DNA from: a virus
Virus record (IMG/VR): IMGVR_UViG_3300045959_000123
Span: 1 to 37,419 of that record
DNA length: 37,419 nt
Reading direction: 5' to 3' (one strand)
Position numbers and translations under genes: made by a program. The notes under the pieces are model-generated. The model made no database searches. It saw only the letters and a list, made by a program, of their open reading frames with translations, and was not told the origin of the DNA. Positions 1-37,419 of the stretch are shown piece after piece (within the stretch, counting starts at the first letter, position 1; the number at the start of each line of letters is the position of its first letter).

Positions 1-127
1 ACGAGTCCACAAATACCTGCTAAACGGCGACCGGGTGATGGAGGATTGCGGATACCTACCGGGGTCGTGCCTGCCCGTGATCCCGGTCTACGGCAAGCGG
101 TGGTATGTCGATAATATCGAGCGCTGT
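1..127. repeat. Terminal direct repeat, copy 1 (assembly overlap of a circular genome)
   Basis: Bases 1-127 are identical to 37293-37419 by direct comparison. The portal reading frame runs unbroken across the joined ends. A length of exactly 127 equals a common maximum assembler k-mer, so this is most simply the overlap of a circular contig and not a physical terminal repeat. The unique genome is then 37,292 bp. Circular assembly is expected for a circularly permuted, headful-packaging phage of P22 type. Confidence 0.93.
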
Positions 128-1222
128 ATGGGCCATGTTCGCCTAGCTAAAGACGTACAGCGGCTTAAAAACATGCAACTCAGCAAACTCGGAGAGATCA
201 GCGCGTTATCCACCGTGGAAAAACCGATCCTGACCGCAGAGCAGGTAGCCGGATTCGAGGACATGTGGGCCGATGACAACATAAAAAATTATCCGTATCT
301 TCTCACTAACCCCATTATCGACGCCAATGGCAATATTCAGCCTGCAGGGCCTTTGGCATATACCAAAGTACCGCAAATCCCCCCGGCCATGGCGGCCCTG
401 CTGCAAATCACCGAGCAAGATATGCAGGACCTGTTGGGCAACCAGCAAAACGCCGAAGAGATCCATCCGAACGTTTCCGGCAAGGCCATCGAGTTGATTC
501 AAAACAAACTCGACATGCAGTCTTTTATCTATATGAGCAACATGTCCAAGGCCGTGAAGCGCTGCGGTGAAGTATGGCTGTCAATGGCCAAAGAAATCTA
601 CGTTGAAGAGGACCGCTCACTAAAGATCATGACGCCGCAAAAAGACGTGGATTCAGTACAACTCATGGAACCGAGGATAAACGAAGAAACCGGTGCTATG
701 GAGTATGCCAACGACTTTGCCCAGGCCAAATTTGATCTCATCGTGACTGTCGGGCCATCAACGGCCAGCAAACGAGCCGCGACGGTTCGCGCCCTTACCG
801 GCATGCTCCAAATGACCACCGACCCGCAGGACCAGGCCATCATCAGCGCCATGGCCATGATGAATATGGAGGGCGAAGGCATTGACGAGATCCGGCAGTA
901 CTACCGCAAAAAATTAATACAAATGGGCGCACTGGAGCCGAACGAGCAGGAACAACAGGAATTACAGGCCCAGGCCCAGGCCGCCCAGCAGCCTAATGAG
1001 CAACAGCAATTGATGCTGGCCATGGCCCAGGAAGCCGCCGCAAAGGCGCAGAAAGCCCAGGCCGATACGGTCTATACTGCCGCAAGGGCCGAAGAAACCA
1101 AAGCCAAAACAGCGGAAACATTGTCTAAGATGAGCCGTGAGGAGCAAAGAGCCACGGTGTCATCCATAAAAGATCTTACAGAAATGCAGAATCAGGCGAC
1201 CATGCCGCCGCAAAATGTATGA
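2..1222 (+). CDS. Portal protein, P22 gp1-like (C-terminal part, cut by window start)
   Basis: This is the continuation of the gene that begins at 36466; base 2 is in the same frame as base 37294. The first in-frame ATG (35) is internal, not the true start. The C-terminus is rich in Gln, Ala and Glu (about residues 300-395 counted from base 35) and is predicted helical or coiled, like the barrel end of P22-type portals. The last codons overlap the next ORF: the stop TGA at 1220-1222 lies 14 bases before the preferred scaffold start. Together with the 36466 part this gives one intact portal of about 682 residues. Confidence 0.9.
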   Translation, partial: RVHKYLLNGDRVMEDCGYLPGSCLPVIPVYGKRWYVDNIERCMGHVRLAKDVQRLKNMQLSKLGEISALSTVEKPILTAEQVAGFEDMWADDNIKNYPYLLTNPIIDANGNIQPAGPLAYTKVPQIPPAMAALLQITEQDMQDLLGNQQNAEEIHPNVSGKAIELIQNKLDMQSFIYMSNMSKAVKRCGEVWLSMAKEIYVEEDRSLKIMTPQKDVDSVQLMEPRINEETGAMEYANDFAQAKFDLIVTVGPSTASKRAATVRALTGMLQMTTDPQDQAIISAMAMMNMEGEGIDEIRQYYRKKLIQMGALEPNEQEQQELQAQAQAAQQPNEQQQLMLAMAQEAAAKAQKAQADTVYTAARAEETKAKTAETLSKMSREEQRATVSSIKDLTEMQNQATMPPQNV

Positions 1223-1235
1223 GGGAAATGTATCT

Positions 1236-2120
1236 ATGGGTACAATTACAGAAATTATACCGGGAACCGACGAAGATCAGAACGTTGAGCCGCAGGACAT
1301 CGGAGAAGACGAGACCCCCGAGCCTGAAGAGGACGGTGTAGACGATCAGGAACCGGAACCGGATGAAGCTGATCAAGATGAAGATGATGAGGACGTTGTA
1401 ACCATAGGCGACGAAAAAGAAGACGAAGCGCCCGCAGATAAGACCCCGGCGTGGGTCCGCGACCTTCGCAAGCAGTATCGCCAAATAAAACAGCGAAACC
1501 GTGAACTTGAACAGCAAGTACAGCAATATCAGGCTCCGGCGGTCAACGAGCCCGGTCCCAAGCCGACTTTAGAGGGATGCGACTATGACAGCGACCAGTA
1601 CGAGCAGAGATTATCCGACTGGTACGAAACAAAACGCAAATCCGAAGAGGCAAAGGCCGAACGAAAGGCTCAAGAGGAGAATCAATTAAAGGCGTATCAA
1701 GAAAAAATAGCGGCATATCAAGAGAAGAAAAAAACCTTGAAAGTCCGCGATTATGAAGACGCTGAAAGCCTGGTCGAAGACACCCTGTCTATTGCCCAGC
1801 AAAATATCATTATCGAGGGCGCCGACAACCCGGCTCTGTTGGTTTACGCCTTGGGAAAAAACCCGGAGAGGGCCAAAAAGCTGGCCGAGATTCAAAATCA
1901 AGTACGCTTCGCATTCGAAGTAGCCAAACTGGAAAAGGAGCTTAAAGTGTCGAAAAGAAAGCCAAAAACGCAACCGGAAAAATCAATTAAATCAACCGGA
2001 TCTCTTACCGGCACTACCGACCGAACACTTGACCGGCTACGAGAAGAAGCCGCTCGAACCGGGGATATGTCCAAGGTTATGGAGTATCGCCGCAAGAAGA
2101 AAAGGGCGGCGGCCGGATAG
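1236..2120 (+). CDS. Scaffolding protein (P22 gp8-like)
   Basis: A 294-residue protein with a strongly acidic N-terminal third (runs of Asp/Glu), a central charged coiled-coil region (about residues 75-170) and a very basic C-terminus ending in a Lys/Arg cluster. Length, charge distribution, and position between portal and coat match P22-type scaffolding proteins, which direct procapsid assembly through a basic C-terminal coat-binding segment. An ATG at 1215 gives a longer frame, but GAGGGAA at 1221-1227 is well placed for the ATG at 1236, which is preferred. Sequence identity to known scaffolds is not obvious, so the call rests on composition and order. Confidence 0.78.
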   Translation: MGTITEIIPGTDEDQNVEPQDIGEDETPEPEEDGVDDQEPEPDEADQDEDDEDVVTIGDEKEDEAPADKTPAWVRDLRKQYRQIKQRNRELEQQVQQYQAPAVNEPGPKPTLEGCDYDSDQYEQRLSDWYETKRKSEEAKAERKAQEENQLKAYQEKIAAYQEKKKTLKVRDYEDAESLVEDTLSIAQQNIIIEGADNPALLVYALGKNPERAKKLAEIQNQVRFAFEVAKLEKELKVSKRKPKTQPEKSIKSTGSLTGTTDRTLDRLREEAARTGDMSKVMEYRRKKKRAAAG

Positions 2121-2139
2121 AATATAAAGGGGAAATCCC

Positions 2140-3393
2140 ATGAGTGATTTCAGCAAAGAGGAAAGAGTAGCGTTTGAAGATATTTTGGAGGGGTTTGAAG
2201 ACGCGCTGGTTATCTCCCGCAACGTTGCAAAATACAATGTGGGCGATACCATGAGCGAGCGCGCCAATGATATTATTTGGAGGCCCATGCCGTACATCGG
2301 CGTTTCCTACGCCGGTACTGATATGACTGCCAATTTTCAGGATTACACCCAGCTTTCAGTCCCTGCAACGCTCGGATACGAAAAATCCGTACCGTGGATT
2401 ATGACGTCCAAAGAACTGCGGGATAAACTTCAGGAAGGCCGTTTGGGAACCGCCGCATACCAGAAGCTTGCCTCGGATGTAAACGTGGCCGTAACCAATG
2501 TTGCCGCTCTCCAGGGAACCCTGGTGGTAGACGTAGCCACGGCCGCCACAGGCTTTGATGATATCGCCGAATTCGAAGCCGCGATGAACGAAACCGGCGT
2601 GGCGCAAATGGATCGATACGCCGCACTGTCTACCCGCGATTACAATAACATGGCAAGTAACCTGGCCGACCGTGGAACCGTACAGGGTAAAGTATTAAAC
2701 GCATACGAAAAGGCCCGTATCGGCATGCTGGCCAGCTTTGACACCTACAAATTGGACTATGCCTATTACCTTGCCGCCGCAACGGCTACCAGCGTTGAAA
2801 TCGACGGCGCGAACCAATACTATACTCCCCAGGCCACCAGCACAGCGACAACCGGCGAAACCAGCAACGTGGATAACCGCTATCAAACTATTTCCGTCAC
2901 GGCTACGGGCACCATTGCCGCCGGCGATTGCTTCACCATCGAAGGCGTTAACAGCGTGCATCAGATCACAAAGCAGGACACCGGACAGCTTAAAACTTTC
3001 CGCGTGATAACCGGCACGACCGGTGACGGCGACATCGTTATCTCTCCTCCGATTATCTCCGGCGACGGCGGCACCGATGCCGAGCTGCAATATAAAAACG
3101 TCACGGCAACACCGGCCAATGATGCGGACATTACTTTCCTCAACGTGGCCGCAGCCTACGCAAACCCTTTCTGGTACAAAGACAGCATTGAAATCCGCCC
3201 CGGTCGATATGCCGTTCCGACAGGATCAGGCGCCGCAGTCATGCGGGGGACCACGGATAACGGCCTGGAAGTGGTCATGACCAAATTCTTCGATATCAAC
3301 ACACTGAAAGTAAAATTCAGGCTTGATATCACTTTCGGGGTGACGATGCTAGCGCCGGAGATGGCAGGAATAGCGCTCTTCGGCCAAACTTAG
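2140..3393 (+). CDS. Major capsid (coat) protein, P22 gp5-like
   Basis: A 417-residue protein, close to the 430 residues of P22 coat. The N-terminal half has features typical of P22 coat relatives: an NxxVAKYNVGDTMSERANDIIW-type segment, followed by a PMPYI...LSVPATLGYEKSVPW stretch. These belong to the HK97-like fold that builds the icosahedral shell. The region around residues 235-320 (Thr/Gly-rich, beta-type) sits where P22 coat carries its inserted I-domain. A good ribosome-binding site (AAGGGGAAA) precedes the ATG. It follows the scaffold gene by 19 bases. The family call is confident; the I-domain is inference. Confidence 0.92.
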   Translation: MSDFSKEERVAFEDILEGFEDALVISRNVAKYNVGDTMSERANDIIWRPMPYIGVSYAGTDMTANFQDYTQLSVPATLGYEKSVPWIMTSKELRDKLQEGRLGTAAYQKLASDVNVAVTNVAALQGTLVVDVATAATGFDDIAEFEAAMNETGVAQMDRYAALSTRDYNNMASNLADRGTVQGKVLNAYEKARIGMLASFDTYKLDYAYYLAAATATSVEIDGANQYYTPQATSTATTGETSNVDNRYQTISVTATGTIAAGDCFTIEGVNSVHQITKQDTGQLKTFRVITGTTGDGDIVISPPIISGDGGTDAELQYKNVTATPANDADITFLNVAAAYANPFWYKDSIEIRPGRYAVPTGSGAAVMRGTTDNGLEVVMTKFFDINTLKVKFRLDITFGVTMLAPEMAGIALFGQT

Positions 3394-3411
3394 TAGTAAT
3401 ATCAAGTACTT

Positions 3412-3603
3412 ATGAACTATGACGCTTGGCTGGATGAAAAGATCAAAGCGGTTGTCGAACATGGTTTGACTACCGAAAATGCAATTGAATACATCCGGCA
3501 ACTGGCGATCTATTCGGGGCACCCGGCCAGGCGAACATCAATCGAAGAAAAAATCAGGAGCATAAAAAATGCCGTGCGGACGAGGGAAAAAAGGCAAAGG
3601 TAA
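3412..3603 (+). CDS. Small conserved-looking protein of unknown function
   Basis: A 63-residue protein between the coat and head-completion genes. Its N-terminal 40 residues look helical (LDEKIKAVVEHGLTTENAIEYI) and the C-terminus is basic. The ATG at 3412 has no clear Shine-Dalgarno, but the frame runs in the operon direction and its codon use resembles its neighbours. The stop overlaps the Lys/Gly-rich micro-ORF at 3569. No function is assigned. Confidence 0.6.
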   Translation: MNYDAWLDEKIKAVVEHGLTTENAIEYIRQLAIYSGHPARRTSIEEKIRSIKNAVRTREKRQR

Positions 3604-3631
3604 AGGCAAAGGCAAAGGTACGGGTAAATGA
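3569..3631 (+). CDS. Lys/Gly-rich micro-protein (20 aa)
   Basis: A 20-residue ORF starting MPCGRGKK and continuing as repeated Lys-Gly pairs. It is supported by a strong ribosome-binding site, AGGAG at 3556-3560, 8 bases before the ATG. Its stop TGA overlaps the next ATG at 3628 (ATGA), the coupling seen elsewhere in this operon, and it overlaps the end of the 3412 gene. A highly basic Gly-rich peptide beside head genes could bind nucleic acid, but that is speculation. Confidence 0.55.
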   Translation: MPCGRGKKGKGKGKGKGTGK

Positions 3632-3918
3632 AAAAAGAGATGATCAAAGTCTACCGCAGATCATCGCCGCGAACCGGCAGACCATATGATTCCATGATGA
3701 TCTTGCGGAAAAACAAAAGCCAATATTTAGCCGCCGGTTATACGTTGAGCCCACCGGATGAAGATATTCCGGAAGAACCGGATTACATACCACCATCGAT
3801 GCTGTCATCAGAACAGATTGAAGAGATCCGCAATGCGCCTGGTACGCAGAAACAAGTGGCTGCCCGGTATCATATTTCGACTTTTACGTGCCATAAAATC
3901 AAGAGTGGTAGGTTATGA
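3628..3918 (+). CDS. Small helix-turn-helix-like protein in the head operon
   Basis: A 96-residue protein. The N-terminus is basic (KVYRRSSPRTGRPYDSMM), the middle acidic and proline-rich (about residues 45-60), and the C-terminal 35 residues form a helix-turn-helix-like pattern (SSEQIEEIRNAPGTQKQVAARY). Similar C-terminal HTH tails occur in HNH-endonuclease and terminase-associated proteins, but no HNH or nuclease motif is visible here. Its start overlaps the stop of the micro-ORF and its end overlaps the gp4-like gene by 4 bases (ATGA). The function is unknown; sequence-specific DNA binding is inferred. Confidence 0.65.
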   Translation: MKKEMIKVYRRSSPRTGRPYDSMMILRKNKSQYLAAGYTLSPPDEDIPEEPDYIPPSMLSSEQIEEIRNAPGTQKQVAARYHISTFTCHKIKSGRL

Positions 3919-4382
3919 GCTGGACAAAAAGACAATTCGTTCGGCAAGCGTTTTCAATCATTGGCTTGGCAGATTATGACTTCGACCTTCAGGCGGAGCA
4001 ACTCCAAAACGCCATGTATTTATTGGATAGCATGATGGCGGTCTGGAATGCAAAGGGGCTGCTGCTTTCCTATCCGATCCCTACCAGCCCCGAAGACGGC
4101 GACCTTGACACCGAAAGCAACGTTCCGGATCGGGCCAACGAAGCGGTTTACACCAACCTTGCATTGCGGATCGCGCCGACGCTCGGCAAACAGGTGTCGC
4201 AGGATCTCAAGGCCCAAGCATGGTACGCCTACAACGGACTGCTCTCATGGGCTAAAGCTTATCCGCGTGAAATGTCTATGCCAGTGACTATGCCGTCCGG
4301 CGCCGGGAACAAGCCCTATCGCTATGATGGCGATGAATTTTTAGATCCTGCGGCTGAACCTGCGCCGCCATGGGGGGATTAA
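3915..4382 (+). CDS. Head completion / DNA stabilisation protein, P22 gp4-like
   Basis: A 155-residue protein beginning MSWTKRQFVRQAFSIIGLAD, with a helical body (AEQLQNAMYLLDSMMAVWNAKGLLL) and the PDRANEAVYTNLALRIAP segment characteristic of the P22 gp4 family (P22 gp4 is 166 residues). gp4 binds under the portal after packaging and forms the first ring of the tail adaptor. Its position after coat and before the gp10-like hub agrees. The start overlaps the upstream stop (ATGA) and the stop overlaps the next start (TAATG), so translation is probably coupled. Confidence 0.87.
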   Translation: MSWTKRQFVRQAFSIIGLADYDFDLQAEQLQNAMYLLDSMMAVWNAKGLLLSYPIPTSPEDGDLDTESNVPDRANEAVYTNLALRIAPTLGKQVSQDLKAQAWYAYNGLLSWAKAYPREMSMPVTMPSGAGNKPYRYDGDEFLDPAAEPAPPWGD

Positions 4383-4855
4383 TGGGACGATATATTAATC
4401 AGCTTACAGCGCTATCCAGCCTGTCCGCAGGAGACAATATCGCCGTCGGCAGCAGCGCAAATGGGGATGACCGAAGGGCGTCATTGACCGTACTGACAAA
4501 CTATTTGCAGTCGGCTCTAACAATCGTGGACGCATTGGCATTTGCGGAGTACACGACGCAGTATGCCGCCCCTTCAGCCACGGGGCAGAACATACAGGTA
4601 ACCGATGCGGATGACAATATCCATTTAATCATTACGCCGGTGGCCGGTTACGCGGCGATGACGATCACTTTGCCGACCTCGACGAACCTCGTGGACAAGC
4701 AAGACATTTTGGTTAATTGCACCCAGGCGATAACCACACTGACCGTGGCGGGCAATGGGGCCACGGTGGCCGGCGCGCCTACTACCTTAGCGGCTAATGC
4801 CTACTTTCGGCTAAAATACGATTTACCCGGCACGACCTGGTACCGGGTAGGATAA
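4382..4855 (+). CDS. Putative virion decoration/adaptor protein, beta-rich
   Basis: A 157-residue protein, mostly beta-strand by composition. The N-terminus (INQLTALSSLSAGDNIAVGS) resembles the start motif of phage appendage proteins that list discrete items before a beta sandwich. The C-terminus ends in a Gly-Thr-Thr-Trp motif common in phage fibre and decoration domains. The start chosen is the ATG at 4382, which overlaps the previous stop (TAATG); an ATG at 4370 would give four more residues. It is probably a structural component between head and tail hub. The exact role is not known. Confidence 0.68.
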   Translation: MGRYINQLTALSSLSAGDNIAVGSSANGDDRRASLTVLTNYLQSALTIVDALAFAEYTTQYAAPSATGQNIQVTDADDNIHLIITPVAGYAAMTITLPTSTNLVDKQDILVNCTQAITTLTVAGNGATVAGAPTTLAANAYFRLKYDLPGTTWYRVG

Positions 4856-4866
4856 CAGGAGACAAA

Positions 4867-5520
4867 ATGACGACGATAATTTATCCCTATGGTACCAAAG
4901 AGTTTACGATAACCGCCGGGGAATACGCGACTATCGCGGCTTTGGAAGGCGATGCAAAAATCTATCTCGGTGTCGATGATCCCAATATGCCGCTTACCTA
5001 CAGCTACAGTCAAACCCTGGACCAAAGCCAGGTTACGCTTGGCACCTACTCATCCGATAAAGCTGTCAGGGTCGAAGCGGGGCCCGGCAAGGTACTTTAT
5101 GACACCGGATCAAGCCCGTCTATTGCCGAGGTCGTCAATACTTTAACTCCCGCAGGCACGACTTCGACCACGAGCGGCATACTGACCGCCGGGGGATTGT
5201 TTGCTTTAAATGCCGCCCAGGTGTTGGACATGAACGATACAACGGTGCAACTCACCGTTGATACCGGCGCACTGGCCGGAACGCTTCTAACATCCAATGT
5301 GCTGCGGGTTGATCCCAACAGCGGCGGCGCAGGAGAAGATTTAGAGCTGCCGCCCGAAGCGGCCGCCGCCGGACTTGTGCTTTGGATTTACAACACCGGA
5401 GGGGAGAACATCGTAGTAAAAGATGACTCCGGCGTAACAACCATCGACACCATTGCCACTACCGAATTCGGCTTTTTCTTATGCGACGGCACCGCCTGGC
5501 ACGGCATGAACGCGGCCTAA
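4867..5520 (+). CDS. Putative virion structural protein, beta-rich
   Basis: A 217-residue protein rich in Thr, Gly, Ala and Val, without a signal peptide or membrane segment. The last 60 residues (LELPPEAAAAGLVLWIYNTGGENIVV followed by a GTAWHGM ending) look like the small beta-sandwich domain found in phage decoration and fibre proteins, similar in ending to the preceding gene product. A clear ribosome-binding site (AGGAG) lies 6 bases before the ATG. It lies between gp4-like and gp10-like genes, so a head-surface or tail-collar role is likely. The role is inferred from context. Confidence 0.68.
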   Translation: MTTIIYPYGTKEFTITAGEYATIAALEGDAKIYLGVDDPNMPLTYSYSQTLDQSQVTLGTYSSDKAVRVEAGPGKVLYDTGSSPSIAEVVNTLTPAGTTSTTSGILTAGGLFALNAAQVLDMNDTTVQLTVDTGALAGTLLTSNVLRVDPNSGGAGEDLELPPEAAAAGLVLWIYNTGGENIVVKDDSGVTTIDTIATTEFGFFLCDGTAWHGMNAA

Positions 5521-5524
5521 AATT

Positions 5525-6934
5525 ATGCAGATATCAATCATCCCCGGCATATATGCGGACAGCAACGTGGATTTTAGAAAGCAATATCCGCGCAACCTGA
5601 TCCCGGTGGCGTTTGACTCCGGCATCAGTCAAGCCTATCTGCGCCCTGCCGAGGGGATCACATCGATGGCAAGTACCGGCCTTGGTTGCGACCGGGGGGG
5701 CATCAATTGGGACGGCGTTTGCTATCGGGTGATAGGGAGTAAATTCGTCAGTATCTCCGAAGGCGGCGTCGTGAATGTCATCGGTGATGTCGGGGGAACC
5801 GATGATTGGGTTAAAATGGATTACTCTTTCGACTATCTCGGCATTGTCTCCGACGGCAAATTCTGGCTTTACGATGGTGCGACACTAACCCAAAATACCG
5901 ATGTGGATTTGGGGACCGTCTATGATGTGATTTATGTGGATGGCTATTTCATGTTGACCGACGGCGAGTTTCTAATCGTTACCGAACTCGGCAACCCATT
6001 TTCGGTCAACCCCCTCAAATACGGATCTTCCGAAGTCGATCCTGATCCCATCGTCGGTTTGCTCAAAGTCAGAAACGAGCCCTATGCAATCAACCGGCAC
6101 ACAATAGAGATTTTTCAAAACATCGGCGGCGCGGCCACTCAATTCCCGTTTCAGCGGGTGGAGGGTACTCGCATAGATCGGGGGGCCATCGGCACCCATG
6201 CGAAGTGCTGGTTTCTTGGCACCGTCGCTTTCCTCGGCGGCGCGCGTAATGAGTCGCCGGGAATATGGTTGGGGCTAAACGCCGACAGCAATAAAATATC
6301 CACCCGCGAAGTGGATCAGCTTTTTCAGGACTTCACCGAGGCAGAACTTGCAAACGTTAGAATAGAGCCGCGAGTCGATAAAAATTACCGGCATCTTATG
6401 ATCCATTTTCCCGACCAAACGCTTGTCTACGATCATTCGGCGAGTCAATCCGCTCAAAAACCCATCTGGCATACATTGGCAACGTCCATCGTTGGTAACT
6501 CGCGGTATATGGCCAACAACCTGACCTGGTGCTATGACAAATGGATCGTGGGCGACTGCAACGGCAATGTGGGCTATCTGGATGACTCCGTCAGCACGCA
6601 TTGGGGCGAAACTATCGGTTGGGAATTTTCAACGCCGATGATTTATAACGAAAGCAAATCAGCCATTATCCATCAAATGGAACTTGTCGGACTGCCTGGC
6701 CGGGTGCCGCTGGGAGTCGATCCGGTTATTTGGACTTCGTGGAGCACGGACGGGCAGACGTGGAGTCAAGAAAGAGCAATCAGCGCAGGCAAACAGGGTG
6801 AGCGCAACAAACGTCTGGTATGGTTTGCGCAGGGGCATTTCAGAAATTATCGCATACAAAAGTTTCGCGGCACGTCCGATGCCTATCTGTCTTTTGCCCG
6901 CCTTGAGGCGCAAATAGAAGGGATGGCTTACTGA
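5525..6934 (+). CDS. Packaged-DNA stabilisation / tail hub protein, P22 gp10-like
   Basis: A 469-residue protein, nearly the same length as P22 gp10 (472). It shows family-type segments: an early NxxPVAFDSGISQAYLRPAEG stretch, repeated aromatic blade-like motifs (GKFWLYDGA, DGYFMLTDGEF), and a central NRHTIEIFQNIGG segment typical of the family. gp10 binds gp4 and the tailspikes to close the portal after packaging. The gene ends in a TGATG overlap with the next small gene. The ATG at 5525 lacks an obvious Shine-Dalgarno. Confidence 0.9.
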   Translation: MQISIIPGIYADSNVDFRKQYPRNLIPVAFDSGISQAYLRPAEGITSMASTGLGCDRGGINWDGVCYRVIGSKFVSISEGGVVNVIGDVGGTDDWVKMDYSFDYLGIVSDGKFWLYDGATLTQNTDVDLGTVYDVIYVDGYFMLTDGEFLIVTELGNPFSVNPLKYGSSEVDPDPIVGLLKVRNEPYAINRHTIEIFQNIGGAATQFPFQRVEGTRIDRGAIGTHAKCWFLGTVAFLGGARNESPGIWLGLNADSNKISTREVDQLFQDFTEAELANVRIEPRVDKNYRHLMIHFPDQTLVYDHSASQSAQKPIWHTLATSIVGNSRYMANNLTWCYDKWIVGDCNGNVGYLDDSVSTHWGETIGWEFSTPMIYNESKSAIIHQMELVGLPGRVPLGVDPVIWTSWSTDGQTWSQERAISAGKQGERNKRLVWFAQGHFRNYRIQKFRGTSDAYLSFARLEAQIEGMAY

Positions 6935-7119
6935 TGGGCATACCGTTACCGCTTCGACGGGACCAATTGGCGCGTTTTATACCGGATAACGAAACCATAC
7001 TGCGCTTCCAGAATTTTTTCAGAGCGGTATCCGGCGGCGAAGAAACCGGCGGCATGAGCGCTATTGAATATACCCGTCAGGAACTTGAATTTTACATTAT
7101 GACCAGGGGCCTTGACTGA
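6934..7119 (+). CDS. Small protein of the tail operon, unknown function
   Basis: A 61-residue protein whose ATG overlaps the gp10-like stop (TGATG) and whose own stop overlaps the next ATG in the same way. It contains an amphipathic segment (DNETILRFQNFFRAVSGGEE) and no membrane helix or known motif. Double translational coupling argues that it is a real gene, made in proportion to the tail proteins. No function is assigned. Confidence 0.7.
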   Translation: MGIPLPLRRDQLARFIPDNETILRFQNFFRAVSGGEETGGMSAIEYTRQELEFYIMTRGLD

Positions 7120-7448
7120 TGGCGTTAAATTACAGTCTGCTTGCGCAATACAGAGTACCAAATACTATCCCGGTCAGCATCTATCAAAGCGGGACCGGCG
7201 AAACCGTGCAGCTATTTATAAAAATAGCAAACGTATCTTCGGCGGCGGCCACGGTGAGGATATTTCACAGCAACGCCGGAAGTACTTACGATGAGACAAC
7301 CGCCATTGCCTGGGACGTAAAGATTCAGCCGGGTGATTTTTTGGAAGTCGATCATATCTTTGTAGATAACCCTTCCGGCAATATCGCCTATAGATCCAGC
7401 GTGGCAAACGCTTTAACGGCAACGGTTTACGGAGTCGTGCGCGTATGA
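7119..7448 (+). CDS. Small beta-rich virion protein, unknown
   Basis: A 109-residue protein with alternating beta-type segments (NTIPVSIYQSGTGETVQLFI, ANVSSAAATVRIFHSNAG) and an Ile/Val-rich end. It resembles small beta-sandwich adaptor or fibre-base domains seen before phage fibre genes. It is coupled to both neighbours: TGATG at its start and an ATGA overlap with the 721-residue appendage gene at its end. Its likely role is attachment of the appendage. This is inferred from context. Confidence 0.65.
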   Translation: MALNYSLLAQYRVPNTIPVSIYQSGTGETVQLFIKIANVSSAAATVRIFHSNAGSTYDETTAIAWDVKIQPGDFLEVDHIFVDNPSGNIAYRSSVANALTATVYGVVRV

Positions 7449-9610
7449 GTCGAATAATACCGCCGCATCGAAACGGCGTGATTGATAATAACAACAGTAC
7501 ATCAACGCCATTGGGCGCAGGGGCCGTCTTTATTGGATCGGCCACTGATATTACTGAAGCCGGCATCATTTACGTTGCAACCTATAGCGACGTAGCATCA
7601 GCCACCGATGGCCTTGACGTGCAGCAATCGATTGACGGCACTAATTGGGAGCATAGCGACAGCTATAGTATCAACGCCGGATCAGCTAAAAATTTTGCCG
7701 TCAATGCTTATGCCAATTTCGTAAGAGTCGTTTATACCAACGGCGCAGCCCCACAGACGGTTTTTCGTCTGCAGACCAAATTAAATTGTAGCGGCCTTGC
7801 AAGCAGCCACCGGGTAAAAGATGATATTACTACCGATGACGATTCGAGGATTGTCAAAGCGGTAGTAATGACCAAGGCCAATGACCTTGATCAATACAAA
7901 AACGTCGAACTCAATAATCCAATGCCGGTAAACGGCGGCCAGCTATATCCGCATGACGTAAATCTTACTTACTCAAATATGTATAACTTCAGCGGCAGTG
8001 CTATTGACTTGATAGACAACCGCTGGACGGAGATAACCGACACCACCGCAACCAACCCGAAACTGATGCGGATCGAATTCGAACGGCCGATGCAAACCCC
8101 GATCATCGGCCTGGTGAGCTACACCGGCACGTTTAGCAATACAGTTATCAAATACGGAGTGTCTAACAGCCCTGCGTACACACTGCTTGACGAAAGCAGT
8201 GACGCCACGCTCAAACAGATTGTTATCGCCCCGACTGCGCCGATAACGCTAAATTATATCATCCTCGAGTTTCACACGGCCAATACCGTCACATTAAGCG
8301 GCCTCAATCTTGCCAAGGCCGATGCCGCCATAGCGCAGATACAGGGCGTAGACGACAATAACCAACTGGTAAGCGTCGGCGCAACCACCGGCGGCAACCT
8401 GCGCGTATCGATCCAAGAGTACGGAGACACGCCGGCAATCGACGCTTTTGACCGTTTGCGGGTAAGTAATCCGTTTACTATTTTCGATAGTAAACAGCTT
8501 TACGATAAGCAGCCGCTTTTTTATGATGAGAATATCGGCGGAAGTGCTACAAGTACGCACAGCACAACTAATGCACGCACCCGCATGACAGTTACCGCAA
8601 GTGCAAGCGATTATGTAATTAGGCAAACAAAACAGCGGTTTAACTACCAACCGGGCAAATCGGAACTTATCTTTTTGACTTTCTACGGACCCCAGGAAAC
8701 CGGCTGTACGAAACGGGTAGGATTATTCGACGGCACCGGCGGAACTTATATGACGCCGAATAACGGCATATTTATAAGCATAGAAGAGTCTGATGTTACA
8801 ATAAATATTGCCAAAAATGGAAGTACTACCGAAAGTATAAGTCAAGCAAGCTGGAACGTTGACCCCATGAACGGCGCCGGGCCATCGGGGATCACCCTTG
8901 ATCTTGATGCTACACAAATACTAGTATTTGACTTCGAATGGCTTGGAGTAGGCCGCGTTAGATGTGGATTTGTAATTGATGGAATTTCTTATTATTTCCA
9001 TTACTTCAACCATTCGAATGATTCCACTTTTACTTCTGTTTACATGAGCACTCCTAATCTGCCGGTGAGATATGACATCCAGAGCGACGGCACCGGTGGC
9101 GGCGATTTTGATCATATTTGTTGTAGTGTAATATCAGAGGGCGGGGTAGAACTTACCGGAATAAGTAGAAGCATTGATACGCAAAACACGCATCTTGACG
9201 CCAATACTGCAGATCAGGCATATGTGCTGTTAGCTCTAAGATTGAAAACCACCCACCTTGATTTAACAGTGCTGCCGCAATCGATGAGCATGTTAAGCGA
9301 AACAAACGATAATTTTAAGTGGTTTTTATGCATCAACCCCACATATGCCGGTACTTTGACATACTCTGATATTTCTAACTCAGGATGTCAGAGAGCAGCC
9401 GGGGCAACGGCAAATACGATCAGTGCGGAAGGTACGAAACTGGCAAGCGGTTACGCTAGCAGTGCAGGATCAATCGAATCAAATATCGTTAATAATCTCC
9501 GAATTGGGAGTCTAATTGATGGTACCAGAGATGAACTTATACTAGGAGTTGTTCCATTAAGCGCCAATGCAGACATCCAAGGTGCGCTTTTATTTCGTGA
9601 ATTATTATAG
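7445..9610 (+). CDS. Large tail appendage / fibre-like structural protein
   Basis: A 721-residue protein, Asn/Ser/Thr-rich throughout, without collagen repeats, signal peptide or membrane helix. The first 110 residues contain a DGLDVQQSIDGTNWEHSDSY-type beta module often seen in phage virion proteins that carry repeated beta sandwiches. Residues 165-285 look like a discoidin/carbohydrate-binding-type sandwich (MRIEFERPMQTPIIGLVSY), and the rest is beta-rich with a concanavalin-like appearance. It overlaps the previous gene by 4 bases. It could be a second host-recognition appendage beside the tailspike. No P22 counterpart exists at this position. Domain guesses are inference. Confidence 0.65.
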   Translation: MSRIIPPHRNGVIDNNNSTSTPLGAGAVFIGSATDITEAGIIYVATYSDVASATDGLDVQQSIDGTNWEHSDSYSINAGSAKNFAVNAYANFVRVVYTNGAAPQTVFRLQTKLNCSGLASSHRVKDDITTDDDSRIVKAVVMTKANDLDQYKNVELNNPMPVNGGQLYPHDVNLTYSNMYNFSGSAIDLIDNRWTEITDTTATNPKLMRIEFERPMQTPIIGLVSYTGTFSNTVIKYGVSNSPAYTLLDESSDATLKQIVIAPTAPITLNYIILEFHTANTVTLSGLNLAKADAAIAQIQGVDDNNQLVSVGATTGGNLRVSIQEYGDTPAIDAFDRLRVSNPFTIFDSKQLYDKQPLFYDENIGGSATSTHSTTNARTRMTVTASASDYVIRQTKQRFNYQPGKSELIFLTFYGPQETGCTKRVGLFDGTGGTYMTPNNGIFISIEESDVTINIAKNGSTTESISQASWNVDPMNGAGPSGITLDLDATQILVFDFEWLGVGRVRCGFVIDGISYYFHYFNHSNDSTFTSVYMSTPNLPVRYDIQSDGTGGGDFDHICCSVISEGGVELTGISRSIDTQNTHLDANTADQAYVLLALRLKTTHLDLTVLPQSMSMLSETNDNFKWFLCINPTYAGTLTYSDISNSGCQRAAGATANTISAEGTKLASGYASSAGSIESNIVNNLRIGSLIDGTRDELILGVVPLSANADIQGALLFRELL

Positions 9611-9617
9611 GATTACG

Positions 9618-10427
9618 ATGTCTTTACCAATTAAAAACGATCCAAAAGCGATCATGACCAAGGATGTGGTCAACGCTTTAATAAAAACCACCATGGATCT
9701 GCCGCAGGCCAACTGCCCGGTGGCGCATTATTTCGGCCCGGGAACCTATATCCGGCAAGTAACATTTCCAGACGGCATCTTTGCTATCGGCCACAAACAG
9801 CGTTTCGAGCAGATGAATATCTTTGTGGCCGGCCGTGTGGCCATGGTGCAGCCGGACGGCAGCCTGAAAGAATTAAGAGCGCCCATGATCTTTAACGGCG
9901 GCCCGGGCCAGAAGATGGGAATCATCCTCGAAACCGTAACGTGGCTTAATGTCTACCCGAACCCCGACAACTGCCGGGACATCGATATTTTGGAAGGCAG
10001 GTTCATAGATAAAGAGGGACCGTGGACCGAAGCGGATCACAGCGAAGACAGAAGCGAAGACCAAGCCGACTATGAAAAGATATCCGCTGAGGTCAAAAGG
10101 CTTTTCGACGACATGGAACATGTCGATTTGCCGGAAGCATATTCCTCTGTGATCACTGTGCGCCAAAGTCAGATTCACGGCAAAGGCATTTTTGCAAGCT
10201 GGCCCTGGCCGGCGGATACGGTCATCGCCCCATTAACGATCGATGGAAAACCGACGATTTTAAAAAAGTATCTCAATCACTCCAAAAACCCGAACGCTCG
10301 AATCGTAAAGGCGCCCAACGGAGCTATGATACTGATGGCCGCAAGAGATATCGCCGGTTGCCGTGGCGGCGATCAGGGCGAAGAGATCACCATAGACTAT
10401 CGAAACTTATATGAGGTAAAGACATGA
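9618..10427 (+). CDS. Cupin-like plus SET-domain protein in the virion operon
   Basis: A 269-residue protein in two parts. Residues about 35-118 form a small beta domain with a cupin-like pattern (GTYIRQVTFPDGIFAIGHKQ, then a Gly-rich turn). After an acidic linker (residues 132-175), residues 180-266 read as a compact SET domain: GKGIFA at 188-193, the Asn-His-Ser motif at 220-222, and GEEITIDY at 254-261 near the end, with the final Tyr in the usual catalytic position. SET proteins transfer methyl groups from S-adenosylmethionine to lysine. The ATG at 9618 is preferred over an upstream non-ATG codon because the previous gene ends at 9610. The stop overlaps the ejection-protein start. The SET call rests on motifs; the substrate is unknown. 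Confidence 0.82.
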   Translation: MSLPIKNDPKAIMTKDVVNALIKTTMDLPQANCPVAHYFGPGTYIRQVTFPDGIFAIGHKQRFEQMNIFVAGRVAMVQPDGSLKELRAPMIFNGGPGQKMGIILETVTWLNVYPNPDNCRDIDILEGRFIDKEGPWTEADHSEDRSEDQADYEKISAEVKRLFDDMEHVDLPEAYSSVITVRQSQIHGKGIFASWPWPADTVIAPLTIDGKPTILKKYLNHSKNPNARIVKAPNGAMILMAARDIAGCRGGDQGEEITIDYRNLYEVKT

Positions 10428-11668
10428 CCTCCGCAATAACCGCCGCTGGTGTCTCCGTTGTAGGCTCGGCCATTATCGCCAATCAGCAACGTCAGGCCGC
10501 CAAAGGAGCTGCAAACGCCCAGGCAAGCGCTACCAAGGCAGCGACCCAAGTCGAACGTGAACGACTCCAGCAGGAGGCCCAACAGTACCAGCAGCAAATG
10601 CTTGAATACCAGCGCAAGCAGGCGATGCTTGAAAAGCAGCAGGCGCAAACCCTTACTAACCTGGCCCCATATATCCAGGGCGGCCAGGGGGCGCTTTACG
10701 AAATGTTGGCTTTAAGCGGCATTTCCCCACCGGCGGGCGCAACGCCGGGAAGCGGTGACTTCTACCGGCAAACACCGACCGGCGGAGGCCTCGGGATCGG
10801 CATAGGGAGCCCGGCGCCGACCGCACCGACAGCGCCCGGTAAAATGGGAATACTTTCCGGCGGCGTGCCTCCGAGCGGAACACCGGACTTTTACAATCAG
10901 GCCCAGGCCGAATTTCAGAAAGGCGGCAGGAGTCTAAGCGCCAAAGCCTGGCAAACCACGACACCCGATGCAAGCCCAAGAGCGGCGGCGGCCTATGCAT
11001 TGCAGAAAGCACGGGAGGAAAACCCCAACGCGACGGTAACCGAACAGCATAATATCGCCAAATCGGGTTTGGCCGGTGATGCCGAGAGAGCATATATCGA
11101 CGAAAGCCTGGCATCGATGCCGACGGTGGAAACCGCCGCAAACCCTTATGCCGGAATGACCGGCGCCCAAAGCCAGCAAGCGGCCATTGACCGAATTAGT
11201 CAAAGCCCCCTTTTGCAAGAGCTGATGTCCCAAGGGGAAACGGGGATACTCCAGAATGCGGCTGCTACCGGCGGCCTACGCGGCGGCAGAACACAGGCGG
11301 CCCTGGCGCAATTTCGGCCGCAAATGCTCCAGCAGGAAATCGACAAACAATACGCCCGGCTGCAGGGGTTATCGGGAATGGGCCAACAAAGCATCCTTGG
11401 ATCGCCTACCACGGCGGTCGGCGCTATGCCGTCTTACAGCGCCAATACCGGCACATTAAGCAACCTTTTGACCCAGGGCGGCGCCATCCAGGCCGGGGGC
11501 ATTTTGAGCAACGCTCAAAACCAGCAGCAGTTATTGCATGATATTGGCAAGTCCGCCGGTTGGGGACTCGAAAAGTATAGCCAGGGCGGGTTTGTACAGC
11601 CGCAGCAAACGCCGACCGCCTTACCTGCATATGCAAATTACGGGATCGGCAATCCAGGAAACTATTAA
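10424..11668 (+). CDS. DNA ejection (injection) protein, P22 gp7-type position
   Basis: A 414-residue protein. The N-terminus has a small hydrophobic/Ala segment followed by a long Gln/Glu coiled coil (residues about 25-80). The C-terminal part contains a conserved-looking block (about residues 270-320) with NAAATGGLRGGRTQAAL and a QMLQQEIDKQYARLQGLSG-type helix, which I associate with phage DNA-transfer proteins. Such proteins are packaged in the head and ejected to form the trans-envelope channel. It opens with GAGGTAAAGAC before the ATG and overlaps the SET gene stop. It is the first of three ejection-type genes, the same count and order as P22 gp7-gp20-gp16. Confidence 0.75.
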   Translation: MTSAITAAGVSVVGSAIIANQQRQAAKGAANAQASATKAATQVERERLQQEAQQYQQQMLEYQRKQAMLEKQQAQTLTNLAPYIQGGQGALYEMLALSGISPPAGATPGSGDFYRQTPTGGGLGIGIGSPAPTAPTAPGKMGILSGGVPPSGTPDFYNQAQAEFQKGGRSLSAKAWQTTTPDASPRAAAAYALQKAREENPNATVTEQHNIAKSGLAGDAERAYIDESLASMPTVETAANPYAGMTGAQSQQAAIDRISQSPLLQELMSQGETGILQNAAATGGLRGGRTQAALAQFRPQMLQQEIDKQYARLQGLSGMGQQSILGSPTTAVGAMPSYSANTGTLSNLLTQGGAIQAGGILSNAQNQQQLLHDIGKSAGWGLEKYSQGGFVQPQQTPTALPAYANYGIGNPGNY

Positions 11669-11677
11669 GGGGGAGTC

Positions 11678-13021
11678 ATGCCGGAACCTTACAACTACTA
11701 CACGCCGTTTGCAAATCCGCTGGCCGCAGGATTAGCAGGTGTTGACATGGCCCAGCGCCAGCAGCAAAACCGCATGGCGTTGGATCAGCAGCGCATGGCC
11801 ATGGAAGAAGAGCAACGCAAGCAGCAACGCCGGGAGCAATACCAGCAGGATTTGTTGAAGCTGACCGAGAATCCGTTTTCATCGGCCCAGGATTATATTA
11901 AATTACAGTCGATGTATCCCGAAGCCATGGAAGCCATCAAGCGAGTCCAGCAAAGCCGCAGTACGGAGCAATTGCAAAACGATGTCGAGCAGGTGCAAAA
12001 GGTGGGCTCCGCGCTTGCCGCCGGTAAAACGGATATCGCTAAAAATCAACTCATGGAATACCGCAACGCTCTCGAAAACAGCGGTAGAAAAAGCGAGTCG
12101 GCTAGCCTGGACAATATCATGGAAATGATGGACGAAAACCCGAATGCCGTCGGTATGGAATTGAATAAATATCTGCTTGCGCAAATGGGGCCTCAGGAGT
12201 TTACGAGCTATTTTGAACGGGTATCCGGCATCGGATCAGGCATGCCGTCGGTAGTTAAAAGCGAGATCTATCCCGACGGGACCACATTAAACGTTATGAG
12301 TCGCGGGACTCCGGTGGTAATCGATGCAAGCGGGGAGCAGTTGAGCGGCCAGGCCGCCGCCGATGCGATCAAAAAGGCGCAGGAATATGGATCTGACCTG
12401 GCTAAACGGATTAACTTCAATCGGCAGCAAGGAACCCTAGAGGCCCAAAAGGATTTAAAGGCCGAAGTCGCCGGGGAAGTCAAGCAGGCCGAAAACGCCG
12501 CGAAAACTTCCCAGGAGTTTTTCGATAAATACGATAAAATACAGGCAAATATTCGTACTTTGGATGAGGGTATCAATATAATCGAAAACGGCATTAAAGA
12601 AGGTAGAGATCTTGGAGTGGGGCCGATCAGGAAATATTTTCCGTCCTGGGGAGTGGCTGCAAATCAATTGAAAAATGTATCCGGCAGGTTAGGCCTTGAT
12701 GTTGTCTCTTCGGTCACCTTCGGAGCTCTCAGTGAAGCGGAACTTAAAATGGCGATGGACACCGCCATGCCTGTTAATTTAAAGGGCCGGGCACTTTTGG
12801 ATTGGATGAAAGGCAGGAAGGCGGCGCAGGAAAAACTCTCTGATTATTTAAGCAGTGCGGCGCAATTTATCGGATCGCCCAAAGAGGGCGGCGGAGTCAA
12901 TACAGCCGCCGATTGGATGGCAATTAATCAGGCAAGAAAAAAACCGGCGCCGAAGCCTGATCTTAAAAATCAATCCACCGCCGATCTATTTAAGCAATTA
13001 CAAAACACCATGGGGCAATGA
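11678..13021 (+). CDS. DNA ejection protein, P22 gp20-type position
   Basis: A 447-residue protein, mostly helical and rich in Gln, Ala, Lys and Glu. The N-terminus has a Gly/Ala segment then a long Gln-rich coil (about residues 25-60). A second helical coil spans about 250-310, and the C-terminus carries a more compact domain (residues 315-400). Size and composition match ejection-type internal head proteins. A strong ribosome-binding site (AAGGGGGAG) lies before the ATG, and the gene ends one base before the next start. The role is inferred mainly from position and composition. Confidence 0.68.
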   Translation: MPEPYNYYTPFANPLAAGLAGVDMAQRQQQNRMALDQQRMAMEEEQRKQQRREQYQQDLLKLTENPFSSAQDYIKLQSMYPEAMEAIKRVQQSRSTEQLQNDVEQVQKVGSALAAGKTDIAKNQLMEYRNALENSGRKSESASLDNIMEMMDENPNAVGMELNKYLLAQMGPQEFTSYFERVSGIGSGMPSVVKSEIYPDGTTLNVMSRGTPVVIDASGEQLSGQAAADAIKKAQEYGSDLAKRINFNRQQGTLEAQKDLKAEVAGEVKQAENAAKTSQEFFDKYDKIQANIRTLDEGINIIENGIKEGRDLGVGPIRKYFPSWGVAANQLKNVSGRLGLDVVSSVTFGALSEAELKMAMDTAMPVNLKGRALLDWMKGRKAAQEKLSDYLSSAAQFIGSPKEGGGVNTAADWMAINQARKKPAPKPDLKNQSTADLFKQLQNTMGQ

Positions 13022-13022
13022 A

Positions 13023-15500
13023 ATGCCTGATCAATTAACACCGGAGCAAGAAGCCCTGATAAAAGAGTTAAGCGGCCGAACTGATTTGAGCCCGCAGCAA
13101 AGAGAGATCGTTAACGAATTGATGTCTCGGATCGCACCGGAGCCTGATCAGAAACAGCCGGTAGAAACCGAACCGGCTGAAACATTTTTAGGCCGCGTGG
13201 CGCGAACGGCCAGGCCTTATTTACAGGCAACCGGAGCAACCGGCGGTGCAATTATCGGTGCGGGCAGCGGCCTTTTTACCGGGCCGGGCGCCGTTGCGGC
13301 CAGCCCCGCCGGGGCTGTTATCGGCGGCGGCATCGGCTTTGCGATAGGCGATGAAATAGCCGACCTGTTGGAAAACTATGCCGGGAAAAGAAAACCGCAA
13401 CCGCTGGTAGTCGAGTTAACCGAATCGGGCAAACGGATGATGGAGGGCGCCGCTTACGAGATGGGCGGCCAGGCTATCGGCCCTGCTTTAAAAGTGGTAG
13501 GCGAAACGGCATTAAAATCACCTGCCATAAGATACAGCGTTGAAGCCGGCAAAGAAATGCTGGGCAAGGCCCCGGCCATGACTAAAGCCGAAGTGGAGCG
13601 CTTGGCCGGAAGGTTTTTACACGCCAATACATCCAAGGGGCCGATCATTGCCAAAAACATCGAAACCGCCCAGGCGATTGAAAAGCAGATCCCCGGCCTT
13701 AAATTTACTTTCGGCGAAATGACCGGCGATCCCGGCATTATAAAACTGGAACGCGCAACCATGCGCGAACCCGGTGGGTTTGCCCAGGAAATGATCGAGC
13801 GGCAGAGGGCGAACGATGCCGACATTAAGTTTGCCCAGGAAATGATCGAGCGGCAGAGGGCGAACGATGCCGCCATTAAAAACGCGATTACAAGCCGCAG
13901 GCCGCAAGGCGAAATAGGTGATGTGATAGAAACCCTTGGCTCCCAAGAAAAAGCGGCCAGCGAGGCTATTGAAGCGGCTCAACAGCGCCTATCATCCGAA
14001 ACTGAAAAGATGGGCATGGGCATAGGCTCCTTGGAGGCTGGACAGACGATCAGGGCTGAAGCAAAAGCCGGTGAACAGGCGGTAAGCAAAAAGGCAAGTG
14101 AACTCTTCGGTGAAATACCGAACGAGCCGGTGGATGCAAACGCCGTTTTAAATAAAATCGATGATTTGACAACGCCAGCAGATCCGTTTGAAGATATCAC
14201 CCAAAATATACCGGAAGAATTCGCAACGATCAAAGATGCGCTATTGGAGTCAAACGGGCAATCCACGGCCCAAAGCCTGCAAAACCTCAGAAGCCGGTTG
14301 GTACAACGCCTGCGTGATATGCGCAGCGGTATGGAGCGCAACCGCTTTAAAGAGTCGAAACTCTCCCAGCTAATAGGCTCTATCGATGAGTCGCTTGACG
14401 CCGCCGGTAGCCTGCCGGGGCAAGCCGGAGAACAATTGAAAGGCGCCAGGGAATTTTTCAAAAAAGAAGTTATTCAAAAATTCCGGCAGGGCAATGTTGG
14501 CGATATTTTAAAGCCGGGCCGGGAGGGATACCGGGTTACCGACGCCCAAGTGGCGAGCAAGTTTTTCAAACCTGGCGCCCCCGGCAAACAAGCCGCCCAG
14601 CAGTTTAATGCCGCCATTGGAACCAACGCCAAAGCAAAGCAGGCCATTGAAGACGCCGTAAAACAGGATTTACTTTCAAAGTTTGCCGGGGAAGAAATCA
14701 CCGAAAACGGCCTCAGGCGTTGGCTTAACAGAAACAAGCAGGCCCTTGACGAGTTAGGTTTGACCGATAAATTCGGTGATCTTAAAAAAGCGCGAGAGCA
14801 GTTGACCGACGCCTTGCAATTCCAAAAAGATTTCCAGAAAAGTGAGGCGGCAAAGATTATCGGAAGTGATCCTGATATCGCCGTTAAAACCGCATTGGGC
14901 GCCAAAAATACCGGCAGGGCCGCAGCTAGCCTCATGGCTGCCACAAAAGGCAACAAGCAGGCCCAGGCCGGGCTTAGAAACGCTTTGGAAGATTACATGT
15001 TAAGCCAAAGCAGCAATTTTGAAACCGGTATGGTAACAAAAATAGATACGCTGGATAAACTAACAAAAAAATATAGGCCGGCGCTAAACGTTTTTTACAG
15101 CGGCGACAAGGAAGCTTTGAAAGCATGGGATACGGCAAGGCAGGCTTTTCGGATCGCTCAAAAAGAGCGTAAAAGTCCTATCGGCACCGGGAGCGATACG
15201 GCAGAAAACGTTCTCACATCGGTTTACAAAGCGTTGGGGGTTTCAAGCGGAAGAGTTGGAACGCTTGTCAGAGCCATATTAGATCCGCTTAAAAAAAGCG
15301 AGATGAGCAAAGTAAACGCATTGGTAAATAGAGCATTGCTGAATCCCGATTATGCATATACGCTCATGCAGATAGCAAAAAAACCTTTACAAAAAAACGG
15401 GCAACTTCCAAGGCATTTACAGCGCCGGTTATCGCAACATATAGCGGTCATAGGCGGCGCGACATTAAGACCACTAGAAAATAAGGAGCCCGCCCAATGA
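13023..15500 (+). CDS. Large DNA ejection protein, P22 gp16-type position
   Basis: An 825-residue, mostly helical protein. Residues about 65-115 form Gly/Ala-rich hydrophobic segments (GGAIIGAGSGLFTGPGAV and AVIGGGIGFAIGD) that could insert in a membrane. The remainder is charged helix with an exact-type duplication at residues about 253-286. The ATG at 13023 is preferred over an upstream non-ATG codon because it follows the previous stop (13019-13021) directly and is within coupling distance. P22 gp16 is 609 residues, so this one is longer. Its expected function is to line the channel through which DNA enters the host. No lytic transglycosylase motif was seen. Confidence 0.7.
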   Translation: MPDQLTPEQEALIKELSGRTDLSPQQREIVNELMSRIAPEPDQKQPVETEPAETFLGRVARTARPYLQATGATGGAIIGAGSGLFTGPGAVAASPAGAVIGGGIGFAIGDEIADLLENYAGKRKPQPLVVELTESGKRMMEGAAYEMGGQAIGPALKVVGETALKSPAIRYSVEAGKEMLGKAPAMTKAEVERLAGRFLHANTSKGPIIAKNIETAQAIEKQIPGLKFTFGEMTGDPGIIKLERATMREPGGFAQEMIERQRANDADIKFAQEMIERQRANDAAIKNAITSRRPQGEIGDVIETLGSQEKAASEAIEAAQQRLSSETEKMGMGIGSLEAGQTIRAEAKAGEQAVSKKASELFGEIPNEPVDANAVLNKIDDLTTPADPFEDITQNIPEEFATIKDALLESNGQSTAQSLQNLRSRLVQRLRDMRSGMERNRFKESKLSQLIGSIDESLDAAGSLPGQAGEQLKGAREFFKKEVIQKFRQGNVGDILKPGREGYRVTDAQVASKFFKPGAPGKQAAQQFNAAIGTNAKAKQAIEDAVKQDLLSKFAGEEITENGLRRWLNRNKQALDELGLTDKFGDLKKAREQLTDALQFQKDFQKSEAAKIIGSDPDIAVKTALGAKNTGRAAASLMAATKGNKQAQAGLRNALEDYMLSQSSNFETGMVTKIDTLDKLTKKYRPALNVFYSGDKEALKAWDTARQAFRIAQKERKSPIGTGSDTAENVLTSVYKALGVSSGRVGTLVRAILDPLKKSEMSKVNALVNRALLNPDYAYTLMQIAKKPLQKNGQLPRHLQRRLSQHIAVIGGATLRPLENKEPAQ
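13779..13880 (+). repeat. 51-bp in-frame tandem duplication
   Basis: Two adjacent 51-base units (13779-13829 and 13830-13880) differ at only two positions. They duplicate 17 codons beginning FAQEMIERQR within the large ejection protein. Only one residue changes (Asp to Ala); the other difference is a synonymous Lys codon. The near identity suggests a recent event. Confidence 0.95.
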
Positions 15501-17383
15501 CATACTTTCCGGTAACCGCCCCATATAATATTTTTACAGATACAGATGGCGAGCCGCTTGAAGACGGTTACATCTATATAGGTGAGGCAAATCAAAATCC
15601 GATTACAAATCCGATTACCGTTACCTGGGATGTCGCCGGCCTTTATCCGGCCGCACAACCGATTAGAACAATTGGCGGTTACCCGGATCGTAACGGCAGC
15701 CCGTCTAATATCTATGTCAATGCAGGGGCCTTTCAGGACTATTCAATTTTAGTAAAAGAAAAAAGTTTAAGGCGAGTATATTACAGCCGAAGTGTACGGT
15801 TTGATTTAATAGCCAATGCTAATAGCATCGACAAAATAGATGATCTTAGAAATATCGTCGGTTATAATCAACCGATTTATGTTCGCGGGCATACTACTTT
15901 AAGTGATGGCGGCCATGGCAATTTCGAATGGTTTGAAGGTGCTGCGCCGGGAACATATGTTGACGATAACGGTTGCACCATTGTTCCTACCGGTGGAGAC
16001 GGCAGCGGGGCGTGGATACGGCAATATAATGGGCCTGTTCGTGTGAAATTTTTTGGAGCGGTCGGTGATGAAATAATAGATGACTATAATGCAATTCAAT
16101 CGGCATTAGACAAAGTGAGTGCTGGCCAGGTATTAATTTTAGATCCCGGTAAATATCGAATTTCAGCCGAACTTGTTCTAGGTGACCAATGCGGAATTGT
16201 AGGTGCGTCGGGATATGACAACAGCACCATCGTCGCAGATAGCGGTGTAAACTGTATAAGAATTACTCCAACCACAGGATCTTTTACCAAACATCAAAGT
16301 ATTCGTGGTGTTACGTTTCGAAGCTCAGGAACAGGAAGCACGGGTATAATAGGATCAACATTATATACATATACTTTTGTTCTCGAAGACTGCCATTTTG
16401 ATGCATCTTTAGAAACCGGAGCAAGTGCTAATTTTATTGAATTAAGATCAACGAATAATTTTTGGGGTTACTATGGTGGCCTTATAAATATGGTAAATGG
16501 TCTTGAATGCAACGGAATTGCCACGACATCTGAAGCAAATCATAATATTATCACCGGAGACGTTTTTTCCAATTTAACTGGTGATGCAATAGTCGTAACC
16601 GAGGGATGGGGATTGCAATTGATAGGCGCGACAGTTGATAATATCGATGGTTATGCAATCAGCGCAACCGGAGGTTTTACAATATCAATTGTCGGCGGTT
16701 GGTTTGAACGATGTGGCAACGGAACGACCAAAACAGGTATATTTGAGCTTGTTTCAGGGACTTCTGGAATTTTTGTCTTTAATATGAACGGCGGCATCAT
16801 ACAAGTTAACACGACTCAAAATAATAAAATTTTCGAAGATGCCGGCAGCAGAGTTATAAATTTAACATCAGTCTCATTTGCCGGGCTTGCTACCGGATCA
16901 TTTTCAATTGGAAACAATCCCGCCCGAGTTGTATTAAATGATACATGCTATTATCCCGGCGGATTTAGCGATATCGATTATAATAAAATAATTCCTGATT
17001 TAGGATCAAGCTATCGATCATTCAATGAAATTGATGACGATACTGGGTCAACGGATTATTACACCAAGATTTTAAAGCACGATAATGCTACATTTAGTGG
17101 ATCTATACTTGGTTTACATGCTAAAAAAGCTGCGTCGGGAACATATAATTTTCTGAGAGCCAGGGCAGACATAGACGGATCTCCAATAACAATGCATACT
17201 CTTGCCGGTAACGGGACCGCTTATCATGGCAGTAGTGTAACAATTGCTGATGGAACATGGAATGGCGGCCATTTAATCTTAGGAACATATCATTTGTGGG
17301 TAGATGCTACCGGGGATTTACGGATAAATAATGGAGCACCAGGCGGCGATTTTAGTGGTGTAGTTGTCGGAACTCAAACATAG
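15497..17383 (+). CDS. Tailspike with P22-type head-binding domain and beta-helix
   Basis: A 628-residue protein (P22 gp9 is 667). Residues 1-110 match the P22 tailspike head-binding domain pattern: a GEPLEDGYIYIGEANQNP-type start, a YPAAQPIRTIGGYPDRNG segment, and an IYVNAGAFQDYSILVKEK segment. Residues about 175-480 read as a right-handed parallel beta-helix with a pectate-lyase-like opening (VKFFGAVGDEIIDDYNAIQ). Such spikes bind and usually cleave surface polysaccharide. A good ribosome-binding site (AAGGAG) precedes the ATG. It is the last gene of the virion operon, and its 3' end overlaps the convergent MBL gene by 10 bases. The catalytic residues cannot be assigned. Confidence 0.92.
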   Translation: MTYFPVTAPYNIFTDTDGEPLEDGYIYIGEANQNPITNPITVTWDVAGLYPAAQPIRTIGGYPDRNGSPSNIYVNAGAFQDYSILVKEKSLRRVYYSRSVRFDLIANANSIDKIDDLRNIVGYNQPIYVRGHTTLSDGGHGNFEWFEGAAPGTYVDDNGCTIVPTGGDGSGAWIRQYNGPVRVKFFGAVGDEIIDDYNAIQSALDKVSAGQVLILDPGKYRISAELVLGDQCGIVGASGYDNSTIVADSGVNCIRITPTTGSFTKHQSIRGVTFRSSGTGSTGIIGSTLYTYTFVLEDCHFDASLETGASANFIELRSTNNFWGYYGGLINMVNGLECNGIATTSEANHNIITGDVFSNLTGDAIVVTEGWGLQLIGATVDNIDGYAISATGGFTISIVGGWFERCGNGTTKTGIFELVSGTSGIFVFNMNGGIIQVNTTQNNKIFEDAGSRVINLTSVSFAGLATGSFSIGNNPARVVLNDTCYYPGGFSDIDYNKIIPDLGSSYRSFNEIDDDTGSTDYYTKILKHDNATFSGSILGLHAKKAASGTYNFLRARADIDGSPITMHTLAGNGTAYHGSSVTIADGTWNGGHLILGTYHLWVDATGDLRINNGAPGGDFSGVVVGTQT

Positions 17384-18072
17384 ACCGATTTTCCGGTAAC
17401 GTTCTCAATCTCTTCCCGAAACAATTTTTCATCCGAGTTTTCATCGGAGAGATGAATCAAATAGATTTTTTCAGTTTTTGACAAATCCATGCAGTTAAAA
17501 AATTTAACTACGTTCGACAACTCAAAATGGCTTTCCCGAATCCGGCGCTTTGTTCCATTATCAAGCGCCGTGTTTTTTTGTAGCAGGGCTTCGGAGTAGT
17601 TGCACTCTACAATCCAGTGGGTCACGCCTGCAAATTCGTAATCAATGCGGGCCGTGTCCGTGGCGAACAGAATTTTTTTGCCGGAAGGGCTGCCGATCAG
17701 AAAGCCGAGCGGTTCGGCGGCGTCGTGCCGGACGGCAAATGGTAAAATTTTCCAGGCTTCGAATTCAAACGATTTTTCAGCCTTAGCGATCAATGCGTTA
17801 ATACTGCTCTGCCTGTCGAGATTGAGTGCATTCAATGTGCCTTGCGATGCAAAACAAACAACGCCCATTTTAAGCAAATCTTTGATAGAGCATGAATGGT
17901 CCTTATGCTCGTGGGTAAGCAACGCGAAATCAAGCCGCGACAGGCTGAAATTCGAACGTTTCCGCAATTCCTTGATGCTGATACCGGGATCTATTAAAAT
18001 GCTCTTGTCGCCGTCCTCAATGATATAGGCATTGCCTTTTGAGCCGGTGGCAAGGATTTTAATTTGGAACAT
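17374..18072 (-). CDS. MBL-fold metallo-hydrolase
   Basis: A 232-residue protein with a complete metallo-beta-lactamase metal site: T-H-E-H-K-D-H at residues 53-59, a later His at 116, Asp at 139 (ATDTA), and His residues at 182 and 207. The fold resembles YycJ/WalJ- and PhnP-like hydrolases, acting on nucleic acids or cyclic nucleotides. Phage MBL proteins include Apyc1, which degrades cyclic nucleotide signals of Pycsar defence. The ATG at 18072 is chosen because the MBL core starts there; a longer frame to 18237 adds a basic, poorly conserved-looking stretch over another plausible gene. It is the last gene of the leftward operon with the AcrVA2 homologue. Specificity is not visible. Confidence 0.85.
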   Translation of the reverse strand: MFQIKILATGSKGNAYIIEDGDKSILIDPGISIKELRKRSNFSLSRLDFALLTHEHKDHSCSIKDLLKMGVVCFASQGTLNALNLDRQSSINALIAKAEKSFEFEAWKILPFAVRHDAAEPLGFLIGSPSGKKILFATDTARIDYEFAGVTHWIVECNYSEALLQKNTALDNGTKRRIRESHFELSNVVKFFNCMDLSKTEKIYLIHLSDENSDEKLFREEIENVTGKSVYV

Positions 18073-18244
18073 CGTCGCACCATATCGCCTTTTTATCTCC
18101 GGCAAATTGATTTTGTACGAATTTATTTTGCGGCAAAAAAAACGGCCATCGATCAGCCGGGAACCTACCAGCTTGTTTATCGCGAATGATCTCCATTGAT
18201 ACCGCAACAATCGGCCTGCCATCGGCCCACGCCTCACACATCAT
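18059..18244 (-). CDS. Small protein, unknown function
   Basis: A 61-residue frame starting with two ATG codons (18244 and 18241). It begins MMCEAWADGRPIVAVSMEII and ends overlapping the MBL start by 14 bases. The start overlaps the stop of the 17-codon micro-ORF upstream (TGATG), consistent with coupling. It is preferred over the overlapping N-terminal extension of the MBL frame, which has an unlikely basic composition. No motif or membrane segment was recognised. Confidence 0.5.
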   Translation of the reverse strand: MMCEAWADGRPIVAVSMEIIRDKQAGRFPADRWPFFLPQNKFVQNQFAGDKKAIWCDDVPN

Positions 18245-18294
18245 CGTTTCAGGATTACCCACAGCATTAGGTCCATTTCTATTTCTTCTTGCAT
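18241..18294 (-). CDS. Micro-ORF (17 aa) coupled to the next gene
   Basis: A 17-codon frame, MQEEIEMDLMLWVILKR, with a strong ribosome-binding site: AAAGGAACCAAC runs directly into its ATG at 18294. Its TGA overlaps the ATG of the downstream gene. Almost the same leader (AAAGGAACCAA) precedes the AcrVA2-like gene. It could be a short peptide or a device to load ribosomes onto the 61-residue gene. Confidence 0.4.
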   Translation of the reverse strand: MQEEIEMDLMLWVILKR

Positions 18295-18310
18295 GTTGGT
18301 TCCTTTCACA

Positions 18311-19315
18311 TCATTCTCCACAAACATAAATGGGAGACAGCCATCTATATTCGAAAACCCTATCTCCATTCCTGGGCCCAAGCCAGTACCCATGCCAGTG
18401 AGCGCGGCGTAAATGGGGCGCCTTTTTCTTTCCTTCCGCTATTGCTTTTTCGTAACTGTTTCGTAAAACATCCCCTGTTTTAACACCAACATTCCAGTAT
18501 TTTACGCCTTTCGGCTCGAAGAGACGATTGCCTTTTTTAGTTTTTTTATACTCGGCCCTTTTGGGACTGATCCCAGGTATCCGATCATTATCAATATCAG
18601 GCTCTTTTTGGCAGAGATATAGAAGTAAACTGATATAAGGCTGTATGAAATTTGTATAAAAATCTTGCCGCGAATAATGTAAAAGCCATTCTTTATCTTT
18701 TTTTTTAAAGTCTGTTTCTTTCAATGCACTGTCGACAATATATTCTAAGCTCTGTTTAATTGTTATGTTTTTATCCAATTTGAGAACCAATGGCATACAA
18801 ATAAAATCATTATCATTTACTATTAGCAGCCTTAAATAAAATTCATTTTCTATCGTTGAATAATCGAGATGTGCAAAAAATCCATGAATAATACGTTTGT
18901 CTCCCCAATCGAACCCTTTGGTATCAAAAAATATGCAATATTCCGGCAACCTCAACAACACATCCATCGGGATATTGCCGTTTATTTTCGTCGATATAAT
19001 ACTCTTAAATATATCATTATCAAGACGATAAACGCCCTTGGAGAACATCCAGTTTACAGCCGCAGTTAATTTACTGGATTCTAAAGAAAGTAAAAATCTA
19101 ACGTCGCTTTTTTTAATATTGGAATATTTTTCTTTATTGGCGAAAATGACGAACTGTTCAAATAATTCTATCGGAAAAAGTACCTGTTTAGGGAAGAGTT
19201 TGCGGCAGTCTTTCATTACTTTTTCAGATAGTTTGAGCCAATTTTTTATCGGGTATTCTGATTTTATTTTTAGCAAAAACCTTTCTGGAAGTGTTAATTC
19301 CATTTTGGTTCCCAT
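18311..19315 (-). CDS. AcrVA2-family anti-CRISPR homologue (candidate Cas12a inhibitor)
   Basis: A 334-residue protein, near the 322 residues of Moraxella bovoculi AcrVA2. Three blocks align with AcrVA2 as I recall it: GVYRLDNDI (94-102) with GIYQLDEEI; LRLPEYCIFFD (121-131) with LNLPDWCVYVD; and the C-terminal RRAHWHGYW (303-311) with RRGHWHGYW, the clearest signature. HGFFAHLDY (144-152) also fits. AcrVA2 lowers Cas12a levels by acting on Cas12a mRNA during translation. The ribosome-binding site AAAGGA precedes the ATG at 19315. The gene is notably A/T-rich compared with the late genes, which suggests separate acquisition. It lies between the initiator and the MBL gene. Family membership is confident; Cas12a inhibition is inferred. 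Confidence 0.85.
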   Translation of the reverse strand: MGTKMELTLPERFLLKIKSEYPIKNWLKLSEKVMKDCRKLFPKQVLFPIELFEQFVIFANKEKYSNIKKSDVRFLLSLESSKLTAAVNWMFSKGVYRLDNDIFKSIISTKINGNIPMDVLLRLPEYCIFFDTKGFDWGDKRIIHGFFAHLDYSTIENEFYLRLLIVNDNDFICMPLVLKLDKNITIKQSLEYIVDSALKETDFKKKDKEWLLHYSRQDFYTNFIQPYISLLLYLCQKEPDIDNDRIPGISPKRAEYKKTKKGNRLFEPKGVKYWNVGVKTGDVLRNSYEKAIAEGKKKAPHLRRAHWHGYWLGPRNGDRVFEYRWLSPIYVCGE

Positions 19316-19343
19316 TTGGTTCCTTTCCGGTGTCGGTGCGGTA

Positions 19344-20069
19344 CTAATTTAGATAAGCCGCGTAATAAGCCGTCATCCCCTTAGCAACCCAGGCGGCAGG
19401 ATCATCTTTATCAGCGCATTTTTCAAAAAGCCAATTGAAATATGGCCTATCCCCCTGTTTGTCCCAAAGGCATTTATTTATAAACGGCCTTGAAAGCTGG
19501 CCCTTAAGGATATCCGGCATCGTCAGCATTATTTCGTCAAGATAGGGGTGAAAATTATTAAAAGAGTCAGGCGCAGCCCCTGATTTTTCTTTTATAATTT
19601 TCTTTTCTTTTCTTTTAATAGGTAGAGGCTCGGTTGGTAACTGGGAGTTACCAACTGGTAACTGGGAGTTACCAATTTCAGATTTTGGTAACTGGGAGTT
19701 ACCAAAAATTTTCTGTTCGATAACCGAAATTTTACGTTTTTTGCCACGCCCGGTAATTTGGAGATACCCTTTATTTTTAAGCCGCATGATTATATTTTTA
19801 GCATAGTCTTTAGATTCTCCTATACGTTTTCCTATCTGCTCATTATTCGGCCATATGTTACCATTTTCGCCCAAATGAATTAGGATCGAAACCAAAAGGT
19901 TTTTTTCAGCATGGGGTAAAATTTTTCTGTCGATTGCTTGAATTGATTTTATTGTTTTGAATATGTCCACCGGAAAAAAATCCTTTCCAGGGTCATAACG
20001 AGGATTGACAATTTCAGCGGGGATGATATGTTTAGCAGCAGCACTAGAGGTCATTATGACCCTTTCCAT
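19344..20069 (-). CDS. Lambda-O-like replication initiator with winged helix
   Basis: A protein of 241 residues from the ATG at 20069, which has GAGGG 7 bases upstream. An in-frame ATG at 20150 would add 27 residues but has a badly spaced ribosome-binding site. A winged-helix domain runs about residues 48-118 in this numbering (KILPHAEKNLLVSILIHLGENG, then SKDYAKNIIMRLKNKGYL). The linker has three GNSQLP repeats encoded by three palindromic iterons, then a Lys-rich stretch encoded by an A-rich tract. The C-terminal domain (RPFINKCLWDKQGDRPYFNW) may contact a helicase or loader. This is the lambda O plan: DNA-binding domain, origin inside the gene, partner-binding C-terminus. The specific call is inferred from architecture, not from sequence identity. 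Confidence 0.72.
   Translation of the reverse strand: MERVIMTSSAAAKHIIPAEIVNPRYDPGKDFFPVDIFKTIKSIQAIDRKILPHAEKNLLVSILIHLGENGNIWPNNEQIGKRIGESKDYAKNIIMRLKNKGYLQITGRGKKRKISVIEQKIFGNSQLPKSEIGNSQLPVGNSQLPTEPLPIKRKEKKIIKEKSGAAPDSFNNFHPYLDEIMLTMPDILKGQLSRPFINKCLWDKQGDRPYFNWLFEKCADKDDPAAWVAKGMTAYYAAYLN
19581..19704. other. Candidate origin of replication (iterons plus A/T-rich tract)
   Basis: The three iterons abut a 40-base A/T tract (19581-19620) that is almost pure pyrimidine on the plus strand, ending in TTTTCTTTTCTTTTCTTTTA. Iterons followed by an asymmetric A/T-rich unwinding element inside the initiator gene is the layout of the lambda origin. Origin function is inferred. Confidence 0.6.
19635..19704 (-). 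repeat. Three 19-bp palindromic iterons inside the initiator gene
   Basis: The sequence TGGTAACTGGGAGTTACCA occurs exactly at 19635-19653, 19656-19674 and 19686-19704. Each copy is a perfect inverted repeat (TGGTAACT / AGTTACCA around GGG). Start-to-start spacings are 21 and 30 bases, about two and three helical turns. They encode the GNSQLP repeats of the overlapping protein. Confidence 0.95.
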
Positions 20070-20214
20070 TTTAAAACCCTCGGCGAGTCCGTCTAAAGAA
20101 ACGCCGGGGGTTTTGCACTTTAGTTGAGTAAGAACGATACCCGCCACCATACCACCTGACCAAAAAAAAATCCAAAAAAATCCTATTAATGATACAACCT
20201 GCCGAAAAAATGAA

Positions 20215-20220
20215 TATAAT
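20215..20220 (+). promoter_or_regulatory. Possible -10 box (TATAAT) before a leaderless start
   Basis: A consensus TATAAT ends 6 bases before the ATG at 20227, so a transcript would begin at or next to the start codon. No good -35 box lies 16-18 bases upstream, and no ribosome-binding site precedes the ATG. The intergenic stretch 20070-20226 between the divergent genes is A/T-rich and holds no other clear signal. Confidence 0.3.
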
Positions 20221-20226
20221 ATCGAT

Positions 20227-20511
20227 ATGCAAATTTACGGCGGCAACCATATTCGCGTAATTTTACCGGGCCTGGTATATCTCGAAGATGGACCCGGCCC
20301 CGAAACTATTGCCATGGATCCCGACAAAATTATCCAGGACATAAAAAAACTAATGCCCCTAAAAAATCTGCGGATAATATACCGTGACGAGTACGGGGAT
20401 TTTGATGAACTGATAATAGAAAACGATTATTTTTCGCTGTTCCGGCGAATCTCTCCCGCCGATCCCGATCTGATCCGAGTTAAATTTCTTCTCAACCGAT
20501 ATCATGTGTGA
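20227..20511 (+). CDS. Small protein of unknown function (first gene of sigma operon)
   Basis: A 94-residue protein beginning MQIYGGNHIRVILPG, with mixed beta and helix and charged throughout, without membrane segments or a recognised motif. It is the first gene rightward of the divergence point with the initiator. No Shine-Dalgarno is visible; a TATAAT box just upstream suggests leaderless translation. It precedes the sigma-factor gene by about 60 bases. It could be a regulator or DNA-modifying accessory, but nothing in the sequence decides this. Confidence 0.6.
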   Translation: MQIYGGNHIRVILPGLVYLEDGPGPETIAMDPDKIIQDIKKLMPLKNLRIIYRDEYGDFDELIIENDYFSLFRRISPADPDLIRVKFLLNRYHV

Positions 20512-20570
20512 AATCCCCTACTCGTAAATACGCTATTGACCACATAACTAACTGATGTCACAATAATTTG

Positions 20571-21077
20571 ATGGAATCGCTACCGATCATTTACAAACTG
20601 GCCGCCCGTTACAATATACGCTATCCGCAATACGATTACTGGCATTTTGTAAGCGCCGGATGGATCGGCTACAGCAACGCTGTGAGGCTGTATGACGGCG
20701 ATAAAAGCAGCCTTTCGAACTGGGTCCACTTAAAAGTCGGGCTTGCCATGCGGGATGCCGCCCGCAACGAAATTGAAAATTACCGTGACGGCAATCACAG
20801 AATTTTTGTAAAAAAATACCAGTTGAACGAAAATTTTACTGATCTAAAAATCAGAGTTGACGATATCTATCAAAAAAATTGTATCGCCGTATCGATCGAT
20901 AAGCTGACCCCGCGAGAGCGCGAAATCATCCTCCACTATTACTACCTGGGCCGCACACACAAACAGATCGGCGCCCGATACGGCGTTAACGAGCACCGCA
21001 TCAGCCAGTTAAAAAAAGAGGCTTTAAGACGGCTCAAGGGGCATTTAATCCGAAAAAAAATTACAGGTGGACAATGA
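20571..21077 (+). CDS. Sigma-70-family RNA polymerase sigma factor
   Basis: A 168-residue two-domain sigma factor. The N-terminal part (residues about 1-70) matches region 2: helices with YDYWHFVSAGWIGYSNAV and SSLSNWVHLKVGLAMRDAAR. The C-terminal part (about 110-160) matches region 4: LTPREREIILHYYYLGRTHK followed by a helix-turn-helix, QIGARYGVNEHRISQLKKEA. It would bind host core RNA polymerase and direct it to phage promoters. The ATG at 20571 is preferred over the TTG at 20568; neither has a strong ribosome-binding site. It overlaps the next gene by 4 bases (ATGA). The promoter sequence it reads could not be identified here. Confidence 0.85.
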   Translation: MESLPIIYKLAARYNIRYPQYDYWHFVSAGWIGYSNAVRLYDGDKSSLSNWVHLKVGLAMRDAARNEIENYRDGNHRIFVKKYQLNENFTDLKIRVDDIYQKNCIAVSIDKLTPREREIILHYYYLGRTHKQIGARYGVNEHRISQLKKEALRRLKGHLIRKKITGGQ

Positions 21078-21784
21078 TTAAATATCTAAAACTATTAATA
21101 TTTGTAGTCACCGTATTGCTGCCGCAGATAACCAGGGCGGACGAAATCACGTTCGCCTGGGATTACGGCGACACCTCCGCCATTGACGGTTTTAAACTGT
21201 ATTCCGGCCCCAGGGGCATCGATGAGACCGGCGAATGGGTCAATAAATATAGGCCGGAACCACTGGCCGAAGTGGCCGCGGATCAATTAACCGCTACGGT
21301 TACCGAACCCGGTATTGCCGGTGAGAGTCGCAATATCTGTTTTGTTGTCAGATCCTATCGCGGGGATAGAGAAAGTACGGATAGCAATTATGTCTGCCAA
21401 ATCATAGACAATACGCCGCTATCGGCCCCGGCAGGGTTAACCGGCATGTATGATGTAAGCGGAAGCATCGTCACACTAAACTGGACCCAGGCCGACGCGG
21501 AGCGGGCAAAATTCTGGCTGATCTACTACAAATTGCCCGATGGCGATTTTACCGAATTGGGCCGGGTAGACAATACCGGTCAAACGGATGTCACCGTGTC
21601 TTCCGTATTTCGCGCTCTGCTCGACGGCCAACAGGCCGATGTCACTTTTGCGGTTGTAGCGTACAAAAATTTTGATGTATACTCGCCCAACAGTGACGAG
21701 ATTATAGTACATATCGATCGATCCCAAATGACGCCCCCCGCCCCAACGGGATTTCGGATATCCGCCAGGATAGTTGTGGAGTGA
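21074..21784 (+). CDS. Secreted fibronectin-III-like protein
   Basis: A 236-residue protein with a classic Sec signal peptide (a Lys-containing start, hydrophobic LLIFVVTVLLPQ, cleavage near residue 23). Two beta-sandwich modules follow. The first runs residues 25-110 (EITFAWDYGDTSAIDGFKLY), and the second about 115-220 (SAPAGLTGMYDVSGSIVTLN). Both have the Trp and Tyr pattern of fibronectin type III domains. It would act in the periplasm or at the cell surface. It overlaps the sigma gene by 4 bases, so both are likely coexpressed. No enzymatic motif was seen. Superinfection exclusion or surface modification is speculation. Confidence 0.75.
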   Translation: MIKYLKLLIFVVTVLLPQITRADEITFAWDYGDTSAIDGFKLYSGPRGIDETGEWVNKYRPEPLAEVAADQLTATVTEPGIAGESRNICFVVRSYRGDRESTDSNYVCQIIDNTPLSAPAGLTGMYDVSGSIVTLNWTQADAERAKFWLIYYKLPDGDFTELGRVDNTGQTDVTVSSVFRALLDGQQADVTFAVVAYKNFDVYSPNSDEIIVHIDRSQMTPPAPTGFRISARIVVE

Positions 21785-21869
21785 TTTGTATTTTCGACCC
21801 AATAGGGGTAACCCCAATAGTATGGTATGAGGTTAAAAAAAAGTACTAAATACTAGCATGTAATAAGAT

Positions 21870-22091
21870 ATGAATAATTTTAAAATTTTGGATTCTATTT
21901 GGTTTACCGCTATTGGTGACCATATTGGGATTATTATCGGCGAAACAGAGGACGGAAATAGAAAAGCATATATCAACGCTATACGCGGCGATAATTTTGA
22001 TGAGGACATTAAAAAGATAGCTAAATGGGGCGCACCGTTTCCATTAGATGCCGCATATGAACTTTTTAAACACTTAAAACCGAATGAATAA
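21870..22091 (+). CDS. Small acidic protein, unknown function
   Basis: A 73-residue protein with a compact alpha/beta look: WFTAIGDHIGIIIGETEDGN then KAYINAIRGDNFDEDIKKIA and an amphipathic C-terminal helix. No membrane segment. The ATG lacks a clear ribosome-binding site and the 85-base gap before it is A/T-rich, with only a small GGGG/CCCC hairpin. Its coding character looks real. I associate this pattern loosely with short conserved phage proteins but cannot name a family. Confidence 0.55.
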   Translation: MNNFKILDSIWFTAIGDHIGIIIGETEDGNRKAYINAIRGDNFDEDIKKIAKWGAPFPLDAAYELFKHLKPNE

Positions 22092-22174
22092 ATATCAATA
22101 TTTTTTGACATAATAAATTATTTTATGACATCATAAAAACAGCAAGATGAAAAAACAGAGATTGAATGGGTCCG

Positions 22175-22197
22175 CCGCCGGGGATCGGCCCCGGCGG
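22175..22197 (+). other. Strong GC stem-loop
   Basis: A perfect 9-bp inverted repeat, CCGCCGGGG / CCCCGGCGG with a 5-base loop. It stands out in an A/T-rich gap between genes. No T-tract follows, so it is not a typical intrinsic terminator. It could be a processing or pausing signal, or a structured 5' leader of the gene at 22241. Confidence 0.6.
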
Positions 22198-22240
22198 TAA
22201 CAAAACTCATGGCCCGCACCATGGCCGAAAGCAGGCAATT

Positions 22241-22465
22241 ATGGATAAATCGGATATAATCTCTATAGCTAAAGATCAGGGCCTTAATCTCGCGGAAGAT
22301 ACCGCCATGGCAGCCGCGAAAACTGCGCTGAGTCTGCTGCGGATCATCCTGCCTAAAGTAAGCCGGGGATTCGGGCTGGCGTTTAATCTGTTTTTGGATA
22401 GCTACGAATTTCGGATTTTTGAATTGCTCGACCAAATAGACGGAAAAAAAGATGCTGAGCAGTGA
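22241..22465 (+). CDS. Small amphipathic helical protein, unknown function
   Basis: A 74-residue protein, helical throughout, with a central amphipathic block (AAAKTALSLLRIILPKVSRG). It is not hydrophobic enough for a sure membrane helix. The ATG at 22241 has AGG about 7 bases upstream; an in-frame ATG at 22166 would read through a GC-rich hairpin and is rejected. It overlaps the following gene by 14 bases. A membrane-associated role such as a holin-like peptide is possible but weak. Confidence 0.55.
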   Translation: MDKSDIISIAKDQGLNLAEDTAMAAAKTALSLLRIILPKVSRGFGLAFNLFLDSYEFRIFELLDQIDGKKDAEQ

Positions 22466-22670
22466 TCGAAAATTGGCCGGAGATCATGTCAGGTGGTATA
22501 TGTCGATCCTGCGCGAGCAAATGGAATCGTGGCTGACGATGACCGAAAAATTGATGCTGGAAAATTTCATCCACGGCATAAAACACGGGCGGGAATTAGA
22601 GATAAAAGAGCGGGGCCTTGAAGCGGGGCCCAACGGGGCCGGAGTTGATTCAAAAGCCGGGGCCGAGTAA
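22452..22670 (+). CDS. Small protein with GGGGCC-encoded tail, unknown function
   Basis: A 72-residue protein. The first 50 residues are helical with an EQMESWLTMTEKLMLENFIHG stretch. The last 20 (GLEAGPNGAGVDSKAGAE) are low in complexity and are encoded by the GGGGCC-rich stretch, which makes the C-terminus look like a recent extension. It is the last gene of the rightward sigma operon and overlaps the upstream gene. No function is assigned. Confidence 0.5.
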   Translation: MLSSDRKLAGDHVRWYMSILREQMESWLTMTEKLMLENFIHGIKHGRELEIKERGLEAGPNGAGVDSKAGAE

Positions 22671-22739
22671 ATTTTTCAAATAAAAAAAACCTAATAATAT
22701 CAATGGGGCCGACCGGGGCCGAATCAGGGCGGCCCCGGT
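22612..22739 (+). repeat. Cluster of GGGGCC repeats ending in a perfect hairpin
   Basis: GGGGCC occurs at 22612, 22625, 22635, 22659, 22705 and 22715, with an inverted copy at 22731. The last pair forms a perfect 10-bp stem, ACCGGGGCCG / CGGCCCCGGT (22712-22739). The intervening DNA from 22671 to 22704 is strongly A/T-rich. The cluster sits at the boundary between the sigma operon and the recT gene. Confidence 0.8.
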
Positions 22740-22745
22740 CTTGGC

Positions 22746-22842
22746 TTGACAGCTTCAAAAAAAATAAGTTAGTTTCTGAGAGAGGCCATAAACGCCTGCG
22801 GGAAAAACAAAGCCAGTTCGTCCCTTGCGGGCGTTTTTATTT
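22746..22842 (+). ncRNA. Candidate small RNA: TTGACA promoter, hairpin, terminator
   Basis: TTGACA at 22746-22751 is followed by a weak -10 (TTAGTT or TAGTTT) at 17-18 bases, then about 60 bases that end in an intrinsic terminator at 22792-22842. No ORF with a ribosome-binding site lies within it. The boundaries given include the promoter. It could also be only the terminator of the sigma operon. The weak -10 keeps confidence low. Confidence 0.35.
22792..22842 (+). terminator. Intrinsic terminator between sigma operon and recT
   Basis: The stem ACGCCTGCGGG (22792-22802) pairs with CCCTTGCGGGCGT (22822-22834), with a few G-U pairs, and runs into TTTTTATTT. The T-tract overlaps the recT stop codon on the other strand. 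It separates the convergent operons. Confidence 0.7.
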
Positions 22843-23838
22843 CCAGGGAACTTCAGAATCAGGTATATCATTTGGCTCCAGTGTTTTTATGTATTCTTCA
22901 GCTTCTATCCGCGTTAATTCTCGGATTTTTTCGATCCGTCTCCCAACGAACTCCGATAGGTCATCAAAAAGAGTATATTTTTTGCCGGCGGCTTTGGCCA
23001 TGGCAACGATTTTTCCGGCCTGTTCGTGGTTCGCCCGGTCGGTCTCCGGTTCCTGATCCGGTTGGGCGAAGTCCAGCATTTTCGGCGCGTGGTCAACCGG
23101 CTCTAAATCCTCCGTAACCACAAATTCTTCGTCATGTTCCGCTGCGGCCGCGATTGATTCGTTCCCGCTAGACTTTATTATTGAGCGGCAAAGCCGGTGG
23201 ACTACCGTTTTAGTAGTCATTTTTTCGGGATATTTTGCGTGATTCGAGCCTGGGTGTAGAGATCCGTCCTGCCGCACGACCGGCTCGCCTTTGTATTTCA
23301 ATTGCGCGTTTCTCCAAGTCTTTTTGATATCTTCCATCGTCATGATATCCGCATCGATAACCTGGCCGGATTGATCGACCGCAACGGCATAGGCCGCGAT
23401 GATTTCAGAGTTTAGACTTTGGATTGTGGGCTGATGTTTGGTGATCTTATAGCAGCCGTTTACGACCTCAAAATCGAAATTATCCCCTTCACGAACGACT
23501 TTTGAGTTTATTGCCGCAATGCGTTTGTCCTCTCTTTTTGCGACCATAATACTACCGGAATAATCCCTAAGTAGCTGAAGTTGATCGCCGTAGGGCACGA
23601 ATGAGCATTGTCCTTTTAGCGGGTTCAACCCTTGGCAGACCATAGATAAAACGGCTTTGTACTTCGATTCTGGAGTACACAGTTGAAAATTATTATTTTC
23701 TGAAAAAATAATAGCCACCGCTTGCATGGCCGTATCGATTGTGTATGCATCATGATAATCAGAGATATTAATCTCTGCCTTAAGCCGCGAGGCGATACGC
23801 GCCACATCATTTTGTTGATATTGCGATGCATTTCGCAT
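22837..23838 (-). CDS. recT: RecT/Redbeta-family single-strand annealing protein
   Basis: A 333-residue protein with the RecT core: SKYKAVLSMVCQGLNPLKGQ (58-77), then SFVPYGDQLQLLRDYSG (79-95). This block is diagnostic of the family. RecT-type annealases coat single-stranded DNA and pair complementary strands in phage recombination and replication. The C-terminal 100 residues are acidic and low in conservation. The ATG at 23838 has GGAGGATC 7 bases upstream. It is the last gene of the leftward early operon, and its stop lies in the terminator T-tract. The usual RecE or lambda-Exo-type partner is absent. The SbcC-like ATPase in the divergent operon is the only candidate partner. Confidence 0.92.
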   Translation of the reverse strand: MRNASQYQQNDVARIASRLKAEINISDYHDAYTIDTAMQAVAIIFSENNNFQLCTPESKYKAVLSMVCQGLNPLKGQCSFVPYGDQLQLLRDYSGSIMVAKREDKRIAAINSKVVREGDNFDFEVVNGCYKITKHQPTIQSLNSEIIAAYAVAVDQSGQVIDADIMTMEDIKKTWRNAQLKYKGEPVVRQDGSLHPGSNHAKYPEKMTTKTVVHRLCRSIIKSSGNESIAAAAEHDEEFVVTEDLEPVDHAPKMLDFAQPDQEPETDRANHEQAGKIVAMAKAAGKKYTLFDDLSEFVGRRIEKIRELTRIEAEEYIKTLEPNDIPDSEVPWK

Positions 23839-23886
23839 TAATAGTGATCCTCCATTTTTTGTTTAAAACCGGAAAAGCTTATGCCC

Positions 23887-23937
23887 AAAAAAATACAAAT
23901 AGAACATTCGTATTTAAAAAAATACAAATAGAATATT
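23887..23937. repeat. 22-bp direct repeat upstream of recT
   Basis: AAAAAAATACAAATAGAA plus ATT-type ends occur at 23887-23908 and 23916-23937, with one base difference and a 29-base period. The core AAAAAAATACAAA recurs at 25102-25114, in the divergent control region. It lies in the 113-base gap before recT. Operator function for the nearby ribbon-helix-helix regulator is possible. Confidence 0.7.
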
Positions 23938-23951
23938 TTTAGTATTATTAT

Positions 23952-24164
23952 TTAATAATAATCCTCCAGCCCGTCTTTTAGTTTTTTGTTTGTTACCATC
24001 CTATTTACTTCAAGTTTTGCCATCGATCTTAGTTGCTCCGCGACCTCCTTCGGTGATTCATTTTCCGCGATATCCGCGGCGAATTCAACGTCGATCCGCA
24101 TCGATTCAAAATTGCCCATATTGATAGTTCTGCCGTAGTTAACTTTAACTGATCTAATTTTCAT
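23952..24164 (-). CDS. Small conserved phage protein beside recT
   Basis: A 70-residue protein beginning MKIRSVKVNYGRTINMGNFE and ending acidic, with a beta strand pair then a helix (PKEVAEQLRSMAKLEVNRM). Short proteins with this opening are familiar to me beside phage recombination genes, but no function is established. GGAG lies 12 bases before its ATG, and its start overlaps the upstream stop (ATGA). A link to DNA recombination is inferred from position. Confidence 0.72.
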   Translation of the reverse strand: MKIRSVKVNYGRTINMGNFESMRIDVEFAADIAENESPKEVAEQLRSMAKLEVNRMVTNKKLKDGLEDYY

Positions 24165-24490
24165 TTTTGATTCAATCTCCTGTAGTATTCAATTTGTTGT
24201 CGTCGCAACTCCATTTCCTGCGCTTTTTGCATACCTTCCATGACTGAGTTTAGCGGGCTTGTAGTTTGGATATTATAATTATAGGGTTGTGGTTGTTCGC
24301 GGGGTTGCTGATACATCTGATAATTATTATAGCGTTGCTGCTCTTGTAGTTGTTTTCGCTGTAAATCGAGTTGTTCTTGCTGGTATTGCTGTTGTTGTTG
24401 CATATATCGATTAAATTGCGGATCGAATGCATATGCTGATGATGACGTAATAATAATAATGATAAAGATTATTTTTGATATGTAGTTCAT
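24161..24490 (-). CDS. Secreted Gln-rich protein
   Basis: A 109-residue protein with a strong signal peptide: a hydrophobic IIFIIIIITSSSAYA core and a cleavage site after Ala, near residue 21. The mature part is very rich in Gln and Arg (about residues 25-70, with QQQQQYQQEQLDLQRKQLQE-type coils). It is predicted to be a periplasmic coiled coil. An ATG at 24490 with GGAGG upstream is preferred; a TTG one codon earlier is not needed. It sits in the early leftward operon. A spanin-like or exclusion role is possible, but no transmembrane partner was found. Confidence 0.72.
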   Translation of the reverse strand: MNYISKIIFIIIIITSSSAYAFDPQFNRYMQQQQQYQQEQLDLQRKQLQEQQRYNNYQMYQQPREQPQPYNYNIQTTSPLNSVMEGMQKAQEMELRRQQIEYYRRLNQK

Positions 24491-24606
24491 CAAAACGGCC
24501 CTCCTTGAGCCAGGGTAACCAGTTGGCAGGTAATATCATTACAAATAATCCAGCGTTCGCCTAGGGGATACAGGTCAAAATTCCACTCAACCCAGCGGTA
24601 AAACAT
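24490..24606 (-). CDS. Micro-protein (38 aa) in the early leftward operon
   Basis: A 38-residue frame, starting MFYRWVEWNFDLYPLGERW and containing two Cys. It overlaps the previous stop (TAATG) and the next ATG (TGATG), and GGAGGGAA lies before its start. These coupling signals argue that it is real. It is aromatic-rich and short, with no known function. Confidence 0.6.
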   Translation of the reverse strand: MFYRWVEWNFDLYPLGERWIICNDITCQLVTLAQGGPF

Positions 24607-24734
24607 TATTCTTCCCTCCGCCAGCCGATGATCTCGCGCCAGCATCTATCACATAATTCGTGCTCTGCTATTTCGGGGTCATTACTTAACGTATAGTAGT
24701 CGCAACATTTGCAGTAATTATCATTAGTCTCCAT
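24606..24734 (-). CDS. Small Cys-rich (zinc-ribbon-like) protein, 42 aa
   Basis: A 42-residue protein with two Cys pairs: CKCC at residues 8-11 and CDRC at 28-31. These four or five Cys are spaced like a minimal zinc ribbon. The ATG at 24734 has AAGGGG upstream, and its stop overlaps the next ATG (TAATG). Small zinc-ribbon proteins are common in phage early operons as regulators or adaptors. The metal binding is inferred. Confidence 0.65.
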   Translation of the reverse strand: METNDNYCKCCDYYTLSNDPEIAEHELCDRCWREIIGWRREE

Positions 24735-24759
24735 TGAGACCCCTTTTTGAAAAATATAA

Positions 24760-25023
24760 TTAATCCTCATAGATATAATATTCGATTTTCCAATTTATAT
24801 CCGACAAGTCCTCAACGTCTTTTAGATCGTCGCTAGCTACAAAATAGTATGCCGTCAAGGTAGCATAGTCGTCTATATCGTATGTTGCCGAGAACTCATC
24901 ATATCCATGCCATTCCGTCCCATTGGTTACTCGGTTTGTATATTCGCAATTCATCGCTTCAACCGCTTCAACCGCATCGATTCCGGCTATCTCTATGGCC
25001 TGTTCTCTGTTTAGTTTTTTCAT
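24760..25023 (-). CDS. Small acidic protein, first gene of the recT operon
   Basis: An 87-residue protein, strongly acidic overall, beginning MKKLNREQAIEIAG and ending in an Asp/Glu-rich tail. AAGGGGATC lies just before its ATG. It is the first gene leftward of the divergent control region at 25024-25181. No motif, signal peptide or membrane helix was seen. The acidic surface is compatible with a DNA-mimic role, but that is speculative. Confidence 0.62.
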   Translation of the reverse strand: MKKLNREQAIEIAGIDAVEAVEAMNCEYTNRVTNGTEWHGYDEFSATYDIDDYATLTAYYFVASDDLKDVEDLSDINWKIEYYIYED

Positions 25024-25181
25024 TTCGATCCCCTTGATTAAAATTGTTTTGTAAAATATATATTGGCTTTTTGTAATTAAACTTAAGATAAATGTTTAAC
25101 AAAAAAAATACAAAAAATAAATAATTATTTACAAAAGATGGTACGATAATGTATAAAAAGGTAACAAAGGAGGTCGTAGTT
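25024..25181. promoter_or_regulatory. Divergent early control region
   Basis: 158 bases of strongly A/T-rich DNA between the leftward recT operon and the rightward ribbon-helix-helix gene. It carries AAAAAAATACAAA at 25102-25114, the same core as the recT-proximal direct repeat, and AAGGAGG at 25167-25173 before the regulator start. No consensus -35/-10 pair is clear on either strand. Autoregulation by the downstream regulator is plausible. Confidence 0.45.
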
Positions 25182-25343
25182 ATGCTGAAAAAAACGAAAT
25201 ATGAAATCGTAGCCGTAAGATTGAGTGAAAAAGACAAAGCCGCATTGGTAAATAGAGCCGAAAAAGAGCGATTAGGAATGAGCTCGTGGATTAGGAATAT
25301 TATAATCCGTGAACTAAGAAAAGATACCGAAAAGATTGAATAA
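25182..25343 (+). CDS. Ribbon-helix-helix (Arc/CopG-like) regulator
   Basis: A 53-residue protein. A short beta strand (KYEIVAVRLSEKDK) is followed by two helices (ALVNRAEKERLGMSSWIRNI), the layout of an Arc/MetJ/CopG dimer. AAGGAGG at 25167-25173 fixes the start at 25182; an in-frame ATG at 25149 would give an 11-residue extension through this site. RHH proteins bind DNA as dimers by inserting the beta strand. It is the first gene of the rightward operon and faces the recT operon. Its operator is probably among the local A/T repeats (inference). Confidence 0.8.
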   Translation: MLKKTKYEIVAVRLSEKDKAALVNRAEKERLGMSSWIRNIIIRELRKDTEKIE

Positions 25344-25366
25344 CATTTAAAAAAAAAGGATCGATC

Positions 25367-27238
25367 ATGGAACTGAAATTGCTGAAGTTGGAGCTCCAAA
25401 ATTTCAAGGGAATCAAAAAATTCTGTCTCAAAACCGGCGGTGAAAATATCATCGTTCAAGGAAAAAACGGCATCGGAAAAACAACACTGGCCGACGCCTG
25501 GTTCTGGCTGCTCACAGGTTCGAACCTGGACGGACAGGCGAAATACAATATCATTGAGCTGGACGATGGGTCGGTCCCGTTAAATCATCAAAACGCCGAA
25601 GTCCAGGCCCAGATCCAAGTCGGATCGAAAAACGTCATGCTGCAGAAAACCTACCGGCAGATCTGGCGTAAAAAGAGGGGCCAGGCCGAGGCCGAGTTTT
25701 CAGGCCATACCACAGATCATAGATGGGATGGCATTGACGTTTCGGCGAAAGAATACCAACGTCGATTGGATGAGCTATGCCCTGCTGCAATTATCCGATC
25801 CCTTACGGATGTACATCATTTCTGCGGTCGCCTCCGTCCCGACGACCGGCGCCATGAGTTGATCTCGCTTGCCGGTGAAATCAATATGCTATCTATCTGT
25901 GAGCAGTACGACGACCTGCACGACCTGCCGGATCTGATCGGCGACTATACCATTGCCGACTTCGAAAAGAGGCTAAAATCACAGCGCAAAGAATCGCAGA
26001 AGTCACTAAAAGAAATCCCTATCGAAATAAATTCGAAGAGGGAAGAGATAGCCGACATAGACGGCCTGGACGAAACAGAGATACGCGGCAACATTGCAGC
26101 CCTTGACGAACAGATATCAGGCATCAAAAACGAATTGGTCGCCCTGGGCAATGGGTCGAGAATTATGGAACTAAAACGGCAACGGGCGGAAATTGAGGGG
26201 GGCTTGATCGATCTTGCCAACCGTGCCCTAAAAAAAATAGCGGGTATCGAAAAAGAGCGTGATGCATATTTTGCACAAATTGCGTCATGTGAGTCTGATG
26301 CTGACCTATTCCGGCGGGAGATCAGCCGCATTGATGCAGAAATTGCAACAAACAGATCCGATGATCAAAAACTTGTGGCGGCCTGGCGCGAAATATCCGC
26401 CGGGGGCAAAAAATGCCTGACCTGCGGGCAAAAGTTGCCGCCTGAGAGCGTCGAAAGTCAGCTTAATGAGATCGTTGATAAAGGCAAACGGCTTGCGGAG
26501 GAATTAGCCGGATTAAACGCCATGCGCCTGGAAAAACTCGAAAAAATAAAATTATCGGAGCAAGCGGCAGCCGAGGCAAGGCTAAAAGTCGACACCCTGG
26601 CCGACGTTGCAAAAAATGCAACGTCGAATGATGTCGATATAATCGCTCTTAAAAAGCTAAAAGCCGAGGTTGAAAGCGCAATTGAAAATAAGGGGTTGGA
26701 TATAGAGCCGGAAAAAAAGCGGCTTGAACAAGACCTGGGGAGCTTTACGCGAGAACTCGAAGCAGAACAAGGCAAGCTGTCTTCGATTCGATCCGCCGAG
26801 CGCACACGGGAACGTATCGCAGACAAAGAGGCCATGCTCAAGGCTGCCGCGATTGAATATGAGGAGTGTGAACGCCAGCTTTACATGCTCGAACTATATG
26901 GCCGAAAACGCTCTGAATATATTGAGGAAACCGTGTCTCAGAAATTTGAGATCACGGCCTGGAAGCTGTTTGAGGAGCAGATTAACGCAGGATCGCGGGA
27001 GATATGCGAGGCCGTTTACCAGGGGGTGCCTTACAGTACGGATTTGAACACCGGCGCCCGCATCCAGGTCGGCCTGGACGTGATCAAAACGCTATCTAAA
27101 CATCACGGCGTTAAGATGCCTATTTTTATTGATAATGCGGAATCCGTAACAAACTGGATGATTGATTTGGATAATCAATTGATTCGGCTGGTGGCGGCGG
27201 CGAATATTGATAAATTGGAGGTAGTTAATGCAGATTAA
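25367..27238 (+). CDS. SbcC/Rad50/RecN-like AAA ATPase with zinc-hook Cys pair
   Basis: A 623-residue SMC-like ATPase. Walker A is GKNGIGKTT at residues 32-40, after an N-terminal QNFKGIKKFCLK strand typical of RecF/RecN/SbcC proteins. Coiled coils flank a central CLTC at 350-353, the Rad50-type zinc hook pair. The C-terminal lobe has a Walker-B-like IFIDNAES at 586-593. A canonical ABC signature is not obvious. It would tether or process DNA ends, probably with RecT or a nuclease. The gene contains an exact copy of the intergenic palindrome at 26604. Spacing to the next gene is an overlap of 11 bases. The role is inferred from the family and the recT neighbourhood. Confidence 0.82.
   Translation: MELKLLKLELQNFKGIKKFCLKTGGENIIVQGKNGIGKTTLADAWFWLLTGSNLDGQAKYNIIELDDGSVPLNHQNAEVQAQIQVGSKNVMLQKTYRQIWRKKRGQAEAEFSGHTTDHRWDGIDVSAKEYQRRLDELCPAAIIRSLTDVHHFCGRLRPDDRRHELISLAGEINMLSICEQYDDLHDLPDLIGDYTIADFEKRLKSQRKESQKSLKEIPIEINSKREEIADIDGLDETEIRGNIAALDEQISGIKNELVALGNGSRIMELKRQRAEIEGGLIDLANRALKKIAGIEKERDAYFAQIASCESDADLFRREISRIDAEIATNRSDDQKLVAAWREISAGGKKCLTCGQKLPPESVESQLNEIVDKGKRLAEELAGLNAMRLEKLEKIKLSEQAAAEARLKVDTLADVAKNATSNDVDIIALKKLKAEVESAIENKGLDIEPEKKRLEQDLGSFTRELEAEQGKLSSIRSAERTRERIADKEAMLKAAAIEYEECERQLYMLELYGRKRSEYIEETVSQKFEITAWKLFEEQINAGSREICEAVYQGVPYSTDLNTGARIQVGLDVIKTLSKHHGVKMPIFIDNAESVTNWMIDLDNQLIRLVAAANIDKLEVVNAD
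26604..26624 (+). repeat. Intragenic copy of the CGTTGCA palindrome
   Basis: CGTTGCAAAAAATGCAACG, with flanking A and T, is the exact reverse complement of the intergenic palindrome at 27948-27968, extending to 23 matching bases with the adjacent CG. It lies in the SbcC-like coding sequence (encoding part of DVAKNATSND). Confidence 0.9.
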
Positions 27239-27518
27239 AAAATTAGAAGATGGGATTTATGAAATTTGGGAGCGTCCGATTCGGGGATACGATTGGCAGT
27301 TAATTAGATCAATCGGAAAAGGTACTTACGCCATAATTGCCGGTAAAACTGATAATGATGATGACGAGGAAATCATTATCGAAGAGTGGGACGCACCGGA
27401 AAAAAGAGCGATTTGGGATAATGCACAACTTTTACAAGTCGTTGCGTGGGCATACGACGAAATATTGGATACATTGAAAAATGAAACAGTTACATCTGTT
27501 TCCGACAGTGATATTTGA
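27228..27518 (+). CDS. Small acidic protein, unknown function
   Basis: A 96-residue protein, very acidic in the second half (DDDDEEIIIEEWDAPEKRA), beginning MQIKKLEDGIYEIWERPIRG. GGAGG lies before its ATG, and it overlaps the SbcC-like gene by 11 bases and the next gene by 38. The fold looks like a small beta-rich domain. The acidic profile could serve as a DNA mimic, but this is speculative. It is in the recombination operon. Confidence 0.6.
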   Translation: MQIKKLEDGIYEIWERPIRGYDWQLIRSIGKGTYAIIAGKTDNDDDEEIIIEEWDAPEKRAIWDNAQLLQVVAWAYDEILDTLKNETVTSVSDSDI

Positions 27519-27771
27519 AGCTGAATTAATCGCAAAATCAAAGCGCAATGCATTTTATGCAATACGCATTGTCGAACATTGCGGAAATTACACAGTTGAA
27601 AAAGAATCCGGTATCAACGGCAAAGTCTGCGACCGGCGCACCTGGCCGATGAAAAACAGGGAAACGGCCATTAAATTTTTCAATCGGAAAATCAAACAAA
27701 AAATGAATCCGGCCAGGGGGTCGCCGCGTGTCTACAAAAAAAAGCGGTCCGCCGGCCAGCGAACCGCTTAG
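27481..27771 (+). CDS. Small WGR-like basic protein
   Basis: A 96-residue protein whose residues about 25-80 resemble a WGR module: a beta strand pair (NAFYAIRIVEHCGNYTVEKE), a Gly turn, then a helix with basic residues (RETAIKFFNRKIKQKMNP). WGR domains occur with poly-ADP-ribose polymerases and MolR-type proteins and bind DNA. The C-terminus is Lys/Arg-rich. It overlaps the preceding gene by 38 bases. It is the last gene before the control region. The WGR assignment is tentative. Confidence 0.5.
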   Translation: MKQLHLFPTVIFEAELIAKSKRNAFYAIRIVEHCGNYTVEKESGINGKVCDRRTWPMKNRETAIKFFNRKIKQKMNPARGSPRVYKKKRSAGQRTA

Positions 27772-27846
27772 ATACAACAACCAAAGGCTGCAATATTGAT
27801 TGATGGATTTATTATGGATTTGAATTCATTGCCTGTCAACTGATCA

Positions 27847-27871
27847 GGCGGCCCCGTGGCATAGAGCCGCC
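27847..27871 (+). other. GC stem-loop after the recombination operon
   Basis: GGCGGC (27847-27852) pairs with GCCGCC (27866-27871) around a 13-base loop, followed by a run of A. It lies about 75 bases after the last gene. It may help end transcription, but no T-tract follows. Confidence 0.4.
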
Positions 27872-27947
27872 CGAAAAAGGAAAGAAGCGTCAATGGACGA
27901 TATCAATATTATGCGGCCTAATCGATCAAAATATTAAGCTATTTTTC

Positions 27948-28000
27948 ACGTTGCATTTTTTGCAACGTCGATTTAATCAACATTGCATTTTTTGCAACGT
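27948..28000. repeat. Paired palindromic operator-like sites
   Basis: CGTTGCATTTTTTGCAACG lies at 27949-27967 and is perfectly palindromic in its arms (CGTTGCA / TGCAACG). A second copy, with CATTGCA in the left arm, lies at 27980-28000. The centres are 32 bases apart, about three helical turns. A third copy lies inside the SbcC-like gene at 26604. Paired symmetric sites at this spacing suggest binding by a dimeric regulator. Confidence 0.85.
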
Positions 28001-28070
28001 CAATTGAATATTTTGGACTTTACACGGTCGCGGAATCCTAATAACCTGTTTTCCAAAATCATCATAAAAA

Positions 28071-28098
28071 GCCGGGATTGAGCCCCGGATTATTTTTT
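28071..28098 (+). terminator. Intrinsic terminator
   Basis: CCGGG (28072-28076) pairs with CCCGG (28084-28088) around a short loop, followed by ATTATTTTTT. The stem is short but the T-tract is good. It lies downstream of the rightward recombination operon. Confidence 0.6.
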
Positions 28099-28116
28099 GT
28101 TCTTTAAAAAAAAATA

Positions 28117-28149
28117 AGAAAAGCCCATCCACTGGGGATGGGCTTTTCT
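28117..28149. terminator. Strong bidirectional intrinsic terminator
   Basis: A perfect 14-bp stem, AGAAAAGCCCATCC / GGATGGGCTTTTCT, with a 5-base loop. On the minus strand it is followed by TATTTTTTTTT, so it is strongest leftward. On the plus strand the tail is ATTTTATT. It would stop both the rightward recombination operon and a leftward transcript from 28305. Confidence 0.9.
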
Positions 28150-28167
28150 ATTTTATTAACCGTTTAC

Positions 28168-28206
28168 GAAGTAAAAAAGCTCCGATCAAAGACGTTTTTT
28201 TACTTC
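28168..28206. repeat. 11-bp A/T-rich inverted repeat
   Basis: GAAGTAAAAAA (28168-28178) is the exact complement of TTTTTTACTTC (28196-28206), with a 17-base loop. It forms a hairpin in either strand's transcript and lies in the middle of the candidate small RNA. Confidence 0.75.
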
Positions 28207-28275
28207 CGGCGAAAATCTTAGCTACTACTCCAGATGAGCCTCATAGACCATGCTGACGAATAATAACTGACTCCT

Positions 28276-28305
28276 GAAATATCCCCATTAAGCTGATTTT
28301 GTCAA
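28276..28305 (-). promoter_or_regulatory. Leftward promoter-like site
   Basis: The -35 TTGACA is perfect (28305-28300). With an 18-base spacer the -10 reads TATTTC. It points toward the strong terminator at 28117 and has no protein gene downstream. Confidence 0.5.
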
Positions 28306-28332
28306 GTTTGATTTTCGCTAGAAAGGATAACA

Positions 28333-29283
28333 TTGACAGCAACAGCCATCAACTTTGATACTGAAATATCTGAAAAATCATCAAAATCTCTATTCATCGA
28401 GCAACCAAAATTTAAATTCACTAAAATTGCAAAAAATCTGCATGGGCTTATGATGACCGGTTGTTCAAAATGTTCGGCCGCCGCATATCAGACCTATAGT
28501 TTTTGCATTTCTATGCATCCCGATAGTATCATAACCCCCGGCAAGGTAGCTGCAGCGATTTCCAGCATTGCAAAACGCAATGGCGGCAAGACGGTCAGCG
28601 AACAAACAATCCGAAAACATTTTGCCCAGCTTGAAAAAGTGGATCTCGTTGAGCGTGAATATTTACGCGATAAAGACGGCAAGTTTTTGGGTGGCATATG
28701 GCGGTTTTTTTCTTTGACCACGCAAGGTAAAAAAATACCGGCGGTCGATGATGGTAAAAACCTCCAGGATATAAAAGAAAAAACGGACGAAACACCCGCA
28801 GAAACGCTTGGTAAAAAAATACCGACGGCTTATAATAAGGAATGCGCGCGCGATTATAAGACTAATAGTAAGACTAACCACCCCCCAAACCCCCCGCAGA
28901 TTGACAACCCGCCGGACGACAAAATAGAGGTTGTGGTTGCCCTTAAAAGGCTAATAAAAAAAATCGAATTAAGACGGGATTTCAATTTGAAAACATTTTT
29001 AGAACTCGAAAAAATCGGTTTGACCACAGGGCAAATGAAAACATTGATTGGTATGCTAAATGATTCATCAGCCGAAGGTTGCGGCTGGCTTGTATGGAAA
29101 GCCAAATATGTCGGGCCTAATTCGATAGATGATTACGATTTATTAGCGGCCGCAGAAAAACAAAGAATTGCAAAAGAGACTAGCATATCATTAGAAGCAA
29201 AACATATGAGTGGGCAGAAAGTCGTTGGATTTAAATCTGGAGCACAGAAGATGCGAGAGCATCTGAGAAGTAGGAAAAAATAA
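28333..29283 (+). CDS. Winged-helix replication/regulatory protein with internal repeats
   Basis: A 316-residue protein starting at a TTG with AAAGGA 6 bases upstream; no in-frame ATG occurs for nearly 40 codons. Residues about 45-130 form a winged helix (SEQTIRKHFAQLEKVDLVER, then a beta wing with GGIWRFF). The linker carries two GKKIP motifs (132-136, 160-164) encoded by exact DNA repeats, then a Pro/Asn-rich stretch and a helical C-terminal domain (about 200-316). The plan parallels the leftward initiator: winged helix, repeat-encoded linker, C-terminal domain. It may be a second initiator or a regulator. No sequence signature separates these options. Confidence 0.65.
   Translation: MTATAINFDTEISEKSSKSLFIEQPKFKFTKIAKNLHGLMMTGCSKCSAAAYQTYSFCISMHPDSIITPGKVAAAISSIAKRNGGKTVSEQTIRKHFAQLEKVDLVEREYLRDKDGKFLGGIWRFFSLTTQGKKIPAVDDGKNLQDIKEKTDETPAETLGKKIPTAYNKECARDYKTNSKTNHPPNPPQIDNPPDDKIEVVVALKRLIKKIELRRDFNLKTFLELEKIGLTTGQMKTLIGMLNDSSAEGCGWLVWKAKYVGPNSIDDYDLLAAAEKQRIAKETSISLEAKHMSGQKVVGFKSGAQKMREHLRSRKK
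28726..28824 (+). repeat. Repeated GGTA-TACC sites inside the winged-helix gene
   Basis: GGTAAAAAAATACCG occurs exactly at 28726-28740 and 28810-28824, each followed by a base and CGG. A shortened form, GGTAAAAACC, lies between at 28753-28762. Arms are GGTA / TACC, the same half-site ends as the iterons at 19635-19704. They encode the GKKIP motifs in the protein linker. Confidence 0.85.
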
Positions 29284-29285
29284 TT

Positions 29286-29933
29286 ATGGCGACAGCTAAA
29301 CCTGTAAAAGATGAAAGCGGAAAATGGCATATATTATTGATCCCTGATGATAATGAAGAAAGTGGCATATGCCTTATGGCGGGGCCGGATTTTGATTATG
29401 AAGATATTCTAAATAATTCTATTAAAAGCGTCACAATCGATGGGGATCAAGCATTTACAATAGATTTTGAAATCCTGATTAATGAATTCATTAATGATAT
29501 GTCAACAATAGAAAGTATGGAAGTGGTTGCGCAAATAAAAGACATACTGGATAGATGTTCAATAAAATGCAAAAAATTACTTTCCAGAAAATTTGGTTCT
29601 CCGATTGAGAAAATGTTTTGGGATGCCTCAAGACAGGAATGTAATTGGTTATTGTTTGGTCTAAGATATCAATATAAAGTAGAAAATTATACTTTAGACT
29701 TTGCATTTATTCGCGGTGATTTTAAACTTGCCATTGAAATAGATGGTCATGAATTCCATAGCACTAAACAACAGAGAACCAGAGACGCAAAACGAGCTAG
29801 AAAATTATCAGAATTGGGATGGGAAGTAATAAGGTTTACTGGAAATGAAGTCTATAAAGACGCTGTTGATTGTGTACTACAAACATGTAAAATTATTTAT
29901 AATAGAACTGGGATTGAAATGTATAATGTTTAA
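29286..29933 (+). CDS. DUF559 / Vsr-like endonuclease-domain protein
   Basis: A 215-residue protein. The C-terminal half has the DUF559-type PD-(D/E)XK fold: SPIEKMFW then a beta strand with YTLDFAFIRGD, followed by LAIEIDGHEFH and a basic helix with TRDAKRARKLSELGWEVIRF. The Asp of LDF and the Glu-x-Asp of IEIDG are the likely catalytic positions. Such proteins are small nucleases linked to very-short-patch repair. The N-terminal half is unrecognised. AGGAAAAAA lies before the ATG, 2 bases after the upstream stop. It may supply the nuclease missing from the RecT module, but its partner is unknown. Confidence 0.82.
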   Translation: MATAKPVKDESGKWHILLIPDDNEESGICLMAGPDFDYEDILNNSIKSVTIDGDQAFTIDFEILINEFINDMSTIESMEVVAQIKDILDRCSIKCKKLLSRKFGSPIEKMFWDASRQECNWLLFGLRYQYKVENYTLDFAFIRGDFKLAIEIDGHEFHSTKQQRTRDAKRARKLSELGWEVIRFTGNEVYKDAVDCVLQTCKIIYNRTGIEMYNV

Positions 29934-29969
29934 CATTTCAACGGCGATTAAAAGAAATGAGTACTACAG

Positions 29970-30257
29970 ATGAGTGACTACCTCCCATCCGAAATCAGAT
30001 ACAAAAACGAAGAGGCCCGGCGCAAGGCCCTGGAATTCGACCTGCGCCAGCGAATCAGAACCGAAATAAATTTTATGTCTCTCCGTCAAGAAGACCGCGA
30101 CGCTATTCGGCAGCAGTACCTTGCAAGCCGGGATTTCAACCCCAATATCCCCATGCGTGATAACGATTGGGTGGCCCGGCTGGCGTACCATCGAAGTGAC
30201 CTGGAATTGATCAGGGATCATGATTTTATGGCGTTTTATTTATCTACTCTGGAGTAA
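29970..30257 (+). CDS. Small charged protein, unknown function
   Basis: A 95-residue helical protein rich in Arg, Asp and Glu (NEEARRKALEFDLRQRIRTE, then EDRDAIRQQYLASRDF). No clear Shine-Dalgarno precedes the ATG at 29970. It lies 36 bases after the nuclease gene. The long amphipathic helices look like a coiled coil or a DNA-binding accessory. No family recognised. Confidence 0.6.
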   Translation: MSDYLPSEIRYKNEEARRKALEFDLRQRIRTEINFMSLRQEDRDAIRQQYLASRDFNPNIPMRDNDWVARLAYHRSDLELIRDHDFMAFYLSTLE

Positions 30258-30263
30258 TTTGAA

Positions 30264-30389
30264 ATGGAAATGCCATTCGGAAAACATAAAGGCAAACAAA
30301 TTCGATTGGTTCGACAATCTCTAGAAAAGCCTAAAACCATTGACATCAAAGCAAATCCGAAATTATACTGTAATCAGCGGCGGCCGTAA
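30264..30389 (+). CDS. Small DUF3820-like fragment (41 aa)
   Basis: A 41-residue frame starting MEMPFGKHKGKQI, which matches the MPFGKxKG opening of DUF3820-type proteins, small phage and bacterial proteins. The rest of the domain is missing, and the C-terminus diverges, so this is either a truncated relative or a pseudogene remnant. GGAG lies 9 bases before its ATG. No function is assigned. Confidence 0.45.
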   Translation: MEMPFGKHKGKQIRLVRQSLEKPKTIDIKANPKLYCNQRRP

Positions 30390-30464
30390 TCAACCTTTGA
30401 AAGCTGCTGTTTTACACCAACCCGAACCGCCGCTTAATCTAAAAATCATCGAAGAGGAGGCCTC

Positions 30465-30866
30465 ATGTCTCCGACACAGCGGACGATAAAGCTATTGCGG
30501 GACGAATATTGTTTCGACCTTGTCGGAATGGTTGAGCGCTTTATTCACAATAAAAAAATCCCGGCAGGAATCCGTTCGGATCTTTACAATATCTTTGACA
30601 TCATTGTCAGCGACCGAAGCGCCGGCATCATCGGCGTGCAAAGCTGCGGGACGGACTTTGCGGCCCACTACCGCAAAATCACGGAAGAATACAGCCGCAA
30701 CGCCTCGATTTGGCTGCATTCCGGCGGGCGGATACTCCTAATCGGCTGGCGTAAATTAAAGTCGCAGAGGGGCTCTAAAACGTTTATAACGTCGCCGCGT
30801 GTTAAAGAGATATATCTAAAGGATCTAAAATGCAGCAATGCCGAAACTGCTACTACCGCAGCATAA
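30465..30866 (+). CDS. Conserved phage protein, possible nuclease-like fold
   Basis: A 133-residue protein beginning MSPTQRTIKLLRDEYCFDLV. It follows the pattern of a common phage protein: a GIRSDLYNIFDIIVSDR segment, a GVQSCG strand, a helical middle and a Trp-containing end (HSGGRILLIGWRKLKSQ). The Asp-strand-Gln-x-Cys layout resembles a degenerate PD-(D/E)XK core, with Gln in the position often held by Glu. GAGGAGG lies before the ATG. The fold suggestion is inferred. Confidence 0.62.
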   Translation: MSPTQRTIKLLRDEYCFDLVGMVERFIHNKKIPAGIRSDLYNIFDIIVSDRSAGIIGVQSCGTDFAAHYRKITEEYSRNASIWLHSGGRILLIGWRKLKSQRGSKTFITSPRVKEIYLKDLKCSNAETATTAA

Positions 30867-31174
30867 TCGGGTTTGAAAGCTGGTGCTGCCATCCGGCCAT
30901 CGGCAAGCGGATCAAGGACACCGGCAGGAATTGCGCCGATCATATCTATTACGATTATAAGGGCGGCATTGGGCTAAAAAAAATGGGGTACGGAGAGATG
31001 ATCGAAAAAGCGACAAAGCCAAAAGAAAAGACCTATCGCCTGATTCACGCCGGAACCGCGATAGAGTGCAAAGTCTGTGGGCTGACCTCATTTAACATCA
31101 ACGACATCAAATTAAAATTCTGCTGTAATTGCAAACTCTACCATGACGACGAAGAAAAATGCAATGACACTTGA
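30830..31174 (+). CDS. Cys-rich, zinc-binding-type protein
   Basis: A 114-residue protein with several Cys pairs: CRNC near residue 4, CC near 19, CKVC near 80 and CCNC near 98. The second pair of motifs could form a zinc ribbon. It overlaps the previous gene by 37 bases; AAAGGATC lies before the ATG. The last part is acidic and His-rich (LYHDDEEKC). It may be an adaptor or regulator. No family recognised. Confidence 0.65.
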   Translation: MQQCRNCYYRSIIGFESWCCHPAIGKRIKDTGRNCADHIYYDYKGGIGLKKMGYGEMIEKATKPKEKTYRLIHAGTAIECKVCGLTSFNINDIKLKFCCNCKLYHDDEEKCNDT

Positions 31175-31514
31175 GCTGAAAGATATAGTATATTTAATAA
31201 CTTACATATTATCATTCATGGGACTGCTAATCACCACGACAAGCCGATTAAAGTCATTGGAGAAGAAGTTTTATCACCAGGGGAAAGTGATATACGGAGA
31301 CCGTGGTAAATTAAACGTAATAGATGCGGATACTTGCAAAAAACATAGGGATGATATATTTGTAGCAATACGAAGAAATGAGCGGATAAATGAGATGATG
31401 ATTTCAAAACTGGATTATCTTAACGAAAATATACTTATCATCAAAGCCCATATGGGGATACATACGCCAAACGGGATCAGGCTGGATGTCAAAAAAGATA
31501 AAGATAACCTGTAA
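31164..31514 (+). CDS. Membrane-anchored coiled-coil protein, holin- or spanin-like candidate
   Basis: A 116-residue protein from ATG 31164 with one N-terminal membrane helix (IVYLITYILSFMGLLITTTS, residues about 8-27) and a charged helical tail. A segment KLNVIDADTCKKHRDDI resembles short phage membrane proteins near lysis genes as I remember them. Topology N-out or N-in is not decided. An in-frame ATG at 31143 adds 7 residues. It overlaps the Cys-rich gene and the methyltransferase gene. It is the best membrane protein candidate for a lysis role in this genome, but confidence is low. Confidence 0.55.
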   Translation: MTLELKDIVYLITYILSFMGLLITTTSRLKSLEKKFYHQGKVIYGDRGKLNVIDADTCKKHRDDIFVAIRRNERINEMMISKLDYLNENILIIKAHMGIHTPNGIRLDVKKDKDNL

Positions 31515-32832
31515 AACCGAAAAATACCTCCACATCGATGAGCTGGAATCTTTCCAGGGCGAGCTTAAAAGCATCGATGATGAAGCAATGGAAAAGCTAA
31601 AGGGGAGTATCCTCAAGTACGGGTTTTCTTTTCCAATTTTCGTTTGGAGATACAGTATTTTAGACGGCCATCAGCGGCTTGAGGCGGTAAAAAGGCTGAT
31701 CGATGACGGGTATAAAATGGATGACAGGCGGCTGCCGGTGGTCGAGATCCAGGCCAAGAACGAAACCGAGGCGGCGGAAAAACTTTTGCTCATAAACTCA
31801 CGGTACGCGACGATTGACCAGAGCGGATTTGATTCTTTTGTCGCGGATTATTCGATTGATTTGGGTGAGATTGAGGGGTTGCTGGAGATACCGGAGATTG
31901 ATTTTAGTCTGCCTGAAGACGAATTTGAAGGTAATACCGATCCTGATGATATTCCTGAAGTTGAAGAAACTCCGGTCAGCAAGATGGGGGATATTTGGAT
32001 TTTGGGTGATCATCGGCTTATGTGCGGGGATAGTACGGATGAAGATGATATTGAACGGCTGATGAATGGTGAAAAGGTAAATCTGATATTTACGAGCCCA
32101 CCATACGATAATCAAAGAACATATGAATTGGCCGAAGAAATTAATTGGAACGATTTAATGTCAAAGGCTTTCGGGCATGATATTTATTCGGATAATTGTC
32201 AAATATTAGTTAATCTCGGATTGATTCATAAAGATGGCGAAGTATATCGGTATTGGGATTGGTTTATTGATTTCATGCGAGAAAGCGGCTGGAGGTTTTT
32301 TGGTTGGTATGTTTGGGACAAACTTAATGCGATATGTGGTGATTTTAAAGGACGTTTAAATTTAAGGCATGAATGGATTTTTCATTTCAATAAAAAAGGA
32401 ATTAAGTTAAATAAAACAATACCATGCAAGCGTTTCGGCGATAAAGCTAATGGGACCGGAGTTAGGTTAAAAAACGGAAAACTAAAAGGGGCTTTAACAG
32501 GAGATGGTAAACCTATTAATGAATTTAAAATTATTGAATCTGTTATAACTCAAGATCCTGAAAAGGCGCGTTTAGGAATTAATCATCCTGCAATGTTTCC
32601 AATTAAATTGCCGAAAAAAATTTTAGAAACATTTCCTTGTAAAAACATCTATGAGCCATTTTCAGGATCAGGCACCACAATAATCGCCGCAGAACAAACC
32701 GGCCGCCGCTGTTTTGCCATGGAATTGTCTCCCAACTATGTAGACGTAGCAGTAAAAAGATGGCAGGAATTCACCGGCAAAGATGCCGTGATGGAATCAA
32801 ACGGAAAGACATTTAACGATATAAGTGCCTGA
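31486..32832 (+). CDS. ParB-like domain fused to N4/N6 DNA methyltransferase
   Basis: A 448-residue fusion. Residues 1-140 are a ParB/Srx N-terminal domain with DGHQR at 60-64. Residues 170-448 are an amino-methyltransferase of beta-class order: motif IV TSPPY at 203-207 comes before motif I FSGSGTT at 392-398. It would transfer a methyl group from S-adenosylmethionine to adenine N6 or cytosine N4, probably protecting phage DNA. The start overlaps the preceding gene by 29 bases. A second ParB copy follows at 32887. Target site cannot be read from the sequence. Codon use is more A/T-rich than in the late genes. Confidence 0.88.
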   Translation: MSKKIKITCKTEKYLHIDELESFQGELKSIDDEAMEKLKGSILKYGFSFPIFVWRYSILDGHQRLEAVKRLIDDGYKMDDRRLPVVEIQAKNETEAAEKLLLINSRYATIDQSGFDSFVADYSIDLGEIEGLLEIPEIDFSLPEDEFEGNTDPDDIPEVEETPVSKMGDIWILGDHRLMCGDSTDEDDIERLMNGEKVNLIFTSPPYDNQRTYELAEEINWNDLMSKAFGHDIYSDNCQILVNLGLIHKDGEVYRYWDWFIDFMRESGWRFFGWYVWDKLNAICGDFKGRLNLRHEWIFHFNKKGIKLNKTIPCKRFGDKANGTGVRLKNGKLKGALTGDGKPINEFKIIESVITQDPEKARLGINHPAMFPIKLPKKILETFPCKNIYEPFSGSGTTIIAAEQTGRRCFAMELSPNYVDVAVKRWQEFTGKDAVMESNGKTFNDISA

Positions 32833-32886
32833 ATCGAGGTTTGGCAAAAAAGTTATTATCATGAAGTAGGTTGTTAAGGGAAAGCC

Positions 32887-33426
32887 TTGATTAAAATAAC
32901 CTGTAAAACAGAAAAATACCTCCACATCGATGAGCTTGAAATATTTCAGGGCGAGCTGAAAAGCATCGATGACGAGAGTATGGAAAAGCTCAAACAGAGT
33001 ATTCTTAAGTACGGCTTTTCATTCCCGATATTCGTTTGGCGATACAATATTATTGACGGTCATCAGCGGCTTGAGGCGGTTAAAAGGCTGATAGATGATG
33101 GACATGAAATGGACGATCGAAGCTTGCCGGTGGTAGAGATCCAAGCCAAGGATGAAACCGAGGCGGTGGAAAAGCTTTTGCTCATAAACTCACGGTATGC
33201 GACGATTGAGCAGGATGGGTTTGATTCTTTTGTTGCGGATTATTCGATTGATTTAGGTGAGATTGATGGGCTGCTGGAGATACCGGAGATTGATTTATCT
33301 ATCGGTGATAATAATTCAGAAACCTTTGAAGATGTAAGTCCTGATGATATAAACCCGGATGAATATGATCTAAATACAATATGTCCAAGGTGTGGGTTTG
33401 AATTCAATAAGCTGGAACCTGAGTGA
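32887..33426 (+). CDS. Stand-alone ParB-like domain protein (duplicate)
   Basis: A 179-residue protein starting at TTG with AAGGGAAA upstream. Residues 1-130 are nearly the same as the ParB domain of the previous gene, including the DGHQR box. After that it diverges and ends in a zinc-ribbon-like CPRCGFEFN. It has no methyltransferase part. It lies directly before, and is probably coupled to, the cytosine methyltransferase. The ParB domain may act as the specificity or clamp partner for that enzyme (inference). Confidence 0.82.
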   Translation: MIKITCKTEKYLHIDELEIFQGELKSIDDESMEKLKQSILKYGFSFPIFVWRYNIIDGHQRLEAVKRLIDDGHEMDDRSLPVVEIQAKDETEAVEKLLLINSRYATIEQDGFDSFVADYSIDLGEIDGLLEIPEIDLSIGDNNSETFEDVSPDDINPDEYDLNTICPRCGFEFNKLEPE

Positions 33427-33427
33427 T

Positions 33428-34450
33428 TTGAAATCAATCAAAAAGAACGGCTTAAAAGTGATGTCCACTTTTGCCTGCGGTGGTGGTTCTTCAATGGGTT
33501 ATAATCTTGCTGGCTATGATGTTATAGCGGCAAATGATATAGATCCTGAAATGGCATGGCATTATAAAAATAATCTGAATCCGAAACATTATTTTTTATG
33601 CCCGATCAAAGACTTGATGAAAAAGGATTTGCCACAAGAAATATTTGGGATTGATGTTTTGGATGGCTCCCCACCTTGCAGCACTTTTTCAATGGCCGGT
33701 AAGCGTGAAAAAAACTGGGGCAAAAAGAAAAAATTTAGAGAAGGACAAGCCGAACAGGTTTTATCGGATCTATTTTTTGATTTTATTAGCTTTGCCGATT
33801 ATATAAAGCCGAAGGTTATTGTTGCTGAAAATGTAAAAGGAATTATCCTTGGCAATTCAAAGGGATATGTAAGAGAAATAAAAAAGCGGTTTAAAGAAAT
33901 TGGATATAATGTCCAAATATTTCTTTTAAATTCAAAATATTGTGGAGTCCCACAAAGTAGAGAAAGAGTGTTTTTCTGCTGTCTTAGAAATGATTTTAAG
34001 TTTAGAAAGCTTAAATTGAAATTGTCGGGAAATATTTTAACAGCAGGTTACGCTTGTAGTGATATACAGGAATTGACTGATGAAGAAATAAAGACATCTA
34101 TCTTAGAACCAAAAGCCGCAGAATTATACCCAATGGTTAAAAAGGGCACATCTTTTCAATTTGCCCATAAGAAAAAATATGGATCAGGTAATTATTTCGG
34201 ATATCAAAGATTGTCTGAATATAAACCAGCACCAACATTGTTAACTAAAAGCAAAAGTTTTCACCATTGGGATAAATGCAGATTACTAACATTTAGAGAA
34301 TTCAAAAGGATTGGATCATTTCCGGATGACTACCAAGCGAAATCAATCAATATTGGCAAGTATATGGTAGGAATGTCGGTTCCTCCAAGGATGATAGAAA
34401 AGATTGCTATAGCGATTAAAGAGCAGTGGCTTTATAATGTAAGTACCTGA
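33428..34450 (+). CDS. C5 cytosine DNA methyltransferase
   Basis: A 340-residue DNA-(cytosine-5) methyltransferase. Motif I is STFACGGGSSMGY near the start, motif IV with the catalytic Cys is GSPPCSTFS (about residues 83-91), motif VI is AENVKG, and motif VIII is QSRERVFF. It would methylate C5 of cytosine in a target that the short recognition domain reads. A GTG at 33392 gives a longer frame, but the TTG at 33428, directly after the ParB stop, fits the usual N-terminus; ATG 33461 is another option. It is more A/T-rich than the virion genes. Likely role: protection from host restriction. Confidence 0.87.
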   Translation: MKSIKKNGLKVMSTFACGGGSSMGYNLAGYDVIAANDIDPEMAWHYKNNLNPKHYFLCPIKDLMKKDLPQEIFGIDVLDGSPPCSTFSMAGKREKNWGKKKKFREGQAEQVLSDLFFDFISFADYIKPKVIVAENVKGIILGNSKGYVREIKKRFKEIGYNVQIFLLNSKYCGVPQSRERVFFCCLRNDFKFRKLKLKLSGNILTAGYACSDIQELTDEEIKTSILEPKAAELYPMVKKGTSFQFAHKKKYGSGNYFGYQRLSEYKPAPTLLTKSKSFHHWDKCRLLTFREFKRIGSFPDDYQAKSINIGKYMVGMSVPPRMIEKIAIAIKEQWLYNVST

Positions 34451-34480
34451 AATAACGCTTTAAAGGATTGAACATAAAAA

Positions 34481-34852
34481 ATGGCTGGCAAACCGTTAAA
34501 GCAGCAAACGCTCACGATTGAGCAAATTGCAAGAGTGCTAAAAAAGAATGCCGGGTTGGTCACGCCGACAGCAAAAGCACTGAATGTGTCCTATCAGGCG
34601 ATCCAGCAACGAATAAAAAAGAGTCCCAAGCTGCAAAAGATTCAAGAAGACATCCGCGAAGACATCGCCGACCTTGCTGAAAACGCCCTGTTTCAAAATA
34701 TCAAAGACAAGAACATGACCGCCGTAATTTTCTATCTGAAAACCCAGGCCCGGCACCGGGGATATGTAGAGCGCAAGGAAGTCGAAGCAAACCTTGTCTC
34801 ACACGACGATTGGGTAAAAAAAATGGAGTCCATTGACAAGCAAGGATCTTAA
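34481..34852 (+). CDS. terS: Terminase small subunit (TerS)
   Basis: A 123-residue protein just before TerL. The N-terminal half has a helix-turn-helix (TIEQIARVLKKNAGLVTPTA, then LNVSYQAIQQRIKKS), the usual TerS DNA-recognition domain. The C-terminal half is helical and ends in a short acidic tail. TerS binds the packaging site and loads TerL. AAAGGA lies 14 bases before its ATG. It overlaps TerL by 20 bases. The pac site is expected within or near this gene but cannot be placed. Confidence 0.85.
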   Translation: MAGKPLKQQTLTIEQIARVLKKNAGLVTPTAKALNVSYQAIQQRIKKSPKLQKIQEDIREDIADLAENALFQNIKDKNMTAVIFYLKTQARHRGYVERKEVEANLVSHDDWVKKMESIDKQGS

Positions 34853-36344
34853 ACGCCGCCTCTATCTGCGCGACAACATGCCCTACTATGCCGCAGAATT
34901 CCTATATATCCGCACCAAATCCGGCGAGATCACCCCGTTTGTCCTCAATACCGCCCAAAAGCACATTCATGAATCCATCGAAAAACAGAAAACCGAAACC
35001 GGCAAAGTCCGGGCGCTAATTCTAAAGGGCAGACAACAGGGATGCAGCACCTACGTAGGCGCACGTTTCTACCACCATACGACGCATTATCGCGGTATTC
35101 GCACGTTTATATTGACCCATGAGCAAGAAGCCACGCAGAACCTCTTCAACATGGTAGAGCGGTATCACCAATACATGCATCCCAATCTTAAGCCATCCAC
35201 CGGGGCCAGCAACCGCAAAGAGCTGATCTTTGACGGCCTTGACTCCGGCTATCGCCTCGGCACCGCCGGAACCAAAGGCGTTGGCCGATCCGCGACAATT
35301 CAGCTTTTCCATGGCTCAGAGGTCGCCTTCTGGCCCCATGCCGATACGCACGTAGCCGGTATCCTGCAGGCAGTCCCCGACAAGGCCGGGACCGAAGTGA
35401 TTTTGGAAAGCACGGCAAACGGCTTGGGCAATTATTTCCATCAGACCTGGCAGCAGGCCGAAGTGGGGGCAAACGATTACATCCCGATTTTCATCCCCTG
35501 GTACTGGCAAGACGAATACCGTACCCCACTGCCGGCCGACTTTGAATTGACCGAAGAAGAGGAAAAGTTTAAACGGATTTACAGCCTGAAAGACGAACAA
35601 ATCCTTTGGCGCCGGAAAAAAATAATCGAATTAAAAGACCCGCTACTGTTCAAGCAGGAGTACCCCAGCAACCCCGATGAAGCGTTCCAGACCACCGGCA
35701 TAGAATCGTTTATCTCGTCTGAAGACGTGTTAACGGCCCGCAGGCAGCCGCAGTATAAAACCCAGGCAACGATAGTCGCCGGGTTCGATCCGGCCCGCGA
35801 AGGCGACGACCGGGACGCCTTCATCTATCGCCAGGGGTTGAACGCTTACGGGCTGGAGTACAAAGATTTCAAAACGTTTCCCGAAAAGGTGGCCTACTGC
35901 ATTGGCAAGCTAAAACTAAATGATCCCTATATCGCCATGCTATTTATCGACTACGGCGGCGGCGGTTGGGAAATTGGCGGTTTGCTGCGCGAGGCCGGGT
36001 TTGGCGACCGCATCAAAATAATCAACTTCGGCACCAAAGCCATGCGGGATGATAGCTATTTTAACAAGCGAGCGGAAATGTATGGCGAGTTGAAAAAATG
36101 GATCACCGATGAAAACGAAATCCCATCGATCCCCGATGATGACGCCTTGCACGCGGATCTCACTGCGGCGAGCTATAGTTATGACAGCAAGACGAGGCTA
36201 AAGCTCGAAAGAAAAGCGGAAATAAAAAAGAGGTTTCTACGCTCACCGGACGGGGCCGACGCTTTGGCCTTGACGTTTGCGTTCCCGGTCGGCAATCTGA
36301 AACGCAAAAAAGCCAGCCCTATTCCTACTAAATCGTTTTTTTAA
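34833..36344 (+). CDS. terL: Terminase large subunit (TerL)
   Basis: A 503-residue packaging ATPase-nuclease. Walker A-type motif KGRQQGCST is at 65-73, a Walker B region with catalytic Glu near 163 (LFHGSEVAFW), and coupling motif LESTANG at 191-197. The nuclease domain has Asp at 319 (GFDPAREGDDRDAF), Asp 373 (FIDYGGGG), and Asp 473/476 (SPDGADALAL). The TTG at 34833 is used because it overlaps the TerS end; an ATG at 34878 would remove 15 residues. It precedes the portal by about 120 bases. P22-type headful packaging is expected from the neighbours. Confidence 0.93.
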   Translation: MTSKDLKRRLYLRDNMPYYAAEFLYIRTKSGEITPFVLNTAQKHIHESIEKQKTETGKVRALILKGRQQGCSTYVGARFYHHTTHYRGIRTFILTHEQEATQNLFNMVERYHQYMHPNLKPSTGASNRKELIFDGLDSGYRLGTAGTKGVGRSATIQLFHGSEVAFWPHADTHVAGILQAVPDKAGTEVILESTANGLGNYFHQTWQQAEVGANDYIPIFIPWYWQDEYRTPLPADFELTEEEEKFKRIYSLKDEQILWRRKKIIELKDPLLFKQEYPSNPDEAFQTTGIESFISSEDVLTARRQPQYKTQATIVAGFDPAREGDDRDAFIYRQGLNAYGLEYKDFKTFPEKVAYCIGKLKLNDPYIAMLFIDYGGGGWEIGGLLREAGFGDRIKIINFGTKAMRDDSYFNKRAEMYGELKKWITDENEIPSIPDDDALHADLTAASYSYDSKTRLKLERKAEIKKRFLRSPDGADALALTFAFPVGNLKRKKASPIPTKSFF

Positions 36345-36412
36345 TTGACCTAACCTATCCATCTGATTTATATTTTAATTCATCCTGCCCAATGGTGGAG
36401 GCCGTGAGAACG

Positions 36413-36449
36413 GCTTAAAAACATCGGACTTGATCCTTATTTTTTAAGC
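36413..36449. repeat. 9-bp inverted repeat before the portal gene
   Basis: GCTTAAAAA (36413-36421) is the exact complement of TTTTTAAGC (36441-36449). It lies in the 121-base gap between terL and the portal and ends 16 bases before the portal ATG. It could form a weak hairpin that alters portal translation. The gap holds no gene except an eight-codon frame. Confidence 0.55.
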
Positions 36450-36465
36450 TGAAGCGGCGGCCCTT

Positions 36466-37419
36466 ATGCCATCAAAAGACCTCGTTAAAATCCACCGAAC
36501 AGCCCTTAAAAATTTCGATTCGATCCAGGATGCCCTATGGGAAGAACGGGAGCAATGCCGGCTTGACCGGCGATTTTACTCCATAGCAGGCGCCCAATGG
36601 GAAAGCGACCTGGGGCAGCAGTTCAAAAACCGCCCGAAGTTCGAAGTTAACAAAGTCCACCTCTCCGTGATCCGGATCATCAACGAATACCGTAATAACC
36701 GCATTACGGTTGATTTTGTGGCAAAAGACGGCAAGGCCGACAAGCTTGCCGATACCTGTGATGGCCGATACCGCGCAGACGAGCAAGACTCCTGTGCGCA
36801 GGAAGCCTACGACAACGCTTTCGAAGAAGCGGTAGGCGGCGGTTTCGGGGCCTGGAAACTAAAGCCCTGCTACGAAGATGACGAAGACGACGAAAACGAG
36901 TACCAGCGCATAGAGTTTGAGCCGATCTATGATGCCGATTCATCCGTATTTTTCGACCTGAACAGCAAAAAGCAGGACAAATCAGACGCCCGTTATTGCT
37001 ATGTGATCCGCTCGATTCCCGTCGACACCTATATCGACGAATACGACGACGACCCCGCCGGGTGGCCCAAAGACATCGACAAATCTGAGTTTGATTGGAG
37101 CACTCCCGATGTCGTTTACATCGCCGAATATTACCTCATCGAAGAGGTACCGAAAACCATCGAAGTGTGGGAAGACCTTTCCGGCAACGAAACCAAATAC
37201 AGCCAGGAGGATTTTGAAGAGGACGAAAATCTGTTCGAAATGCTCACCGCCACCGGCAACCGCAAAGTCCGCGATAAAAAAACAGAACAAAAACGAGTCC
37301 ACAAATACCTGCTAAACGGCGACCGGGTGATGGAGGATTGCGGATACCTACCGGGGTCGTGCCTGCCCGTGATCCCGGTCTACGGCAAGCGGTGGTATGT
37401 CGATAATATCGAGCGCTGT
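36466..37419 (+). CDS. Portal protein, P22 gp1-like (N-terminal part, cut by window end)
   Basis: The frame opens at the ATG at 36466 and stays open for 318 codons to the window end. It continues in frame at base 2 after circularisation, giving about 682 residues against roughly 725 for P22 gp1. The portal forms the dodecameric ring at one capsid vertex for DNA entry and exit. The start region reads MPSKDLVKIHRTALKNF and is followed by a segment (RPKFEVNKVHLSVIRIINEY) typical of P22-like portals, then an acidic stretch near residues 140-150. Position after TerL and before the scaffold matches P22. The Shine-Dalgarno before 36466 is poor and a perfect A/T-rich inverted repeat lies just upstream. 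The fold is inferred from family resemblance and gene order. Confidence 0.9.
   Translation, partial: MPSKDLVKIHRTALKNFDSIQDALWEEREQCRLDRRFYSIAGAQWESDLGQQFKNRPKFEVNKVHLSVIRIINEYRNNRITVDFVAKDGKADKLADTCDGRYRADEQDSCAQEAYDNAFEEAVGGGFGAWKLKPCYEDDEDDENEYQRIEFEPIYDADSSVFFDLNSKKQDKSDARYCYVIRSIPVDTYIDEYDDDPAGWPKDIDKSEFDWSTPDVVYIAEYYLIEEVPKTIEVWEDLSGNETKYSQEDFEEDENLFEMLTATGNRKVRDKKTEQKRVHKYLLNGDRVMEDCGYLPGSCLPVIPVYGKRWYVDNIERC
37293..37419. repeat. Terminal direct repeat, copy 2 (assembly overlap)
   Basis: This is the second copy of the 127-base overlap, identical to bases 1-127. It lies inside the portal gene. Joining the two copies restores one portal reading frame. Confidence 0.93.

Follow-up and report, generated by a model that had tools for sequence, protein, structure and literature searches.

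Two characterised proteins are the closest described systems to the phage gene considered here. The anti-CRISPR protein AcrVA2 reads the N-terminus (LSKT) of nascent Cas12a and brings about the loss of cas12a mRNA during translation (PMC13131331); because tagged Cas9 and Cas12f mRNAs can also be made AcrVA2 targets (meeting report PMC12908700), a target can be assigned with a short tag. FinQ, the fertility-inhibition protein of IncI1 plasmids, cuts off F-plasmid tra transcription at multiple sites in a Rho-independent manner, according to PMC8744291, which cites Ham and Skurray (1989). Specific mRNAs are lowered by both characterised proteins (PMC13131331 for AcrVA2; PMC8744291 for FinQ). The link between the two seems to have gone unremarked in the open-access literature that we searched, in which no paper carried both names (preprints and subscription papers lay outside the search).

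The DNA studied, hereafter the window, is the 37.4-kb virus record IMGVR_UViG_3300045959_000123 (positions 1-37,419). The portal gene is divided between the start of the record (35-1222) and its end (36466-37419), which makes it probable that the genome is whole and circularly permuted. The coat, portal and head-closure proteins are of P22 type, as an initial annotation of the window had proposed in calling the phage P22-like, and the closest sequenced phages are two uncultured Manatee Spring contigs (coat about 68% and 58%) and Pseudomonas phage PfAn1 (58%). The gene of interest stands 28 bp 3' of an O-like replication initiator on the same strand, which bears out the earlier description of it as lying beside a phage initiator, and a gene for an MBL-fold hydrolase follows in the same direction (Table 1). 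The phrog_392 match to this hydrolase begins at residue 55, and its real start is probably at about 18075. The open reading frame of interest is a real gene with a product of 334 amino acids, and its start is supported because AAAGGAACCAA immediately precedes the ATG. The start cassette AAAGGAACCAA(C)ATG occurs twice, at 19316-19330 and 18289-18310, in front of this gene and of the tiny ORF that follows it (MQEEIEMDLMLWVILKR). The AT-richness of the region (38% GC, against about 50-56% across most of the structural region) suggests that the gene is an acquired accessory gene.

Several other features of the window were recorded. Three 21-nt near-palindromic repeats (TTGGTAACTGGGAGTTACCAA; 19634-19705) lie within the initiator gene and resemble lambda-type origin iterons, and a gene for a sigma-70 region 4 protein (20568-21077; PF04545, E=6e-16) runs against the direction of the initiator gene, on the other strand. 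An SbcC-like ATPase of 623 aa (25367-27238; phrog_77) is also present, with no SbcD partner noticed nearby. Positions 31486-34450 hold a ParB-like/DNA methyltransferase fusion (phrog_498), a second ParB-like ORF and a separate DNA methyltransferase (phrog_116), possibly an anti-restriction set; the phage genome encodes two DNA methyltransferase genes.

Table 1. Coordinates of the genes around the AcrVA2/FinQ-family gene and of the segments of its product.
Feature	Position	Strand	Basis
O-like/DnaD-like replication initiator	19344..20150	-	phrog_186/270/345, E about 1e-7; PF13730 HTH_36
AcrVA2/FinQ-family gene, 334 aa (PHROG 6160)	18311..19315	-	sequence and fold matches
MBL-fold metal-dependent hydrolase	17374..18237	-	phrog_392, E=1.5e-73
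Conserved core, residues 76-135 (W89, Y96, P116, P124)	18911..19090	-	mean top-residue fraction 0.58
Variable middle segment, residues 136-215	18671..18910	-	lowest conservation, 0.41
Signature H301-x-R303-R304-A-H306-W307-H308-G-Y-W311-x-G313	18377..18415	-	conserved 96-100%, W311 79%

The phage protein belongs, with virtual certainty and over its full length, to the AcrVA2/FinQ family, PHROG 6160, which is listed as 'unknown function'. It matches phrog_6160 at E=7.5e-57 over residues 22-333, nearly the entire protein, and AcrVA2 is its sole significant PDB match, by sequence and by fold. A phmmer search of the PDB returned AcrVA2 (7CI1/7CI2) at E=8.3e-17 over residues 76-331, with the runner-up at E=1.9; after removal of residues 291-334, the remaining residues 1-290 again matched AcrVA2 (E=4e-7, residues 76-285), and the match extends beyond the C-terminal motif. 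A blind profile, built from 18 other viral relatives with the window protein, FinQ and AcrVA2 all left out, scored the phage protein at 240 bits, or 162 bits without its C-terminus, and none of 300 shuffled sequences was among its matches. An AlphaFold2 model built from 19 viral sequences (pLDDT 84.9, pTM 0.84) has a predicted fold like that of AcrVA2: Foldseek found 7CI2 at E=1.9e-18 (first unrelated chain 0.24), and structural alignment with 7CI2 gave Z 24.3 over 292 residues (model 6-334; rmsd 3.4 Å; next entry Z 2.3). The identification as an AcrVA2 homologue in the initial annotation, which had pointed to several shared blocks, is therefore upheld by phmmer with and without the C-terminal motif and by the predicted fold, and the blocks are all present: GVYRLD (94-99), LLRLPEYC (120-127), HGFFAHLDY (144-152) and RRAHWHGYW (303-311). 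The C-terminal HxRRxHWHxxWxG signature is represented by H301, R303, R304, H306, W307, H308, W311 and G313. Searches of Pfam, NCBIfam and PADLOC with the phage protein gave no reportable match; PADLOC PDC-S02 was set aside as weak, as it reached E=0.009 in one family member only. The fold search with the model listed no known nuclease that would account for the C-terminal module.

Judged by their sequences, AcrVA2 and FinQ belong to one family. With FinQ as the query, AcrVA2 is matched at E=3.9e-17; the blind viral profile scores FinQ at 173 bits and AcrVA2 at 129 bits (102 and 69 bits with the C-termini removed); and phrog_6160 is matched by each of the 13 proteins in a mixed alignment, among them FinQ and a Moraxella-phage AcrVA2 homologue. 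The phage protein is homologous to FinQ, both matching the blind viral profile and phrog_6160; it is encoded in a P22-like phage record and not on a conjugative plasmid, and it is classed as a homologue and not as FinQ proper. A search for FinQ among viral contigs gave nothing beyond a 46-residue C-terminal match. Members of the family are carried by phages, plasmids and integrative elements: tblastn located them in 97 phage records (Moraxella, Erwinia jumbo phages, Leptospira, Pasteurella, Lactobacillus and Shewanella) and in 765 plasmid records, hundreds of which belong to the FinQ-bearing Escherichia and Salmonella group, and a genome scan found relatives in Pseudomonadota, Thermodesulfobacteriota, Bacillota, Planctomycetota, Acidobacteriota, Nitrospirota, Spirochaetota, Bacteroidota, Synergistota, Myxococcota and others. 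FinQ itself is present in 370 of 5,426 complete E. coli genomes, chiefly on plasmids, and 198 of them have 80% or more of the gene. Two plasmid records annotate FinQ with an internal start (259-260 aa); in one of them (L023:2728-3819), reading on from the upstream ATG gives 363 aa, close to the published 361 aa (PMC8004404). No conserved operon partner was found for the family: what recurs nearby is ordinary mobile-element content (genes of thermonuclease-like, integrase and ParB/ParA type), and 4 of 110 members have a related HTH gene in the vicinity.

In our trees, AcrVA2 forms a fully supported group with a Moraxella catarrhalis phage homologue (Mcat4) and Shewanella phage Y11, and in a 43-row tree the phage protein groups with an Aeromonas caviae plasmid protein and a Citrobacter integrative-element homologue (support 98/90). 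The AU test rejects a position of the phage protein inside the AcrVA2 and Mcat4 pair (p=9.7e-10). The test does not reject a clade of the phage protein with AcrVA2, Mcat4 and Shewanella Y11 (p=0.55; the free tree places the protein elsewhere), nor a sister relationship to FinQ (p=0.15), the branches being too long to choose between them. In Shewanella phage Y11 (L110), about 2.4 kb separate the AcrVA2 homologue from annotated antirestriction genes.

The initial annotation had taken the homologue to imply either pressure from Cas12a or a wider role for the family. The first of these is not supported; the second has the stronger backing, given the example of FinQ, which targets F transfer genes; Cas12a is a possible target of the phage protein, one candidate that is not implied by the homology. 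None of 50 genomes with a family member encoded Cas12a (TIGR04330), against a background of 1 in 369 Gammaproteobacteria, in which the same search, as a positive control, gave 1,247 bits. The 50 carriers are the best matches to the profile of the window protein and include several incomplete MAGs; the test covers the family as a whole. Given the low background of Cas12a, its absence from the carriers is no anomaly, but it sets an upper limit of about 6% on the share of carriers that also have Cas12a (95% bound, exact binomial). A Cas1-profile match occurred in 27 of the 50, about half of the matches being weak. Prevalence was dropped as an argument, because frequency alone is uninformative when, among 369 Gammaproteobacteria, the family profile matches 3 (the seed genome included) and Cas12a is found in 1; the three genomes searched from the family of the Cas12a-positive genome gave no match to the protein family, which is uninformative too.

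It is therefore unlikely, in our estimate, that the phage protein is a true anti-Cas12a protein that removes cas12a mRNA, as AcrVA2 does, in a host with type V-A CRISPR. Such a function would fit the fold and signature shared with AcrVA2, the AU test, which retains the clade with AcrVA2, Mcat4 and Shewanella Y11, and the partial activity of AcrVA2.1 on Cas12a2 as well (PMC9811890). However, the carriers lack Cas12a even though the search detects it strongly in the positive genome, the phage protein is rejected from the AcrVA2 and Mcat4 pair (p=1e-9, rounded), and FinQ is proof of other targets within the family.

Conservation along the protein was scored over about 108 relatives, AcrVA2 and FinQ included (Table 1), and identity between AcrVA2 and FinQ is 35% in residues 76-135, 10% in residues 136-215 and 53% at the C-terminus. 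From a conserved C-terminus and a middle that varies between the differently targeted AcrVA2 and FinQ, we infer a shared effector and a variable recognition part, in which residues 136-215 are the putative target-recognition segment and the C-terminal signature is a putative effector or ribosome/RNA-contact module. The co-crystallised Cas12a peptide (618-634) counts against the recognition-segment model, as it is not the LSKT site that triggers silencing.

The position of the gene in the strand of replication genes suggests that it is expressed early and serves in counter-defence or against competitors. The phage would make the protein early, and the protein would meet the product of its target while that product is being translated, as a nascent peptide; the mRNA in question would then be lost, with lower expression of one or a few particular genes of a host defence or a rival element. 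Choice of the target would fall to the variable middle segment, and contact with the ribosome/RNA or with a decay factor to the near-invariant C-terminal HxRRxHWHxxWxG module. Our analysis makes it fairly probable that the phage protein silences mRNA in some way, and we lean, with slightly less confidence, towards the full explanation of an early accessory protein that guides the loss of one or a few target mRNAs through their nascent peptides. At roughly 18-25% identity, the mechanism of the phage protein could differ from that of AcrVA2 or FinQ. As FinQ is described as terminating transcription and not as triggering decay, it is only by extension from AcrVA2 that we infer a mechanism shared by the two.

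The phage protein may instead act as described for FinQ in 1989, stopping RNA polymerase at several sites in an operon without translational mRNA decay, which we regard as rather improbable. FinQ, reported in PMC8744291 to terminate F tra transcription without Rho and at multiple sites, is homologous to both AcrVA2 and the phage protein, but the homologue AcrVA2 requires translation and reads the N-terminal amino-acid sequence of its target (PMC13131331), and co-translational mRNA decay could likewise give many truncated tra transcripts, the tra operon being translated. We think it very doubtful that the target is one of the phage's own genes (for example, in the replication or lysis-lysogeny region), as the adjoining, co-directional initiator might suggest, since relatives occur in unrelated gene settings with no common partner, also on plasmids and integrative elements, and the low GC content of the region suggests an acquired accessory gene.

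Loss of target mRNAs guided by nascent peptides is thus the reading that we prefer for the phage protein, and it can be extended to the family. The chances are about even that AcrVA2 and FinQ represent one large mobile family of nascent-peptide-triggered, sequence-specific mRNA silencers that phages and plasmids turn against many different genes, that cas12a is not the gene silenced by the phage protein, and that the 'multiple-site termination' ascribed to FinQ in 1989 was co-translational mRNA loss. If FinQ and AcrVA2 do work alike, a decades-old, unexplained fertility-inhibition system and a recent anti-CRISPR would share one mechanism, and hundreds of PHROG 6160 genes of 'unknown function' in phages, plasmids and integrative elements would be candidates for mRNA silencing whose targets could be found. 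Specialists would be surprised to see a classical fertility-inhibition protein placed with an anti-CRISPR in a single family whose shared outcome is loss of mRNA; the anti-CRISPR label is not warranted for every AcrVA2 homologue, and FinQ and F in E. coli offer a ready system for testing a shared mechanism.

Compared with known systems, the phage protein resembles AcrVA2 of the Moraxella bovoculi prophage (7CI1/7CI2) in its full-length fold, conserved core, C-terminal RRxHWHGYWxG and phage-encoded setting, but shares only 18% identity with it over the structural alignment and falls outside the AcrVA2 and Mcat4 pair. It shares the HxRRxHWH signature with FinQ, along with conserved W, Y, P, G and C positions and a common PHROG and profile, whereas identity is about 21% and FinQ resides on conjugative plasmids next to trbA, with the F tra genes as its known target. 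ORF43 of Shewanella phage vB_SbaS_Y11 ('AcrVA2') is likewise phage-encoded and was likewise named through fold similarity, but it joins AcrVA2 at full support, which the phage protein does not clearly do. The nearest supported relatives are the hypothetical protein of Aeromonas caviae plasmid pSS332-218k (QSO25205.1), about 34% identical, and the Citrobacter homologue (L034), which, unlike the phage gene, are carried by a plasmid and an apparent integrative element, respectively.
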